Shown here: in pieces, positions 1 through 64,000 of the stretch
How the letters are laid out: each line of letters opens with the position of its first letter
Numbering within the stretch: the first letter of the stretch is position 1
NCBI GenBank assembly: GCA_005801425.1
Contig: SYDY01000027.1
Span: 10,324 to 74,323 of the forward strand
Length of the DNA: 64,000 bases
DNA from: Bdellovibrionales bacterium
Lineage (GTDB): Bacteria; Myxococcota; XYA12-FULL-58-9; SYDY01
Reading direction: 5' to 3'
Translations under genes and position numbers: made by a program
Notes under the pieces: model-generated
What the model saw: the letters and a program-made list of their open reading frames with translations, nothing else
Told to the model about the DNA's origin: nothing
Database searches by the model: none

Positions 1-2
1 AT

Positions 3-830
3 GAAGAACCGGCTTCTTTGGCCCAGTCTTTGCTCGATATTTATTTGCCTCCGGGAAGCCGTGTGCAGCTTCCACATTTTGGAAGTGAAGGTGAAGAGCT
101 GGATGGTCCAGCTCTTCATATGTGGAATGAAAAATTCCAATGGCCGGGGGACAAGGAAAAAACGCGGGTTGATGTTAGCTTGCAAAGCGTCGAGACTGGA
201 TCGGCGCGATACCTGATTGTTGGGATCCAAGCCACGTCGCTTGATGGCGGTCTTTTTGACATTGTTCGGCATCTCGAATGCCGCTTGGATGGTTCACTTG
301 ATTTTCGTCGTGAAAGAACACTTCTCCCGGAGAGCTTACGTGGCAATGGCTATGGTACGGGATTGATTGAACGGGAAATGACCTGGGTGAGGGAGCGGAG
401 CAGGTATCCAGAAAGTACCATTTCTATTCTGGCAACGCGTTTAGGAAATCCACCCGGACAATTTGTGTGGAGAAAATTTTTTGACTTTGCAAACGAGGAT
501 ACCCAATCGTTTATTTCTGGAAAATACAGTGCTTGGGTCGACAGCAATGTTGCGAAATGGGCCTATGCAGCCAAGGTACCTGAAGCCGACTTACGCGAAA
601 TTCTACCTGCGACCATGGAGCATCCTTGGTCTTTGGATCAATGTGAGCTTCCACCCCTCTTGATGTCGCATTTCAAAAAGAAGGCAGAAAAGGAAGGCTA
701 TCGTGGCAATGCACTTGTTGCCTGGTATTTTTGGAATAGCGATGGCCTTTCAGGAGGTCATACGGATAGCAAGGGACTGGGCTGGGAAGGGATCCGGGTT
801 GTGAACAAATCATGGCATGGTCCTCAATAG
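3..830 (+). CDS. Unknown protein, first of three tandem paralogues (5' end outside window)
   Basis: The reading frame is open from the window edge and aligns with the two genes that follow from about their residue 18 onward, so the true start lies upstream and about 17 residues are missing. Shared blocks are [39 protein letters not shown] and a C-terminal VNKSWHGP. The RGxGYG block followed about 35 residues later by an aromatic segment faintly recalls motif A of GNAT acetyltransferases; this is inference from pattern only. No signal peptide or membrane segment is visible in the part present. The gap to the next paralogue is 15 bases. I do not recognise the family; it could equally be an unrelated alpha/beta protein. 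Confidence 0.75.
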   Translation, partial: EEPASLAQSLLDIYLPPGSRVQLPHFGSEGEELDGPALHMWNEKFQWPGDKEKTRVDVSLQSVETGSARYLIVGIQATSLDGGLFDIVRHLECRLDGSLDFRRERTLLPESLRGNGYGTGLIEREMTWVRERSRYPESTISILATRLGNPPGQFVWRKFFDFANEDTQSFISGKYSAWVDSNVAKWAYAAKVPEADLREILPATMEHPWSLDQCELPPLLMSHFKKKAEKEGYRGNALVAWYFWNSDGLSGGHTDSKGLGWEGIRVVNKSWHGPQ

Positions 831-845
831 AATGGATAAAATAAT

Positions 846-1697
846 ATGGCAGCAATCGATTTTCATCCTCAACAGGTGCTCAACATCGCGTATGGGCAAA
901 ACGTAAATCCAGTGACATTGGTCCACTCGTTGGTTGATCTCTATGTTCCGGCAGGGCAATCAGTGGCATTGCGTGCCGTGTCGCACCCGCCCCATATCTT
1001 GGGCGCCTGGAAATTTAGGATGCAATGGCCCCATGACGATGTTGCATATGAATATAGCGCGGACTTGATACAAAATGATTCAACGTTTAATTTTTTTATT
1101 GAGGGACACGATTTTGATGTGATTAGAAAGATTGATTTTTGTTCGGGGGGTGAAATCAATTTTTACCGTGATATTACAGAATATCCTTCCGATCAGCGTG
1201 GCCATGGTTATGGTCGCGAAGCATTGTATCGAGAAATAGACTGGGTGCGTTCGCGAAGTACGCATCCAGACAGTCGGATATCAACCCATGCTGGCAATAT
1301 AGGTACAAAACCATCGGGACAATTTGTTTGGCGCACGATGTTTGAATTTGATGTTAAATCGTGTGCGAGAATTTCTGAGATATACACCGCTTGGAAAGAA
1401 ACAAATATTAAAGCTTGGGCTATTGCAACAGGATGCAGTGAAAGCATTTTGCGACAATCTTTGCCTGCGACCATGGTGCAACCATGGTCGTTGGATGATT
1501 GTGTCCTGCCCGAAAATTTTTCGAAATATTTAAAGACACATGCCCAATCGGAAGGCTACCCGGGAAGAGCAACACTTGCTTGGGCGTTTTGGAATAGCGA
1601 CTTACGCGATCAAGATCCCAAAGATAAAAAACTATTGAGCTGGGATGGTTGTCGCTATGTGAATCGACCGTGGAACGGTCCTGAATCGAAAGCATGA
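846..1697 (+). CDS. Unknown protein, second of three tandem paralogues
   Basis: 283 residues, probably soluble, beginning MAAIDFHPQQ. The start matches the third paralogue ([10 protein letters not shown]), which supports it although the Shine-Dalgarno sequence (GGATA) is weak. Conserved with its neighbours are SLVDLYVPAG near residue 30, RGHGYGRE near 118, SGQFVWRTMFEFD near 160, PATMVQPWSLDDC near 210 and the C-terminal [10 protein letters not shown]. The RGHGYG loop is GNAT-like but no catalytic assignment can be made. Tandem copies with clear divergence suggest local duplication and possible specialisation. Function unknown. Confidence 0.8.
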   Translation: MAAIDFHPQQVLNIAYGQNVNPVTLVHSLVDLYVPAGQSVALRAVSHPPHILGAWKFRMQWPHDDVAYEYSADLIQNDSTFNFFIEGHDFDVIRKIDFCSGGEINFYRDITEYPSDQRGHGYGREALYREIDWVRSRSTHPDSRISTHAGNIGTKPSGQFVWRTMFEFDVKSCARISEIYTAWKETNIKAWAIATGCSESILRQSLPATMVQPWSLDDCVLPENFSKYLKTHAQSEGYPGRATLAWAFWNSDLRDQDPKDKKLLSWDGCRYVNRPWNGPESKA

Positions 1698-1743
1698 TTC
1701 TCCACTTTTTGTTATAGAATGATGGAATATAAAGGATACATTG

Positions 1744-2604
1744 ATGGCAGCGATAGAATTACACCGGCGAAATCCTGTGAATATTATCGCATTGGCAGAA
1801 TCGAAACCGACAGATTTTGCACAATCGTTGCTAGACCTTTATTTGCCTGCAAGAACCCGTGTGGATCTGAGTGCATACGAATCGAAAGAAGCATTAAAGC
1901 AAACTCATCTGGGATGTTGGAATTTTACGTTTCAATGGCGCGATGGATCTCCAAGGCAAATGGGCAGTGTGGAAATCAAGTCGCTTGGAAACAAGATTAC
2001 TTTTTCTGTTGAAGCCGAGGGCTTTGACATTCTCCGAGATATTTATCAGCTCTCAGATGGCTCAGTGGAGTTCCATATTGAGATGACGCAATATCCTCAA
2101 GAGGAGCGTGGTCAAGGCTATGGCCAACAATTGCGGGTCAATGAAATACAATGGGTTTGTTTGCAGAGTAAACATCCCGATAGTGCCATTTACAGCCAAT
2201 CAGTACGTTTTAAGTATGCAGAAGCGCCTCCAGGTCAATTTGTATGGCGAAAATCACTGGAGTTTGATGGAGGTGCGAAGCATAGAATCTCGGGATTTTA
2301 TAAAAAGTGGGTGACAAGAAATATGGAACGATGGTCGTATGCGACCCATATTTCAGAGCGTAAAATTCGCAGCATTTTACCCAAAGAAATGCAGCATCCA
2401 TGGTCACTGGATGGATGTGTTCTTCCTGGTTCCTTGGGTAGGCATTTAAAGAAGATGGCAGAATTGGAAGGCTATCCTGGCAAAGACGTTCTTGCATGGG
2501 CGTTTTGGAACAGTGATGTTCGCAAAGGTGATCCACTTTGTGGCAAGGTGCTGGGTTGGTCAGGCATTCGATATGTCAATCGACCGTGGAACGGTCCTAT
2601 TTAG
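1744..2604 (+). CDS. Unknown protein, third of three tandem paralogues
   Basis: 286 residues from the ATG at 1744; the TTG just before it is less likely because AAGGA lies seven bases upstream of the ATG and the N-terminus then matches the second copy. It carries the same blocks as the other two: [42 protein letters not shown] and [10 protein letters not shown]. The last two bases of the stop codon region overlap the stop of ahcY, which converges from the other strand. No signal peptide, membrane helix or recognised domain beyond the doubtful GNAT-like RGxGYG motif. Confidence 0.8.
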
Positions 2605-4115
2605 TACCGATATTGATCTGACTTGAACGGTCCTGTTGGACTGATACCAATGTAATCGGCTTGGGCTGTGGTCAGTGTTGTGAGATGTGCACCAAAGCGA
2701 TCGAGATGCAAACGTGCAACCATTTCATCCAAGGCTTTTGGCAGTGTGGTGACTGTCTTACCATACTTTTCAGCATTGAGATGCAGATCAAGCTGGGCCA
2801 ACACCTGATTGGTAAATGACGTGGACATCACAAAACTTGGATGTCCTGTGGCACAACCAAGATTCACCAAACGACCTTCAGCCAATAGGATCACGCTGTG
2901 GCCGTCAGGAAAGCGCCATTCGTGCACTTGGGGTTTGATTTCAATTTTTTCAACTTCTTTTCGGCGTCGTAGTGCTTCAAGGCCAGCCATATCGATTTCG
3001 TTATCGAAATGTCCGATGTTGCATACAATCGCACCGTGGCGCATGCGTGCCATGTGATTGGCGGAAATGATATCAAAGTTGCCTGTGGCGGTGACGTAGA
3101 TATCGAAATTTTGTTCAATGGCATCGTCGATGGTGATGACATCAAGACCTTGCATGCATGCTTGCAAGGCACAAATAGGGTCGATTTCCGCAATGGCGAC
3201 ACGCGCTGCTTGACCGCGCAAGGATTGCACGCAGCCTTTGCCCACATCACCGAAGCCTGCGACCAAAATGCGCTTGCCTGCGAGCATGACGTCGGTTGCA
3301 CGCATGATGGCATCAACCAATGAATGCCGGCAGCCATACAAATTATCGAATTTGCTCTTGGTCACCGAGTCGTTGACGTTGATGGCAGGAAAGAGCAACG
3401 TTTTGGCTTTTTGACGCTCATACAAACGCAACACACCGGTGGTGGTTTCTTCGGACACACCACGAATGCTTTGAGCGTAGGGTTTCCAATAGCCTGGTGC
3501 AAGGGATTGCATGTCGCGAAGCAGTGTAAGGATGATGCCTTCTTCTTCGGAGCTTGCGCCATCGACATTAGGAACGCGTCCATCACGTTCGTGCTCAAAG
3601 CCTTGGTGGATCAACAAGGTGGCATCGCCACCATCGTCTACAAGCAACGTGGGCGATTGATTGCCAGGAAAACGAAGTGCCTGCAAAGTGCACCACCAAT
3701 ACTCGGCAAGTGTTTCACCTTTCCAAGCAAACACCGCGACACCTTTGGGATTCGTTGCTGTTCCCGTAGGGCCTGCAACCACGGCGGCGGCGGCGTGATC
3801 TTGGGTTGAGAAAATATTGCATGAGCACCAGCGGACTTCTGCACCCAAATCCACAAGCGTTTCAATTAAAACCGCAGTTTGAATGGTCATGTGCAAAGAA
3901 CCCATGATGCGTGCGCCACGCAGGGGATTTTTGCCTTTGTATTGTGCACGCAAAGCCATAAGGCCGGGCATCTCTTCTTCGGCAAGCTCAATTTCCTTGC
4001 GACCAAAACGAACGGCTTCAGGGGTCATGGTCGCAACGCGATACGGTGCATCTTCCATGAGAGATTCTTGGGTATCGAGAAATGTAAATTCTTGGACTTT
4101 TTTGGCTGCTAACAT
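2601..4115 (-). CDS. ahcY: Adenosylhomocysteinase (SAH hydrolase)
   Basis: NAD-dependent cytosolic enzyme that splits S-adenosylhomocysteine into adenosine and homocysteine, relieving product inhibition of methyltransferases. The 504-residue protein shows the family N-terminal block [29 protein letters not shown], the NAD-binding loop GFGDVGKG and the characteristic C-terminus [10 protein letters not shown], the last residues of which close the neighbouring active site in known structures. The start is set at MLAAKKVQ, with AAGGA upstream; a longer frame would run into the end of valS through a repeat and adds residues absent from the family. It lies downstream of valS on the same strand with an 86-base gap occupied by a palindromic repeat. 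No riboswitch is evident. Confidence 0.97.
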
Positions 4116-4132
4116 TTTTTTGTCCTTGGCTG

Positions 4133-4195
4133 TACCCCCACCGCTCGCTTTGCGAGCAACTCCCCCTCGCTGACGCGAAGTGGAGTGCGTGAGGA
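4133..4195. repeat. Intergenic palindromic repeat between valS and ahcY
   Basis: Two adjacent hairpins fill the gap: GCTCGC-TTT-GCGAGC at 4143-4157 and TCGC-TGAC-GCGA at 4167-4178, framed by runs of C. The sequence looks like a dispersed REP-type element unrelated to the GGGCGGTTCG family seen elsewhere. It could form an mRNA hairpin between the two genes. Confidence 0.6.
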
Positions 4196-4201
4196 TGGAA
4201 A

Positions 4202-6859
4202 TTAAGCAATACGATCCAATGCACGGGTCAGTTGTTGCATACGTTCGACACACGCCGCAATTTGTGCATTTTTTTCTGCAACGATCTCTTCGGGTGCACG
4301 GGCCACAAAATCGGCGTTACTAAGCTGCTTGTCAATTTTTTCGTGGTCCTTTTGTACTTTGACCAATTCTTTGCGCAACCGATCGGATTCAGCGGCGAAA
4401 TCCACAAGGCCTTCAAGAGGGACACGCACTTCCGCGTGAGGAAGCACTTCGGTGGCGGTGCGCTTGGGCAAACTGAGATCGGATGTCAGTGGATTGAGCG
4501 ATGCTTTGCCCAAGGCTTCAATGGCACTCTGATGTATTTTCAAGAGGGAAAATACGGCATCGTTGGTTTGTATGTAGGCGTTTACTTTATCTTTTGGGGA
4601 TACTGTAAACTCCGCACGAATGCGGCGAATAGCCGTAATCACGCTTTTGACGCATTCGATGTTTTCATACTCTTTGGTATTTTGCACAAGGCGCGGTTCA
4701 GGATAGCGCGCTTGCATCACCGAGCCTTCGGTATTGGGAAGTGTTTGCCAGATCTCCTCGCTTAAAAACGGCATGACCGGATGCATCATGCGAGCAAGAG
4801 AATCAAAGATCTCAAGCAAGGTTTGTTGGACCAGCGATTTGTTGGCGCCGGAGGTTTCGCCATAGAGCGATGTTTTGGCAAGCTCTAAATACCAGTCGCA
4901 AAAGTCATCCCAAATGAATGCATACAGGGCCGAAGCGGCATCGTTAAATCGGTACGTCTCAAATGCGGCGCGCATGGCGACGATGGTGTGATCACGTTTC
5001 GATAAGATCCATTCGCGATAGGCAGCGGTTTCGGCATCCACCACACCATCATTTGCATCGGCGCGCTCTGCGGTGTTTTGCAATGAAAAACGAAATGCCT
5101 GCCAGATCTTGTTGCAAAATTTGCTGTAACCCTCGGCACGGCTTTCATCCCAGCGTACGTCACGGCCTTGGCCTGCAAAGGCTATCATCGTGAAGCGAAA
5201 TGCATCGCAACCGTATTTTTCGATCATCACCAAAGGATCGACCACGTTCCCTTTGGTTTTGGACATTTTTTCGCCCTTGGCATCGCGAATAAGCGCATGA
5301 ATGTACACATCCGCAAAAGGCACATGGCCCATGAAGTGGATGCCAAACATCATCATGCGCGCAACCCAGAAAAAGATGATGTCAAAGCCTGTGGTGAGCA
5401 CCGCGGTGGGGTACCAACGTTTGAGGTCCGGTGTTTTCGCAGGCCATCCCATGGTTGAAAATGCCCAAAGGGCCGAGCTGAACCAGGTATCGAGAATATC
5501 GGGATCGCGTGTGATGTTTGTGCTGCTGCAACCTGGGCATGCGGTAGGATCTTCGCGGGTAACAATTTCTTGCTGGCAATTCTGACAATACCACGCAGGA
5601 ATTTGGTGGCCCCACCAAAGCTGACGCGAGACGCACCAATCTTTGATATTGCGGAGCCACGCATAATACGTATTTTCCCAGTGGGATGGCACAAATTTTG
5701 TGGTTCCGTTTTCGACGGCTGCAAGGGCAGGGCCTGCGAGGGCCCGTGCATTCACGTACCATTGTTTGGAGATCATGGGTTCTGCGATGGTATTGGAACG
5801 CTCGGATCGACCCACATTCATCATGTGATCTTGGCTGCCACGATCAAGGCCCAATTCTGCGATGGCTTCTTTGACCGCAATGCGTGCTTTTTCTCGCGTA
5901 AGGCCTTCAAAGCGGCCTCCCACGGCATTGACTGTCGCATCGGGGTTGAACATATTGATCAAGGGCAAGTGGTGGCGTTTGGCCACCTCAAAGTCGTTGA
6001 AATCATGGGCAGGGGTTAGTTTGACAGCGCCTGTTCCAAATGCAGGATCGACCAAAATTGCATCGGCGATGATGGGAATTTCACGTCCGTTCAGCGGATG
6101 TGTCACCGTTTTTCCGATGAATATTTTGTAACGTAAATCATCAGGATGCACAGCAATGCCGGTATCGGCCAGCATGGTTTCGGGTCTGGTGGTTGCAACG
6201 ACGATTTCTTTGATATCATCGGTGGGGTTCGTGAGTGGGTATGCAAAGCTCCAGAGCTCACCTTTTACATTTTCTTCGTGCAATACTTCGAGGTCGGACA
6301 AGACCGTTTGGGCCACAGGGTCCCAATTGACAAGGCGTTCTGCGCGGTAGAGCAATCCTTCTTCGTACAAGCGCACAAACACTTCGCGTACTGCGGCCGA
6401 AAGACCTTCATCCATGGTGAAGCGCTGGCGCGACCAATCGCAACTGACACCCAGCGTACGCAACTGACCGATGATGTTGCTTTCGGCTTCGTTTTTAAAT
6501 GCCCAAGCGCGCTTTAAAAATTCTTCTCGGCCCAAATCAAATCGGTTGGTGCCTTCTTCGCGAAATTTTCGTTCAAGGACCCAGTGAACCGCGATGCTGG
6601 CATGATCGCATCCGGGGATCCAAACGACATTTTTACCAATCATACGATGGTAGCGCGCCATGGTATCTTGGAGCGTGTTGTTGAGCGCATGACCCATATG
6701 CAAGGAGCCCGTGACGTTGGGCGGGGGGATCACCATGCTGAACGATTCACCGGGTGCCTCGGGGTTGCCTTTGAAGAAACCTTGTGCTTCCCAGTGGTTG
6801 TAATAGCGTTTGCGTGCGGCCTCGGCGTCGTAATGCTTGGGTGTTTCGGCTGCGCTCAT
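4202..6859 (-). CDS. valS: Valyl-tRNA synthetase
   Basis: Class I aminoacyl-tRNA synthetase charging tRNA-Val in the cytosol. 885 residues, normal for the family. Visible are the HIGH-type signature [13 protein letters not shown] near residue 45, the editing-domain block [11 protein letters not shown], a zinc-ribbon-like pair CQNC/CPGC near 440-460, the KMSKS-type loop [12 protein letters not shown] near 555 and a C-terminal coiled coil rich in Lys/Glu. The start is set at [10 protein letters not shown] because GGAG lies nine bases upstream; two earlier in-frame ATGs are possible. The usual TDHAGIATQ block is here [10 protein letters not shown], an altered but alignable version. It heads a two-gene unit with ahcY. 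Confidence 0.97.
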
Positions 6860-7253
6860 GGGTGCCATCTCCGTGATCTGGGAAGGCATCGCTTAACGCG
6901 CTCCAGAATGGACGTCAACTCGGTGGCGTGAGAGATTATCTCTCTATCCCCGCGAAGCCCAGACAGCCCTTTGGGCCTAACAGGAAGTAGAGAAACTTGC
7001 GACGCAACGATACCACTTATTTTTCTTATGTAGGGGCGCTTCGCGAAGCGCCCGTGCGGCCTTTGAATCAACGTTTTATCGGGCGGTTCACGAACCGCCC
7101 CTACAAGAGAACACCTGCTCAATTCAAGTTTCTTAGGGAGGCGGGGATCCAGGTGCAGAACATCGGGGTTTCTGAAGGGATTACTAACTTGATGCGAGGC
7201 TGGGTCCCCGCCTTCGCGGGGATGACGTCTTCATTGATTCCGGTATTTTAAAT
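6860..7253. other. Intergenic region between valS and murB, filled with repeats
   Basis: About 390 bases without a credible gene. It holds a 75-bp composite palindromic element (7030-7104) and a separate hairpin CCCCGC-CTTC-GCGGGG at 7206-7221 inside a sequence of the common GCCTTCGCGGGGATGACG type; a partial GCGGGGATCC copy lies at 7140. Open frames here, such as the minus-strand one ending in the element, arise only because the palindromes lack stops. It must contain the divergent valS and murB promoters, but I cannot point to convincing -35/-10 boxes. Confidence 0.6.
7030..7104. repeat. 75-bp composite palindromic element (copy 1)
   Basis: Starts GTAGGGGCGC and ends GCCCCTAC. It contains two palindromes, GGGCGCTTCGCGAAGCGCCC and GGGCGGTTCACGAACCGCCC, joined by a spacer reading roughly GTGCGG...GTTTTATC. 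A second copy at 27949-28023 has the same length and differs at about six positions, two of which are a compensatory T-A to C-G change in the second stem. The element is 25 codons long. Confidence 0.85.
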
Positions 7254-8294
7254 ATGGAAACTTTAGCGAAATACACAACTTTAGGGATCGGCGGGCCTTG
7301 TGCGCATATTGCCGTTGCTGGCGATAGTGAGGCTCTTTGTGCAGCACTTCGAAATGCCCCCGATGCGCTGATTTTGGGTGGCGGAAGCAATGTGGTGATC
7401 GCCGATGAAGGCTTTTCTGGCACGATCATTCGCCTCACCAACAAAACCATTGTTGTGCGCGATGAGGGATCGCATGTGCGTGTGATCGCTGATGCAGGCG
7501 TCGTGTGGGATTTTCTTGTGGCACAAACATGCCAGGCGGGATTGGCGGAGCTTGCATGCCTCTCTGGGATCCCAGGAAGTGTCGGCGCGGCGCCTGTACA
7601 AAACATAGGTGCTTATGGCAGCGAACTCGCCCAAACGCTTGATTGTGTGCATGCGATCTCGCGTGAAACCTTGCAACCCGTGAGGCTGAGCCGTGAAGCA
7701 TGCGATTTTCATTATCGTCATAGCATTTTCAAAGGCAAAGCCCGTGATCGGTTTGTGATCACGGGAATTGAATTGTGCTTAAGCAAAAAAGAACAGCCGC
7801 ATATCGAACATGGTGAACTTGCGCAGGAATTGGCGTTGATTAAAGAAAAACCCGATGCAATGCGCATACGTGAAACGGTGATTGCCATTCGTCGGCGCAA
7901 ATCCATGGTACTTGATGCAAACGATGTGAACAGCCGAAGCGTGGGATCGTTTTTCATGAATCCCATCGTAGATAAGGCTACCGCGGATCATGTTGAAGAA
8001 ATCATGCAGCCTATGGGCGAGCGTTGTCCTCGATTTGTGCAGGATGATGGCCGTGTGAAACTTTCCGCAGCGCGATTGCTTGAAGCCTCTGGCATCATAC
8101 GTGGTTTGCAAGAGGGAGGGGCGCGTATTTCTCAGCATCATGTGCTTGCGATCACCAATATGGGGAATGCCACTGCGCGTGATGTGGTGGCGCTTGCACA
8201 GCGTATGCGCAATGCCGTTCGCGATACGTTGGGTGTGGTGCTTGTGCCCGAGCCTGTGTTTGTGGGCTTTCCTGAAGCCATGCCTCTCTGTTAG
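7254..8294 (+). CDS. murB: UDP-N-acetylenolpyruvoylglucosamine reductase (type I MurB)
   Basis: FAD enzyme that reduces UDP-GlcNAc-enolpyruvate to UDP-MurNAc with NADPH in the cytosolic stage of peptidoglycan synthesis. 346 residues, the length of the E. coli-type (type I) enzymes. The FAD-binding block ILGGGSNVVIAD lies at residues 40-51, GIPGSVGAAPVQNIGAYGSE near 105-124, the active-site Arg in YRHSIFKG (R155), the catalytic Ser in SVGSFFMNP (S232) and the C-terminal Glu in VPEPVFVGF. The ATG at 7254 has no clear Shine-Dalgarno but aligns with the family N-terminus (YTTLGIGG). Only ten bases separate it from the BKACE gene, so the two may be cotranscribed. Confidence 0.95.
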   Translation: METLAKYTTLGIGGPCAHIAVAGDSEALCAALRNAPDALILGGGSNVVIADEGFSGTIIRLTNKTIVVRDEGSHVRVIADAGVVWDFLVAQTCQAGLAELACLSGIPGSVGAAPVQNIGAYGSELAQTLDCVHAISRETLQPVRLSREACDFHYRHSIFKGKARDRFVITGIELCLSKKEQPHIEHGELAQELALIKEKPDAMRIRETVIAIRRRKSMVLDANDVNSRSVGSFFMNPIVDKATADHVEEIMQPMGERCPRFVQDDGRVKLSAARLLEASGIIRGLQEGGARISQHHVLAITNMGNATARDVVALAQRMRNAVRDTLGVVLVPEPVFVGFPEAMPLC

Positions 8295-8304
8295 CTATCT
8301 GCAT

Positions 8305-9165
8305 ATGATCTCACATCCAGCCATCGTGACCTGTGCCCTTACCGGTGTTTTAACTGATCCTGCGCAACATGCTGTTCCTGTCACTCCTAAGGAAATGGCC
8401 CTCTCTGCCAAAGAAGCCCACGACGCGGGTGCCAGTGTGGTGCATGTTCATTTTCGTCAGCAAGCCCAAGGCATGGGACGATTTCCCACGTGGGAGCCGA
8501 ACGTTTGTGCAGAAATTGTCGACGCGATCCGAAGTGCATGTCCTGACATCATTATCAATATGAGTACAGGTATTGTGGGTCCGGATATATCACCTGTGGT
8601 TGCTGCTTTGCGTGCTGTGAAACCCGAAATGGCGGCACTTAATGCGGGTTCACTTAATTATTTAAAATTGCGGTCCGGAGGCCAATGGGCGTGGCCACCG
8701 ATGCTTTTTGATAATCCTGTGGAGAAAGTTCAGGGTTTTATCAACGCAATGAATGAACTTGGCGTAACACCCGAATGTGAATGCTTTGATACAGGGATTT
8801 TGCGCAGTGTCATGATGTTTCAAGAAGCTGGAATGTTAAAAAAACCTGTCCATGTGTCGTTGGTGATGGGGGTCGCATCGGGAATGCCTGCGAAAGCCTC
8901 ATGGTTGCCGCTGCTGCTTGAAGAGATGACACCAGGCACCCATTGGCAGGTGATCGGCATTGGACGCGAAGACGTATGGATTTTGCATCGGGCGGCAGCG
9001 CGTTTGGGTGGACATTTACGAACAGGTCTTGAAGATACGTTTTATTTACCCAGCGGCAGTAAAACCACGAGCAATGGAAAATTGGTTGAAGCATTGGTGA
9101 ATATCGCGCGTGAAGAAGGACGCAAGATCGCAACATGTGCTGAGGCGCGGCAAATGATTGCGTAA
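8305..9165 (+). CDS. Beta-keto acid cleavage enzyme (BKACE/DUF849 family)
   Basis: 286 residues from the ATG at 8305, giving MISHPAIVTCALTG, the usual family opening; a longer frame overlaps murB and has no homologous character. BKACE enzymes are Zn-dependent TIM barrels that condense a beta-keto acid with acetyl-CoA and release acetoacetate plus a new CoA ester; the type member is the 3-keto-5-aminohexanoate cleavage enzyme of lysine fermentation. Seen here are the metal-ligand pair HVHFR (H47, H49), NMSTGIVG, ALNAGSLNY and the metal-site segment ECECFDTG. Substrate cannot be deduced: no lysine-fermentation genes are nearby, though an ALDH7-type dehydrogenase lies 6 kb away. Confidence 0.88.
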   Translation: MISHPAIVTCALTGVLTDPAQHAVPVTPKEMALSAKEAHDAGASVVHVHFRQQAQGMGRFPTWEPNVCAEIVDAIRSACPDIIINMSTGIVGPDISPVVAALRAVKPEMAALNAGSLNYLKLRSGGQWAWPPMLFDNPVEKVQGFINAMNELGVTPECECFDTGILRSVMMFQEAGMLKKPVHVSLVMGVASGMPAKASWLPLLLEEMTPGTHWQVIGIGREDVWILHRAAARLGGHLRTGLEDTFYLPSGSKTTSNGKLVEALVNIAREEGRKIATCAEARQMIA

Positions 9166-9277
9166 GGTTATAATTTATTAGTTTGCGTAATATAGTTTAT
9201 AGTGGCATGTTTTTGAGCGTGTTTGTTTTTCTATGGTATCGTCAGATCCCTTCCCAAACGATACTAAGGAGAACAAA

Positions 9278-10300
9278 TTGCGCCATACATCGAGGTTTCA
9301 TGGTTTTTTTTGCTTGTTGTTGATGGGGTGTGCTGCTGGCAGTTCTGAAAACCAGAGATTAGGGGAAGGTCCCAATTCTCCGGCAGAAACCGGAGATCCA
9401 CCTGCATGGGGACATAACGAAGGCGGTATGCCCGCCATGGGCGGTGTGGATGTGGGGCGCACGGGGGATGGAACGCATCTTAGTTATTGGGGATTCTTCT
9501 GGAAATCCACGGGGACGCCTGGTGTAGATCCCTATGCTATTTATGATTTGACAGTCGCAGGGCAAGTGATTGTCAGTTACTACGATGAAAATAACGTAAC
9601 AGAAGGTGAGCAAGAATGTCATTTTGTGGTGAATCACTACGATGAAAATGAAGGAACCAATGCAAACAGTTATTTGATCCTACAAAACGTCGCAGGTGGA
9701 CCAACACCCTTTGGCTATGCGGCGGTGTACCGCAATGGACCCAAAGTATATTTGTGCGCTCCTCATGATGGCGCGGGCAATGTGCGTACCTTTGCAACAA
9801 AAGCACTTGCCGAGGCGGATATCACGGGAAGAGAGGATGGCATTGCTTCTGCCGATGAAACAAATCTAGGCGGTAACGGCTGCAACACCGATGTGTTTTT
9901 TACGGCCACCTCGAGCGATGGGGAGAGATGGACTTCTGGCGCGCAGGTTTATGGCGGCCTAGCCATCGCGGGTACATGGCAGGACAGTTATCCTGGCAAT
10001 CTTGATCCTCCCACCACAACTATAATTTCGAATACAGTCTGGGATGGTTTCTTCGGTGACAGAAATATCCCATGGTACGACAATACCGCCCAACAGTTGG
10101 TTTATATTTGGCCAGGTTCTCCGGATACGTACTCTGTGGTTGTTTGGACCTATGATGGCGGGCAGCTCTATTACTGTGAAGCGTCCTCTGGGCACGCAAA
10201 CGCCGAAGCGGCACTCGCTGCAACATTATCATACGACGACACCGATCCTGGCACAGGGGGTTGTGGTGGCTTTGCCTGGTCTACTCTTAGTCCCCCTTAG
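9278..10300 (+). CDS. Lipoprotein of unknown function, long paralogue
   Basis: 340 residues from a TTG start at 9278, chosen because AAGGAG lies seven bases upstream and the result begins with a compact lipoprotein signal, FCLLLMGC with the lipobox Cys near residue 18; the upstream GTG frame would put 15 charged residues before it. The exported part shares with the next gene a segment with PAWGHNEGGMPAMGG, VGRTGDG, QECHFVVNHYDE and LQNVAGGPTPFGY. A C-terminal module of about 110 residues (GTWQDSY onward) is absent from the paralogue. Probably outer-membrane or periplasmic; function unknown. Confidence 0.8.
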   Translation: MRHTSRFHGFFCLLLMGCAAGSSENQRLGEGPNSPAETGDPPAWGHNEGGMPAMGGVDVGRTGDGTHLSYWGFFWKSTGTPGVDPYAIYDLTVAGQVIVSYYDENNVTEGEQECHFVVNHYDENEGTNANSYLILQNVAGGPTPFGYAAVYRNGPKVYLCAPHDGAGNVRTFATKALAEADITGREDGIASADETNLGGNGCNTDVFFTATSSDGERWTSGAQVYGGLAIAGTWQDSYPGNLDPPTTTIISNTVWDGFFGDRNIPWYDNTAQQLVYIWPGSPDTYSVVVWTYDGGQLYYCEASSGHANAEAALAATLSYDDTDPGTGGCGGFAWSTLSPP

Positions 10301-10441
10301 TTTTTCCCAAAAGATATAAGTGCATTTTTGTCCTCGGCTGTCCTGCGTCATGACTGCCGTTTGACAATGCCCGCCAAATTTTCAAAAAATATTTTTTCCT
10401 ACGGTATCTTAGATCTTGCCTCACAGAACATTGGAGAAAAT

Positions 10442-11149
10442 GTGATTCACAAAACACGATTACATGGTGTGTGCTGTGTGTTGTTGATGGGATGTGCTGC
10501 AGGAAGCGCAGAAAGCCAGAACCCAGAACAAAGCCAAAACGTGCCTTCCGAAGAGCCTGCTGCATGGGGACATAGCGAAGGGGGCATGCCTGCCATGGGC
10601 GGTGCGGATGTGGGGCGCACCGGCGATGGGTCACATCTCAGATATTGGGGGGGATTTTGGAAAACGCCTACGGTGTCGAATGCGTATGATGTTTATGATA
10701 TGACGATAGCCGGGCAGCTTATTGTTACGCATTATGTGGACAACGTGCAACAGGGTGAATCAGAATGTCATTTCGTGGTGAATCACATCGATGAGCAAGC
10801 CGAGATTGATAACTACCGGGATAGCTACTTGTTTCTGCAAAACGTAGCAGGTGGCGCAACCCCATTTAGCTATGTCGCCTTACACAAGAAAAATACAGGT
10901 ACTGTTCCACTCCCTGTTTATACACTGTTCATGTGCTTTCGTAACAATGCTGACGATACAAGGCATACTTTTTCGTCGCAAGCACTTGCCGAAGCGGATC
11001 TTGATTATCCCGAAGGTCCTGGGCGCCTCAATGCGGATGAAGAGCTCGAGGCTCCCGGCCAACTTGGATGCAATAAAGACATATCATTTACCCCCGCGCC
11101 GGCGACCGTCGGACGGGATTGGCTCACCGCGACAGTGTATACACCTTAA
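10442..11149 (+). CDS. Lipoprotein of unknown function, short paralogue
   Basis: 235 residues from the GTG at 10442, preceded by GGAG five bases upstream. It begins MIHKTRLHGVCCVLLMGC, a lipoprotein signal almost matching the previous gene, followed by AAWGHSEGGMPAMGG, VGRTGDG, ECHFVVNHIDE and LQNVAGGATPFSY. It stops where the longer paralogue continues into a second module, so it may be the ancestral single-module form or a truncated copy. Its stop codon overlaps the stop of the convergent cytochrome gene by three bases. Function unknown. Confidence 0.8.
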   Translation: MIHKTRLHGVCCVLLMGCAAGSAESQNPEQSQNVPSEEPAAWGHSEGGMPAMGGADVGRTGDGSHLRYWGGFWKTPTVSNAYDVYDMTIAGQLIVTHYVDNVQQGESECHFVVNHIDEQAEIDNYRDSYLFLQNVAGGATPFSYVALHKKNTGTVPLPVYTLFMCFRNNADDTRHTFSSQALAEADLDYPEGPGRLNADEELEAPGQLGCNKDISFTPAPATVGRDWLTATVYTP

Positions 11150-13332
11150 AGCGCCTTCAAAAAAGCGATCAACGCATTTTTGTCTTCGACAGACAGATTG
11201 CGGAATTTATTGCGCGAAGCTTCACCTTCTCCTGCGTGGCCCTCGATGGCTTCTTCCAACGTATCGGCAGCGCCTGAGTGAAGATAGGGTGCTGTTTGAG
11301 CGATACCCCACAAAGGCGGAGTGCGGAATTCATGGATCCCAGCAGGTCCATCTTCAATACCCAATGCATCTTCAGGCAAGATCGCATGCAAGAGCAGATC
11401 CGAATAGAGAAGCACTGGCGTGCCCGATCCATCGAGGCTCGGAATATGGCAGCTATCACAACCGAGTGTTCCAAAAATCTGTTCACCCTTTTGTTCCGTT
11501 GCTCCGCGTGGTCCAGGGAGTGGTGGTCCCAATGCGGCGACGAAAACGAGCAGATTGCGCATATCTGCGTCGGATGAGAATTCGGGATCATCCACCAGAT
11601 CATCGTCGTGTTCTCGGCCGAATGTGAGTGGTGCTTGGTGCATGACAGTGATCCCAAGTTCAGCACTTGTTGCATCACGCATAAATTCGGCGAGACTCGG
11701 TACCTGTGCTTTCCAACCAAATCGCCCAAGTCGGCCGTCCTGAAGAATCGCCGCGCGACCACTGATCCCATCAGCATTTTGATCGGTTGGATCTTCATTG
11801 TGTAAAATGGCGTTATCAGGAATTTTGTCCACAAGCCCAAGGCCCAACAAAGATGGCGTTTGGCGATGTTCAAAAACATTGATTGTAGGATCCGCAAAGA
11901 CAGCACCGTTGTGGATGGCTGTGTGTTTGTGCAGAATTGTTCCACCGGCAGGTGTTTGGAATAGTCCATCAGAAAGAATTCCGTGGCGGATAACATTCAC
12001 ATCGTTGGGCCCTGCACCTCCTATGGCCGGTTGAAAATGACAGGCTCGGCATGAATCCGCATTAAATCGTGGTGAGCCAAGCCCCTGTGAGATCCCAATG
12101 TCGGCATCAAACAATCTTCGGCCCGCGAGGAAGATCTTTTCAATATAAGGGATCAGGGTTTCACTGGGGCCTCCCAAGCTTCCTGCCTCAGGCATGGGCG
12201 TATTGGGAGGAAGTAAACCTTGGCTTTTTGCGTAAGATCCACCCAATGATTTTAAAAACACAAGCAATGCGTTTTGATCGTCAGGACCAGCGGCTTGGAA
12301 TTTTGTTCGAGAGGCCTCCGCCTCACCACCGTGCATCACAATAGCTTCTTTAATACTGGAAGCACGGCCATCGTGAAGGTATGGCCCAGTCGCTGCAATG
12401 CCCCACAAGGGCTGTGTACGAAATTCAGAACCACTTGCACGCTGCATCGTGATCCCATCGGCAAGATCGGGTCCCATGTCGTGCAGCAAAAGATCGCTAA
12501 AGAGATGAAGTGGCCCACGTGGAGAGAGAAGAGATGGCGTATGGCATGCGTTACAACCAAAATTGATAAATTGAGATTGTCCTCGTGTGCTTGTAGTGCT
12601 TAGGGGATCCAACTGGGGTGCAGCCAGTTGCGTCGCAAAGCTTACCAGATCCGAGAGGTCGTTGTCTGATAATTCAGGATCGGCAATATCATCTGTGTCT
12701 GTCTCGTTTTGCGTGGTGATACCCATGTGGTTCAATAACGAATGACGTACAATGCTTGCGATATCGGCGCTTTGCGCTTTGAGACCGAATCGACCAAGCT
12801 TTGATCCTTCATAGTTGGCGCGGCCACTGATCCCATCGGCATTCAAATCATCGGGATCTTCCCGCTGCATGATTTCGTGATCGGAAATTTCCTGAAGAAG
12901 CCCCATACCAAAAAGAGGGACCGCATTTCGCTGTGCTGTGGATGCAATGGCGTGGTCGACGGCGGGGCGCGCAGAGATACCGGATCCGTAACCATACGCA
13001 CGTATGATCACATGATCTGTAAGAACATAATTGCGATACAGCGAACTTGCGCCGCCGATCACGGGTCGCTCATGGCATGCAGCGCAGGATACAGCATTCA
13101 AAGTGGGGCCTACCCCCTCGGCATGTGTAAAGTGTTTGGCTGCCAATACTTTCCCTCGCTCAAAGGCCTGACGTTCTTCCTGGCTGATGGATGGAATACT
13201 CTCGCCAAGAGATGCCATGAGATCGCTTCCGAGTGGTGTATTCCTTGAATTGTCTCCATCGCGATGCTGGGCGCATCCTAGGGTCCCAGAGAGGATCAGC
13301 ACGCATGATGCGAAAATAATCCTATGGTGCAT
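11146..13332 (-). CDS. Tetraheme DHOR-type (diheme oxidoreductase) lipoprotein, tandem-duplicated
   Basis: 728 residues with a lipoprotein signal (VLILSGTLGC, lipobox Cys 20). Four c-type heme motifs lie at 83-87 (CAACH), 260-264 (CNACH), 428-432 (CRACH) and 625-629 (CDSCH). Each half repeats the order CxxCH, DLNADGISGR or DQNADGISGR, LGRFGxKAQ, CxxCH, FRTxPLWGIA and YLH, the pattern of the DUF1111/DHOR family (distant relatives of MauG and cytochrome c peroxidases). So the protein is a fusion of two diheme units. Likely periplasmic or outer-membrane-anchored electron transfer or peroxidase-like activity; the substrate is unknown. It is monocistronic as far as seen and converges on the lipoprotein pair. 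Confidence 0.88.
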   Translation of the reverse strand: MHHRIIFASCVLILSGTLGCAQHRDGDNSRNTPLGSDLMASLGESIPSISQEERQAFERGKVLAAKHFTHAEGVGPTLNAVSCAACHERPVIGGASSLYRNYVLTDHVIIRAYGYGSGISARPAVDHAIASTAQRNAVPLFGMGLLQEISDHEIMQREDPDDLNADGISGRANYEGSKLGRFGLKAQSADIASIVRHSLLNHMGITTQNETDTDDIADPELSDNDLSDLVSFATQLAAPQLDPLSTTSTRGQSQFINFGCNACHTPSLLSPRGPLHLFSDLLLHDMGPDLADGITMQRASGSEFRTQPLWGIAATGPYLHDGRASSIKEAIVMHGGEAEASRTKFQAAGPDDQNALLVFLKSLGGSYAKSQGLLPPNTPMPEAGSLGGPSETLIPYIEKIFLAGRRLFDADIGISQGLGSPRFNADSCRACHFQPAIGGAGPNDVNVIRHGILSDGLFQTPAGGTILHKHTAIHNGAVFADPTINVFEHRQTPSLLGLGLVDKIPDNAILHNEDPTDQNADGISGRAAILQDGRLGRFGWKAQVPSLAEFMRDATSAELGITVMHQAPLTFGREHDDDLVDDPEFSSDADMRNLLVFVAALGPPLPGPRGATEQKGEQIFGTLGCDSCHIPSLDGSGTPVLLYSDLLLHAILPEDALGIEDGPAGIHEFRTPPLWGIAQTAPYLHSGAADTLEEAIEGHAGEGEASRNKFRNLSVEDKNALIAFLKAL

Positions 13333-13422
13333 AACCCTCTTGTTTGCTGTATTTTTGAGTATGTTGCCAAGATCTTGCAGAATGGTTCTTAACTATAAAT
13401 TTCAACGGTTAAGGAGCCTATT

Positions 13423-13605
13423 ATGAAGTTATTAATTGATCGAAGTGTTGTCTTTTTTACCGTATTATTCAGCACAGGTGTTGCGCATGCGATGATGCCT
13501 GAAATATCGCCTTCGAGCTTTCTTTCGCTGATATCGATGATTGGTGGCGGATGGGTTTTGTTCCGATATCGCCAGTACAGTTCAGCGCGCAGCAATAAGA
13601 GCTAA
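13423..13605 (+). CDS. VPEID-CTERM-like small exosortase substrate
   Basis: 60 residues, with AAGGAG seven bases before the ATG. Residues 1-23 form a signal peptide ending in the cleavage-type motif AHA. Immediately afterwards comes MPEIS (25-29), then a hydrophobic helix to about 48 and a basic tail (RYRQYSSARSNKS). That is the tripartite architecture of a PEP-CTERM-class sorting signal, in the VPEID variant handled by exosortase E. Almost nothing would remain between the two processing sites. The gene sits three bases before the exosortase E gene, so cognate pairing is very likely. Alternative: a small bitopic membrane protein without processing. Confidence 0.8.
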   Translation: MKLLIDRSVVFFTVLFSTGVAHAMMPEISPSSFLSLISMIGGGWVLFRYRQYSSARSNKS

Positions 13606-13608
13606 TGC

Positions 13609-14937
13609 GTGATGCTCGATGCCAATGAGATCAGGCAATGGCTTGATTTCAACGTCGGATCTTTTCGGTTATCGCCTGTGTGGGTGCTCGTCTATTGGCC
13701 TATTCTTGTTGGCATCGCTGCTGCGTTTGCGTTGCGTAAAATCAAAAAAAATGAAGTGATTCGGCGTTACGGCATTCTTCTTGTGTTGCCATTGCTTATC
13801 AATATCGTGTTGCTGTTCACGGGATGGTTTTTTCACGAGCGTATGGGACAACGCATCGATCATGCCTTGGTTCAGCATGCTGTGATTGCACCTGTGTCAT
13901 GGATTTTTAATACTTTGCTTCAGATCCCTGTGATCAGAGATCAGCCTCTCCATATCGGTGTTGATTCCTTTTCTGGCTACATCGCGCCAAGTTGCGCAGG
14001 AACCCAAGGATTGTTTATTTTTACGATGCTTGCTGGCGCATGGTATTTTGTTCTTCGTCCGACGACTTTTCGGCATCGATTGATTTATTTGGTGCTTATG
14101 TGCGTTGGTCTTTGTTTGGGTTTTGTCGGCAATTGGCTGCGTCTTGTTGCGTTGCTTTATGTTGGGGCACGTGTTGATCGCGATCTGGCCCTCGCAGGAT
14201 TTCATGACGCTGCAGGTGGGATCATTGTGCTGTTGAATTTTGCATTGTTTGCGTGGGTCACGCATCGTGCATTGAAGGGTGATGATGGCAAAGCATGGTT
14301 TGCGGGCAATCCTGTGGTGCCCTATGTAATGCCTTGGATGGTGTGGATGGCATTGGGGATGCTTTCTGCGCTGGTCACGGTGCAATGGGATTGGTCGTAT
14401 CCGTTGCGTGCTGTGATTGTATTTATCATCCTAGGGGTGCTGGCTGCGCCTTTTCCTCAGACAATGATAAGGGCGGTTCGCGAACCGCCCCTACAGTCTG
14501 TTCTTGCAGGTCTATTCATCGCAGCTGTATGGATTATTTGGGGCCATTACGTGCTCGACCATGACTTTGCAGGTCGCATGCCAACTTCACTACGTTTTTA
14601 TCACATGTGGATCGTCGGTCGCATTTTAGGAACCGTACTTCTGATTCCAGTGATTGAAGAACTCGCTTTTCGTGGATTTCTTGCGCGCGCTTTACAAAAG
14701 CCCATGTTTCAAGATCTCACGCCATCGGATCTTCGTTGGCCGGCCATGCTTATTTCATCGGTGATTTTTGGTGTTTTTCACGACGCGCTTGCGGTCCCAG
14801 GCGTGGGTGCCGGATTTATATTTGCGTTGCTTTATCGCAAGAGTGGGACGCTTGCATCCCCGATCATTGCGCATGCTGTTGCAAATCTTGGTGTCGCTTT
14901 GTACGCGCTAACCACAGGGCAGTGGCAGCATCTTTAA
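13609..14937 (+). CDS. xrtE: Exosortase E fused to CPBP intramembrane protease (XrtE-type)
   Basis: 442-residue multipass protein. The exosortase half carries the catalytic-type Cys in PSCAGTQG (C129), Arg in GNWLRL (R178) and His in AGFHDAAGG (H199). The C-terminal half has the CPBP glutamic protease motifs EELAFR (E350, E351, R355), GVFHD (H391) and HAVAN (H422, N426). This fusion is the known hallmark of VPEID-CTERM systems. Start is GTG 13609 or ATG 13612, directly after the small VPEID gene. Residues about 287-296 (RAVREPPLQ) are encoded by a GGGCGGTTCGCGAACCGCCC element lying in frame between the two halves, apparently tolerated in a membrane-boundary linker. Confidence 0.9.
   Translation: MMLDANEIRQWLDFNVGSFRLSPVWVLVYWPILVGIAAAFALRKIKKNEVIRRYGILLVLPLLINIVLLFTGWFFHERMGQRIDHALVQHAVIAPVSWIFNTLLQIPVIRDQPLHIGVDSFSGYIAPSCAGTQGLFIFTMLAGAWYFVLRPTTFRHRLIYLVLMCVGLCLGFVGNWLRLVALLYVGARVDRDLALAGFHDAAGGIIVLLNFALFAWVTHRALKGDDGKAWFAGNPVVPYVMPWMVWMALGMLSALVTVQWDWSYPLRAVIVFIILGVLAAPFPQTMIRAVREPPLQSVLAGLFIAAVWIIWGHYVLDHDFAGRMPTSLRFYHMWIVGRILGTVLLIPVIEELAFRGFLARALQKPMFQDLTPSDLRWPAMLISSVIFGVFHDALAVPGVGAGFIFALLYRKSGTLASPIIAHAVANLGVALYALTTGQWQHL
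14471..14494. repeat. Palindromic element inside the exosortase E gene
   Basis: The 20-base palindrome GGGCGGTTCGCGAACCGCCC followed by CTAC lies within coding sequence and is translated as part of RAVREPPLQ. The identical 24-base unit recurs at 53532-53555. It keeps the frame and introduces no stop. Confidence 0.85.
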
Positions 14938-15626
14938 GCTTTATCTTTCCACAAATGCAAACTCACAAACAAAAACAGTTGATGCAGATGGGTGACGGCA
15001 CTTTGATTCAGATCGTATGAATCACGCCCTGACATATTGAAAATAAATGTTTGGTAGGGTGCACGGATGTAACTGTAGTCGAGGCCTACTTTGAGATAGG
15101 GCGGAAAATAATATTCGAGTGCAGTGCCAAGTCGCATACTCTTCCATGTTTTCCACGCCACTTCATTGTAACCCCCGGTGCCAGGATTGTAGCCCTGGTA
15201 GCTTAATCCCCAACCTCCGAAAAAAGAGGGCTCAAGAGGTTTAAGCCATTCGGGCAAACGTTGTTGCCAGTGCCATACGGGGTACACGCGCACGCCGGAA
15301 TGCCAATGGGCCGACCACTCACGATTTTTTTGATCGGTAATGTTGCGTCCGTGGCCCGTTAATGCGGTTTCAATCGCAGCGTAACCTTTGATATTGAAAC
15401 CAAGATTAAGCAGCGTGCTTGCCCCTTTGCTTAAGTTGGTGCCAAGCAAATTGGCATCCCCTGGGGGTTGGTTGCTGGCCGAAAAATAACCGGTGTTGAC
15501 GTTGGTGCCATTGACTGCGGATCCGCCGAGGCCAATACCGATATAGCCACCTGGGCGTGCTTCCGCGTTGGACCACACAGTGCAAAGGAACAGCGGCAGA
15601 AGAAATCCAACAGAGGTGGTCTTCAT
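14934..15626 (-). CDS. Probable outer-membrane beta-barrel protein
   Basis: 230 residues from the ATG at 15626 (MKTTSVGFLL...), with a signal peptide cleaved after about residue 23 (NAEA|RPGGY). The mature part alternates hydrophobic and polar residues and contains GYIGIGLGGSAVNG, the opening typical of small beta-barrels, and aromatic-rich strands (FFGGWGLSYQGY, YYFPPYLKVGLDYSY). A role in the outer membrane is inferred; no enzymatic motif is seen. It converges with the exosortase E gene, overlapping its end by four bases, and its ATG overlaps the ATG of the divergent aldehyde dehydrogenase. Confidence 0.75.
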   Translation of the reverse strand: MKTTSVGFLLPLFLCTVWSNAEARPGGYIGIGLGGSAVNGTNVNTGYFSASNQPPGDANLLGTNLSKGASTLLNLGFNIKGYAAIETALTGHGRNITDQKNREWSAHWHSGVRVYPVWHWQQRLPEWLKPLEPSFFGGWGLSYQGYNPGTGGYNEVAWKTWKSMRLGTALEYYFPPYLKVGLDYSYIRAPYQTFIFNMSGRDSYDLNQSAVTHLHQLFLFVSLHLWKDKA

Positions 15627-17220
15627 GCCTACTTCGTACCACATCTACGAAGAACTCTCAAACGCGGTTGACCCGAAGACAGCCTTCGGGCAACGTCGCT
15701 TCATGCGAGGAATACTGAATAAGTTGGGTCTCTACGGGACCCAATCGGGTGTGTGGTTTTCTGGTGAGCAAACCGCCAACGGAGGTCTGCTCGAAGTTAC
15801 AACGCCTGTGGATGATAGCGTGATTGGCATGGTGCGTATGGCCACGCCGGAAGATTGCGATTGGATTATTGAAAAATCTCACGAAGCATTTTTGACGTGG
15901 CGCAATGTGCCCGCACCGAAGCGTGGCGAGGTGGTACGGCAGATCGGCAATGTTTTGCGTGAGAACAAAGCACTTCTTGGCCGACTTGTTTCGCTTGAGT
16001 GCGGAAAAATTTTAGCCGAAGGCGAAGGCGAAGTTCAGGAGATGATCGATATTGCCGACTTCGCGGTGGGTTTATCGCGTCAACTGTATGGCTTAACGAT
16101 TGCATCCGAACGTTTTGAACATCGCATGCTTGAACAATGGCATCCGCTGGGTGTTGTGGGTGTTATTTCTGCATTTAATTTCCCTGTCGCGGTATGGGCG
16201 TGGAATGCGTTTCTTGCCCTCGTATGCGGCAATACTGTGGTTTGGAAGCCTTCAGAGAAAACACCGTTGTGTGCGATCGCATTGCAGAAGATGCTTGAGC
16301 CCGTGCTTGAAGAAAATGGGTGTTTAGGGGTGCTTGCAATCGGAGTGGGCGGGGTCGATGTGGGTCATGCGCTTGCATCACACGCGCGTGTGCCGTTGGT
16401 CTCCGCGACAGGTTCTACACGCATGGGCAAGGCGGTGAATCAAACTGTGGCAGCACGATTGGGACGATCGCTGCTTGAGCTTGGCGGCAACAATGCGCTT
16501 GTGGTTGATAGTTCTGCCGATTTGGATCTTGCGTTACGTGCTACTGTGTTTGGTGCAGTAGGAACCGCAGGACAACGCTGTACGACCACGCGTCGATTGC
16601 TGCTTCATCGTGATATTGCACCGCAGTTTGTTAAAAAGTTAATAGAGTCCTATGGCCAGGTTCGCATTGGATCCCCTTTGAAAGCCGAAACTCTCATGGG
16701 GCCGTTAATCGATCACCCAAGTGTTGATGCGATGCAAAAAGCACTTCAAGAAGCACGCGAACAGGGTGCCGAAATATTGTACGGCGGTGATCGACTTTCC
16801 GGCGCATCCTATCCCGGAGGTGGTTATGTGCGTCCAGCGATTGTCAAAGCGCGTGCGGACATGCCCATTGTTCAAGAAGAGACCTTTGCACCTATTTTGT
16901 ACGTGATCATTGTGGATAGCATGGATGAAGCCATTGCCATCCAAAACGATGTGCCTCAGGGACTGTCCAGTGCGATATTTACCGATTCTGTGCGAAGTGC
17001 TGAACGGTTTCTTGCTGCGGATGGTTCCGATTGCGGCATTGCCAACGTCAACATCGGCACCAGCGGTGCTGAAATTGGTGGTGCATTTGGTGGCGAAAAA
17101 GCCACAGGTGGTGGTCGTGAATCCGGATCAGACGCTTGGAAAGTTTATATGCGAAGGCAAACACAAACCATCAATCGATCCAATGCATTGCCTCTCGCGC
17201 AAGGGATTGTTTTTGAATAA
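15625..17220 (+). CDS. ALDH7-type aldehyde dehydrogenase (aminoadipate-semialdehyde dehydrogenase-like)
   Basis: 531 residues from the ATG at 15625, preceded by GAGG at usual spacing. NAD-dependent oxidation of an aldehyde to an acid is expected. Catalytic Glu lies in LLELGGNNALVVD and catalytic Cys in GTAGQRCTTTRR; these blocks, and NIGTSGAEIGGAFGGEK near the C-terminus, are those of family 7 (antiquitin, piperideine-6-carboxylate or aminoadipate-semialdehyde dehydrogenase of lysine breakdown). Substrate is not proven by the sequence. The gene is alone on its strand, divergent from the outer-membrane protein with no untranslated space between the two start codons. Confidence 0.92.
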   Translation: MPTSYHIYEELSNAVDPKTAFGQRRFMRGILNKLGLYGTQSGVWFSGEQTANGGLLEVTTPVDDSVIGMVRMATPEDCDWIIEKSHEAFLTWRNVPAPKRGEVVRQIGNVLRENKALLGRLVSLECGKILAEGEGEVQEMIDIADFAVGLSRQLYGLTIASERFEHRMLEQWHPLGVVGVISAFNFPVAVWAWNAFLALVCGNTVVWKPSEKTPLCAIALQKMLEPVLEENGCLGVLAIGVGGVDVGHALASHARVPLVSATGSTRMGKAVNQTVAARLGRSLLELGGNNALVVDSSADLDLALRATVFGAVGTAGQRCTTTRRLLLHRDIAPQFVKKLIESYGQVRIGSPLKAETLMGPLIDHPSVDAMQKALQEAREQGAEILYGGDRLSGASYPGGGYVRPAIVKARADMPIVQEETFAPILYVIIVDSMDEAIAIQNDVPQGLSSAIFTDSVRSAERFLAADGSDCGIANVNIGTSGAEIGGAFGGEKATGGGRESGSDAWKVYMRRQTQTINRSNALPLAQGIVFE

Positions 17221-17824
17221 TGGTAACCGCTCAGGAGATCTGGGCCATCGTATCTAAAATTGTTTCAGCGATCTCTGTTTAAGCATATCGTTAGCGTTGC
17301 CTTGCCATCCGTGTGCAGGTCCTCGCACGTCCACAAAAGCCACGTGACGCGCATGACTTTTGACTTGAATGTGTGTTTCTTGAGCGCGTCACAACGCTTT
17401 TGTGTCTTGTGCTCCGGTCCGTTCACACGGCAAGTGGCAAGGCAACGCTGTTTAGGGTTCGATGATTTTTCAGCCATCGCAGAGCCGGAGTTCCCGATTT
17501 TGCGGGGATGGCATCTTGATATGATCGGGCTGCATATCTACATATGTGACCAAGAGCGAGATACACGGGGTTCAATTTCAATCATAGAATGTTATCTGTT
17601 CTCTTTTGGTATACATGGTTAGTGTGACATGACAGCAAGCAGTGTCTCGCCACTTGCCGTGTGAACGGACCGGAGCACAAGACACAAAAGCGTTGTGACG
17701 CGTTTAAAAAATCCACTTCACATCAAAATTTTATGCGCGTCACGTGGCTTTTGTGGACGTGCGAGGACCTGCACACGGATGGCGAGATACTGCAAAAAAA
17801 TAAGGATTTAAGCTTCGGAATTTC
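17221..17824. other. Gene-free region holding a large nested inverted repeat
   Basis: Apart from the nested inverted repeat (17304-17783, listed separately) no gene is credible. Open frames on both strands run across the repeat arms and have no protein-like composition. The central 210 bases (17439-17648) between the arms contain no obvious gene, terminator or target-site duplication. Confidence 0.6.
17304..17783. repeat. Nested inverted repeat: 135-bp arms, each itself an imperfect palindrome
   Basis: Left arm 17304-17438 and right arm 17649-17783 are inverted copies. The outer 51 bp (17304-17354 versus 17733-17783) and inner 54 bp (17385-17438 versus 17649-17702) match exactly; the 30 bases between them differ in each arm. 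Within each arm the outer and inner blocks are diverged inverted copies of each other (shared CACAAAAGC and GTGACGCGC), so each arm can fold into a hairpin with a 30-base loop. Four related units thus lie in alternating orientation. Could be a MITE-like element or a structured RNA pair; nothing in it encodes a transposase. Confidence 0.85.
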
Positions 17825-18769
17825 TTAGCACTGCTCAGAAACCCGGTTTTTACCTGCCAATTTACTTTTTCGCAAAGCAATATCGGCATGCGCGAGAAGG
17901 TCGGTGATAGAATGTGTTTCAGCTGGAACTGGGCACACGCCCAAGCTGATGGTCTGTTGCATGGTGTGCTCTTTGATCTTGATGGGGCGTTCAGCAACGG
18001 CCTGTCGAACACGCTCAGCAAATCGAATGGCTTCATCAGAATGGTCACTGGGCAAAAGGATCAGAAATTCGTCGCCACCAATGCGTCCCACGTGGTCCAT
18101 CGATCGTGCCGCGCCTCGAATACGATGCGATATTTCCTTAAGAAACAGATCGCCGATATCATGGCCGAAGGTATCGTTGATCTTTTTGAAATTATCACAG
18201 TCCACAATAACGGCATGCAAGGGCTGACTGTATCGCGAAGCTCGCTCGAGATCGAGAAGCAAAATATGCTCAAGTCCTCGCCGGTTGAGTATCTCGGTGA
18301 GTGGGTCTAAAAATGCCAGGTGTTCGAGTTTTTCGTTGGCCTTTTCCAGCTGTGATTGAACGCGAAATCTTTCAATCGCATAGCGGATCGAACGGAGCAG
18401 TAGATCTCCAGGAATATTCCCTTTGATGATATAATCCTGAACGCCTTTATGCAAAGCATCCAGGGCGACGGATTCTTCATTGAGACTGGTAAGAATGACG
18501 ACAGGGATCCGAATAAGTCCTGATGATTTCCACTCATCGAGCAACGAAAATGCATTGCCATCTGGAAGCTGAAAGTCCAAGAGCACACAATCGAAGGTGT
18601 GCCTTTGAAGTGCATCGAGCGCAGAATAGGTATCACTTACATGCTCAACGTCCACGAGCCGGGAATTTTCCGTTGCATGGAGTGCGCGCATAACGCTCAT
18701 GCGATCGACTTCATCATCCTCGATATAGAGGAGTTTGATTCGTTCAGTGGGCCACGTGCAGCTTGTCAT
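17825..18769 (-). CDS. Response regulator with GGDEF output (diguanylate cyclase)
   Basis: 314 residues. An N-terminal receiver domain has the acidic pair EDD near 17-19 and the phospho-acceptor Asp in LLDFQLPDG (D65). The GGDEF domain (about 150-310) has an intact GGDEF at 231-235 and an RxxD inhibitory-site motif (RSMD, 222-225) five residues before it, so it should make c-di-GMP and be subject to product inhibition. The start at 18769 gives a TGATG overlap with the preceding receiver gene; an upstream in-frame ATG would overlap it further. It is the last gene of the monooxygenase-signalling string, implying that the phosphorelay acts on c-di-GMP. Confidence 0.9.
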   Translation of the reverse strand: MTSCTWPTERIKLLYIEDDEVDRMSVMRALHATENSRLVDVEHVSDTYSALDALQRHTFDCVLLDFQLPDGNAFSLLDEWKSSGLIRIPVVILTSLNEESVALDALHKGVQDYIIKGNIPGDLLLRSIRYAIERFRVQSQLEKANEKLEHLAFLDPLTEILNRRGLEHILLLDLERASRYSQPLHAVIVDCDNFKKINDTFGHDIGDLFLKEISHRIRGAARSMDHVGRIGGDEFLILLPSDHSDEAIRFAERVRQAVAERPIKIKEHTMQQTISLGVCPVPAETHSITDLLAHADIALRKSKLAGKNRVSEQC

Positions 18770-19191
18770 CAGGGGATCTCCACAACCATCCAATAGGCAT
18801 CAAGCATTTTGACGAGTCTTATAAAGTCGAGGCCAACATTCGATTTGACGATGTAGCCGGCAATACATTTGCGGTACGCTGCGAGCTTATCTTCCTCAGC
18901 AGATGATGTTGTAAGTACAAAAATAGTAGCTCGGCTGTGTTCTGGATCATTGCGGATCTCAGTAAGAAATTCCACACCATTCATGCGTGGCATATTCAGA
19001 TCAAGAAGAATAATGTAGGGTTTGGGAACCGCAGGGACGCCTTGGCCACGCAGCATTTCAAGTGCCTCGATGCCATCGTGGGCAACAAGAAGTGGATTTC
19101 CTATTTTGCTTTCACGGAAAGCGCGTTTGATCGCCATGATGTCAACATCATCGTCGTCAATGAGAAGAATATGAACCGGTTGTGTTGTCAT
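18769..19191 (-). CDS. Stand-alone receiver protein (Rcp1-like CheY family)
   Basis: 140 residues forming a single receiver domain: acidic cluster IDDDDVD at 11-17, phospho-acceptor D64 in LLDLNMPRMNG, conserved Thr/Ser in VLTTSS and Lys in GYIVKSN. The long loop before the acceptor and the pattern EFLTEIRNDP are typical of Rcp1-type regulators that pair with PAS or phytochrome kinases. No output domain, so it probably relays phosphate from the adjacent kinase. It starts nine bases after the kinase stop and overlaps the receiver-GGDEF gene by one base. Confidence 0.9.
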   Translation of the reverse strand: MTTQPVHILLIDDDDVDIMAIKRAFRESKIGNPLLVAHDGIEALEMLRGQGVPAVPKPYIILLDLNMPRMNGVEFLTEIRNDPEHSRATIFVLTTSSAEEDKLAAYRKCIAGYIVKSNVGLDFIRLVKMLDAYWMVVEIP

Positions 19192-19200
19192 GATACACCT

Positions 19201-20643
19201 TTATTTTTTACCCGTTTTAACCCTAGGCATGTTTTTGGGCCAAGTGAAGGAAAATGTTGAACCTCGATCCTTGGATTCAAGTGTGATGGTACCACCAGCC
19301 TGCTTTACGAGTTTTTTTACGAGGGATAAACCAATGCCACTGCCTTCGACAGAATCGCGAGGCTTAAGTGTTTGAAACATTTGAAATATTTTATCGTGAA
19401 ATTTGCTAGGGATCCCAGGGCCATCATCAGCGACGATGAAGTTGAAAAATGCTGTATTTTTTGCATCTTGGGCCGAGATTGTAATGCACCCATTGGTGCG
19501 ATCATGGTGTTTGATGGCATTTCCTATGAGGTTCATGAACACGCGTTTCAGTGACAATGGGGTCGTTGTTAAAATGGGCATGGGGTGCGTGATATTAATT
19601 GTAAAACCAGCGGGGATGTTTAATAGGTCGATGACCTCTTTGATGAGGGCTTTCGTATCGACCAACTCGACATTTTCTAAATCCTTTCCAGCCCGTGCAT
19701 AGTCTAAAATATCCGTGAGAAGATGATCCATTCTTTTAACGCGCCCACGCAGGAGCTTCATGTGTTCTTGGCGTTCTCCAACAAGAACGTCTTTAAGATC
19801 CTCAATGAGCCATTGCGAAAGCGAGTCAATGGCACGCAGGGGTGCACGGAGATCATGGGAAGCGGCGTAGGCGAATTGCTGAAGTTCTGAGTTGACGTGT
19901 TCTAGCTCACCGTTGATTCGTGTCAGTGTGTTTTGGAACTCTTTTTGCTCTGTGATGTCGATGCATGAACCGATGAAACCTATCATGGTGCCATCTTCTT
20001 GAAAGCGTGGCACACCTTGGTCGTAAATCCATCGGTATTCGCCATCGGCGCGGCGAAGACGATACTCCATGACAAAAGATTGTCCTTCTACAAAGTGTTC
20101 CATATAGGTGTGCATACAACGTTGGAAATCTTCAAAGTGCACACCTTCGACCCAACCGACGCCAAGTTCCTGCTCAATCGTTCTTCCTGTGAAGTGCAGC
20201 CATCCTTCATTGAAAAAATAGCATTCGGAATCGACTCCTGCCATCCAGATCATGACAGGCGCGTAATCGGCCATGACCCGAAAGCGTGTTTCGAGTTCTC
20301 GAATTTGTTGACCTGTGTGTGCCTGTTCGGAGATGTGGCGAACAAAGGTGACGGTACCGCGTTGACTGCGGACCATGCGTCCTTCGTACCAGCTTGAGGT
20401 ATTGGGCGTGGGGAGTTCGTATTCGAATGTCTCCACACCGCCTTCTAGAAGCACACGTGCGCTTCGATCCAGGATGAGCTTACTTACGTCTAGGGGAAAT
20501 ACTTCACGTATATGTTTACCACGCGTCCATTTTGGCCATTTTTCCATGGGTTTGGGGGGATTGTGAAACGAAAGACATACACCTTTAGGATCAAGTTCGA
20601 AGGCCATGTCGGGAAGAAGATCTAAAAGTGCAGGGTCGCTCAT
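19201..20643 (-). CDS. Cytosolic PAS-domain sensor histidine kinase
   Basis: 480 residues without membrane segments. A PAS-like region lies in the first 110 residues and a clear PAS/PAC domain at about 115-235 (RFRVMADYAPVMIWMAG to GFIGSCIDITEQKEF). HisKA has the phospho-acceptor H263 in YAASHDLRAPLRAI, and the ATPase domain has NLIGNAIKHH, DDGPGIP and GSGIGLSLVKKL. The signal is probably a cytosolic ligand. The ATG overlaps the stop of the TmoE-like gene by four bases, so kinase and oxygenase are translationally coupled; sensing an oxygenase substrate or product is a reasonable inference, not shown. Confidence 0.92.
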   Translation of the reverse strand: MSDPALLDLLPDMAFELDPKGVCLSFHNPPKPMEKWPKWTRGKHIREVFPLDVSKLILDRSARVLLEGGVETFEYELPTPNTSSWYEGRMVRSQRGTVTFVRHISEQAHTGQQIRELETRFRVMADYAPVMIWMAGVDSECYFFNEGWLHFTGRTIEQELGVGWVEGVHFEDFQRCMHTYMEHFVEGQSFVMEYRLRRADGEYRWIYDQGVPRFQEDGTMIGFIGSCIDITEQKEFQNTLTRINGELEHVNSELQQFAYAASHDLRAPLRAIDSLSQWLIEDLKDVLVGERQEHMKLLRGRVKRMDHLLTDILDYARAGKDLENVELVDTKALIKEVIDLLNIPAGFTINITHPMPILTTTPLSLKRVFMNLIGNAIKHHDRTNGCITISAQDAKNTAFFNFIVADDGPGIPSKFHDKIFQMFQTLKPRDSVEGSGIGLSLVKKLVKQAGGTITLESKDRGSTFSFTWPKNMPRVKTGKK

Positions 20644-21608
20644 GCTGAGATCCCTTCAAGACCGGCTTCACGCCAGAGTTTGTTTTGTAGTTGACGTACC
20701 GACGTACGTACGGATGCTCCTTTCGTTTCAAAAAGAGAAAGAAAAGGTGCAATCGCAGCGTCACAGATCGGCACCCATTTTTCGATCCAGCTCTGCACGA
20801 ACATGGCATTTTTAGGCGATTCGGTGATGCAAAATGTGACGAATGCTTGCATCCATTCGCGATGCCAGCGTGTATCCTCCTCAAGAGAAGCTAGGACTTT
20901 TGTGAGGATCTCGTCACCTGAGCGTTCAGCGAGACATGCCAATTGGGTGAGAAATAGGGCATCGAATGCGGGTTTTAGAACGAGGTTGAGTGCGGTGATT
21001 GTTTCACCCCACGCATATGTGACGAGAAGTTTTTCGATAGCCATCCGCATGGGTTGCCACATGGGATCTTCTTGCCAAAGGGCTTTTCCTGATTGAGCGA
21101 ACTTGGGATGCGTGATCTGTATTTGACGGAGACGATAGGCAAAGCGTTGGGTACGTCGCATTTCGTCGGCCGCTTGGAGTGCACAGGTGACAACCAAGCG
21201 ACCACTTGGCGCGATGTGCCCCACGTATGCTGCAATCATTTGCAAGCCGTGGGTTGGATAAAGAATGGGACCCAAGATCCCACTCAGCGTTGCCAGCCAC
21301 TGGGGTGTTAGGCGTTGATCGTATCCTGTCTCGTCGACGGATCGCAGAAGGCCATCGACGTAGATCTCCTTCTCATTCTGAAGCATCGTATATTTCGTAT
21401 ACGTGGTTTCACGCGGATCTCGGAATTGCTCCCAATCGGTTACTTGAAGCGGACAGTTTTTCTGTTGTGTGAGCAACCATTCGCCAGACGGGGTATGAAC
21501 TTCAAAGCCTCGATTGGTGTAATAAAGAAGTTTTGATGTGCTGATATCATAATCCGACGGCTTTTTTTTCAAACCTTCAAGATGCCACCACGTACGTTGT
21601 GCTGTCAT
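20640..21608 (-). CDS. Toluene-4-monooxygenase-like hydroxylase beta subunit (TmoE-like)
   Basis: 322 residues. In bacterial multicomponent monooxygenases this subunit pairs with the diiron alpha subunit but binds no iron. The opening RTWWHLEGLKKKPSDYDI matches the TmoE pattern RTWSHLAEMRKKPSEYDI, and later blocks (WEQFRDPRETTYTKY, LQMIAAYVGHIAPS, YAWGETITALNLVLKP, RHREWMQAF-like and IEKWVPICDAA) follow the family in order. The start is set at MTAQRTWW, overlapping the effector stop as TAATG. It is the fifth oxygenase gene, matching the order tmoABCDE. Confidence 0.92.
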   Translation of the reverse strand: MTAQRTWWHLEGLKKKPSDYDISTSKLLYYTNRGFEVHTPSGEWLLTQQKNCPLQVTDWEQFRDPRETTYTKYTMLQNEKEIYVDGLLRSVDETGYDQRLTPQWLATLSGILGPILYPTHGLQMIAAYVGHIAPSGRLVVTCALQAADEMRRTQRFAYRLRQIQITHPKFAQSGKALWQEDPMWQPMRMAIEKLLVTYAWGETITALNLVLKPAFDALFLTQLACLAERSGDEILTKVLASLEEDTRWHREWMQAFVTFCITESPKNAMFVQSWIEKWVPICDAAIAPFLSLFETKGASVRTSVRQLQNKLWREAGLEGISA

Positions 21609-21904
21609 TATTTCCCAAAGGCCCAAATGGCCTCCTCCTCATTGATGGTCAACTTGCCTTTAAACGATGGCATGCAAAGTTCGAGATCACCTGGCAATAG
21701 GAATGGACGTCCGAGTGCTTGTTCGACAGCCGATCGTTTGAGTGTGCATTGCATAGGAACGGACACGCGGAGATAGGAACCTCGATCAAGGACAACGACA
21801 CCCTTATTCAACTTTCGGATTGCTGTGACGATGGCATTTGCAACATCACCGACTTCGAGAACCGGACCTACGCTATTGCTCTGCTCGCTAGGTATTGGCT
21901 TCAT
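21608..21904 (-). CDS. Monooxygenase effector/coupling protein (TmoD-like)
   Basis: 98 residues. The cofactorless effector binds the hydroxylase and tunes catalysis. Blocks SVGPVLEVGDVANAIV, RGSYLRVSV, LGRPFLLPGDLELCMPSFKG and INEEEAIW align with T4moD (NVGPIIRAGDL, RRAYVRIAA, LGRPFNMQELEINLASFAG). The ATG at 21904 lies inside the end of the Rieske gene (17-base overlap); a longer frame starting at 21958 has no homologous residues. Small size and position support the call. Confidence 0.9.
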   Translation of the reverse strand: MKPIPSEQSNSVGPVLEVGDVANAIVTAIRKLNKGVVVLDRGSYLRVSVPMQCTLKRSAVEQALGRPFLLPGDLELCMPSFKGKLTINEEEAIWAFGK

Positions 21905-22229
21905 GGTGTGTTCCGGGTGGGTTTGGTGGAATATCAACCAGTATATTGCCATCGACAATTTTTACGTCGAAAGGACGCAAGCAAACCGACCGAGGATTGA
22001 TCCCTTGGCCTGTGCGCGCATCGTAGGAGTAGAAATGTGCACAACATGTGAGTACATCATCTTGTAGCAAGCCTTCGCTGATGGCCACTCCCAAATGGGC
22101 ACAACGATCTTCGTAGGCATAGATGGTTTCATCGATGCGGACGAGTAGGACTTTCGTACCTTCAATTTCACATCCGATCATATCACCTTGCCAGAGTTCA
22201 TCGACGGGCATTATTTTTTGGAATGCCAT
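21888..22229 (-). CDS. Rieske [2Fe-2S] ferredoxin of the monooxygenase (TmoC-like)
   Basis: 113 residues. Rieske ligands are C43-x-H45 and C62-x-x-H65 (CAHLG and CCAHFY), with the 16-residue spacing of T4moC. It should carry electrons from a reductase to the diiron hydroxylase. The ATG at 22229 overlaps the TmoB-like stop as TGATG; a TTG codon just upstream is less likely. No TmoF-type flavin reductase gene follows in the cluster, so its electron donor is encoded elsewhere or is a generic reductase. Confidence 0.92.
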   Translation of the reverse strand: MAFQKIMPVDELWQGDMIGCEIEGTKVLLVRIDETIYAYEDRCAHLGVAISEGLLQDDVLTCCAHFYSYDARTGQGINPRSVCLRPFDVKIVDGNILVDIPPNPPGTHHEANT

Positions 22230-22471
22230 CAAATATTCTCCGCAATCACATCGATTCGATCGAGTGCAGAAAGGCCGACTTCAGCGATGGTGAGTTCAGG
22301 ATCTAGAAGTTCTCCATGACGGTAGACTTGTGCATATGTTTTGGGTTTGACGCGGACCGAGGCGGCTTCTTGTAGACTTGCTGCGAGATCTTTGATCCTG
22401 TCTGTGTCATGCACGAGAACGACCAGCCCGATGGTATCGCCTTTTAAGAATCCAAAGAGAGGTACAAGCAT
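22229..22471 (-). CDS. Monooxygenase gamma subunit (TmoB-like)
   Basis: 80 residues, close to the 84 of TmoB, a ubiquitin-like subunit of the hydroxylase. The segment LVVLVHDTDRIKDLAASLQ and the ending ELTIAEVGLSALDRIDVIAEN align with TmoB (LVVVDLNDSMDQVAEKV and MTIAESGLNPTEVIDVVFEE). Start at MLVPLFGFLKGD, with AAGG eight bases before it; the longer frame overlapping the alpha subunit is not conserved. It begins four bases after the alpha-subunit stop. Confidence 0.88.
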   Translation of the reverse strand: MLVPLFGFLKGDTIGLVVLVHDTDRIKDLAASLQEAASVRVKPKTYAQVYRHGELLDPELTIAEVGLSALDRIDVIAENI

Positions 22472-22475
22472 GGCA

Positions 22476-23951
22476 TTAACCTTTCGATAATTGCATCCAA
22501 GGGTATCTGCCTCCCGCAACATCTTTGCCCCATATGCTCGGCGTGAGATCGAAGTATCGTAGGAGTTCAAACAGATTGCCTGGCGCTTCTCCACTGAGGA
22601 TCCGCATCACAACATCTTTGTGATGCTCATAACGTTCTGGCTCGCTTTCGAAGATCCAACGGCATGGTTTCGAACAGAAGACATACTTGCGCGCGCCGCG
22701 CGTGATCACCTCCGCGGAGTTACGTTCCGGCGAACCACCACACAAGACGAGCTGACAGAGGTTGCAAAAAGTAACGGGTGTTGCACCATGGGTGTACCAC
22801 TCGACGCCAGGGCCAGATTTACGCCAGCGGTTTGTGATTTGCTCCCAGATGGGATCGAAAAGCGGCCAGGTCTTTGCATATTTTTCCTGAAGCCAGGTTC
22901 TTTCTTCTGGACCTGGCAGTGCGAAGTTGAACCAGGTTGTTGCACGGTATGTGTAAGCACTTGCGTAAACCATGTGATGGTAGGTGTCGATGGCATCCAG
23001 GAACTGTTGCCAGTACCATGGCAATGCGAGCCCCATTTCTTCAAGTGAGCGCTTGAACTGATCGAGCACCCATTCTTGCATGAATTCTTTAAATGATTGT
23101 GTCCGATGTTTGAGCGGCGTCAGGTAATCCATGCTGAAGCCGGTGATGACGGCAAAGAAAAGCCAGTTTCGCCAGAACCATTTGTCGACCAGATATTGGG
23201 CACGCTTGGGATCGTGCGCGATTATTTTTTGGAGGACGGGATGCCCTATTTGGGCGTGACGTGCTTCATCGGTTTGGATGCTTTTGACCATTTTCTCGAA
23301 CATGCGATCGCCGGCAGCATGTGCCATGGTCGATAGACCAATGAACTGGAGATTGGTGAAGCCGGTTTCAAAAACAAAATTGGTGCCGACAGCGAACTCC
23401 ATGGGATCTGATGTGATAAGGAGTTCATCGACGAGATGACGGCCTGCGATGGCAATCCAGTTGTTGGTGTGAAAAAATTTGTGGGTCCAGTCAAATTGAG
23501 GATCCCATCGGACCAATTCGTGCATGATGAGCAGTGGGATCTGGGCGTGACGAAGTTCATCCAATGCGCCGAGGAGTGCTGTTGTGCGCCATGCGCTATC
23601 GCGCCCAAAGCGGGCCGCGCGAAGATTCCCCACAACTGCTGCAAATTCAGCCAATGCAAGTGTTGCCGCGTGGAGCTTTAATCCGTTGATCCAAGAAGGG
23701 TCATGTTTCTGAAAGTCCTCCACCTTGCCGACGGCATCACGCACCGCATGGACGGAAGCTTCTTTGATGGACTGATTTTTTACGTATTCTGTGTAGGATG
23801 TACGATAGGGTTCATCCCAATCCTTCCATGTTTCGGCTGTGAGCCATGGGGAACCGCTGATTTCTTCGGGAAAGACCTCTCGTTCCTCAACATAAGAGAA
23901 GTCCCAATCGAGCTTTCGTGCTAGATCGAGCCAGTCGTCGCGCTTTAGCAT
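22476..23951 (-). CDS. Toluene-4-monooxygenase-like diiron hydroxylase alpha subunit (TmoA-like)
   Basis: 491 residues, near the 500 of TmoA. All diiron ligands are present: E102, E132, H135, E195, E229 and H232, offset by two from the T4MO numbering, and the gate Thr is T199 in FETGFTN. Positions equal to T4MO I100, G103 and A107 are L98, A101 and A105, so the pocket is similar but not identical. The C-terminal YHS-like segment keeps four Cys (C396, C399, C426, C430) absent from TmoA. Start at MLKRDDW, with GGAG five bases upstream. It heads the operon. Expected activity is O2-dependent hydroxylation or epoxidation of a small arene or alkene; the substrate is not deducible. Confidence 0.94.
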   Translation of the reverse strand: MLKRDDWLDLARKLDWDFSYVEEREVFPEEISGSPWLTAETWKDWDEPYRTSYTEYVKNQSIKEASVHAVRDAVGKVEDFQKHDPSWINGLKLHAATLALAEFAAVVGNLRAARFGRDSAWRTTALLGALDELRHAQIPLLIMHELVRWDPQFDWTHKFFHTNNWIAIAGRHLVDELLITSDPMEFAVGTNFVFETGFTNLQFIGLSTMAHAAGDRMFEKMVKSIQTDEARHAQIGHPVLQKIIAHDPKRAQYLVDKWFWRNWLFFAVITGFSMDYLTPLKHRTQSFKEFMQEWVLDQFKRSLEEMGLALPWYWQQFLDAIDTYHHMVYASAYTYRATTWFNFALPGPEERTWLQEKYAKTWPLFDPIWEQITNRWRKSGPGVEWYTHGATPVTFCNLCQLVLCGGSPERNSAEVITRGARKYVFCSKPCRWIFESEPERYEHHKDVVMRILSGEAPGNLFELLRYFDLTPSIWGKDVAGGRYPWMQLSKG

Positions 23952-23977
23952 GGCGCTCCCCATCGGTTATCCGATTT

Positions 23978-24005
23978 ATCATCATGAGAAATAGGGCATG
24001 ATGAT
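23978..24005. promoter_or_regulatory. Inverted repeat in front of the monooxygenase operon (candidate operator or 5'-UTR hairpin)
   Basis: A perfect 9-bp dyad, ATCATCATG and CATGATGAT separated by 10 bases, lies 27 bases before the tmoA-like ATG. On the minus strand a TATAAG box (24011-24006) with a TTTACA box about 15 bases further upstream would place the transcription start at the edge of the dyad, so it may be an operator or a leader hairpin. The spacing between the boxes is short, so the promoter call is weak. Confidence 0.4.
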
Positions 24006-24149
24006 CTTATAGTGTAGTGCAATGTATGTAAAGGTTTTGTAGAGGCGATCAGGACCGCCCGGTTTGAACAATATTCTGCACCCTCGAGCTGTATATACTT
24101 GCTCCTGTCCTCGCCACGCTGCATGAATGCAAAATCTTTCGGAGTTTTG

Positions 24150-25340
24150 ATGAGCCAAATACCTTCAATGAACGATCTCGATCTGGATGGCCGCGCAGTT
24201 TTTTTGCGGCTCGATCTCAATGTCCCCATGAAAGATGGTGTGATCACAAGTGACGCGCGTATTCGTGCATCGCTTCCTACCATTGAAAAGGCCTTGCTGG
24301 CAGGCGCACGTGTGGCCATTGCATCGCACTTTGGACGTCCCAAGGGCGGACCAGATCCCAAGTATTCGCTTGAGCCGGTCGCGGTGCACTTGGCATCGCT
24401 TCTCAATGTGGACGTGTTATTTGTGGACGATTGCGTGGGTGATGGCGTGAAGGGCGTGATGCAATCGCTTCATACCGGACAAATCGCATTGCTTGAAAAT
24501 TTGCGCTTCCATCCCGAAGAAGAGGCCGGAGATATCAATTTTGCCAAACGTTTGGCTGCGCCGTTTTCTGTTTACATCAACGATGCTTTTGGTGCGTCCC
24601 ACCGCAAACATGCGTCCATCGTCGGTGTTCCAATGCAGATGCAGGTTGTTGCGGCAGGGCTTCTGATGGAACGCGAAGCGCAGGCTTTGGGCAGGCTTCT
24701 TGAAGCCCAAAAAGACCGTTTTGTGGCCATTGTGGGGGGCGCCAAAGTGAGCGACAAACTTGGCGTGATGCGATCGCTTCTAAATCGTGTGGATACGCTC
24801 TGTATAGGTGGCGCCATGGCCTACACGTTTTTAAAAGCATCGGGTGTGGATGTTGGCATTTCACGTATCGAATCGGATCAATTAAGAGTGGCCTCGGATA
24901 TTTTGCTGGGTGCCCGTGCACGCGGCGTACGCATCATGCTTCCGACCGATCACATTGTGGCCCATACATTTGAAGAAAGCGCCCGCCCACTTACCGTGGA
25001 AAACATCAATGTGAATGAAATGGGACTTGATATTGGACCTCGGACCGCTGCGGCTTATGCCGAGGTGATCAAAGAAGCCAAAACTATTTTCTGGAATGGG
25101 CCCATGGGTGTGTTTGAATGGCCGTCATTTGCCAAAGGCACACAGGCTATTGCCCAAGCGGTTGCAGGATCGCGTGGCTACAGCGTGGTGGGTGGCGGTG
25201 ATTCGGTGGCGGCGGTTGAAGCGAGCGGTGTTGCCAACAAGATCGATCATATTTCTACAGGCGGTGGTGCAAGTCTCGAATTTTTAGAATTGGGTGGCTT
25301 GCCTGGCATTGATGCTTTAACCAACAAGGTTAGGAAATAA
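24150..25340 (+). CDS. pgk: Phosphoglycerate kinase
   Basis: Transfers phosphate from 1,3-bisphosphoglycerate to ADP in glycolysis, cytosolic. 396 residues. Family blocks are FLRLDLNVPM near 20, SHFGRPKGG near 60, LLENLRFHPEEE, INDAFGASHRKHAS near 145, VGGAKVSDKLGV, NGPMGVFEWPSFAKGT and the nucleotide-site GGGDSVAAV and STGGGASLEFLE. The start at MSQIPSMNDL has GGAG five bases upstream; an upstream in-frame codon at 24099 lacks one. The stop overlaps the tpiA start as TAATG, indicating coupled translation. Confidence 0.97.
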   Translation: MSQIPSMNDLDLDGRAVFLRLDLNVPMKDGVITSDARIRASLPTIEKALLAGARVAIASHFGRPKGGPDPKYSLEPVAVHLASLLNVDVLFVDDCVGDGVKGVMQSLHTGQIALLENLRFHPEEEAGDINFAKRLAAPFSVYINDAFGASHRKHASIVGVPMQMQVVAAGLLMEREAQALGRLLEAQKDRFVAIVGGAKVSDKLGVMRSLLNRVDTLCIGGAMAYTFLKASGVDVGISRIESDQLRVASDILLGARARGVRIMLPTDHIVAHTFEESARPLTVENINVNEMGLDIGPRTAAAYAEVIKEAKTIFWNGPMGVFEWPSFAKGTQAIAQAVAGSRGYSVVGGGDSVAAVEASGVANKIDHISTGGGASLEFLELGGLPGIDALTNKVRK

Positions 25341-26116
25341 TGCGCCGGATGATGATCGCAGGCAATTGGAAGCTTAACAAAACCATCGGTGAGGCGACGG
25401 CATTCGCCGATGTGTTGGCGAAGCGTCTTGTGTCTCATGATCTTCGCGATGTGGTGATCGCGCCACCCTATACGGCACTTGCGGCTGTGTCGCAGTCATT
25501 ATCGGGAACGCATATTGCAGTTTCAGCGCAAGATGTATTTTACGAAACCGAAGGTGCATTCACGGGTGCCATCTCCGCAGCGATGATCAAAGATGCAGGA
25601 TGTACGTACACGTTGGTGGGACATTCGGAGCGTCGGCTTTATTTTGCTGAAACGGTTGAAACGACGGTCAAACGTTTGGTGGCCGCCAAAGCTGTGGGAC
25701 TCATCCCTATTTTTTGCGTCGGCGAAACATTGCAAGAGCGTGAATCGGGACGCATGCATGATGTGTTACGATCACAATTGTCGGCGCTTGCGACACTTGA
25801 CTTTTCTGCAAATGCCGTTGTTGTGGCCTACGAGCCTGTTTGGGCCATAGGAACTGGGGTCGTTGCGAGTGAATCACAAGCCCAAGAAGCCCATGCTTTT
25901 GTGCGTGGGATCCTTGCACCCATGGGATTATCAGAGACACGTATTTTGTATGGCGGGAGTGTCAAACCTTCCAATGCCGCAGGACTTCTCGCACAGTCTG
26001 ACATCGATGGGCTTCTTGTGGGCGGCGCAAGCCTCAACATCACCGATTTTTTAAAGATCATTGCAGCTGGGCAACCCGGCTCCTACGAAGATTGGTTTGA
26101 TCTCCAATTTCCTTGA
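25340..26116 (+). CDS. tpiA: Triosephosphate isomerase
   Basis: Interconverts dihydroxyacetone phosphate and glyceraldehyde-3-phosphate. 258 residues, a standard TIM barrel. Catalytic Lys is in AGNWKLNK, His in VGHSERR, Glu in AYEPVWAIGTG; the phosphate-binding YGGSVKPSN and LVGGASL close the barrel. It overlaps pgk by one base, and the pair is separated by a repeat-filled gap from secG, which is on the opposite strand here. No gapA precedes pgk in this window. Confidence 0.97.
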   Translation: MRRMMIAGNWKLNKTIGEATAFADVLAKRLVSHDLRDVVIAPPYTALAAVSQSLSGTHIAVSAQDVFYETEGAFTGAISAAMIKDAGCTYTLVGHSERRLYFAETVETTVKRLVAAKAVGLIPIFCVGETLQERESGRMHDVLRSQLSALATLDFSANAVVVAYEPVWAIGTGVVASESQAQEAHAFVRGILAPMGLSETRILYGGSVKPSNAAGLLAQSDIDGLLVGGASLNITDFLKIIAAGQPGSYEDWFDLQFP

Positions 26117-26191
26117 TCGTAAACGTGGTCACAGAGGTTGTGAGCTTGATCTGAATCGTTTGCACCAAACACTTTCATGGTGCTCTTTTGT

Positions 26192-26256
26192 GTAGGGGCA
26201 GACCTCCGTGTCTGCCCTGATCACGAACAAGAGCGGACACGGGGGTCTGCCCCTAC
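26192..26256. repeat. Inverted-pair element with GTAGGGGCAG...CTGCCCCTAC ends
   Basis: A 65-bp intergenic element whose two halves are near-mirror images (GGGGCAGACCTCCGTGTCTG and a matching inverted segment around CGGACACGGGGGTCTGCCCC). It shares the GTAGGGG/CCCCTAC ends of the GGGCGGTTCG elements but has a different stem, so it looks like a sister family. It separates the converging tpiA and secG genes and could serve as a bidirectional terminator. Confidence 0.75.
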
Positions 26257-26314
26257 ATGAAAGGCCCAATTGAAACGCAGTCCATCAAACAATTCAGATC
26301 AACCGGGAGTGGTA

Positions 26315-26791
26315 TTACTCGGCTTTTTTGGCGCCGTCGGCAGGCATAGGGGCAGGCGCTGCATTCGTTGGAGCCTGTTCGGTTTCTGGTGTCTTCTTGG
26401 GTTCATCCGATTCGTCGTTGGCTTCATCAGATTCATCATTGCCTTCATCGGCGTCGCCCGATTCGTCGGCGGCTTTATCAGCGCCTTCTTCACCCGCCTT
26501 GGGTGTGACTTCTTCCACCGTGGCTTTGGGGGTGTTGTCCTTTTCTTGAAGGACGACCGATTTATTGGCGGTGCTCATGCCTGACAGTACGAGTGAGGTG
26601 CAAAAGAAAATTGCAGCAAGAACGCTGGTCACTTTGACAAGAAAGGGCGCTGCGCCTTGCCCACCAAACACCTGGGCGCTGGCACCGCTTAAGCCTGCAC
26701 CAAGTCCGCCGCCGCGTCCTGCCTGGAGCAAAACTACCAGAATGAGAAAAAGACATGTAAGAATATGAACGATGGTGATCAAGGTCTGCAT
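26315..26791 (-). CDS. secG: Preprotein translocase subunit SecG with long acidic tail
   Basis: 158 residues. SecG assists SecYE in protein export at the inner membrane. Two membrane helices lie at about 3-23 and 50-72, with the family block LQAGRGGGLGAGL between them and FGGQGAAPFLVKVTSVLA leading into the second. The last 80 residues are an Asp/Glu/Lys-rich low-complexity tail (ADESGDADEGNDESDE), much longer than in E. coli SecG and presumably cytosolic or disordered. tRNA-Leu lies just upstream on the same strand. Confidence 0.93.
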   Translation of the reverse strand: MQTLITIVHILTCLFLILVVLLQAGRGGGLGAGLSGASAQVFGGQGAAPFLVKVTSVLAAIFFCTSLVLSGMSTANKSVVLQEKDNTPKATVEEVTPKAGEEGADKAADESGDADEGNDESDEANDESDEPKKTPETEQAPTNAAPAPMPADGAKKAE

Positions 26792-26813
26792 GAAAGGGAG
26801 CCCCCGCGAGAAT

Positions 26814-26899
26814 TGGTGCGGCAGGGGAGACTCGAACTCCCACGATATTTCTACCGCCAGCCCCTCAAGCTGGTGCGTCTACCATTCCGCCACTGCCGC
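26814..26899 (-). tRNA. tRNA-Leu (GAG)
   Basis: Minus-strand cloverleaf with acceptor stem GCGGCAG/CTGCCGC, discriminator A and an encoded CCA at 26816-26814. The anticodon stem CCAGC/GCTGG encloses the loop TTGAGGG, giving anticodon GAG. A long variable arm (type II) and the TTCGAGT T-loop are present, as expected for leucine. It lies just upstream of secG. Confidence 0.96.
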
Positions 26900-27013
26900 G
26901 GCTGTGCTTACTGCTGATACCAGAGCACACCGCCGAGTACCAACCTGCTTACAGGTTGTCAACGGGGACAAAAGAGTCGTATGCAAGGATTTATTTGATG
27001 CACGGAGGAACCC

Positions 27014-27301
27014 ATGGCCACGATGATTACGGAAGAATGCATTAATTGCGGCGCTTGTGAGCCGGAATGCCCCAACGAGGCCATCAGCGAAGGTGAGGAC
27101 ATTTTTATTATCGATCCCGATCGTTGCACCGAATGTGTCGGTCATTTCGATACCGAGCAATGCGCTGCGGTATGTCCGGTCAATTGCTGTGTCACCGATC
27201 CCAACAACGAAGAAGCCGAGGCCCCTTTGCTCGCCCGCGCCAAGGTGGTTCATCCCTTGAAGATTTTTCCCGCCGATTATCCCTCGCGGTTTCGTCAGTA
27301 A
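27014..27301 (+). CDS. 2[4Fe-4S] ferredoxin (YfhL/Alvin type)
   Basis: 95 residues. Small cytosolic electron carrier. The first cluster motif is CINCGACEPECP (CxxCxxCxxxCP) and the second CTECVGHFDTEQCAAVCP, whose extended loop between the second and third Cys, plus the C-terminal extension, is typical of the Allochromatium-type ferredoxins. GGAGG lies five bases before the ATG at 27014. Its last seven bases overlap the end of the convergent NlpC/P60-like gene. Its redox partner is unknown. Confidence 0.95.
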   Translation: MATMITEECINCGACEPECPNEAISEGEDIFIIDPDRCTECVGHFDTEQCAAVCPVNCCVTDPNNEEAEAPLLARAKVVHPLKIFPADYPSRFRQ

Positions 27302-28074
27302 GGGTCTGCGAAAGTCTTAAACGCACGTGCCAGTGATACTTTTCGATCATCTTTGAGAAAACTGTTGATGGTTTTTCCGTCAATGGCTGTCGCCTGATCG
27401 GGATTGCGTAAGTTGAACGTGGCGCGTGCGATCCCTGCCGCAAAAAAGCCAATGCATGTGACGGTTCCGTCGGCATCCACTTTTTCGACGATGGCGACCT
27501 GGGCAGGAATATCGGATGCTTTGCCAGTATTAAGAAAAACAAGGTCGCCGATTTTGGGATGTTCGCGGTGCAATTGTCGATTGCGATCTACCGATCGGTA
27601 CAACACTTCCATGCCTTTGATGTGATCACGTCGATAAACTGCAGGATGGATGATCTCCATATGGGCGCTCCAAAATGCTGCGCGCACCAAGCCGATGGGA
27701 TCGGATTCAAATTTATAGCCGCGCACAAGCAGCGGTTGGCCCGATAAGAACTTTTTGGCTGCAGCAACCACGTGACTGCGTTTGCCCTGATTGGTGTCTT
27801 CTGACTTGTGATGTAGGGTATCCGATGTGGAGAAGCTGATCACTTGAAGCAAGGCAGGCGCCCTTGGGCCTGTTGTGCAGGAAACACAGAAAAATATTAT
27901 AATGGAATTAAAAAGAGCGGTTCGCTTTTTACGATCTGTTTTTCTCTTGTAGGGGCGCTTCGCGAAGCGCCCGTGCGGTTTTTGATTCAAAGTTTTATCG
28001 GGCGGCTCACGAGCCGCCCCTACTGGCAAGGCAATTTTGAATGGGGACCTCAATATAACCGCCTCGATGCGCAT
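27295..28074 (-). CDS. NlpC/P60-like lipoprotein that has lost its catalytic residues
   Basis: 259 residues. The lipoprotein h-region and lipobox (FNSIIIFFCVSC) start only at about residue 55, after an n-region in which 25 codons come from a 75-bp palindromic element. AGGA lies upstream of ATG 28074, and no start codon exists between element and h-region. The body follows NlpC/P60 cell-wall peptidases: GLVRAAFWSA, KIGDLVFLNTG, VAIVEKVDADGTVT and MNL/FNL-RNPD. But the usual DCSG is DPIG, and the His before VGIV is Gln (PAQVAIVE), so Cys and His of the active site are gone. A binding-only role in the cell wall is inferred. Confidence 0.72.
   Translation of the reverse strand: MRIEAVILRSPFKIALPVGAAREPPDKTLNQKPHGRFAKRPYKRKTDRKKRTALFNSIIIFFCVSCTTGPRAPALLQVISFSTSDTLHHKSEDTNQGKRSHVVAAAKKFLSGQPLLVRGYKFESDPIGLVRAAFWSAHMEIIHPAVYRRDHIKGMEVLYRSVDRNRQLHREHPKIGDLVFLNTGKASDIPAQVAIVEKVDADGTVTCIGFFAAGIARATFNLRNPDQATAIDGKTINSFLKDDRKVSLARAFKTFADPY
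27949..28023. repeat. 75-bp composite palindromic element (copy 2), translated in frame
   Basis: Same ends and length as the copy at 7030-7104. It lies inside the NlpC/P60-like gene and is read on the minus strand as VGAAREPPDK...GRFAKRPY. Relative to copy 1 the second stem has a paired change (GGGCGGCTCACGAGCCGCCC), keeping base pairing. Confidence 0.88.
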
Positions 28075-28116
28075 ACCCTATCCTGATCAAATCGATGGCA
28101 TGCGGCAAGAAAAATA

Positions 28117-30933
28117 TTATTGTCTGCCTGTTTTCATACGAATGATGCCCGCCGCGGGATCAACGACCGGGAGTGCAAACTTGCGCAGGTGTGTTTGAGG
28201 TATTTCTGGAAACACAGAGGCCACAAGCTGTTTGATGTGTGCGGCACTTGTGGCCAATGCACGAGGCATGCATGAAAGCTTCCTAAAATCACTGCCTAAA
28301 GCCTGTTCAGGGCTTATTTGATGCACCGCAGCAGTCACAGTGCCTGCTGCCAGCGCACGCATCCATAAGGCTGCGCCAACAGTTCTTGCCATGTTCTCGG
28401 GGTCTTTCAAGGCTTCGATGTCCGCTTTTAGCTTGATGAGACCACGACCCTCTACAGGAAGTGCATTGACCGCATCGAGTACAGAATTGACGATCATAGA
28501 GATATCACCATCACCCAAAACCAGTGCATCCAAGGCTTCTGGTGTTAGCAATTGAGGTGATGTTGTTTTGATAGGGATGTTTTCCCCTATGCGTTCTTCA
28601 TTGAGAACATCGGATGTTGTAAAATATTGGTGCACGTTGGTTAAAGCAACTTGAATGACGGCGATTCTTTCGATCAAGTTCCTGGCTGATACAAGTTGGG
28701 CTTGATGAACGCCATCCGGCAAAGGCGCCGTCGTGTTGTAAATAGCGCGTTGTAGGGATTTTACCGGACTTTGGGAGACGAGCAAATCGTCGAACATGGA
28801 CGCATGGGTGTCGACCAATAAAGTGACGCATCCTTTTAATTGATCAGCCATCTGTAAAAATTTCTTGGTGATGGCGTACGCTGCTTTTCCATCGGCATTT
28901 GACGCTTCAAGGAATGCAGTCGGATCGTCGGTGCGAAGCGCTGCAAGCAAGCGTTCGCGATAATTATGTTTGATGGCCCATGGGATTTCGCGAATGTATT
29001 TTTCCATGGCAGGTGCCATGGATGGGGGAAAGCATGGATTGCGGATGATGGCGTGCGCAAGTACTTGAAGTGTATCCTCACCAGGAAAAAATCCATAAGG
29101 AAGAACTGCTTCGCATGCATAACGAAGTGCTTTTTGTTGTTCTGAAGTCAATGGATTTTTAAGTGACTTCATGATCAATGCGGCTTGATTGATCACGTTT
29201 TCCAGAAGGGTCTCTCGTTCGAGATCCCAAAAAGCCCGTTGGGCGTTAATGATCACATGCGCGTCGTAGACGAGTACTTCAGGAAGTGCATCAATCTCAC
29301 AATTTTTTCGTTCTACGATCCAGTCAACGATGCCCGCTTCGATAAGTTTTTTAGAACCATGGGCTTCGTGAAGCTCCGAAGCGCTTGTGCCATAGAGATT
29401 CGGATTGGATGTGATGGGTTTGAGCCATTCAAATGTACGTCTAGGATCGAGGCGCTTTATGGCCTTGCGCTCACGCTTAATCGTTATTTGTTGGACATCA
29501 AGCCGCTTTGTTTGTGATGTTACTGCTTCTCCTGCGAAGATAAGCGCTTCGTTCTGATGGCGCGTACGAATGCGATCGACTTCCACACGAATGCTCATGT
29601 TTTTGAGATGAACAGCAAGAAGACGCATTCTTTTGTCAAGGATACGCATGCCCACACAAATAGCGGCTTGAGGTGATAACTGTTTCCACTCTTCTCGATG
29701 GGTTCGTTTTTTCCATTCAAAATGCACCACATCTTCGGAGGATGCCACGCGATTGAGGAGTGTCATGGCAGCTTCAAGCATGGCAATCACGCGCTCAGGT
29801 TGAACGATATCATCTTCGTCATGAAGCGATGCAATGATCAGTGTTTGTTCTACTTCAGCTTTCCATTTTTTTGCGCCCTCGACATCTCGGCTACTTTCGA
29901 TGGGGCACAGGCGGAGCAATTGTTCTTTGCAACTGGTTAACATGTCCAGTGTTCGCGTGAAATCCAATGACCCCCGATTCAGCATATCGGTTGCGAAATG
30001 TTGCCAATACGTATCCGCCGCCTGTTGTCCTTCGGGGGTTAGCCATGCGGGTGTGACTTCAAAATTAGGGTGGGCTGACACTTGATGTTCAACCCAATGG
30101 GCATTGTGTTCGGCCCAGGGTGGAAGTTGTTCGTACAGGGCATTTTCGAGCAAAACGATGGATTGTGGCCCTTCAGGAGAAGCGAGAAGCTGGCGTCGTA
30201 TTTTTTCTTGAAGTTGAATCAAATTTTCGCGGCGTGGCGTTGCATCTTCAGAAAGGTCGTGCGTCAGACCTGACAGCATGCGTGTGACATCGATATATGT
30301 TTTGATCAATGCAGGGATGTGAGGTTCTTTATTTTCTTGAATGATTTTGGCTTGCAGCGGTTCTTGTTTGAAACACGTGAGATATGTATCCCAGCGCGCT
30401 TGCCAAGCTTGAGCAAGTATGTCGATTTCTGCTTGGGGAAGATTGTGGGCAAGTGCGTCTTGAAAATTTTCAAACGCCTCGAGCATGACACATGCAGAAT
30501 GTACGGAAGGGTTCTTCAATAATTCTGAAGGTCTTTCGGAAGCATGGGATGGAAAGAAACGGCCCGTTCCCACGAGGTAGGCCATATGCAATTCTTGGAC
30601 TGAAGGATTAAAATTAGGAACGACCTGTTGTGCTTTGTGAATGTAGCGTCGACTATGCGCTTGCGTGAGTGGATCTTGCAATTCAAGCGTAAGATCCGAA
30701 AATCGTGTTGCGCTTGCTTTGGCCAGGGAAGGTGCTTGATAGGTAATGTCAGGGGTTAATGTACTTACCGATTGGCTTCGTTTAGGTTTTTTATGGGGAT
30801 GTTCGTCGTTGGGGTTGAAGGAATCGTCTTTTGTTTTAAAGTTTCCAACAATCTTCATCCGCATTGCCCTTCTTCGATCCGCATGACGCATCAATTTGAA
30901 GTCTTGCACGTGGGCTATCTTTATCTTCGACAA
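28117..30933 (-). CDS. Large helical cytosolic protein of unknown function (possible distant TCP11 resemblance)
   Basis: 938 residues, no signal peptide or membrane helix. The first 90 residues are basic and Ser/Pro-rich, the remainder is predicted mostly helical from composition. The stretch around residues 320-480 (LDFTRTLDMLTSCKEQLLRL, then MRILDKRMRLLAVHLKNMSI and RHQNEALIF) has the spacing of the eukaryotic T-complex-11 family core, where a D-rich helix is followed by a YErxxF-type helix. This is a weak pattern match and may be coincidence. It follows the Cys-cluster gene by 20 bases and precedes the NlpC/P60-like gene by 42, so it may belong to the polA-smr transcript. I do not recognise a function. 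Confidence 0.7.
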   Translation of the reverse strand: MSKIKIAHVQDFKLMRHADRRRAMRMKIVGNFKTKDDSFNPNDEHPHKKPKRSQSVSTLTPDITYQAPSLAKASATRFSDLTLELQDPLTQAHSRRYIHKAQQVVPNFNPSVQELHMAYLVGTGRFFPSHASERPSELLKNPSVHSACVMLEAFENFQDALAHNLPQAEIDILAQAWQARWDTYLTCFKQEPLQAKIIQENKEPHIPALIKTYIDVTRMLSGLTHDLSEDATPRRENLIQLQEKIRRQLLASPEGPQSIVLLENALYEQLPPWAEHNAHWVEHQVSAHPNFEVTPAWLTPEGQQAADTYWQHFATDMLNRGSLDFTRTLDMLTSCKEQLLRLCPIESSRDVEGAKKWKAEVEQTLIIASLHDEDDIVQPERVIAMLEAAMTLLNRVASSEDVVHFEWKKRTHREEWKQLSPQAAICVGMRILDKRMRLLAVHLKNMSIRVEVDRIRTRHQNEALIFAGEAVTSQTKRLDVQQITIKRERKAIKRLDPRRTFEWLKPITSNPNLYGTSASELHEAHGSKKLIEAGIVDWIVERKNCEIDALPEVLVYDAHVIINAQRAFWDLERETLLENVINQAALIMKSLKNPLTSEQQKALRYACEAVLPYGFFPGEDTLQVLAHAIIRNPCFPPSMAPAMEKYIREIPWAIKHNYRERLLAALRTDDPTAFLEASNADGKAAYAITKKFLQMADQLKGCVTLLVDTHASMFDDLLVSQSPVKSLQRAIYNTTAPLPDGVHQAQLVSARNLIERIAVIQVALTNVHQYFTTSDVLNEERIGENIPIKTTSPQLLTPEALDALVLGDGDISMIVNSVLDAVNALPVEGRGLIKLKADIEALKDPENMARTVGAALWMRALAAGTVTAAVHQISPEQALGSDFRKLSCMPRALATSAAHIKQLVASVFPEIPQTHLRKFALPVVDPAAGIIRMKTGRQ

Positions 30934-30953
30934 AATAGTGGAAATAGTTGCGT

Positions 30954-31571
30954 TTAATACGGGTGACCTGTGTCGACGGAATGAAAATGGGTGTGCTCTT
31001 GCGCCGTGGGGTCGTCAGGGCTTGGATGATGGACTGCCACGGGCGTATTTAAGACGCGCAAACGTGGATGTGATCGCATTTGTGTGACAGGACGTGCAGC
31101 CACTTGGTAACTGCAATAAGGCAAAATCTTGGGTGGTTCAAACCACGGCTGAAGAGGGAAATTGCGGCATAAAAATGGACGCCACGTATGAATGCCGCAG
31201 CGGTTGTCCGATTTTAAATAGTTGCATGAAAAGATCACTTCGCCCTGGTTGCCTCGGCCTACCACCTTAAAATTATGAATCGCGCGGTGATAGGCAAGAA
31301 AAAGCTCCATGGTGCGGGATTTTTGGATCCATTTTGGGGCATGAAAAACGATCTCTTTGCAGCATCGCCCGCATTTGATGCATTCGCCGACCACAGGATA
31401 GCGGGGTGGTAAAATGCGCTGCACGAGTTTGAGCGCACTGACTTCCATGACAGCAAAAGCACGTAAAAAACTATGCAAAATGAATCGACTGATGTTTCCG
31501 TGGGTGACAGCTTCCACCAATAAGATCAGGATCATCAAACATAGAAGTGTTATTTTGATATGTGTGTTCAT
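30954..31571 (-). CDS. YkgJ-type cysteine-cluster protein, membrane-anchored
   Basis: 205 residues. An N-terminal hydrophobic helix (residues 6-22) precedes the cluster CIKCGRCCKEI near 63-73, followed by single Cys in FSCNYL, NRCGIHTWRPFLCRNFP and YCSYQ: the metal-binding pattern of the YkgJ/UPF0153 family, proposed to bind Zn or an Fe-S cluster. Most family members are soluble, so the membrane segment is unusual. The C-terminal tail is His/Asp-rich. The ATG overlaps the Smr stop by four bases. Confidence 0.85.
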   Translation of the reverse strand: MNTHIKITLLCLMILILLVEAVTHGNISRFILHSFLRAFAVMEVSALKLVQRILPPRYPVVGECIKCGRCCKEIVFHAPKWIQKSRTMELFLAYHRAIHNFKVVGRGNQGEVIFSCNYLKSDNRCGIHTWRPFLCRNFPLQPWFEPPKILPYCSYQVAARPVTQMRSHPRLRVLNTPVAVHHPSPDDPTAQEHTHFHSVDTGHPY

Positions 31572-32119
31572 GGCAGCCTGTCAGATTTTCGCAACAACAC
31601 GTAAAATGCACCAGGTCCCCCATCATGACGATTTGCTGTCGTAAAAGCGAGAACCATGTCGCTTAAAGGCGGCTTACTGAGCCATTGGGGAACCGCGTCA
31701 CGAATGACTGAAATGCCGCCTGGTGAGCTTTTGCCTCGCCCAGTGATTACCAAAATGCATCGTTCACCTTGTCTGCGCATGCGAACAATAAACGCGTGAA
31801 ATACAAGTTTGGCTTGTTCAAGAAGCAATCCGTGTAAATCCATTTGCTGATGATAACGGATATCGCCCCGTGCAAGTGACAACACCAATTGCCGATTTAC
31901 ACCCGGTGCAGCGCCATGCAGAAAGGGTGTTGCATTGTCTTCGTCAAAGCCGGTTTGAATATCAAAAACGGGCGTGAGTGTTGTTTCTTGTATGGGGGCG
32001 CGGCGTGCAATCCGTATTGGGGTGGAGGGGGGTGATTTTTGTACCCGCCTATCCCGATTGCGCAAAGGCACGACATCGGCAAGCGCGCGCAAAAAATCGT
32101 CGTCGTCATCTTGGCCCAT
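31568..32119 (-). CDS. Smr-domain protein (YdaL/SmrB-like)
   Basis: 183 residues. The C-terminal Smr domain (about 85-180) has the hallmark DLHG, then LVITGRGKSSPGG and GGPGAFYVLLRK. Smr domains of this stand-alone type act as endonucleases; E. coli SmrB cleaves mRNA at collided ribosomes. The first 80 residues are charged and probably disordered. It starts 12 bases after the polA stop and overlaps the next gene by four, so it is part of the polA string. Confidence 0.9.
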   Translation of the reverse strand: MGQDDDDDFLRALADVVPLRNRDRRVQKSPPSTPIRIARRAPIQETTLTPVFDIQTGFDEDNATPFLHGAAPGVNRQLVLSLARGDIRYHQQMDLHGLLLEQAKLVFHAFIVRMRRQGERCILVITGRGKSSPGGISVIRDAVPQWLSKPPLSDMVLAFTTANRHDGGPGAFYVLLRKSDRLP

Positions 32120-32131
32120 GATGCAATCCTT

Positions 32132-34861
32132 TCAATGCGCTTCTGCCCATGTTCGTCCATGACCAACGTCCACCACGAGGGGGACATGAAGGCGCATGAC
32201 GTGGCACATGTGATCGCGCAAAAGCGCTTGAACAGTCTCTGTGTGCTCCACAGGGCATTCGACGACCAACTCATCGTGGACTTGCAAAAGAAGATGGGCA
32301 TCTAATTTCAAATTCGACAAGGCTTGATGGACACGGATCATCGCTAATTTGATAAGATCGGCGGCGCTACCTTGCAAGGGCGTATTCATGGCAATGCGTT
32401 CGGCCCCGCGTCGTACATTCATATTGCGACTGTTTAAATCGGGCAAATAACGGCGTCTACCGCTGATGGTGCTGACAAAACCAGCATGCCGACCCTCTTC
32501 AATGGTTTTATCTAGAAAGGTTCGGATCCCAGGATAACGTGCAAAATAACGTTGGATATATGCAGAAGCTTCAGCCCGTCCAATATGAAGCTGTTTGGCC
32601 AAGCCAAATTCACTGAGGCCATAGAGAATACCAAAATTAATGGCTTTGGCGCGTCTTCGTGCTTCTGCATCGGGTGGTGCGCCGCCTGTGAGAATTTCTT
32701 GCGCGGTTCGGCGGTGAATATCTTCGCCATTAATAAACGCATCGCGAAAACTTTGATCATCACAAAGATGCGCAAGAATGCGCAATTCAATTTGTGAATA
32801 ATCGGCAGAAACCAATACATAACCTTCATCCGCGACAAACGCTTTTCGGATGCGTAAACCATCTTCCGTGCGAATGGGGATATTTTGCAAATTGGGATCG
32901 GAGCTTGAAAGTCTGCCAGTGGCAGTGCCGGTCTGGCGGTAGCTTGTGTGTACACGACCTGTACGTGGATTAAGCATTTTAGGAAGTGAGTCGACGTAGG
33001 TGGAGCATAATTTGGCCAGCATACGATGTTCGATGATCCATCCTGCCAAGGGATAGGTTTCGGCAAGTTGTTCGAGCACTTCTTGATCGGTGCTAAAGCC
33101 TGTTTTTGTCTTTTTGAGGGCTGGATAGCCAAGCTCAACAAATAAAAGTTCGGCAAGTTGTTTGGGGCTTGCAAGATTGATTTCGTGACCCACTTCACGC
33201 ACGATCCGTTGCTCAACTTCTGTCATTCTTCCACTAAATTCCACGGACAATGCTGCAAGTGCATCGAGATCAACCCGGATCCCCTTGGTTTCCATGGCGG
33301 CCAATACAGGAATAAGCGGAAGCTCTATATTGCGATACACATCGTCCAACGGTGTGCCCTGCAGTTTGGCAGAAAAATGCTGGCAGAGTTGCAGCGCAAT
33401 ATCGGCATCTTCTGCCGCGTAGGCTGTGGCTTCATCGACGGGAACCTGATCAAAGCCCACTTTGCCCTCGGGTCGTGTTGTCACATCTTCATAGGTGATC
33501 GTTTTGTAGCCAAGTGCTTGGTGTGCGAGGCTGTCCATGCTGAAGGATGCACGTGTGGGATCGAGCACGTAGGCAGCAAGCATCGAATCATCACGAATGC
33601 CTGCCAGTTGTATGCCGTGATTGAGAAGCACCATCATGTCGTATTTCAGATTTTGTCCCAGCTTGCCGATCTTCGGATTTTCAAAAATCGGTTTCATCGC
33701 ATGTAAAACATCTTCGTTGCTCAGATGCAGTGGCACTTTCTCGTCGTGATGCCCGGTTGGAATATAGCATGCATCATCGCTTGTCGTTGCCAATGAAAAT
33801 CCGACAATATGTGCCTCGGTGGTATCAAGCGAAGTTGTTTCGAGATCGACACTCACAAAACCAACTTTTTGTATGCGTGCGATGATTGTGTTGAGATCGT
33901 TGATCGTAAGTATCGTTTTATAATTGCGCTCAGGAATTGGCAAAGTCGTTTGGGTTTGGAATAAATCCTGTTGATTGGGAGGCGCTGGTTTAACAGGGTT
34001 CGAACGATGAAGATCACGGAGCAGCGATGAAGCTTCGATGCGTTCTAGAAAGGGTGCGAGGCGTGCTTCTTCTGGATGGCTGTAGCGCAGGGCATCAAGA
34101 TCAAGCGCCACGGGGACGTGGCTATCCAAAGTGACCAGTCGCATGGACAATCGTGCACTTTCGATATGATCAATTACCGATTGTTCGGCTGCTTTGCGTT
34201 TTTGCACGCTTTGAAGTCCGCGGTAAACCGCTTCAATATCGCCATACGTATTGATTAATTTGGCAGCCGTTTTCACACCCACTTTGGGCACGCCCGGAAT
34301 ATTGTCGCTGGTGTCACCGGCCATGGCTTGAACTTGCGTGACGAGATTTGGGGGAACACCAAATTTTTCAATCACATCGGCATCGCTCATGTCTTTGTCT
34401 TTCATGGGATCAAAGAGCGCGATGCCTTCTTGCATCAATTGCATGAGATCTTTATCGGAACTTACAACCACAACCTGGTGTCCAGCCGCATGGGCTTTTT
34501 GTGCCAGAGTCGCAATGATATCATCGGCTTCGTAGCCAGGGTTATACAGTACCGGAATGCCCATGGCCTCAACCAATTCACGGATCAATGCAAATTGGGG
34601 AACAAGATCTTCAGGCGGTTCTTCGCGATTGGCTTTGTATTCGGCATAAATGTTTTTTCTAAAATTTTCTCGTGAATCAAATGCAATGCCCAAATAATGG
34701 GGTGATCTGTCTTTGATCAATTTGAGCAACATGCGCGCGGTGCCTATGACCGCGTTGGTGGGGGTACCATCGCGTGTGGATAACGGGCGTATGGCATAAT
34801 AGGCACGAAAAATGAAACCGCTACCATCAACAAGGTACACTTTTTCTTCAGACAAACTCAT
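32132..34861 (-). CDS. polA: DNA polymerase I
   Basis: 909 residues. Fills gaps and removes RNA primers in replication and repair. The 5' nuclease domain (1-290) begins VYLVDGSGFIFRAYYAI and contains GYEADDIIATLA and GDTSDNIPGVPKVGVKTAA. The 3'-5' exonuclease domain keeps its acidic residues (SVDLETTS, GQNLKYDMM, YAAEDADIALQL), so proofreading should be active. The polymerase domain has motif A DYSQIELRILAHL, motif B RRRAKAINFGILYG and motif C VHDELVVE. The ATG overlaps the stop of the upstream lipoprotein by four bases. Confidence 0.98.
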   Translation of the reverse strand: MSLSEEKVYLVDGSGFIFRAYYAIRPLSTRDGTPTNAVIGTARMLLKLIKDRSPHYLGIAFDSRENFRKNIYAEYKANREEPPEDLVPQFALIRELVEAMGIPVLYNPGYEADDIIATLAQKAHAAGHQVVVVSSDKDLMQLMQEGIALFDPMKDKDMSDADVIEKFGVPPNLVTQVQAMAGDTSDNIPGVPKVGVKTAAKLINTYGDIEAVYRGLQSVQKRKAAEQSVIDHIESARLSMRLVTLDSHVPVALDLDALRYSHPEEARLAPFLERIEASSLLRDLHRSNPVKPAPPNQQDLFQTQTTLPIPERNYKTILTINDLNTIIARIQKVGFVSVDLETTSLDTTEAHIVGFSLATTSDDACYIPTGHHDEKVPLHLSNEDVLHAMKPIFENPKIGKLGQNLKYDMMVLLNHGIQLAGIRDDSMLAAYVLDPTRASFSMDSLAHQALGYKTITYEDVTTRPEGKVGFDQVPVDEATAYAAEDADIALQLCQHFSAKLQGTPLDDVYRNIELPLIPVLAAMETKGIRVDLDALAALSVEFSGRMTEVEQRIVREVGHEINLASPKQLAELLFVELGYPALKKTKTGFSTDQEVLEQLAETYPLAGWIIEHRMLAKLCSTYVDSLPKMLNPRTGRVHTSYRQTGTATGRLSSSDPNLQNIPIRTEDGLRIRKAFVADEGYVLVSADYSQIELRILAHLCDDQSFRDAFINGEDIHRRTAQEILTGGAPPDAEARRRAKAINFGILYGLSEFGLAKQLHIGRAEASAYIQRYFARYPGIRTFLDKTIEEGRHAGFVSTISGRRRYLPDLNSRNMNVRRGAERIAMNTPLQGSAADLIKLAMIRVHQALSNLKLDAHLLLQVHDELVVECPVEHTETVQALLRDHMCHVMRLHVPLVVDVGHGRTWAEAH

Positions 34862-36081
34862 GGTTTTGGAATCGTTTCATCGTAAATTTTTAGACCGCGA
34901 ATGGCCGTTGAATAGTAGGCGATCACAAGACGACCTTGGCTGTCTGCAGCCATGGCAAGATATTTCCCCACGGGGCCTTCGGTGTCGATGACGGTATGCG
35001 TCCATACGCCGCTCGCATAGCGCAAAAGATCAAACGTTTCGTGGTCGGGCCGCCTCGGGGTGATATGCTCAAAGGCAATGGCCAAATCACCGTTGGGCAA
35101 TTGCGCTTGTGCCATATTGCCGACGCCCTTAAACACGCGCTGATCATGCCATGTTCCGGTGCTGTCTTGTTCTGCAACACGGATATTGATGGGGAGACCG
35201 GCTGTGTACGTCACACGCGGCAATTGACCGACCCAGCTTAATTGACTGTGCCAACCATGGGAATGATCTTCTCCGATGCGTTCTTGTTTGAGTGCATTGA
35301 GTGGGCCATGGGCCACGTAAAGTTCGGTGTCTCGGGCATTCCAATCCACAAAAGAGATCCACCATTGATCGCCCTGTTGCTGTACATCGATGCGGGCAGA
35401 ATATCCGCCGGTGGCGTCAAATAGGATGGTTTTTACCCACTCGCCATCTTTGGGCCCGCGTGTGGCATGGACCAATTTTCCACCGGCTGTGTAATAAAAA
35501 ACATGCGGACTATTTTGTGCGTCAAATCGCAATTCCGCACCCATGCCGACTTCATGGCCCCATGCAATCTCTTCGGTTTTCCAAGGTGCAGCTTCGTTGT
35601 CGCGCGTTGCGATGCGTAACTTTTTCTGATCTTGATCGTGAAATGCGATGGCAAGGTGATTATTTTTGTCGGAAGCGATTGACGTGTATTTGCCTATATT
35701 GCCTTGGGTGATGACGTCTTCAACAACCCATGAATCGCCATGTTTTGTGGCGTATTTAAGATCGCCTTGGTGGGCATCGCAAAAGCTGACGTGGGGTCGG
35801 TCTTTGGCATCAAAGATAACGCTTGGCCACCATCCTGTGTCGCCTTCTTCACCGCCACTTGCAAGGACGCCTAAACTTGCATGCGGTGGATTTTGTTCTT
35901 CGACAACAACGATGTTTTTTGTGCATGCGGTGAGGATAAGCAAAATCACTGCAAGGCATTTATAGGTAGGGGTGGTTCGTGAACCGCCCTTAACAAAATC
36001 GTCATTCTCATGAATACGGGGTTCTGTGAAGAAGGGCGGTTTGCGAACCGCCCCTACAACGCTGCAATTCTTTCTCTTCAC
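34858..36081 (-). CDS. Lipoprotein with BNR/beta-propeller-like repeats; palindromic element in its signal peptide
   Basis: 407 residues from a GTG at 36081, which overlaps the holA stop (GTGA) and has GGAG seven bases upstream. The first seven residues MKRKNCS are followed by about 32 residues encoded by a 92-bp palindromic element (VGAVRKPP...GGSRTTPT) and only then by the h-region and lipobox CLAVILLILTAC. No start codon follows the element in frame, so the element is translated. The exported part has repeated units such as PSVIFDAKDRPHVSF, LRFDAQNSPHVFYY and MAADSQGRLVIAYY, as in BNR or Asp-box propellers. Function unknown; it sits between two replication genes. Confidence 0.8.
   Translation of the reverse strand: MKRKNCSVVGAVRKPPFFTEPRIHENDDFVKGGSRTTPTYKCLAVILLILTACTKNIVVVEEQNPPHASLGVLASGGEEGDTGWWPSVIFDAKDRPHVSFCDAHQGDLKYATKHGDSWVVEDVITQGNIGKYTSIASDKNNHLAIAFHDQDQKKLRIATRDNEAAPWKTEEIAWGHEVGMGAELRFDAQNSPHVFYYTAGGKLVHATRGPKDGEWVKTILFDATGGYSARIDVQQQGDQWWISFVDWNARDTELYVAHGPLNALKQERIGEDHSHGWHSQLSWVGQLPRVTYTAGLPINIRVAEQDSTGTWHDQRVFKGVGNMAQAQLPNGDLAIAFEHITPRRPDHETFDLLRYASGVWTHTVIDTEGPVGKYLAMAADSQGRLVIAYYSTAIRGLKIYDETIPKP
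35966..36057. repeat. 92-bp composite palindromic element inside a lipoprotein signal peptide
   Basis: Bounded by GTAGGGG/CCCCTAC ends, with palindromes GGTTCGTGAACCGCCC at the low end and GGGCGGTTTGCGAACCGCCC at the high end, around a spacer unlike that of the 75-bp copies. Read on the minus strand in the frame of the lipoprotein gene without a stop. Confidence 0.85.
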
Positions 36082-37088
36082 GTATGTTCTCCTGCAATCG
36101 CATCAATAAATTGCTCAAGTGCCGTGGCGGGCGGTATGGCGCTGCCTTTGAGCGCGCTGTCGGTATCCATGGCCTGCTGTAACGCGATCATGAGTTGATG
36201 GGTGGTATGGTGTTTGGCTTGCGCGGCAAAGCTGTCGTTCAGAAAAGGCGGTACGCCTGCATCGCGGAGCGCCTGGGCGCGGGAAATCCCAGAATCCAAA
36301 GTTGATCGAAACAACAACAGCATGCGCAATTGCCTGGTGATCATGGCGAGAATTTGCAGGGGCGCATCACCGCGGCGCATGGCATAGCGCAGGGCCATGC
36401 GTGCTTTGTCTTTGTCTTTGTTGCCGATGGCATCGGTGAGTGCAAAGATCGATTGAATATCACCGAGATCGCATGTTTCGCGAATCGCTTCGACGTCCAC
36501 CGATTTTTTGGGGTCACCATGATAACAAAATGCGCGATCCAAGGCCATATCGATGCTTGCGGTTTCGGCCTGGATGTTCATGGCCAATAGGGCAATGGCA
36601 TCGTGATCTATGGTGATCCCGAGGCGATCAGCACGGCGTTTGATAAATGCGGGAAGCTGTGCACGACCCGGCGGTTCGAGAAGGAAGCATGCAGGGAGTG
36701 ATGCGAGTTGTTTTCCTAAGAGTGTACGTAAATCGGGTTTTTGTCCCGAGAGGCAGAGGGTCGTGGTTGAGGCCGGTGCTTGCACATATTTAAGCAGCAC
36801 ATCGTTGGCGGCTTTTGGAAGCTCATGCAGATCCATCACATGCACAAAACGTCGGGATGCCATCATCGGCAAGGTATGAACAGCGGCTGAAAAACGGTCG
36901 GCGTCAAATTCGCGTCCGTTAAATATATCGTGATTGAAATCCCAGGCTTGGTTTGTGCAAAGCGTTTGAACGAAATGTATTGCTTCCTCATTCAACGCGC
37001 GATCGGATCCAAAGACACCAAAGATCGCGGGTGGACCCTGTTTTGCGAGTATGTTCTGGTAAGCATCAAAATCGTGTCGTAAAGGCAT
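36078..37088 (-). CDS. holA: DNA polymerase III delta subunit
   Basis: 336 residues from MPLRHDFDAY; a 19-residue longer version starting at 37145 is possible and neither has a strong Shine-Dalgarno. Delta opens the sliding clamp within the clamp loader. The family layout is seen: FGVFGSDRALNEEAI near 20-35, RRFVHVMDLHELPK near 77-90, an AAA+-like middle, and a helical C-terminal part with DIQSIFALTDAIGNKDKDKA and ILAMITRQLRMLLLF. Sequence conservation of delta is low, so recognition rests on this order. It heads the minus-strand string with the lipoprotein and polA. Confidence 0.9.
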   Translation of the reverse strand: MPLRHDFDAYQNILAKQGPPAIFGVFGSDRALNEEAIHFVQTLCTNQAWDFNHDIFNGREFDADRFSAAVHTLPMMASRRFVHVMDLHELPKAANDVLLKYVQAPASTTTLCLSGQKPDLRTLLGKQLASLPACFLLEPPGRAQLPAFIKRRADRLGITIDHDAIALLAMNIQAETASIDMALDRAFCYHGDPKKSVDVEAIRETCDLGDIQSIFALTDAIGNKDKDKARMALRYAMRRGDAPLQILAMITRQLRMLLLFRSTLDSGISRAQALRDAGVPPFLNDSFAAQAKHHTTHQLMIALQQAMDTDSALKGSAIPPATALEQFIDAIAGEHT

Positions 37089-37213
37089 TGCGTTGGGATT
37101 AAACCGGCAACCCCCTGGCTTGCAAGGCACCTGGTCTTGCATCACCTTGCATCCGTACCCGGCCGGATGATAGATGTCACGGGGTTTAGTGGGGACTTCG
37201 TAAGCAAACGTAA

Positions 37214-38263
<1,050 letters not shown>

Positions 38264-38267
38264 GATC

Positions 38268-39224
38268 ATGACCCGATCAAAACCAAGGCAATCTGCGAAG
38301 GGGCGAGGTTCCTGGGGTTCGAGCTTAGGGCACCACGGCGGCCTGATGGTCGTATGCGTGCTCGTTGCCATCTCCACGATCATCTACTTTTCACAACGAC
38401 ATGACAGTGTTCGTGTCTCATCGTGGTTTGATGAAACCATTGTCACACTGACAGCACCGTTTTCCTGGATAGGTTCATTCACTGCCCAGGGCGTGGGAGG
38501 TGTGTGGTCATCGTATGTGATGCTTGTGAACACCGAGGCCGATAACAAACGCCTGCTCGCCGAAAACGATGTGCTCAAGCGTGAGCTTGTGCAGCGTGAA
38601 GAGATACAACTTGAAAATGCACGGCTCAATGCTTTGCTCGGTTTACAACATAAGCTCCCCAATACCCAAATGATCGTCGCCCATGTGATTGCGAGTTCTC
38701 CATCGACGCTCTATCGCTCCATTCGTATCGATCGCGGTACCAGCGATGGGATCCGTTTGGGGGCCGCGGTATTATCTCACGAGGGTGTGGTGGGCCGCAT
38801 TGGTGCGGTAACGCGTCATTTTAGCGATGTGATCCTTGTGGTCGATCCCAACAGTTCAATTGATGTTTTGGTGCAGCGTACGCGCGCTTGGGCACGGATC
38901 CGAGGCAGTGGAACACGCATGGATCCAGGCATTCGTGTGGAATATTTACGACGTACCGATGACGTCGCACCAGGCGATCAGTTTATCACCAGCGGGCGTG
39001 GATCTGTATTTCCCAAAGGGATCCCCGTTGGGCAGGTGCGTGAAGTGGAACATGGTGCATTTGGATTGTATCAATACGCCGATGTGACACCCGTCGCTGA
39101 TTTTTCACGTTTGGAAACGGTGATGGTGGTGACGTCAACATCGGATCTGGGTGTGGATGATGTTATGATTGAAACCGAAGCAATATGGCCTGACGCTTCA
39201 ACTGATCCTGGGTCAGCACAGTGA
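38268..39224 (+). CDS. mreC: Rod-shape-determining protein MreC
   Basis: 318 residues. One membrane helix at about 27-45, a coiled coil at 85-125 (NKRLLAENDVLKRELVQREE) and a periplasmic double beta-barrel with SSPSTLYRSIRIDRGTSDGI, VVGRIGAV and SGRGSVFPKGIPVGQV, the usual signature. It links cytosolic MreB to periplasmic PBP2. The stop overlaps the mreD GTG start by four bases. Confidence 0.97.
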   Translation: MTRSKPRQSAKGRGSWGSSLGHHGGLMVVCVLVAISTIIYFSQRHDSVRVSSWFDETIVTLTAPFSWIGSFTAQGVGGVWSSYVMLVNTEADNKRLLAENDVLKRELVQREEIQLENARLNALLGLQHKLPNTQMIVAHVIASSPSTLYRSIRIDRGTSDGIRLGAAVLSHEGVVGRIGAVTRHFSDVILVVDPNSSIDVLVQRTRAWARIRGSGTRMDPGIRVEYLRRTDDVAPGDQFITSGRGSVFPKGIPVGQVREVEHGAFGLYQYADVTPVADFSRLETVMVVTSTSDLGVDDVMIETEAIWPDASTDPGSAQ

Positions 39225-39739
39225 GCGGCATTGCTTGGGCATTGGGTGGCACGCTGTGGTTTTTGATGACCACAACCTGCGCTGCCTGGTGGCAGCGGGT
39301 GGCAGCATGGCCTATGCCCGTTGTGATTCTCGTTGTGTTTTTGTCGAGTCGTTGGTCGGCGCCCGCAGTCGTTATTCTTGCCATGTGGCTCGGCTATTTG
39401 ATGGGCCTCCAAGATGGCATGCCTGTTGGGCATGAAGTGTTGGCCGCCGTGCTGATGGCCTTGACGATGTTTGTGGTGACGGGGCGTATGATCCCCCAAG
39501 GCGCGTTTTCGTTTGCGGCTTTATGTCTCTTTGCGACCGTGGTCCACGAACTGATGTTGTGGATGTTGCGTTTACCGCAGAGCACCGTGTCGTTTGCCGA
39601 TTTGATGCCGATCCTTGGGTGGCGTGCTGGGGTAACAGGTTGCACGGGACTTGTTTTGTATCCTGTTTTTATTCGTATATCACCAAGCAGCGGTTTTGAT
39701 ATGTCGCTTCCGCGTGCACGGGTGATGGGGGTGCGTTAG
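39221..39739 (+). CDS. mreD: Rod-shape-determining membrane protein MreD
   Basis: 172 residues with about five hydrophobic helices (for example PMPVVILVVFLSS, FVVTGRMIPQGAFSF and VTGCTGLVLYPVF). Sequence is poorly conserved in this family; the call rests on size, topology and position between mreC and mrdA. GTG start overlapping mreC (GTGA), four bases to mrdA. Confidence 0.88.
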   Translation: MSGIAWALGGTLWFLMTTTCAAWWQRVAAWPMPVVILVVFLSSRWSAPAVVILAMWLGYLMGLQDGMPVGHEVLAAVLMALTMFVVTGRMIPQGAFSFAALCLFATVVHELMLWMLRLPQSTVSFADLMPILGWRAGVTGCTGLVLYPVFIRISPSSGFDMSLPRARVMGVR

Positions 39740-39743
39740 ATTC

Positions 39744-41735
39744 ATGTTTCGGCAGACACCAGCGCAGTGGACCGTGCGCGGTATGCGACAACGGCTTGGC
39801 ATTGCAGGTGCTTTTATTGGGATTTGTTTTTTAATCCTGATCGGGCGCTTGTATTTGTTACAAATCGTTCGTGGCGACGAATTGACCAACCAAGGGCAAC
39901 GCAACTTTGTACAGCGCGCGCGTATTCAACATGATCGTGGGATTGTGTATGATCGCAACGGCCATATTTTAGCCGACAATCGCCCATCGCTTGATGTGCA
40001 AGTGACCAGTGCATTTTTAGGCCGTGGTCGCGAAGGTGAAGCCACGTTGCAACGTCTTGCACAGCTTCTCGATCTTGAAGAGAATGTTTATAAAACTGCC
40101 GTAAAAACCCACCGTCAAAATAAAGGGCTTGAGCTGTTTCGCTCGTTTATTGTCGCGCGCGATTTAAGCCCCGACCAAATTGATGCCATCGAAACACAAC
40201 GCGCTTTGTTTCAATTGGATGGCGTTGAAGTGGTGGTGGGCCGTAGGCGTTTTTATCCTTATGGTAAAGTTGCGGCCCATGTTTTGGGCTTTGTAAATGA
40301 AATCGATCCGCAAGCACTGGCGCAAGAGCGTGCACGGGGCAATCCGCAGCGATACATGGCGGGTGATGCGACAGGACGTTTTGGGATTGAACGATCGTTT
40401 GAGTCGTATTTGCGCGGACAGGATGGTGTTGAAAAAGTTGTTGTAGACGCCAAAGGACGGCGCCAAGAAGAGTCTTTGGTTGCAGCGCTCTTAGGCGAAA
40501 AACGACGCATTGTGCCCGTACCTGGTGATAATTTATATCTTACGATCGACATTGAATTGCAAAAGGCCGCAGAAGCCGCTTTCTTTGGGCGTTCAGGCAG
40601 TGCCATCGCCATGGATCCCAACACGGGTGAAGTGCTCGCCATGCTGTCGTTTCCTGCCTTTGATCCCAATTTGGTGGGTGAAAAAGTAGATGTCGATGTC
40701 AAGCGTGCGCTTGATAATGATCCTCTCAAGCCATGGATCAACCGCACCATCGCAGGCCAATATGTGCCGGGCTCTACATTTAAAGTTGTTGGCGCTCTGG
40801 CGGGATTGAACTCTCATGTTGTGAGTGCGCACGACAATATCGATTGTCGTGGTACATTTCACATGGGTCGTCACGTGTGGCGTTGCCACAAAGATGAAGG
40901 CCATGGTCATGTCGATCTTACGCGCTCACTTCAGGTGTCGTGCGACGTGTTTTATTACACGGTTGCGTCGCGGATGGGGATTGAGCCCCTGGCGGCCATG
41001 GGACGCATGTTGGGGCTTGGGCATCGTACGGGCATTGAGCTTGTGGGCGAAAAATCGGGTGTAGTCCCTGATGAAGCGTACCATGATAAGTACGACCGTT
41101 TAAGCGGTGGTTATCAACGCGGCATGGTGATCAATGATGTGATCGGTCAAGGCGCTGTGCTGGTGACGCCGATCCAACTGGCGCGCGCCTATGCCGCCAT
41201 TGCCAATGGTGGACGTGTTCTTAAACCGCAAATTGTACACCATGTTGAAACGGCTGATTTTCGTTTGACACGGCGTGGGTTGTGGGAATCGGGCGGCGCC
41301 ATCGGCGAAGATGTCATCGGTACACCGGCTTCCACCGTACGGGTTTTCGAGCCTGAGCTTGTCAATCAGATGAGTGTTCCTGCCAGCGAATTGCGTGCAG
41401 TGCTTGATGGCTTGGAAGCCGTGATGCAACCAGGCGGTACAGGCTACAGCAATCGATCAAAACTTGTGACGATGGGTGGTAAAACAGGAACGGCACAGGT
41501 GGTGCAGCTTGGAAAAAAACGACTCGATGTTGAAGACATGGATTATTTCACCCGCGATCATGCGTGGTTTGTGGGATATGCGCCGACTGAACATCCAGAA
41601 ATTGTGGTGACCGTGCTCAATGAACACTCAGGCCATGGCGGTAGTCAATCGGCGCCCATTGCAACGGCAATTATTGATGCATTTTTTACGTTGAAGGCCG
41701 CACGCCTTGCGGCTGCCGCAGGAGATGAACCGTGA
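39744..41735 (+). CDS. mrdA: Peptidoglycan transpeptidase PBP2
   Basis: 663 residues. Inner-membrane class B PBP that crosslinks elongation murein with RodA. One N-terminal helix (about 18-38), a pedestal domain with RARIQHDRGIVYDRNG and the transpeptidase with PGSTFK (SxxK), SCDVFYY (SxN-equivalent) and KTGTAQ. The CRGTFHMGRHVWRCHKD and GHGHVDL segments supply Cys and His comparable to the Zn site of E. coli PBP2. The stop overlaps the rodA GTG start by four bases. Confidence 0.97.
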   Translation: MFRQTPAQWTVRGMRQRLGIAGAFIGICFLILIGRLYLLQIVRGDELTNQGQRNFVQRARIQHDRGIVYDRNGHILADNRPSLDVQVTSAFLGRGREGEATLQRLAQLLDLEENVYKTAVKTHRQNKGLELFRSFIVARDLSPDQIDAIETQRALFQLDGVEVVVGRRRFYPYGKVAAHVLGFVNEIDPQALAQERARGNPQRYMAGDATGRFGIERSFESYLRGQDGVEKVVVDAKGRRQEESLVAALLGEKRRIVPVPGDNLYLTIDIELQKAAEAAFFGRSGSAIAMDPNTGEVLAMLSFPAFDPNLVGEKVDVDVKRALDNDPLKPWINRTIAGQYVPGSTFKVVGALAGLNSHVVSAHDNIDCRGTFHMGRHVWRCHKDEGHGHVDLTRSLQVSCDVFYYTVASRMGIEPLAAMGRMLGLGHRTGIELVGEKSGVVPDEAYHDKYDRLSGGYQRGMVINDVIGQGAVLVTPIQLARAYAAIANGGRVLKPQIVHHVETADFRLTRRGLWESGGAIGEDVIGTPASTVRVFEPELVNQMSVPASELRAVLDGLEAVMQPGGTGYSNRSKLVTMGGKTGTAQVVQLGKKRLDVEDMDYFTRDHAWFVGYAPTEHPEIVVTVLNEHSGHGGSQSAPIATAIIDAFFTLKAARLAAAAGDEP

Positions 41736-43366
41736 AACGTTCGTGGTTTGGGCTCGCGGAAATTCATTGGGGTCTTATTGCCGTCACGTGCTGTATCATC
41801 GCTTTGGGTGTGTACAACTTGCATTCGGCTGCGGCTGCACATGCGCCTGATTTGTATATGACCCAATTGAGTTGGGCGGGTGCCGGTGCGCTTGGTGTGA
41901 TTGTGTTGATGATGGTGGATTACCGTTTTTCAGGGACGGTGGCCTACATCTTTTATGCCATTGCTTGTGTGTTGCTGGCCATGGTGTTGGTTCATGGTCG
42001 CATTGTGAGTGGATCACAACGTTGGCTTGCCATTGGGCCGATCTTGTTTCAGCCCAGTGAAATTGCAAAACTTGCAACTCTATGTTGTGTGGCACGCTAT
42101 TTTTCCCATCGCATACAACCCGAAGGTTACACGTTGGGATGGATTGTGCGTCCATTAAACATCTCTCGCCCGCTCGCTGGGATTGCGGCGTTGGCGATGG
42201 CCTGGAATAATCCATGGCTTGCCGATCCTGTTCAGAAACTCGCGCTTCGCGTGCAAGAAGGTATTGATCCAGCAGCCGTTACAGTGCCCACGGAAGAGCT
42301 GTGGTGGTTTCGTGGTGTGTGGGTTTTTTTAATCGCGCTTTGTTCAACGCTCGCGGTGCTCGCCATTCTTCGCATTAAAAAAAATCGTGAGTTGCTAGAC
42401 CCATGGCCGCCTGGCCGTGCGCGTTTGTGGTTGATTTTAACAGGTGTCCTGACCGCCGCGTTGGTTGGGTGTTTGGCCTATCAATGGCAAACACCGTTTA
42501 TTCGCGATCCTGTTGGTACGCTCTTGCAGTGGCTCATTCAGATTGTCGTTGTGTCTGAAGAGCCTTCTCCCTACGCATGGCTTGGGCTTGCACTGCGATT
42601 GGGATTTTCGCTTGTCTTGATTCTTTACTTGTTTTTGGCTGTGCACACGTCGATACGTTTTAAAGGTTCACGTATCGATTTGTTGGTCGCTCCCCTGGAT
42701 ATTTTGGCGCTGCCCACGGCCCTGGTGCTCGTTCAGCCTGATTTGGGCACAGCAGGGATCATCGGTCTGATTGGGTTTAGCATTGTTTTGATTGCAGGGA
42801 TCAGGGCACGTTCTTTAATTTCTCTTGGAATTGCTTCTGCATTTCTTGCGTATATCGGCTGGTTTGGTGTGCTTAAAGAATATCAAAAGCAGCGTATTCT
42901 TACGTTTATTGCCCCCGAAGAAGACACCATGGGTTCAGGTTGGAATGCCATTCAATCGATGATTGCTGTTGGATCGGGACGATGGCTTGGCAAAGGCCAC
43001 ATGGAAGGCACGCAAACCCAGCTTTCATTTTTGCCGGAGCAACATACCGATTTTGCGTTCAGTGTATGGTCTGAAGAACAGGGTTTTGTGGGCTGTGTGC
43101 TTGTCCTTTGTTTGTATCTTGTTTTTTTGGGGATGGCCTTATCGATTGCGAGCAGTGCCCGTGATCATTACGGTACGTTGCTTGCCACAGGTGTTGCAGC
43201 CATGATCGCGTGGCAAGTCTTGATCAACGTCGGGATGGTGATCGGTGCGTTCCCTGTGGTTGGGATCACGCTGCCTATGTTTTCTTACGGCGGTTCAAGC
43301 ATGCTTACTATTTTGGCAGGTATCGGCTTGCTTCTTAGTATCCACGGGCGGCGAAAAGCGGCGTAA
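41732..43366 (+). CDS. rodA: Peptidoglycan glycosyltransferase RodA with large internal insert
   Basis: 544 residues, about 170 more than E. coli RodA. SEDS-family polymerase of the elongasome. Family blocks RWLAIGPILFQPSEIAKLA near 97-115, LVQPDLGTAGI near 330, LSFLPEQHTDFAFSVWSEEQGF and ITLPMFSYGGSSML are intact, including the catalytic-type Asp in PEQHTDFAF. Between ARYFSHR (about 124) and the QPDLGTA block (normally 30-40 residues away) lie about 200 residues with extra hydrophobic helices (WWFRGVWVFLIALCSTLAVL and others) and a polar segment. Last gene of the operon, followed by a palindromic element. Confidence 0.95.
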   Translation: MKRSWFGLAEIHWGLIAVTCCIIALGVYNLHSAAAAHAPDLYMTQLSWAGAGALGVIVLMMVDYRFSGTVAYIFYAIACVLLAMVLVHGRIVSGSQRWLAIGPILFQPSEIAKLATLCCVARYFSHRIQPEGYTLGWIVRPLNISRPLAGIAALAMAWNNPWLADPVQKLALRVQEGIDPAAVTVPTEELWWFRGVWVFLIALCSTLAVLAILRIKKNRELLDPWPPGRARLWLILTGVLTAALVGCLAYQWQTPFIRDPVGTLLQWLIQIVVVSEEPSPYAWLGLALRLGFSLVLILYLFLAVHTSIRFKGSRIDLLVAPLDILALPTALVLVQPDLGTAGIIGLIGFSIVLIAGIRARSLISLGIASAFLAYIGWFGVLKEYQKQRILTFIAPEEDTMGSGWNAIQSMIAVGSGRWLGKGHMEGTQTQLSFLPEQHTDFAFSVWSEEQGFVGCVLVLCLYLVFLGMALSIASSARDHYGTLLATGVAAMIAWQVLINVGMVIGAFPVVGITLPMFSYGGSSMLTILAGIGLLLSIHGRRKAA

Positions 43367-43388
43367 AACACGTGGGTAGGATTGTTTT

Positions 43389-43479
43389 GTAGGGGCGGTT
43401 CGCGAACCGCCCTGTTGTTCTCAATACATTGTTCGCGCCAATACGTTTGCCTAACGGGCCGTTCACGAACGGCCCCTAC
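43389..43479. repeat. 91-bp composite palindromic element after rodA
   Basis: Contains GGGCGGTTCGCGAACCGCCC and a second palindrome GGGCCGTTCACGAACGGCCC at opposite ends with GTAGGGG and CCCCTAC caps. It lies between rodA and a nucleotidyltransferase fragment whose 5' part is missing. Confidence 0.85.
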
Positions 43480-43489
43480 AGGATTTTGA

Positions 43490-43726
43490 TATGATGCGTT
43501 TTTTTCGCGCGTGAAAGGAACATCACGTCCCAACTCTGATTTGGATATGGTGGTCTTTTCTGGGCCTCAGCAGAAGACTCAAGTGTCCAACCTGAAAGAG
43601 GCATTCGAAGAAAGCAATCTGCCTTTTAGAGTGGACGTATTTGTGTGGGATGAAATCCCACACAGCTTTCAAGAGAATATTGCTCTGGAACACAAAGTAT
43701 TGCAGCAGGATATTTCCAAAAAATAG
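43490..43726 (+). pseudogene. 5'-truncated MNT-type nucleotidyltransferase remnant
   Basis: The frame opens after a stop at 43487-43489, ten bases past the palindromic element, and reads FFSRVKGTSRPNSDLDMVVF, matching the GSRxxGxxxxxSDxDL active-site motif of minimal nucleotidyltransferases with the Gly replaced by Phe. The C-terminal FRVDVFVWDEIPHSF and ENIALEHKVLQ are typical of the family. No ATG is available; a GTG at 43511 would start after the Ser. The first 20-25 residues are missing, so it is probably inactive. MNT proteins often pair with HEPN partners, none of which is seen here. Confidence 0.75.
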
Positions 43727-43753
43727 AGTTCATTCTCTAGTACAATCTATCCT

Positions 43754-46195
43754 ATGGGCGCATTCTTTCGTTTCGCTTTTTTATTGCTCGTTGGGTGTAG
43801 TGCTTGCACGAAAGCAGCAGCTCCGCGTGCTCCTTCTGAGTGTGACATTAGCGAAGTGCTTGTCGGTGATTTATGTCGTAAAGCTTGCAGCACAAACGGC
43901 GATTGCGACGGCACTGTATGCAAAGACTATCAGGGTTTAAATGCATGTAGCGACGATGTTGCGTGCTTAGATACACAAGCATTCGATGGCGCAAAGTGTC
44001 GCGATCTCTGCAATGACGACAGCACATGCGATGGCAACATGTGCAAAGTGGTGGATCAATCTTCCGTGAAAGTATGCAGCGATGACATGGCCGAAATTGG
44101 TGGTGTTGGCTGTGGTTATGTTGACAATGATGCTGATGGATATGGTGACAGTTGCGATGCATGTCCAGGTGAAATTAGAATTTGGGGTATCGGAAATACG
44201 CGAACAGGATGTGCGGATTCTGATTTAGATTGCATATGCAATGATGAAGACAGTTGTGTGGATGGGGTCACTGATGGTGACCAGGATGGCACACCCGATG
44301 CCTGCGATATTTGCCCCAGCGACAATACCGCATATGCAGGGCATTACAATTCGGCATGTCTGATTGACAGTATGCAGTATTGCCTGCGTACTGGATTGGT
44401 TGATGTACCTCAGGAATTAAGTCAGCCGACCACATGTCTTCCTTCCCCAGAAGATTCCATGAAGTCACAAACCATTGCGGGTTCGCAATATCATGCCGAC
44501 AGTGATTGTGATGGGGTGGATGGTGTTAAGTCACAATCCCTTTTTGTGCGGTGTGATGCTGACGCAATAGTTGCTGATGGAACTTTAGATAAGCCATTCC
44601 AAACCATATCAAAGGCCCTTGCGTGCATTGTGAATTCTTCTTTAAGCGGATGCAGTAATGTTGCTAATGTTATTGGGGTTATCAGCACATTCAATGCGAC
44701 GCACGATCCAGATATTAAAATCAATGTGATGGTGAGTGCAGAAAATGTGAATGGGGATCCTTGCACGTATGCAGAATCTCTCGATGTGAGCAATGCGGTT
44801 GTCAATGTTTTTGGTGCCTATCGTCAGGATTTCCATGTGCGTTTGCCAGGAAGTCCAAGTGTTGTAGCGCCCACAACAACAGGCCCAGCACTTTTTGGAA
44901 ATGGCCAATATACCGATGTTCTTTTTGATGGATTCAAGTTTGTTGCTCAAGTGGGCAATGTTTCCGCTCCAACATCTGTGGGTATTGTTATAGGCAACGC
45001 GAGAGCCTTCAAACTAAAAAGTAGCGAGGTTCAGTCGGGGAAAGGATATGATAATGCCACACTTTCCGCACCAGTTGCGCCGTCACCATCAACCGTAAAA
45101 GGATGTAATGGCGGAATAGCCACGTGCCAGGGGCAACAAAACGATAACGATGCAACATACACCAGCGCAGGTGGGCAGAATCTGAACACCGGTAGTTGTC
45201 GCCATGATTCAGGTATTAATGGAGGTGAGGGCAAGGCCACCCGCCCAAGCGGTGGCTGTAGCGGCGGTTCATCCAAGCAGAATTTCGCTGCAGGTAATAC
45301 TTCACAAGTATCATTGGAGATTGCGGGTCAACCGGGCACTGGTGGAACCGCTGCTAACCAAGGTTGTACCAGCGACAGTGGTAATTGTTGTGGTTGTGCG
45401 AGGCTATATTCTGGAGGTGGTGGTGGTAGCGGGAGTACTCCTGCAGGTTCCAGCATCAACCTAAGTACATATTGGAATTTCCTGTCACAGATATCATTGG
45501 CAACACCCAGTGCTCTCAAGGCAGTCAATGGCGCCAATGGCCTCAATGGTCTCCATGGTGGGTCAGGCGGTGGTGGCGCAGGGGGTGGTCTGTGGCAATG
45601 TGAAAACGACGATAATTATGTCGCCGTGGGTGGATCTGCAGGAGGCGCGGGTGGAACTGGCGGTACAGGCGGTATCGGTGGTATCGGAGGTGGCCATAGC
45701 ATTGCGTTATGGATCCATCAGAGCAGCAGTAGCAATGCTGTCGAATTGAGCTGTAATCGCTTAAACGTGCAATCAGGTGGCATTGGGCAAAGTGGTGGTT
45801 CTGGTGGCTTGGGCGCTGCGGGTGGTTCGGGTGGTGAGACTAAATACTGTGATATTGATGAGACGGATATTACCTCTGGTGCTGGGGGAAATGGTGGCCA
45901 AGGGGGGCGAGGTGCACCAGGTCAAGGAGGCAGCGGTGGTGCATCGGTGCCGATTTTATTCACCACGGATGGCGTAAACAGTGCAGGACCCTACTGTATC
46001 GAACCAAATATCTATTGCATGATTTCAACACAAACCCCAGCGATGGGTGGTGCTGGTGGTGCGGGCTACACGACATCAACATCAACGACGTTGTTGGATC
46101 CAACCAAAAATGGATTGAAGGGCTTAGATGGAGTGATAAACAAAGAATGCGCATGCAATGTGAGTTCTTCGCCGGTGAGCTGCAGCTGCAATTGA
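43754..46195 (+). CDS. Large Cys/Asp-rich and Gly-rich surface lipoprotein
   Basis: 813 residues. Lipoprotein signal FLLLVGC (Cys about residue 15). Next come Cys-rich units (STNGDCDGTVCKDY, NDDSTCDGNMCKVV), an Asp-rich thrombospondin-3-like stretch with DNDADGYGDSCDACPG and DGDQDGTPDACDICP (Ca-binding in known homologues), then KPFQTISKALACI, resembling the opening of beta-helix DUF1565-type domains. From about residue 430 to 780 there are several Gly-rich blocks (GGSGGGGAGGG, GGAGGTGGTGGIGGIGGG). Such mosaics are common in large exported proteins of deltaproteobacterial lineages. Function unknown, probably cell-surface. No Shine-Dalgarno is evident. A 3' fragment of a paralogue follows. Confidence 0.85.
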   Translation: MGAFFRFAFLLLVGCSACTKAAAPRAPSECDISEVLVGDLCRKACSTNGDCDGTVCKDYQGLNACSDDVACLDTQAFDGAKCRDLCNDDSTCDGNMCKVVDQSSVKVCSDDMAEIGGVGCGYVDNDADGYGDSCDACPGEIRIWGIGNTRTGCADSDLDCICNDEDSCVDGVTDGDQDGTPDACDICPSDNTAYAGHYNSACLIDSMQYCLRTGLVDVPQELSQPTTCLPSPEDSMKSQTIAGSQYHADSDCDGVDGVKSQSLFVRCDADAIVADGTLDKPFQTISKALACIVNSSLSGCSNVANVIGVISTFNATHDPDIKINVMVSAENVNGDPCTYAESLDVSNAVVNVFGAYRQDFHVRLPGSPSVVAPTTTGPALFGNGQYTDVLFDGFKFVAQVGNVSAPTSVGIVIGNARAFKLKSSEVQSGKGYDNATLSAPVAPSPSTVKGCNGGIATCQGQQNDNDATYTSAGGQNLNTGSCRHDSGINGGEGKATRPSGGCSGGSSKQNFAAGNTSQVSLEIAGQPGTGGTAANQGCTSDSGNCCGCARLYSGGGGGSGSTPAGSSINLSTYWNFLSQISLATPSALKAVNGANGLNGLHGGSGGGGAGGGLWQCENDDNYVAVGGSAGGAGGTGGTGGIGGIGGGHSIALWIHQSSSSNAVELSCNRLNVQSGGIGQSGGSGGLGAAGGSGGETKYCDIDETDITSGAGGNGGQGGRGAPGQGGSGGASVPILFTTDGVNSAGPYCIEPNIYCMISTQTPAMGGAGGAGYTTSTSTTLLDPTKNGLKGLDGVINKECACNVSSSPVSCSCN

Positions 46196-46282
46196 CCCAA
46201 GCATTGCCATAGGAAATACACACGATCCTAAAGCGTTTTTTTTCGCGATGTGTGGGACCATGTCGTGCCGATGCCGTGATGT

Positions 46283-46729
46283 GGACAAAAAGGTGGCTCT
46301 GGAGGTGGGGGTGGTGAGGGTAAATATTCGGCTGTTGCGAATACCTGGGATTGGTACCCAGAGACCTCATATTGCCCGGCTGACGGCGTTTACATTCTTG
46401 GTGGCTTTGGGGGTAATGGTTTCAGCGGCTTTGATGGTACGCCCGGACAAGGTGGCAGTGGCGGTGCATCGTTGCCGCTCTTGATTGTTACGCCCACCCC
46501 GTTTTCTTCACATTATTGTAGTTCTCTTAACAACTGCACGAACGTTGCACAAACCGGATTGCCTGGTGCGGGCGGTGATGCCCTTTCGGGAGAGCATGGA
46601 CCCAGGGGACCCAATGGCAATCCCGGCTTAACGGGGGTTCTGGCAAAAGAATGCATTTGCAATGACCCCGGATCGGGCAATGTGTGCTGCAACTGCGATG
46701 TTGATTCGAGAAATTCTTGTGCTCAGTAA
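46283..46729 (+). pseudogene. 3' remnant of a paralogue of the Gly-rich lipoprotein
   Basis: An open frame after a stop at 46277 reads GQKGGSGGGGGEGKYS, GQGGSGGASLPLLIV, GLPGAGGDALSGEHG and KECICNDPGSGNVCCNCD, matching the last 150 residues of the preceding gene (GQGGSGGASVPILF, NKECACN...SCSCN). No signal peptide or upstream body is present, so it is the tail of a second copy, left by deletion or recombination. An internal ATG at 46472 could start an 85-residue product but nothing supports its expression. Confidence 0.72.
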
Positions 46730-46917
46730 GGCACATGGCCCTGCTGTAATTGGCCGAAGCGAACACCGAGGCCATGTCTTTGAGCTGCAGGGGGGCGGTT
46801 TCAGTAGCAATTATTATATGACATGGTACAATAAAACCGCCGTTTGTATTATTCGGTTTTCGACTATTTCTGGAGGCTATCATTTCCATATTTAATGTCT
46901 CTCCAGAAATCCAGTAC
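46730..46917. other. Gap with two long-loop inverted repeats before the antiporter
   Basis: ACATGGCC (46733-46740) pairs with GGCCATGT (46770-46777), and GGCGGTTT (46794-46801) with AAACCGCC (46834-46841). Either could be a hairpin ending transcription of the remnant upstream; neither has a following T-run. GGAGG at 46871-46875 probably belongs to the antiporter gene. Confidence 0.4.
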
Positions 46918-48042
46918 ATGCTTTTGATCTTTGGTCTCTTTATTGTACCACGTGCACTGCAACGATACCGGTTACCCAGTGCGATTACATGTCTAGGCTT
47001 CGGTGCGCTCTTGAGCATGGGATTTGGCCTTTTTGATGGCGACCCAACAATTAAATTTTTGGCAACACTGGGCATTGTTACCATGTTCCTCTTTGCAGGG
47101 CTCGAAGTGGATTTTCACGAACTTCGAAAAGGAAAAAAAACACTCATTGAACATCTCATCATCCAATTTGTAATGCTCATCATTGGAACCGTAGTCATTC
47201 ATCAAATTACTCTTCTTGAGAGACGTCCTTCATTGCTATTTGCCTTGGCACTTTTAACACCATCCACAGGCTTCATTCTCGATTCATTAAATGATTTCAA
47301 ATTAAGCGACGAAGAAAAATTTGGGGTAAAGTCAAAAGCTATCGCGACCGAACTGATGGCATTGGGTGTTTTATTCATTACAACTCAAAGCACAGCCATA
47401 ACCACGTTGGCATTTTCAACACTTGTGCTTGTCTTATTGGTCGTTGTGATCCCTCATGTTTTTCATATCTTCGCATGTGTGATAGCCCCCTTTGCGCCAA
47501 AAACGGAGTTTTCATTTCTCATTATCATGGCGCTGCTATGTGCATATATTACGCGAGAACTTGGCGTTTATTATCTCGTGGGTGCATTCATCGTTGGCCT
47601 CACAGCCGTACGACTTCAACATGAGCTTCCTGAATTAAGCTCGACAAGTCTCATGCAAAGCGTTGGATTGTTTTCCTCATTTTTTATCCCATTCTATTTT
47701 TTCAAATCAGGCCTTCATCTAAGAAGTGAATACTTTACCTGGAGCTCAATCAAAGTTGCTATTATCGCTTTTGTCTTTGTGACTCCCATTAAAATTGGAT
47801 CAGTCGCTATTTATCGCCGCTACAGACTCCTCAACTCTTGGGGTACGGGACTGCGCATCGGAAGCGCAATGACACCAACACTCGTTTTTACAATTGTCAT
47901 TGCAGACATACTGCAAGAACGGTTTAATCTTTCACCTGAACTTTTCGGTGGTCTCATTTTGTTTGCCTTAAGCAACACGGTTCTATCCGGAGTGATGACA
48001 CGATTCATCATATCGTATGAAAAGTCGATGGATTTGTATTAA
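46918..48042 (+). CDS. CPA2-family cation:proton antiporter (KefB/NapA-like), transport domain only
   Basis: 374 residues from the first ATG, about 11-12 hydrophobic helices. Family features include FLFAGLEVDF near 60, LALLTPSTGFILDSL near 110, YLVGAFIVGLTAV near 225 and FFIPFYFFKSGL near 260. No TrkA-N regulatory domain follows. The frame is open upstream, and GGAGG (46871-46875) is placed for a non-canonical ATT start at 46882, which would add ISIFNVSPEIQY and complete the first helix; the ATG itself lacks a ribosome-binding site. Likely exchanges Na+ or K+ for H+ at the inner membrane. It ends near a short orphan frame. Confidence 0.82.
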   Translation: MLLIFGLFIVPRALQRYRLPSAITCLGFGALLSMGFGLFDGDPTIKFLATLGIVTMFLFAGLEVDFHELRKGKKTLIEHLIIQFVMLIIGTVVIHQITLLERRPSLLFALALLTPSTGFILDSLNDFKLSDEEKFGVKSKAIATELMALGVLFITTQSTAITTLAFSTLVLVLLVVVIPHVFHIFACVIAPFAPKTEFSFLIIMALLCAYITRELGVYYLVGAFIVGLTAVRLQHELPELSSTSLMQSVGLFSSFFIPFYFFKSGLHLRSEYFTWSSIKVAIIAFVFVTPIKIGSVAIYRRYRLLNSWGTGLRIGSAMTPTLVFTIVIADILQERFNLSPELFGGLILFALSNTVLSGVMTRFIISYEKSMDLY

Positions 48043-48222
48043 CGCCGAGGAACCACGCCGGGTATTGCAATGTGCATTTTCGCATATCAGCTTGTCACTT
48101 CAGCGGAGATTGACCGAAAGTCTTGCGGGAAGATTTGAGCTTTTGCGTGTGCCGCATATTCTTTTGGCGTTTGCGGGTGGTACTGTGCTCGGGTGAGATT
48201 TGTGCACAAATTTTATTACCGC
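48043..48222. other. Gap with a short orphan open frame
   Basis: Between the antiporter and trxA a frame reads NAEEPRRVLQCAFSHISLSL, continuing through GRFELLRVPHILLAF to a TGA at 48194-48196. It has protein-like composition but no start codon in reach, so it may be the tail of a lost gene. The palindrome TTTGTGCACAAA follows directly and could end trxA transcription from the other strand. Confidence 0.35.
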
Positions 48223-48552
48223 TCACACTACATGTTTCTTAATCATCTCTTCAATCTTGGCTTGATTGGCGAGTCCTACCGATTGTTCCACCGGTTTTCC
48301 GTTGCTGAACAAAATCATGGTGGGAATGGCCTGCACGGAATATTTGCTCGGCGTGTTGGGGTTTTCGTCGATGTTCATTTTGGCGATGGTCGCTTGGCCT
48401 GAAAAATTCTCTGCAACTTTTTCAAGCACGGGTGCGAGCGCACGACATGGTCCACACCAAGCGGCCCAAAAATCCACCAAGACAGGATGCTTGGCATTGA
48501 GTACTTGGGTTTGAAACTCATCATCGGTAACGTTGATAATATTCTGGCTCAT
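48223..48552 (-). CDS. trxA: Thioredoxin
   Basis: 109 residues. Cytosolic disulfide reductase with the active site FWAAWCGPCRALAPV at about 28-42, the cis-Pro in IPTMILFSNGK and the buried Asp in VDFWA, all standard. It lies 50 bases after the end of the lipoprotein gene on the same strand and may end the bactofilin-pyrE string or have its own promoter. Confidence 0.97.
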   Translation of the reverse strand: MSQNIINVTDDEFQTQVLNAKHPVLVDFWAAWCGPCRALAPVLEKVAENFSGQATIAKMNIDENPNTPSKYSVQAIPTMILFSNGKPVEQSVGLANQAKIEEMIKKHVV

Positions 48553-48600
48553 GATTGCGTATTCCTTTGGGTTGTTAAAGTTCGTACATTCTATGCGGTT

Positions 48601-49329
48601 TTAAGGTAAATCCGCAATCTTTGATGGTGTTAAATCCCAGGTCATTTGAGTGGTTCCAAGTGCGCTTGCGATGCGCATAACAAACTTGGTGGTATGGGGC
48701 TCTATGACCAATTTGTCTGTGGGGTCAATCAGAGGAAAGCGGACCAAATACGCTCGGTCAAAATCCCCGAGATAGCCATAAACGGCTTTTAAATTGGCAT
48801 CGATTTTGACCCGTGAAATTTGGGCGGCCTGAACGGTAATATTCTGATCCGGATTGGTGAGCGTGATGCGCCAAATGGAGTCTGCGCGATCAAGGTCGTT
48901 CCATTTGAGATCGGGTGTATAGGCTTTGAGTAAAAACGTATGGAACGTTTCGGCGTCGCTTGAAAGATCAACCAATTCGCGGCGTGTAACCTCGCCCCCA
49001 TGACCGTAGATATCGGGGAATTTTAAACCGAATGCACGCCTAAATTGCGGGGCATGAAATGTTGATGATGCAAACAATACATTGTCGAGAACATTGTAGA
49101 GTTTGGCATGTCGTGTCCATTGGGCGAACGTACGATCGTAATCACGATCGTCAACTTCGCTGATAGAACCGAACAGTGTAGGCGGTGGGATAGGTTTGCA
49201 TGCCGAAAGGAGCGCGAGCAAGATGAAGGCAAGGGCGGTTCGCGAACCGCCCCTACAAAAAAACAGTGTGGGGGTCGTTCGTGAACGACCCTTATTTAAT
49301 AAAATCAGATTTCTTAAAGAGACTCGCAT
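48601..49329 (-). CDS. Lipoprotein of unknown function with a palindromic element in its signal peptide
   Basis: 242 residues if started at the ATG at 49329, inside the 3' end of pyrE; no clear Shine-Dalgarno is seen there and the exact start is uncertain. The lipoprotein h-region and lipobox (ALAFILLALLSAC) come after KGRSRTTPT...RGGSRT, residues encoded by the palindromic element at 49233-49293. No ATG, GTG or TTG lies between element and h-region in frame. The exported part, with YDRTFAQWTRHAKLYN, LDNVLFASSTFHAPQFR and TKFVMRIASALGTTQMTWDL, matches no family I know. Likely periplasmic. Confidence 0.72.
   Translation of the reverse strand: MRVSLRNLILLNKGRSRTTPTLFFCRGGSRTALAFILLALLSACKPIPPPTLFGSISEVDDRDYDRTFAQWTRHAKLYNVLDNVLFASSTFHAPQFRRAFGLKFPDIYGHGGEVTRRELVDLSSDAETFHTFLLKAYTPDLKWNDLDRADSIWRITLTNPDQNITVQAAQISRVKIDANLKAVYGYLGDFDRAYLVRFPLIDPTDKLVIEPHTTKFVMRIASALGTTQMTWDLTPSKIADLP
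49233..49293. repeat. 61-bp composite palindromic element inside a lipoprotein signal peptide
   Basis: GGGCGGTTCGCGAACCGCCC plus CCTAC at the low end and GGGTCGTTCGTGAACGACCC at the high end, joined by a T/A-rich spacer. It is read in frame on the minus strand between the pyrE end and the lipoprotein h-region. Confidence 0.83.
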
Positions 49330-49870
49330 AGGGGAGACCCGTCGCACGAATGTTGTTGGCACCGTTGTCCTCTTCCCTGTCCACCAAAGCAAGTACTGCA
49401 ATGGGCAGCAAGCCTTCCTCACGCACGCGTTCGATAGCCCGCAAGGTGGAACCGCCGGTGGTGACCACATCTTCGATCACCAGGACTGGATCGCCAATTT
49501 TTAGCGCTTTTAGACCTTCGATCCAGCGACCAGTTCCATGGCCTTTGGGCTCTTTGCGCACGATAAATGCGTGGGCTGGGGCGCCCTTTTGTTGGCTGAT
49601 CACGGCTGCGGCCGCAGCCATGGGATCGGCGCCGAGCGTAATGCCGCCAACGCCTACGATGGTTGCGCCTTCATGACGCAGTGTTTGAATGTGTTCAAAA
49701 ATCAATTCACCGATCAGCAGACATCCTTCGGCTTGAAGTGCCGTTTGTTTGCAATCGACATAAAAATCGCTGGTTTTGCCAGATGCCAAGGTAAAAGTTC
49801 CGGTACGCACCGAATATTCTTGGAGCAATTGGCGGAGTCTGTTGATTTTATCGGTATTGAAATTTGTCAT
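49292..49870 (-). CDS. pyrE: Orotate phosphoribosyltransferase
   Basis: 192 residues. Converts orotate and PRPP to OMP in pyrimidine synthesis. The PRPP loop is VLVIEDVVTTGGST near 130-143, preceded by VGVGGITLGADPMAAA and FIVRKEPKGHGTGRWIEG with the catalytic Lys/His region. FTLASGKTSDFYVDCKQTAL is the usual N-terminal block. It begins 24 bases after the third bactofilin gene. Its last 38 bases overlap the assumed start of the lipoprotein gene. Confidence 0.96.
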   Translation of the reverse strand: MTNFNTDKINRLRQLLQEYSVRTGTFTLASGKTSDFYVDCKQTALQAEGCLLIGELIFEHIQTLRHEGATIVGVGGITLGADPMAAAAAVISQQKGAPAHAFIVRKEPKGHGTGRWIEGLKALKIGDPVLVIEDVVTTGGSTLRAIERVREEGLLPIAVLALVDREEDNGANNIRATGLPYASLFKKSDFIK

Positions 49871-49894
49871 GGACGGACACTGTAGCGGAGTTAT

Positions 49895-50473
49895 TTAACC
49901 GCGTCGACGTCGGCCGACCGCTTTTTTTGTGGGTTCGGCGACAGCAGCTGCAGCGGCCGTCGCTTTGGCCTTGGCGGCGTCTTTGATGTTTACAGGCGTA
50001 CGTTTCACCACTGTTTCCACGGGTGTTGGGCGTCGTTCAGGCAATCGACTGCCAAGACGTGGCAACGCGGCTCTGGCCAATGCGGTGGTTGAAGCATCCA
50101 GTGTTTCAACTTTTTTGTGGGAGGGGATACTTACATGGGCCACTTTGGCATCGCTCATGTCTATTTCGCCGCGCACGCGTGCACCTGGCTGGATGACGAG
50201 GCGTTCCGTTTTGATATTGCCAACAACGCGGCCCGTAGAGCCGATTTCGACCCGTTCGGCCGATTCAATATTGCCGACCAAGATCCCATGGACCACAATT
50301 TCGGATGCATCGATATCGGCTTTTACGATGCCATGTTCCTCAATGGTCACGGTTCCGCCGACTTGGATGGCTCCCTCAACACGGCCCCGAATAATGAGAT
50401 CATCATCCTCGCCGACAATATTGCCTGTGATGATGATAGATGCACCAATGACAGTGGTTTGTGCGTCAGACAT
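49895..50473 (-). CDS. Bactofilin with long basic tail
   Basis: 192 residues. Polymer-forming cytoskeletal protein (DUF583), a right-handed beta-helix; the core at 10-115 repeats short strands (IIITGNIVGEDDDLIIRGRV, GAIQVGGTVTIEEHGIV, DIDASEIVVHGILVGNI). The C-terminal 75 residues are rich in Pro, Arg, Lys and Ala (RLPERRPTPVETVV, ending in a run of Arg), which the other two lack, suggesting a DNA- or partner-binding tail. Start ATG with AAGGA upstream. Third of three adjacent bactofilin genes. Confidence 0.93.
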   Translation of the reverse strand: MSDAQTTVIGASIIITGNIVGEDDDLIIRGRVEGAIQVGGTVTIEEHGIVKADIDASEIVVHGILVGNIESAERVEIGSTGRVVGNIKTERLVIQPGARVRGEIDMSDAKVAHVSIPSHKKVETLDASTTALARAALPRLGSRLPERRPTPVETVVKRTPVNIKDAAKAKATAAAAAVAEPTKKAVGRRRRG

Positions 50474-50484
50474 GGTTCGTGTCC

Positions 50485-50814
50485 TTAGTTAGAGCCCATT
50501 TCAACGTTGCCTGCGAAATATGCACCGTCGGCGATTAAGATCCGTTTTGCTTTGGCATTGCCGATCATCCGGCACGTGCTTTCCATCTGGATACGATCGA
50601 CCGCGATGATATTTCCGGTGACCTGCCCCGCGACATGGACCTCGGGCGCTTCAATGGTGGCATCGACTTGGCCACTTTCGGCGATATCGATACGGCCCGC
50701 CATGGCTATTTTGCCTTTAACGCGTCCTTCGACCACAATGCCGGCGCTGCCGACGATCTCGCCTTCAATCACAATATGTTCCGCAATAATTGTATCGTTT
50801 TCGGTGTGATGCAT
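50485..50814 (-). CDS. Bactofilin, short form
   Basis: 109 residues from MHHTENDTII, with GGAG five bases before the ATG; a longer frame overlaps the preceding gene without homologous residues. Nearly the whole protein is the bactofilin beta-helix (IVIEGEIVGSAGIVVEGRV, KGKIAMAGRIDIAESGQV, ATIEAPEVHVAGQVTGNI). No membrane segment. Likely copolymerises with its neighbours, as in known multi-bactofilin systems; that is inference. Confidence 0.92.
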   Translation of the reverse strand: MHHTENDTIIAEHIVIEGEIVGSAGIVVEGRVKGKIAMAGRIDIAESGQVDATIEAPEVHVAGQVTGNIIAVDRIQMESTCRMIGNAKAKRILIADGAYFAGNVEMGSN

Positions 50815-50827
50815 GTGTTCTCCTGGT

Positions 50828-51169
50828 TCATAGGCCTTCAGGCAGTTCGACATCCATGAGAAGTCGTCCCGAAAAGAGGGCGCCGTCACGGATCTCTATT
50901 TCTTGGGCAGTGATATCGCCGCGTACGGAAGCACCGGCAGCGATGGTGAGCAAATCGATGATATCCAGCGTGCCTTCAACATCGCCACCGTTGACGGTGA
51001 GGTCTTGGGCTTTGATATCGGCACCCACACGGCCTGCATCGATCACAACGCTACCGTCGGTGAGATTGATCTCACCGTCGATCTGTCCTCCGCGAACCTC
51101 AAGCGTTCCGCTTCCCGATACACGACCTCGAATGTGGACTTGTTCCCCGATGACACAAGGGTTCGACAT
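50828..51169 (-). CDS. Bactofilin, first of three
   Basis: 113 residues from MSNPCVIGEQ, with GGAG eleven bases upstream; an in-frame ATG six codons earlier is also possible. Beta-helix repeats include VHIRGRVSGSGTLEVRGGQI, GEINLTDGSVVIDAGRV and TLDIIDLLTIAAGASVRGDI. It heads the bactofilin-pyrE string. With mreBCD in the same window this points to two separate cytoskeletal systems; no M23 peptidase, a common bactofilin partner, is adjacent. Confidence 0.92.
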   Translation of the reverse strand: MSNPCVIGEQVHIRGRVSGSGTLEVRGGQIDGEINLTDGSVVIDAGRVGADIKAQDLTVNGGDVEGTLDIIDLLTIAAGASVRGDITAQEIEIRDGALFSGRLLMDVELPEGL

Positions 51170-51258
51170 GGCGCTAGACTCCTGCATATGTATTCAAACA
51201 GTGGTTAATCGACCACCTACATGGAGTCAAGTTTGTCGGAAGAGGTGGTGGGGGTTAC

Positions 51259-52152
51259 TTAGGGGGCGATTGCTTTTAGCTCTGAGAGCAACCGATCATC
51301 AATCTGATTAATTTGAGCGACACGCGCATCTCTTAAAAGCTCTAGTTTGAAATGCAGCCTAGAGTCTGCAGCCCATGATTTTGCAATATCGATAAGAAGT
51401 CCTCGATGTTCAGCCGAGTCTTTGGCATTGCTCTTTTTTGAGATCGCAAGATCAAGTGTTTGATCAAACATGTCTCTCAGTTTTTCAAATTTTGTGGCTG
51501 GGTCCGTAGGAGGCGCCACAGGTTCTGCTTGCTGGATCCATGAAGCGGGGACTTCGTTTCCACGGGGTTGTGTTTTCGATGGAACGGGTGCCTCTTGCGA
51601 TTTTTCGTGATGCGTTGTGAATCCCGCTTCTAATTCTGCTTCCTGCGCTTTGACCCAACCGCTCAGCGCATCGCGCTGGCTTGTATGATAAGAAAGCAGC
51701 GATCGGACATCCGCGGGCCTGTAGAGCCCTGCCATGTTGACAAGTTCTTTTTTCCCGAAGAATCCGTCTTTGACGAACCTTTGCTGTCCGCCTTCGCCGA
51801 GTGCAGCCGATAAAAGCGTGATCGCATTTTGATGTGCATCTAAGATCTTGGCGGCATAGTAGTAGTCGCCTTTGCGCGCATCTTCATCGGCTTTCGATTG
51901 TTTTTTTTCTTTGCTCCCAATTCTCGCAACGACCTCTTTGTAGTCCTTTTCGAGCTGCTTTCCTGCTGTTTGAACAATGGGGATCGTCCAATTGGGATGG
52001 GTTGTATGGAAATGGTCGAGAGAAAAATCAGGAGGCATTGGCTGGCTGCCTTGTGCAGAGCTGCCCTGGGGCTGGCCCTCCATGTATATTTGCTGGGCTG
52101 TGCGCGGTGGAGCAGATGAGGTGTCTGTTACTTTGGGAAACTGTGAAGCCAT
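51259..52152 (-). CDS. Hypothetical soluble protein
   Basis: 297 residues without signal peptide or membrane helix. The first 45 residues and about 170-220 are Pro/Gln/Ser-rich and probably disordered; the rest is charged and helical (KQLEKDYKEVVARIGSKEKK, KFEKLRDMFDQTLDLAIS). No recognised motif. It stands alone, about 90 bases from the bactofilin genes and 66 from hemL on the same strand. Codon use looks like that of neighbours. Function unknown. Confidence 0.72.
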   Translation of the reverse strand: MASQFPKVTDTSSAPPRTAQQIYMEGQPQGSSAQGSQPMPPDFSLDHFHTTHPNWTIPIVQTAGKQLEKDYKEVVARIGSKEKKQSKADEDARKGDYYYAAKILDAHQNAITLLSAALGEGGQQRFVKDGFFGKKELVNMAGLYRPADVRSLLSYHTSQRDALSGWVKAQEAELEAGFTTHHEKSQEAPVPSKTQPRGNEVPASWIQQAEPVAPPTDPATKFEKLRDMFDQTLDLAISKKSNAKDSAEHRGLLIDIAKSWAADSRLHFKLELLRDARVAQINQIDDRLLSELKAIAP

Positions 52153-52218
52153 AAGATGCAGCCTCTGTTGTGGTTATCTTATGAGTGTAACCCAGCTTTC
52201 TATTTTTTCATGTGTTTT

Positions 52219-53499
52219 TTAAGTTTCAAGCGCTTTAGCAAACGCTTGAATGGCTTCATCCAAAATCGCATCGATATGGGCGTTGGACACAAATCCCACT
52301 TCAAAGGCGCTTGGGGCGATCATCACACCATGCTTGAGCAATCCTAAAAACAGTGGAGTGAAAGCATGGGCATCGGCTTGTTTGATTTCTGTGTAATTGG
52401 CAGGTGCGTGGGTCGCATTGTTTTTAGGCCAAAGGTGAAAAATTGACGCGCATTGGGAGATCCACCAGGTGCGGCCATGTTGGGCAAGGACAGCACGAAG
52501 TTTGTTGCAGAAACGTGCAGTGCGGGCTTCAAGCGTGGGATAAAAATCTGGGGTTTCGAGTGTTTCCAACATGGCGAGTCCTGCAGCCATGGCCAATGAA
52601 TTTCCCGACAACGTTCCAGCTTGGTACACAGGGCCGATGGGCGCGATCATGTTCATGATGTCGCGACGTCCACCATAAGCTCCTACAGGCAGTCCACCTC
52701 CGATGATTTTTCCGAAGGTGGTGAGATCTGGTCGAACATCAAACATGGCTTGTGCACCACCGAGTCCCACGCGAAAGCCTGTGATCACTTCGTCAAACAC
52801 AAGAAGCGCGCCGTGTTGATCGCATAGTTTCCGCAGGGTTTGTAAAAAGCCATCGGCGGGCAAAACCATACCCATATTGCATGCGATGGGTTCAACGAAT
52901 ACTGCCGCGATATTGGCGCCATGGACGCGCATGACATCGGTAAATGCTTCTATGTTATTATATGGGACGGTGATGGTATCGCGGGCGACCCCTTCAGGCA
53001 CCCCTGCGCAACCAGGAATACCCAGTGTGGCCACGCCGGATCCTGCTTCCGACAAAAACGCGTCGCCGTGGCCATGATAACAGCCTGCAAACTTCACCAT
53101 CAGTGTGCGACCCGTAAATCCACGTGCGACGCGCAAAGCACTCATGGTGGCTTCTGTGCCCGAATTGACGAATCTCATCATTTCAACGGAGGGAACATGG
53201 CTTGAAACTTTTTCAGCCATGCGCACTTCGAGTTCGGTGGCGGCACCAAAGCAGGTGCCCTGTGCTGCTGTTTCAGCAATGACGCGCGTAATATTCTCGG
53301 GACTGTGCCCTAAAATATGAGGGCCGTAAGAACACACAAAATCGATATAGCGTCGGCCTTGGCGATCAAGCACGTAAGCGCCGTGCCCACTTTGGATAAA
53401 CACCGGATCGCCACCTACGGATCCATAGGCGCGCACCGGCGAATTAACACCGCCAGGCAAAAGATTTTGGGCTTGTAAAAAGAGATCTCGGTCAGACAT
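52219..53499 (-). CDS. hemL: Glutamate-1-semialdehyde 2,1-aminomutase
   Basis: 426 residues from MSDRDLFLQ (an ATG five codons upstream is also possible). PLP enzyme making 5-aminolevulinate for tetrapyrrole synthesis by the C5 route. Typical blocks are LLPGGVNSPVRAY at 13-25, RFVNSGTEATMSALRVARG, FAGCYHGHGDAFL, LVFDEVITGFRVG and the PLP-lysine segment TTFGKIIGGGLPVGAYGG, then GTLSGNSLAMAAGLA. The C5 route implies hemA elsewhere. It follows a gap with a palindromic element and ends the epmA-trmB string or forms its own unit. Confidence 0.97.
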   Translation of the reverse strand: MSDRDLFLQAQNLLPGGVNSPVRAYGSVGGDPVFIQSGHGAYVLDRQGRRYIDFVCSYGPHILGHSPENITRVIAETAAQGTCFGAATELEVRMAEKVSSHVPSVEMMRFVNSGTEATMSALRVARGFTGRTLMVKFAGCYHGHGDAFLSEAGSGVATLGIPGCAGVPEGVARDTITVPYNNIEAFTDVMRVHGANIAAVFVEPIACNMGMVLPADGFLQTLRKLCDQHGALLVFDEVITGFRVGLGGAQAMFDVRPDLTTFGKIIGGGLPVGAYGGRRDIMNMIAPIGPVYQAGTLSGNSLAMAAGLAMLETLETPDFYPTLEARTARFCNKLRAVLAQHGRTWWISQCASIFHLWPKNNATHAPANYTEIKQADAHAFTPLFLGLLKHGVMIAPSAFEVGFVSNAHIDAILDEAIQAFAKALET

Positions 53500-53531
53500 G
53501 GATGTATTTTGCATTGTACAACCTTGCTCAA

Positions 53532-53555
53532 GGGCGGTTCGCGAACCGCCCCTAC
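53532..53555. repeat. Single palindromic element upstream of hemL
   Basis: GGGCGGTTCGCGAACCGCCC plus CTAC, identical over 24 bases to the copy inside the exosortase E gene and in the same orientation. A second short inverted motif (CCCGCCTTCGCGAGGG) follows at about 53576-53591, so the 100-base gap before hemL is mostly repeat. Confidence 0.8.
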
Positions 53556-53618
53556 AAAAAAGGGAGGTCGTCGCCCCCGCCTTCGCGAGGGCAGGCTGTG
53601 CGACGGGTGGGGGTACAT

Positions 53619-54176
53619 TTATCCGCGTTTGTTTTTTGCGATCTGGCTTTGCAGACCTTCGACGTAGGTACGTGTCACCGGTTCTTGGGTGCGCGTTAAA
53701 ACATCTTTAAGGCGCTCTTCAAGAAGAATGGTGGGGACCACGCGTCCTTGCATCAGAAGCGATGAGATCTGGCCGATGGCCTCGCGTATCACGGGTTCAG
53801 ACGAGTGACGTAAAAGCTTGTAGAGAACATCAAGATCATCGGGGATCTGATGATGTTCTAAAAACGTATTGGCCGCTTCGATAATTTCGCTGTCTTCACG
53901 GGCGATGCGCAATCGTTCAAGCCGCAAGCGATATTTGGAAGGTGTACGTCCCGATTTACGTGGATTGGCAAACACCTGTCGCTCAGGCGCGTTGCTGCTG
54001 CGACTCACCTCGGTGGTAGGCGTTCCGCCAAACATGGCTTCCAGTTTGCGACGTGCTTCTGCACTTGAATCTTCGCGCTGGGTGACCGTGTGGGTTTTCG
54101 ATCCGCTCCATGGGCTACGTGATGCCATGTGCGGGTGGTCTTTATGGTTACTGTTCAAAACTACATCTCCACTCAA
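53619..54176 (-). CDS. Hypothetical protein with helical C-terminal repeat-like region
   Basis: 185 residues, soluble. The first 75 residues are charged and Ser/Thr-rich (KLEAMFGGTPTTEVSRSS), likely disordered. Residues 80-175 form regular helices (YRLRLERLRIAREDSEII, DDLDVLYKLLRHSSEPVI, IGQISSLLMQGR) that recall an armadillo/HEAT-type pair, where one unit ends in SEPVIREAI. Start is either 54176, overlapping trmB as ATGA, or an ATG 16 codons on. Cotranscribed with epmA and trmB; function unknown. Confidence 0.75.
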   Translation of the reverse strand: MSGDVVLNSNHKDHPHMASRSPWSGSKTHTVTQREDSSAEARRKLEAMFGGTPTTEVSRSSNAPERQVFANPRKSGRTPSKYRLRLERLRIAREDSEIIEAANTFLEHHQIPDDLDVLYKLLRHSSEPVIREAIGQISSLLMQGRVVPTILLEERLKDVLTRTQEPVTRTYVEGLQSQIAKNKRG

Positions 54177-54874
54177 TTGAATACATTATGGAAGGTGGGT
54201 TGCTCTGGCAAGAGGGTTTCGCATTGCGGTTCCATCTTTTGCGCAACCACACGATAGCGCATGCGGCAAATAGCATCGCCGCGTGCAACATGGGTTCGTT
54301 CTCGTTCGGTTAAGATCCCCGTGGTACTTTCTGGTGCAAAGTTTCCGGCACCATCGATGTTTTCAAATCCAGCGAAGTTGTCAAGAACATCGCGCATTTC
54401 ATGACCGATGGGTTGATAGTCGGTCATGGCATGCACTTGGGCATCGGCACGTAATTTGGAAAGCAGGGGTTCAAGAAACTCGGGGCGGATCACGCGTCGT
54501 TTGTGATGCCGCTTTTTGAACCATGGATCGGGGAAATTAACACTGACAAAGATGAGGCTGTCAGCAGGAAACAGTTCAGCAAGGTGCAAATTGGCGTTTG
54601 CGAGCATACCATGCACGTTGCTGATGTTTTCAGCCTGTGCCCGCTGGTTGAGATGGTCAACATATTGCTGCCGGATTTCAAGGCCAACCACGTTCCACTC
54701 AGGATGTTCTTGGCCCAATGCCATAGGGAAATCGCCACAGCCGAAGCCTATATCGAGGGCGAAAGGTGCTGCGCGTGGGAATATGTCGGCCCAGACGACA
54801 GGTTCATCGGGGCCACGGATCGAAAATGGGTTTGCGTGCATCCGAAGGCGGTGTCGGCCTAAAATGATCATCAT
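54173..54874 (-). CDS. trmB: tRNA (guanine-46-N7)-methyltransferase
   Basis: 233 residues. SAM-dependent Rossmann enzyme forming m7G46 in the tRNA variable loop. SAM-binding LDIGFGCGDFPMALG near 40, GLEIRQQYVDHL near 64, and the signature FPDPWFKKRHHKRR near 114-127 with the following VIRPEFLEPL. The ATG overlaps the epmA stop (ATGA) and the gene overlaps the next one by four bases. Confidence 0.95.
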   Translation of the reverse strand: MMIILGRHRLRMHANPFSIRGPDEPVVWADIFPRAAPFALDIGFGCGDFPMALGQEHPEWNVVGLEIRQQYVDHLNQRAQAENISNVHGMLANANLHLAELFPADSLIFVSVNFPDPWFKKRHHKRRVIRPEFLEPLLSKLRADAQVHAMTDYQPIGHEMRDVLDNFAGFENIDGAGNFAPESTTGILTERERTHVARGDAICRMRYRVVAQKMEPQCETLLPEQPTFHNVFN

Positions 54875-55869
54875 TGCATCCAGGGGAGAGTCGTCACGTC
54901 GTCAATGTTTGAGGCACCACCCAGCGCCATCAAGAGACGATCGAAGCCAAGGGCCATTCCGGCCGCTTCTCCCATCTCCTCTAACGCAAGGAGGAAGTGC
55001 TCGTCCAGGGGATACGTTCGCATACCTTGCACTTCACGTGCTTGAAGGTCGATTTCGAAGCGTTGCCGTTGTTCCTGGCTATCTGAAAGCTCACCAAAGC
55101 CGTTGGCCAGCTCCATGCCGTTGCAGTAGAGCTCCATGCGCTCAGCCGTACCCGGTGTACTTGGGGAGAGGCGTGCGAGGCTTGCAAGCGGGGCGGGGTA
55201 ATGGGTCAGAAACAGGGGTTCGGGGGATGCCAAAAGCTGGGGCTCAACCCGCGTGAGAAACACCCGATGAAAGAGGTCGTTCCAGCTATCATCGGCCTGG
55301 GTGTGAATGCCCAAGGCATGCACCTGGGTGCGCAAGCTGTCATCGGTTAAATGATCAAGAATTGAAAAGCCGGCATGGGTGCGAAATGCGGTATCGACGT
55401 CGATGCGTCGAAAATGTGTGGGAAGTTTGTGTTGCGTGCCGTTGTGCACGAATACCGATTTACCGAAAAGTGCATGGGCCACGCGGTGAAGCAATGCTTC
55501 GCAATCCTCAAAAAGAACATCCCACGTTTCATTTTGGCGATACCATTCGAGCATGCAAAATTCGGGACGATGCTGAGGACTTACGTCACCATCTCTAAAA
55601 GCAGATCCTATTTGGTAAATGCGCGGCATACCCGCTGCCACCACACGCTTCATGGCAAGTTCAGGCGAAGGCCTTAAAAAATAATCCAAAGCCGATCCAT
55701 CAACGTTTTTAAAACATACGGATGGCGCTTCAATCGTCGGTTCGGGTGCGGGTGCACGGATAGCAATGGGCGTATCCACTTCGACAAAGCCTTGTTCGTC
55801 AAAATAGGATCGTATGGCGTTTCGTGCTTTTGCGCGCACATGGATACGGTTAAATGGACTGTGATTCAT
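54871..55869 (-). CDS. epmA: EF-P--lysine lysyltransferase (EpmA/PoxA/GenX)
   Basis: 332 residues. A LysRS-like class II synthetase lacking the anticodon domain, which attaches beta-lysine to elongation factor P. Motif 2-type GSAFRDGDVSPQHRPEFCMLEWY near 85-110 and motif 3-type GMALGFDRLLMALGG near 305-320 are intact, as are FVEVDTPIAIRAPAPEP and ELANGFGEL. Genomic partners epmB and efp are not in the window. Divergent from the kdp operon, sharing a gap of about 90 bases. Confidence 0.95.
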   Translation of the reverse strand: MNHSPFNRIHVRAKARNAIRSYFDEQGFVEVDTPIAIRAPAPEPTIEAPSVCFKNVDGSALDYFLRPSPELAMKRVVAAGMPRIYQIGSAFRDGDVSPQHRPEFCMLEWYRQNETWDVLFEDCEALLHRVAHALFGKSVFVHNGTQHKLPTHFRRIDVDTAFRTHAGFSILDHLTDDSLRTQVHALGIHTQADDSWNDLFHRVFLTRVEPQLLASPEPLFLTHYPAPLASLARLSPSTPGTAERMELYCNGMELANGFGELSDSQEQRQRFEIDLQAREVQGMRTYPLDEHFLLALEEMGEAAGMALGFDRLLMALGGASNIDDVTTLPWMQ

Positions 55870-55884
55870 GGGTGTCTCATTAAT

Positions 55885-55903
55885 CTTGATATCTTCTTGA
55901 TAT
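55885..55903. promoter_or_regulatory. Direct repeat CTTGATAT with 11-bp spacing upstream of kdp (candidate KdpE site)
   Basis: CTTGATAT occurs at 55885-55892 and 55896-55903, 11 bp apart, one helical turn, as expected for a dimer of an OmpR-family regulator such as KdpE. It lies in the only gap between the divergent epmA gene and the kdp operon, 56 bases before the first small ORF. Binding is inference; the sequence is not like the E. coli KdpE site. Confidence 0.4.
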
Positions 55904-55958
55904 GATTTCGATGCAGCTTAAGATGATGCTGACCTCTTTTATGCTAAAAGGTGTCAGT

Positions 55959-56039
55959 ATGGATTCTGTTTCCGTTCTTATCCTCATTAGCTTTTCTCTT
56001 CTTTCCTGGGGATTTATTCGCCTCTGCGAAAAGGTGTAG
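55959..56039 (+). CDS. 26-residue membrane peptide at the head of the kdp operon
   Basis: Reads MDSVSVLILISFSLLSWGFI plus RLCEKV, a single hydrophobic helix with a short charged tail. AAAGGTG lies six bases before the ATG and kdpF follows five bases after the stop. Similar tiny helix-plus-RLCE(K/R) peptides are known to me upstream of kdp genes in other bacteria, but without an assigned role. It may be a KdpF-like accessory peptide or simply a leader. Confidence 0.65.
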   Translation: MDSVSVLILISFSLLSWGFIRLCEKV

Positions 56040-56044
56040 CCACC

Positions 56045-56137
56045 ATGGATATGCTCTCTCTGATCGGCGGCATTTTAGCCGTTCTTTTGCTGGGTTACCT
56101 CGGCTTCGCACTTCTTTTTCCGGAAAAACTGTCATGA
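56045..56137 (+). CDS. kdpF: Potassium-transporting ATPase subunit KdpF
   Basis: 30 residues, MDMLSLIGGILAVLLLGYLG followed by [10 protein letters not shown]: one membrane helix with the family ending LLFPEKL. In E. coli this lipid-like peptide stabilises the KdpABC complex. Its stop overlaps the kdpA ATG by four bases. Shorter than typical ORF-calling cut-offs and easily missed. Confidence 0.92.
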   Translation: MDMLSLIGGILAVLLLGYLGFALLFPEKLS

Positions 56138-57852
56138 CAGCCAACGCACTTCTTCAGATGGTCGCATATTTTGTATTTCTTGTCGCGCTTGCGGTGCCCC
56201 TTGGGGGATACATGGCCCGTGTTTATACCCATGAAGCAGGTGTTGCACAACGCGGGTTGGGTGCTGTGGAGCGATGTTTGTATCGCTTGTGTGGCATCCG
56301 TGCCGATGAAGAAATGACATGGAAGCGCTATGCTTTTTCGGTTTTGCTCTTTAATGCCGTGGGCATTCTCGCAGTGTACGGACTCCAACGGCTCCAACAT
56401 TTTTTGCCGCTCAATCCAGTGGGGCTTGGTGCTGTATCCCCTGAAGTCTCTTTTAATACAGCGGTAAGCTTTGCCTCCAACACCAATTGGCAAGCCTACG
56501 CAGGAGAAACAACGCTCAGTTATTTGACGCAGATGATTGGGCTTACCGTCCAGAACTTTGTTTCGGCGGCAACCGGCATGGCGGTGCTTGTCGCGTTGAT
56601 CCGGGGATGGACGAGGCGCACAACCGAAGGTCTCGGAAGTTTTTGGGTCGATTTAACCCGAAGCACGCTTTACATCCTGCTACCGCTGTCGCTCGTTTTA
56701 GCGATTGCTCTTGTATCCCAGGGTGTTGTGCAAACATTGGATCCGCAGGCGACGGTATCGCTTCTGGATCCATGGGCCACCGATGCGGGCGAGATAATCA
56801 CCGAACAAACCATTGCGCGCGGTCCTGCGGCATCGCAAGTTGCGATCAAACAATTGGGCACCAATGGTGGTGGCTTTTATAATGTTAATTCAGCCCATCC
56901 ACTTGAAAATCCAACGCCACTCTCAAATTTTCTTCAACTGCTGTCGATTCTTCTGATCCCTGCGGCGTTGTGCTTCACGTTTGGAACGCTTGTTAAAGAT
57001 AAGCGCCAAGGCTGGGCCATTTTTGCGGCGATGATGCTTATTTTTGTGCCGATGACTGTTCTAACGGTTGTTGCGGAGCAATCAGGAACACCGCTTCTTT
57101 CATCCCTGGGACTCCATGAGAACATGGAAGGGAAAGAAGTACGATTTGGCATTGTGAACAGCGCCTTGTGGGCAACAGCAACCACCGCAGCATCCAATGG
57201 TTCGGTCAATGCCATGCACGACAGTTTTACACCGCTTGGCGGGATGATCCCCATGGTGCTGATGCAGTTGGGTGAAATTGTTTTTGGTGGCGTAGGTTCA
57301 GGACTCTACGGCATGTTGATCTACGCGATCATGGCGGTGTTTATCGCGGGCCTGATGGTGGGTCGAACGCCCGAATATCTGGGTAAAAAAATTGAAGCAT
57401 TTGAAATGAAAATGGCATCGCTTGTCATTTTGCTTCCAGCTTCTGCAGTATTGCTTGGGACGGCCATTGCATGTGTGTTGCCTGCGGGAACAGCACCCCT
57501 CGGGAATCCTGGTATCCATGGCTTTAGTGAAATTTTGTATGCATTTTCTTCGGGAGCCAACAACAATGGATCAGCATTTGGTGGTCTTACTGTCAATGGA
57601 ACTTTCTACAGCATTGGCATAGGACTTTGCATGCTCGTTGGACGGTACTGGGTGATTATTCCGGTGCTTGCTATCGCGGGATCATTGGCAAAGAAAAAGA
57701 CAATTCCTATATCCGTGGGCACACTGCCTACGCACACACCTTTGTTTGTCCTTTTGTTGGTCGCAACGATTATTCTTGTGGGTGCATTAACGTTTATACC
57801 GGCCCTGGCGTTAGGCCCGGTGGTTGAGCATCTAACACTCTCAAATCGATGA
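56134..57852 (+). CDS. kdpA: Potassium-transporting ATPase subunit KdpA
   Basis: 572 residues from [13 protein letters not shown]; a longer frame runs back through kdpF and is not conserved. KdpA is the channel-like K+-selective subunit at the inner membrane, with about ten helices. Selectivity-filter-region blocks are [65 protein letters not shown] and [15 protein letters not shown]. The stop overlaps the kdpB frame (ATGA). Confidence 0.97.
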
Positions 57853-57863
57853 AAGGTGCTCCA

Positions 57864-59984
57864 ATGGGTACTTCGACAAAAAATAGACAGCCTGTAGAAC
57901 TTCTTACAACAAAAGCTGTTGTGCGTGCAGTGACTGATGCTTTCAAAAAACTTAACCCAAGGCACATGGCCAAAAATCCGGTCATGTTTGTGGTGGAGGT
58001 GGGTAGCGCATTCACAAGCTTTTTATATATTCACGCGATAATTACAGGCAGGGCCGATGCACCTCCGGGCTTTATTCTCGCGGTCTCTTTGTGTCTGTGG
58101 TTCACGGTGTTGTTCGCCAATTTTGCAGAAGCCGTGGCGGAAGGTCGTGGTCGCGCGCAAACGGAGACGCTGCGTAAAGCACGAAAAGATATCATCGCAA
58201 AACGATTGAAAAGTCCCTGTCCGGATATCAAACGCGTTGCAGAACATTACGCTGCCTATACAGAGATATTCGAAAAAGTTGCATCATCCATCCTTCATGC
58301 AGGTGATCGTGTTCTTGTATTGGCCGGCGATATTATTCCTGCCGATGGTGAAATAGAGGAAGGTGTCGCATCCGTGGATGAGAGTGCGATCACAGGTGAA
58401 AGTGCACCGGTGATCCGTGAAAGCGGTGGGGATCGAAGTGCGGTGACCGGTGGAACCCGTGTGCTCTCCGATTGGCTTCTCGTGCGTATTGCAACCAATC
58501 CAGGTGAGACGTTTCTTGATCGCATGATTGCTATGGTAGAAGGCGCGAAACGTCAAAAAACGCCCAATGAGATTGCACTCGATATTCTTCTTGCAGGACT
58601 TACCATTGTCTTTTTGCTCGCAACAGCGACGGTGCTTCCATATACGCTATACGCTGTTGCAAGTTCTGGTCATGGTGTGCCGGTTCCATTGACCGTGCTC
58701 GTGGCGCTTCTTGTGTGTCTTATTCCAACGACCATTGGTGGTCTTCTCTCTGCAATTGGTATCGCGGGCATTAATCGGATGATGCAGGCCAATGTACTCG
58801 CAACATCGGGTCGTGCAGTAGAGGCTGCGGGTGATGTGGATGTCCTTCTTCTCGATAAAACAGGCACCATCACCCTAGGTAACAGACAAGCGACCGCATT
58901 TTTCCCGGCACCCGGTGTGTCGGAAGCAGAGCTGGCCGATGCTGCACAGCTGTCGTCGTTGGCCGATGAAACACCCGAAGGTCGCAGTATTGTTTTGTTG
59001 GCGAAGTCAAAACACGATCTTGCTGATCGTGATATTCAATCATTGGGTGCAGTATTTGTTCCTTTCACTGCACAAACGCGGATGAGCGGCGTCGACTTCG
59101 AAGGTCGATGTATCCGAAAAGGTGCGACCGATGCCATCGCAAAATTTGTGGAAGCGAAAGGTGGAACACTGTCATTGACCGTGCGATCGGTGGTGGAGGA
59201 TATCGCGAAAAAAGGTGCGACGCCGCTCGTCGTTGCGGATGGTGCACGGGTCATCGGTGTCGTGCAGCTCAAGGATATTGTCAAAACGGGGATCCGAGAG
59301 CGCTTTGCAGAGATGCGCCGAATTGGGATCCGCACCGTGATGATCACGGGCGAGAATCCACTGACGGCTGCAGCGATTGCTGCAGAAGCGGGTGTGGATG
59401 ATTTTCTTGCCGAAGCGACACCCGAAGCAAAGCTTGTGATGATCCGAGACTATCAACAAAAAGGACATCTTGTCGCCATGACCGGCGATGGCACCAACGA
59501 TGCACCCGCACTTGCACAAGCCGATGTAGCGGTTGCGATGAATACGGGTACACAAGCGGCAAAAGAAGCGGCCAATATGGTCGATCTGGATTCCAATCCG
59601 ACGAAGCTTCTTTCCATTGTTGAAATAGGCAAACAAATGTTGATGACGCGCGGTGCGTTGACAACATTTAGCATTGCCAATGATATCGCAAAATATTTTG
59701 CGATTATTCCTGCGGCTTTTGTCGTGACGTATCCTGAACTTGCCGATTTGAATGTGATGCAATTGCATTCTCCTACAACGGCGGTATTGTCGGCTGTTAT
59801 TTTTAATGCATTGATCATCATGGCGTTGATCCCACTGGCGCTGCGTGGGATCCCATACCGTGCGGCGCCGGCCTCAGCACTTTTACAACACAATATTCTT
59901 GTTTATGGGCTTGGAGGCCTTGTGCTTCCATTTCCATGTATCAAATTGATCGATCTCGTGCTTACAGCCATAGGAGTTAATTAG
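57864..59984 (+). CDS. kdpB: Potassium-transporting ATPase ATP-binding subunit KdpB
   Basis: 706 residues from the ATG at 57864, which has AAAGGTG five bases upstream; an ATG at 57849 overlapping the kdpA stop is the alternative. P-type ATPase: phosphorylation site [13 protein letters not shown] near 303, actuator motif [12 protein letters not shown] near 178, nucleotide-binding and hinge segments [15 protein letters not shown] and [20 protein letters not shown]. Membrane segment [16 protein letters not shown] carries the coupling region. Inner membrane, energises K+ uptake by KdpA. Confidence 0.98.
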
Positions 59985-59985
59985 C

Positions 59986-60561
59986 ATGCGCACACTTATT
60001 AGGCCTGCGTTATCTCTTTTTGTGTTGCTTACGGTGATGACAGGTTTCATCTACCCTCTTGTCGTGACAGGCATTGCCCAGGCGGTATTTTCCCATGAGG
60101 CAAACGGTAGTTTGATAGGTGATGGGACTGTTGGATCTGAACTGATTGGGCAACCTTTTGATGATCCCAAGTATTTTTGGGGCCGTCCTTCTGCGACGAG
60201 TCCTGTGCCATACAATGCAGGTGCTTCTTCGGGTTCTAATCTTGGGCCGTCAAATCCAGCTTTGGCGGAAGCGTTGCGTGCGCGTGTGGAGGCGATCCGT
60301 TCGGTGCACGGCGAGTCATTGCACAATATTCCTGTTGATCTTGTGACTGCATCAGGAAGCGGCCTTGATCCCCATGTGTCTCCAGTAGGTGCATTGTACC
60401 AGATTGATCGCATTGCCAATAACCGACATCTACCGAGAACGCGTGTACGCGAACTTGTGGAAAGTCATATCGAAGGGCGCACTTTTGGATTTTTAGGTGA
60501 GCCTCGTGTCAACATTCTTCGATTGAATTTTGCACTGGATGGCTTGGAACCAAACGAATGA
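59986..60561 (+). CDS. kdpC: Potassium-transporting ATPase subunit KdpC
   Basis: 191 residues. One N-terminal helix (about 8-30), then a periplasmic domain with the family blocks GSELIGQPFDDPKYFWGRPS, PYNAGASSGSNLGPSNP, VTASGSGLDPHVSP and a C-terminal VNILRLNFAL. GGAG lies nine bases before the ATG. It overlaps kdpD by four bases. Confidence 0.96.
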   Translation: MRTLIRPALSLFVLLTVMTGFIYPLVVTGIAQAVFSHEANGSLIGDGTVGSELIGQPFDDPKYFWGRPSATSPVPYNAGASSGSNLGPSNPALAEALRARVEAIRSVHGESLHNIPVDLVTASGSGLDPHVSPVGALYQIDRIANNRHLPRTRVRELVESHIEGRTFGFLGEPRVNILRLNFALDGLEPNE

Positions 60562-63251
60562 CTGAATTGAGCAGACCCGATCCTGATGCTTTGCTTCGAC
60601 GTATGAAAGAAGAAGAGGCACGCGCAAAACGGGGCAAACTCCGAATTTTTTTCGGTTTTGCACCCGGGGTTGGAAAAACGTATCGCATGTTGCAGGTGGC
60701 CCGTGATTGGGTTGTCGATCATAAAGGCGATCTTGTGGTGGGTATTGTGGAAACCCATCAACGTTCTGAAACCGCTGCATTGATGCAGGGACTCGAACTT
60801 CTTCCACGGCGTAAAATCGAGTATCGTGGCCGGATCCTTGAAGAGTTCGATCTTGATGCGGCGATTGTGCGCAAACCCAAAATCGTTCTCGTTGACGAAT
60901 TGGCTCACAGCAATGCGCCAGGTTCTCGTCATGCCAAAAGATGGCAGGATGTGATCGAATTGCTTGATGAGGGCATCGACGTTCTCACCACGATGAATGT
61001 TCAGCACGTCGAAAGTCTCAACGACGTGATTTCTCAGATCACCCGTATCCAAGTGCGTGAAACAGTCCCTGATTCGGTTCTTGACGATGCCGACTCGATT
61101 GAGCTTGTGGATATTGCGCCTGAGGAACTTCTTCAGCGTTTGAAAGAAGGCAAAGTTTACCTTCCTGAGCAGGCTCTAAGAGCCGCCGAGCATTTTTTTC
61201 AGCGTGGTAATTTACTCGCATTGCGTGAGCTCGCCCTGCGGCGAACAGCGCAACATGTTGACGAGGATGTACAGAAATACCGTGAACAGCACGGTGTGGA
61301 TGTGACGTGGGCTGCGGGCGAACGCATTTTGGTGTGCGTGGGCCCTGCGCCCAGTTCAGGACGCTTGATCCGCGCTGCAGCGCGCATGGCAGCGGGTTTG
61401 CGATGTCCTTGGGTTGCGGCTTACGCCGATTCGACGGCTCTCGCGAATATGACTGAAGAAGATCGTGCATGTCTTGAGGTTCACCTTCGCGTTGCGGAGT
61501 CATTGGGTGGTACGGTCACACGGCTTTCAGGGGCTCGTATCTCAGAGGCACTTCTGACGTATGCCCGGAGGCACAATGTCACACGCATTGTGATAGGAAA
61601 ACCGACCCATTCACGTTTTCGCGATCGCGTGAAGGGCTCTCTCCTGGATGAGGTGGTTCGAGGCAGTGGCGATATTGATGTGCATGTCATCAATGGCGAC
61701 ATGATTGCAGATACAGCACCACGCCATCGGAAAGAAACGAAAGATCGGCCTGTTGCATGGCACTATCTTGTATCGGTTTTGTTGGTGGGAGCGACCCTTG
61801 GCGTGGCACTGATCCTCCGTCGCTTTCTCAGCTTGCCCGATCCTGAAATGTTATTTTTACTTGCGGTGATGCTCGCGGCGGTCCTTTTGGGTCGCGGGCC
61901 TTCTCTTTTGTCTGCAGGGCTTGGTGTTGCTTGCTACGATTTCTTTTTCGTTCTTCCATTTCATACGTTTGCTGTCTCCGATCGAAGATATATTCTTACC
62001 TTTGCGATGATGTTTGGTGTTGGTTTTGTATTAAGTGAGCTTGCTGGTCGTCTCAAACGGCAAGAAAAAGATGCATTGTCTCGCGAAGAGCGAACAGCTG
62101 TTTTGTATGCATTGAGTCGCGATCTTGCCTCTGTCGATCTCCCAGAACAAATCGCAAAAATTGCATCACGCCATGCAGCGGATATTTTTTCAGCACGTGC
62201 AAGTATTTTACAAGCCAACAGCGACGGTGAGTTGTGCACGATCGGCGTATGGCCTGAAGGTGCTACGCTTGATGTTAAAGAACTCACGGTGGCGAAGTGG
62301 ACCCTTGCCCATGGTGAGTTGGCAGGGTTTGGTACGGATACGCTTCCTGGATCGACAAGCATGTGTGCGCCATTGCGGATAGGCATGTCCGCCTTAGGTG
62401 TTCTCGCTTTGCTCCCCAAGGAGAAAAGCGTATTTTATGCGGAACAAAGAGCTTTTCTCGATGTTTTTTGTCGGCAAGTTGCGGTTGCACTTGAACATGC
62501 ACGACTTGCCGAAAAGGCACGTATTGCTGCATTGCGGGCAAAGACAGAGGAAATTCGATCTTCACTTCTTTCTTCTGTTTCACACGATCTCCGCACACCG
62601 CTGGCATCGATCACAGGCGCAGCCACATCGCTGCGCGACGATTATAATTTGAGTGATGAGACCCGACGCGAATTGGTGGGTGCCATTTGTGATGAAGCCG
62701 TACGTCTAGAACATCTTGTGGCCAATCTTTTGGACATGACACGGCTTGAATCGGGTACATTATCGCTCAAGAAACAATGGGTTCCACTGGATGAAATTGT
62801 AAGTTCTGCATTGACGCATCTTGAAGAAACGCTTGATGACCGTGTGGTGAATATTTCTATCCCAGAGGATTTATCACTTATTTTTGTTGATCCTGTTTTG
62901 TTCGAACAGTTGTTCGTGAACCTCTTTGAAAATGCATCCAAATATACGTCACCAGAAACACCGATTGAATTGCATGCACAAAAAATACAAGAAAATATTG
63001 TCATTGAAGTGCTTGATCGTGGTGTGGGTGTTCCCATCGGTGCTGAAGAAAAAATATTTGATAAATTTTATCGTGGGAACCATGCCAATGTATCCGGTGT
63101 AGGGCTGGGATTGCCTATTTGTCGTGGTATTGCAGAAGCACACGAGGGTACCATTCGTGCGGAGCACCGCGTCGGGGGCGGCGCAATTTTTCGGGTTACG
63201 ATCCCTATCGGTGGGCAACCGCCTTCGGTTTTTCGAGGAGATGTGACATGA
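60558..63251 (+). CDS. kdpD: Sensor histidine kinase KdpD
   Basis: 897 residues, full length. The N-terminal KdpD domain has a Walker A motif FGFAPGVGKTYRM near 32-44 and VDELAHSNAPGSRHAKRW; a Usp-type domain follows (ILVCVGPAPSSGRLIRAAAR). Four closely spaced helices lie at about 395-495 (DUF4118), then a GAF-like domain, HisKA with H676 in SVSHDLRTPLASI, and an ATPase domain with NLFENASKYTSPETPIEL and GVGLGLPICRGIAEAHEG. Senses low K+ or turgor and phosphorylates KdpE. The stop overlaps the kdpE ATG (ATGA). Confidence 0.97.
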   Translation: MTELSRPDPDALLRRMKEEEARAKRGKLRIFFGFAPGVGKTYRMLQVARDWVVDHKGDLVVGIVETHQRSETAALMQGLELLPRRKIEYRGRILEEFDLDAAIVRKPKIVLVDELAHSNAPGSRHAKRWQDVIELLDEGIDVLTTMNVQHVESLNDVISQITRIQVRETVPDSVLDDADSIELVDIAPEELLQRLKEGKVYLPEQALRAAEHFFQRGNLLALRELALRRTAQHVDEDVQKYREQHGVDVTWAAGERILVCVGPAPSSGRLIRAAARMAAGLRCPWVAAYADSTALANMTEEDRACLEVHLRVAESLGGTVTRLSGARISEALLTYARRHNVTRIVIGKPTHSRFRDRVKGSLLDEVVRGSGDIDVHVINGDMIADTAPRHRKETKDRPVAWHYLVSVLLVGATLGVALILRRFLSLPDPEMLFLLAVMLAAVLLGRGPSLLSAGLGVACYDFFFVLPFHTFAVSDRRYILTFAMMFGVGFVLSELAGRLKRQEKDALSREERTAVLYALSRDLASVDLPEQIAKIASRHAADIFSARASILQANSDGELCTIGVWPEGATLDVKELTVAKWTLAHGELAGFGTDTLPGSTSMCAPLRIGMSALGVLALLPKEKSVFYAEQRAFLDVFCRQVAVALEHARLAEKARIAALRAKTEEIRSSLLSSVSHDLRTPLASITGAATSLRDDYNLSDETRRELVGAICDEAVRLEHLVANLLDMTRLESGTLSLKKQWVPLDEIVSSALTHLEETLDDRVVNISIPEDLSLIFVDPVLFEQLFVNLFENASKYTSPETPIELHAQKIQENIVIEVLDRGVGVPIGAEEKIFDKFYRGNHANVSGVGLGLPICRGIAEAHEGTIRAEHRVGGGAIFRVTIPIGGQPPSVFRGDVT

Positions 63252-63943
63252 CAGTTCCTCGGGCTCTCATTCTCGTAGTTGAAGATGAACTTCAGATGCG
63301 AAAGTTTATTCGTGCGTCTCTGACTTCTCATGGGTACCGGATCCTTGAAGCAACATCAGCGAACGAAGCGATGATGCTGATGACAACTCAGAATCCAGAT
63401 CTCATTTTATTGGATCTGGGACTTCCCGATGCCGATGGTATTGACCTTACGAAGCAGATCAGAGAGTGGAGTTCTGTTCCCATTCTTATTATTTCGGCAC
63501 GTGGACGCGAAGATGACAAAGTCCTTGCGCTTGATGCAGGTGCTGATGATTATATCACAAAACCCTTTGGTGTGAATGAGCTGCTTGCGCGCATACGTGT
63601 GGCAGAACGTCATGCACGTGGTGTTGGAAATTCACCACTCGCACAGATATTAGAATTTGGTGAAATTAAAATTGATATGAATCGTCGTGAAATTACACGA
63701 TCAACTGAAACGATACACCTCACGCCAATTGAATACAAACTGCTTGTGCTTCTTGCACTTCATGCGGGCAAGGTCTTGACCCATCGGCAAATTTTGAAAG
63801 AAGTTTGGGGACTTTCGTATGTTGATCAGCCGCATTATGTCCGTGTCCACATGGCTGAACTTCGGAAAAAAATCGAAATTGATCCGTCGCGTCCCAAGTT
63901 GATTGTGACGGAACCTGGTGTTGGCTATCGACTGCGTGAATAG
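63248..63943 (+). CDS. kdpE: Response regulator KdpE
   Basis: 231 residues from the ATG at 63248, with GAGGAG upstream; a longer frame overlaps kdpD and is not conserved. OmpR-type regulator: receiver with acidic pocket VEDE (11-14), phospho-acceptor D56 in LLDLGLPDADG and Lys in YITKPFGVNELLARI; winged-helix C-terminus with LTPIEYKLLVLLALHAGKVLTHRQILKEVWG and HYVRVHMAELRKKIE (segments of a longer motif at about 150-215). It should activate kdp expression at low K+. The last 57 bases of the window after it hold no gene. Confidence 0.96.
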   Translation: MTVPRALILVVEDELQMRKFIRASLTSHGYRILEATSANEAMMLMTTQNPDLILLDLGLPDADGIDLTKQIREWSSVPILIISARGREDDKVLALDAGADDYITKPFGVNELLARIRVAERHARGVGNSPLAQILEFGEIKIDMNRREITRSTETIHLTPIEYKLLVLLALHAGKVLTHRQILKEVWGLSYVDQPHYVRVHMAELRKKIEIDPSRPKLIVTEPGVGYRLRE

Positions 63944-64000
63944 CATTTTAACTGATGTTATGCGGTCACACATAGGGCATGCTGCACATTCATCATGAAA

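Follow-up and report, generated by a model that had tools for sequence, protein, structure and literature searches.

GTAG-tagged palindromic repeats lie in frame in the lipoprotein signal-peptide n-regions of a Myxococcota genome

Introduction

Three lipoprotein genes in a 64,000-nt stretch of a Myxococcota metagenome-assembled genome (contig SYDY01000027.1, positions 10,324 to 74,323; hereafter the window) carry palindromic repeats ahead of the hydrophobic core (h-region) of their signal peptide, which raises the question of why such elements are found, in frame, at this place. An earlier note made from these letters had proposed that the n-region tolerates the basic peptides encoded by the elements, and had named orthologues without the element and genome-wide mapping as checks. 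GTAG-tagged REPs and their REPIN dimers owe their mobility to RAYTs (Di Nocera 2013, PMC3733652; REPINs, PMC3116915).

Materials and methods

The host MAG (G000) comprised 3.38 Mb on 121 contigs, and its phylum was taken from named records carrying the closest homologues. The sampled contigs amounted to 2.26 Mb, from which C118 (33% GC) and C60 (masked) were removed, leaving 2.05 Mb, about 61% of this one MAG. Contig C118 (204,349 bases) differed in GC from the assembly (33% vs about 50%), possessed a Y1 transposase and separate GTAG hairpins, and is likely a contaminant of the MAG; it was excluded for that reason. Genes were called with a home-made hexamer-based finder (1,633 genes, 90% coding), and lipoproteins with a home-made script applying a simple sequence rule (basic n-region, h-region, lipobox Cys). 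The script placed gene 2 among other genes, its lipobox being uncalled there, and it was moved to the lipoproteins by hand. For the frame test, an h-region and lipobox were sought downstream of each element in any frame, and an upstream open frame was not required. Because three of the counted cases had given rise to the hypothesis, the tests were repeated without the window genes.

Results

Elements in three lipoprotein genes of the window

REP elements lay between the start codon and the h-region in all three lipoprotein genes, confirming the earlier reading, and two of them were head-to-head REPINs (Table 1). All three frames were open from the stated starts through the element into the h-region and lipobox. 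The elements, previously put at 20-50 encoded residues, were indeed in frame, with actual lengths of about 25, 31 and 20 residues in genes 1, 2 and 3, respectively. The other two points made on these genes also held: a good Shine-Dalgarno sequence and start stood upstream of the element in genes 1 and 2, and none of the three had an in-frame ATG, GTG or TTG after the element and before the h-region.

The N-terminus of gene 1 consisted of 17 residues, 25 REP-encoded residues (VGAAREPPDKTLNQKPHGRFAKRPY), KRKTDRKKR, and an h-region beginning at about residue 52 and leading to Cys66. Gene 2 was the clearest of the three cases: its GTG overlapped the stop of the upstream gene (GTGA), and VKRKNCSV was followed by the REP peptide and then by YKCLAVILLILTAC. 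The start of gene 3 was the weakest, because it had no clear Shine-Dalgarno sequence and its ATG fell within the upstream ORF (49292-49870, phosphoribosyltransferase-like by eye), at the 3' end of that gene. The simple gene finder placed the starts of genes 1 and 3 downstream of the signal peptide, a warning for annotation pipelines that genes with n-region elements get trimmed.

Table 1. Features of the window, with positions counted from its first nucleotide.
Feature	Position	Strand or units	Details
Lipoprotein gene 1	27295-28074	-	259 aa; ATG at 28074, AGGA shortly upstream
REPIN in gene 1	27949-28023	units 27949-27972 (+), 28000-28023 (-)	complete 75-nt head-to-head GTAG dimer, 27-nt spacer
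Gene 1 h-region and lipobox Cys	27877-27921	-	TALFNSIIIFFCVSC
Lipoprotein gene 2	34858-36081	-	407 aa; GTG at 36081, Shine-Dalgarno AGGAG a few bases upstream
REP dimer in gene 2 n-region	35966-36057	units 35966-35989 (+), 36034-36057 (-)	head-to-head, 44-nt spacer
Gene 2 h-region and lipobox Cys53	35923-35958	-	
Lipoprotein gene 3	48601-49329	-	242 aa; inferred start, ATG 49329; REP pair, then AFILLALLSAC
REP pair in gene 3 n-region	49233-49291	units 49233-49256 (-), 49268-49291 (+)	tail-to-tail; second tag GTGG
Gene 3 h-region and lipobox Cys44	49198-49236	-	
REPIN, same 75-nt dimer as gene 1	7030-7104		between divergent genes; family D8, 87%; intergenic control copy
Single REP, in frame (RAVREPPLQ)	14471-14494		between exosortase-like and CAAX-protease-like parts of gene 13609-14937 (+)
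REP dimer	43389-43479		intergenic
Single REP	53532-53555		intergenic, just upstream of start of gene 52219-53514 (-)

The element family

The elements belonged to a GTAG-tagged REP family (F1) with the consensus GTAGGGGCGGTTCGYGAACCGCCC or GTAGGGGCGCTTCGYGAAGCGCCC, represented by 228 units at 155 loci in the 2.05 Mb of MAG contigs. GTAG stood at the unit start in 210 of 231 scanned units, and the stem measured 9-10 bp; GTAG hairpins numbered 181 in the sampled genome vs 1 in a reversed control, and a 10-mer gave 25 matches vs 4.9 expected. Sixty-five head-to-head (+-) dimers were found, in 29 of which the spacer was 27 nt long and related in sequence, and the 75-nt dimer of gene 1, folded alone as RNA, reached -41.2 kcal/mol (z = -5.7). 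Among F1-only loci, 102 of 144 lay outside coding frames. Four further palindromic families were present in the MAG: F2 (CGTC-type), F3, F1b and F4.

The element was not found at up to two mismatches in seven other genomes of the order, and F1 was nearly private to this MAG among 195 genomes of the phylum; Rfam gave no match within positions 27000-50000 of the window. Mobility is presumably driven by a RAYT: an ORF at C110:8311-9144 matched NF047646 with 72.9 bits (curated cut-off 80), and a partial copy was found on C1. F1 units were absent from the 3 kb around each of the two RAYT-like ORFs, and one related F1b unit lay about 1.2 kb from that on C110.

Other repeats were observed alongside. 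At 26185-26263 of the window, two convergent genes were separated by a 34-nt inverted pair of a GTAG hairpin with another stem (GTAGGGGCAGACCTCCGTGTCTGCCC). A further repeat of 11-17 copies, with the pieces CCGTGTAAACGGACCGGACCGC...GTTGTGACGCG and CTCTCTGCCTCGCCATCCGTGTGCAG (e.g. C48:6423-6787, C80:110702-110825 and C65:2058-2407), looks like a separate mobile unit. Another genome of the same phylum (G186) had a GTAG REP family of a different sequence (GTAGGGGCGTTGCGTGCAACGCCC), with 68+67 matches when three mismatches were allowed; some of these units were paired with similar spacing.

Orthologues without the element

For each of the three window genes and for three further carriers, the orthologues had short, ordinary lipoprotein signal peptides without the element, a result in favour of the proposal. 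This applied to the orthologues of gene 1 (L052-L055, ordinary signal peptides) and gene 2 (L204-L206, without the insert), and likewise to those of three carriers elsewhere in the MAG (C71, C110:19955 and C68). The signal peptides of the orthologues of P0001 (L054, MRRLLPLILLSLLSQGC), P0002 (MRNPPRHIFILTTMLCTPLFMAC and MRILLILSLLLFMSAC) and P0003 (L221, MVVTIRQHFKIWCLTLVVLGLFGC) contained no REP peptide. Among the seven further genomes of the order, gene 3 was conserved in six, with the alignment beginning at the h-region. The lipobox Cys stood at the equivalent place in the orthologues, and the mature parts were intact, sharing roughly 30-50% of their residues across some 200-1,200 aa and having high coding scores. 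The nearest comparison genomes were from the same order only.

Excess in lipoprotein n-regions

Four lipoproteins outside the window had an F1 element in the n-region: C77:83040 (MTQYF[KGGSRTAPT]LCFILGITAC), C68:35285 (MWRQMFG[RRFAKHPY]LMMILLCSC), C71:5231 (MRTNMTPA[25 aa]IVLFFSMMCFLAC) and C110:19955 (MIGTY[CRGGSRTAL]MLCGFLLGC). Four more carried elements of the F2, F3, F1b or F4 families (C77:90855, C87:37985, C32:11529 and C110:13934), and several families thus occupied this kind of site, as in MKLRTL[GARASCPH]IILYLMGFCLILGAC and VKINGEKIK[TSFPRKRGPI]VLITFIFLFMAC. F1 elements also occurred in Sec signal peptides, namely in a BatD-like protein (C8:6355) and perhaps in C15:37527, while at C80:75818 a non-F1 element, read in the hydrophobic frame VGAQLAAP, formed the h/c-region of a Sec signal peptide. 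In addition, two adjacent MlaE permease genes (L094; C80:68718 and 69500) each had a REP at the N-terminus.

Genome-wide mapping showed an excess in lipoprotein n-regions that persisted without the three window genes, in line with the bias put forward in the earlier note. Of 163 predicted lipoproteins, 11 had an in-frame n-region element, compared with no more than 15 of the 1,415 other genes (Fisher p = 2e-5), and the ratio of N-terminal to UTR elements was 11:11 in lipoproteins vs 15:91 in other genes (p = 5e-4). Without the window genes, 8 of 160 lipoproteins were carriers (p = 0.001), or 4 of 160 for F1 alone (p = 0.03). C22:13157, C37:31815 and C48:12699 were left out of the 11 lipoproteins, as they look like degenerate or chance matches, and C65:2459, where the start codon lies downstream of the element, was not counted. 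The density of F1 per kb was 0.009 in gene bodies, 0.54 in intergenic DNA and 1.4-2.9, by the definition used, in lipoprotein n-regions, whose boundaries are soft and totals small. The n-region density thus exceeded the intergenic one, which pure tolerance does not predict.

Frame retention and charge

All 11 elements lying up to 60 nt upstream of a lipobox Cys were in frame with the upstream start, none being broken. If frame were irrelevant, about one third would be expected in frame, and one third to the 11th power is 6e-6; outside the window, 8 of 8 were in frame (1.5e-4). The 11 include the degenerate copy on C22; replacing it by gene 1, whose element lies 69 nt from the Cys and is also in frame, leaves the count unchanged.

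The elements in signal peptides were read in basic frames, with a mean charge of +2.46 vs +1.49 for random open frames (p < 5e-5); the bias was also seen in lipoproteins outside the window (p = 0.003). Internal elements had a mean charge of +0.24 vs +0.99 (p = 0.001), and most internal insertions used the neutral frame VGAVREPP. In the sampled contigs, 17-18 internal F1 loci were read in frame within unrelated genes, with hosts including LeuRS, MurD, FeoB, NqrA, HemD, ThiD, a UvrD-type helicase, a PD-(D/E)XK nuclease and an ABC exporter; across all families, 20 internal elements kept the same frame vs 3 with a different frame. Internal insertions were used for frame and charge only, because PDB alignments (LeuRS, MurD and the ABC exporter) placed the REP peptide in variable linkers with no simple net insertion, so that a reading as clean extra loops was dropped.

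Discussion

As judged from sequence, mobile palindromes probably insert widely, and selection keeps those insertions in n-regions that are in frame and basic and are removed with the signal peptide. GTAG REPs and REPINs, together with several unrelated palindromic repeats, would insert at many places in the genome, and nearly all insertions in gene bodies would be lost. An insertion could survive in a signal-peptide n-region, whether of the lipoprotein or the Sec type, if it kept the frame and added net positive charge, as it would only lengthen a tolerant, basic, unstructured and presumably cytoplasmic segment, of which no more is required than basic charge and a lack of hydrophobicity. The element would be translated within the pre-protein from the start codon upstream of it, and, with Lgt/LspA processing as presumed for these lipoproteins, signal peptidase II would cut before the lipobox Cys and the element peptide would be discarded; because the insert lies N-terminal of the cleaved bond, the mature protein would be unchanged. 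Since the n-region bias is common to unrelated palindromic families, it points to tolerance at the site and not to targeting by one element, and selection is the likelier cause.

A targeted origin would require a transposase that recognises a motif at the n/h junction, for example T-rich or early-transcribed DNA. The GTAG-side flanks are T-rich, most elements adjoin the h-region, and the density in n-regions exceeds that in intergenic DNA, all of which speak for such targeting. However, a flank model gave similar weights to n-regions (1.36), first codons elsewhere (1.39) and intergenic DNA (1.44), with 1.11 for coding DNA, and T-rich target choice was rejected as the cause since n-regions were not preferred; moreover, CGTC-type and other unrelated families occur at the same location, and frame retention and charge would be left unexplained. 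Insertional bias is therefore considered improbable. The same two features, frame retention and the charge bias, count against the carriers being recently broken or dispensable genes in which position and frame have no meaning. The elements are near their consensus and therefore probably young, and lipoproteins are often dispensable, yet the mature parts are intact and conserved with high coding scores, which makes this explanation highly improbable.

Two further explanations concern expression. Translation could start at a non-canonical codon (ATT, ATC or CTG) that follows the element, leaving the element in the 5' UTR; Di Nocera et al. suggest as much for the majority of N-terminal REPs in P. 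putida, C. koseri and S. maltophilia (PMC3733652). That published caution, and the ATG of gene 3 standing without a Shine-Dalgarno sequence, speak for it. In that case nothing would constrain the frame across the element, but all 11 elements kept it; in most counted lipoproteins the element abuts the h-region and leaves no room for an n-region; and good Shine-Dalgarno sequences accompany the upstream starts in C68, C110:19955, C8 and genes 1 and 2. A downstream start is thus quite improbable. Alternatively, a hairpin in the first codons might be kept as a translation regulator with its peptide incidental, in keeping with the strong fold of the element RNA (-41 kcal/mol over 75 nt, z = -5.7) shortly inside the reading frame; a basic reading frame is not predicted by this, and the host genes are functionally unrelated, so that the probability assigned to a regulatory hairpin is low.

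Under the preferred reading, selective retention of in-frame basic insertions, the cleaved front end of exported proteins is apparently a safe landing site for mobile palindromes, and a route is suggested by which selfish DNA adds coding sequence while leaving the mature protein untouched. An anecdote, REPs in genes, becomes a testable rule in which the local needs of the protein set where and in which frame palindromes survive. The h-region and lipobox also serve as a frame-fixing landmark for N-terminal REPs, which are usually dismissed as annotation errors. It is a more doubtful extension that n-regions are a general bacterial landing pad for mobile palindromes, above intergenic DNA, with elements recruited as working n-regions and their sequences maybe shaped to offer basic frames for n-regions and a near-neutral frame for loops.

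In-frame REPs, including N-terminal ones, insertions of Rickettsia palindromic elements (RPEs) and one repeat-derived signal peptide are already known, while searches of the open-access literature yielded neither an n-region hot spot nor a charge-matched use of frames. The likeness to RPEs drawn in the earlier note stands for in-frame insertion, as RPEs too are palindromes lying in frame in many unrelated proteins, where they are tolerated and the hosts still made; it does not extend to identity. RPEs are 105-146 nt long, with two classes CGTC-tagged (Ogata 2000, reviewed in PMC2229807 and PMC3733652), whereas the window elements measure 24-92 nt and are GTAG-tagged GTAG REPs/REPINs, the CGTC tag here marking the separate family F2; no bias of RPEs to signal-peptide n-regions is described in PMC2229807 or PMC3733652. 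The predicted signal peptide of Yersinia YPO1552 begins with an RU-2/YPAL repeat, and the signal peptides of its relatives are unrelated (Delihas 2007, PMC2759123). That case resembles the present ones in placing a small mobile repeat at the start of a signal peptide, but it is a single predicted case with another element, interpreted as the origin of a new exported protein, and the study dealt neither with lipoproteins nor with frame, charge or a genome-wide excess (PMC2759123).

The family matches published GTAG REPs and REPINs (PMC3733652, PMC3116915), with which it shares the GTAG tag, a 20-nt near-perfect stem, head-to-head dimers and a conserved 27-nt spacer; window genes 1 and 2 have the REPIN dimer form, and the pair in gene 3 is tail-to-tail. 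Published GTAG REPs are likewise of high copy number and mostly intergenic, with some intragenic copies in frame (dimers encoding 20-30 aa) and N-terminal cases noted. Most N-terminal REPs were treated in PMC3733652 as misannotation, with signal peptides unmentioned. In the present genome, unlike there, the N-terminal cases are, judged by orthologues and frame retention, probably coding, and they are concentrated in lipoprotein signal peptides.
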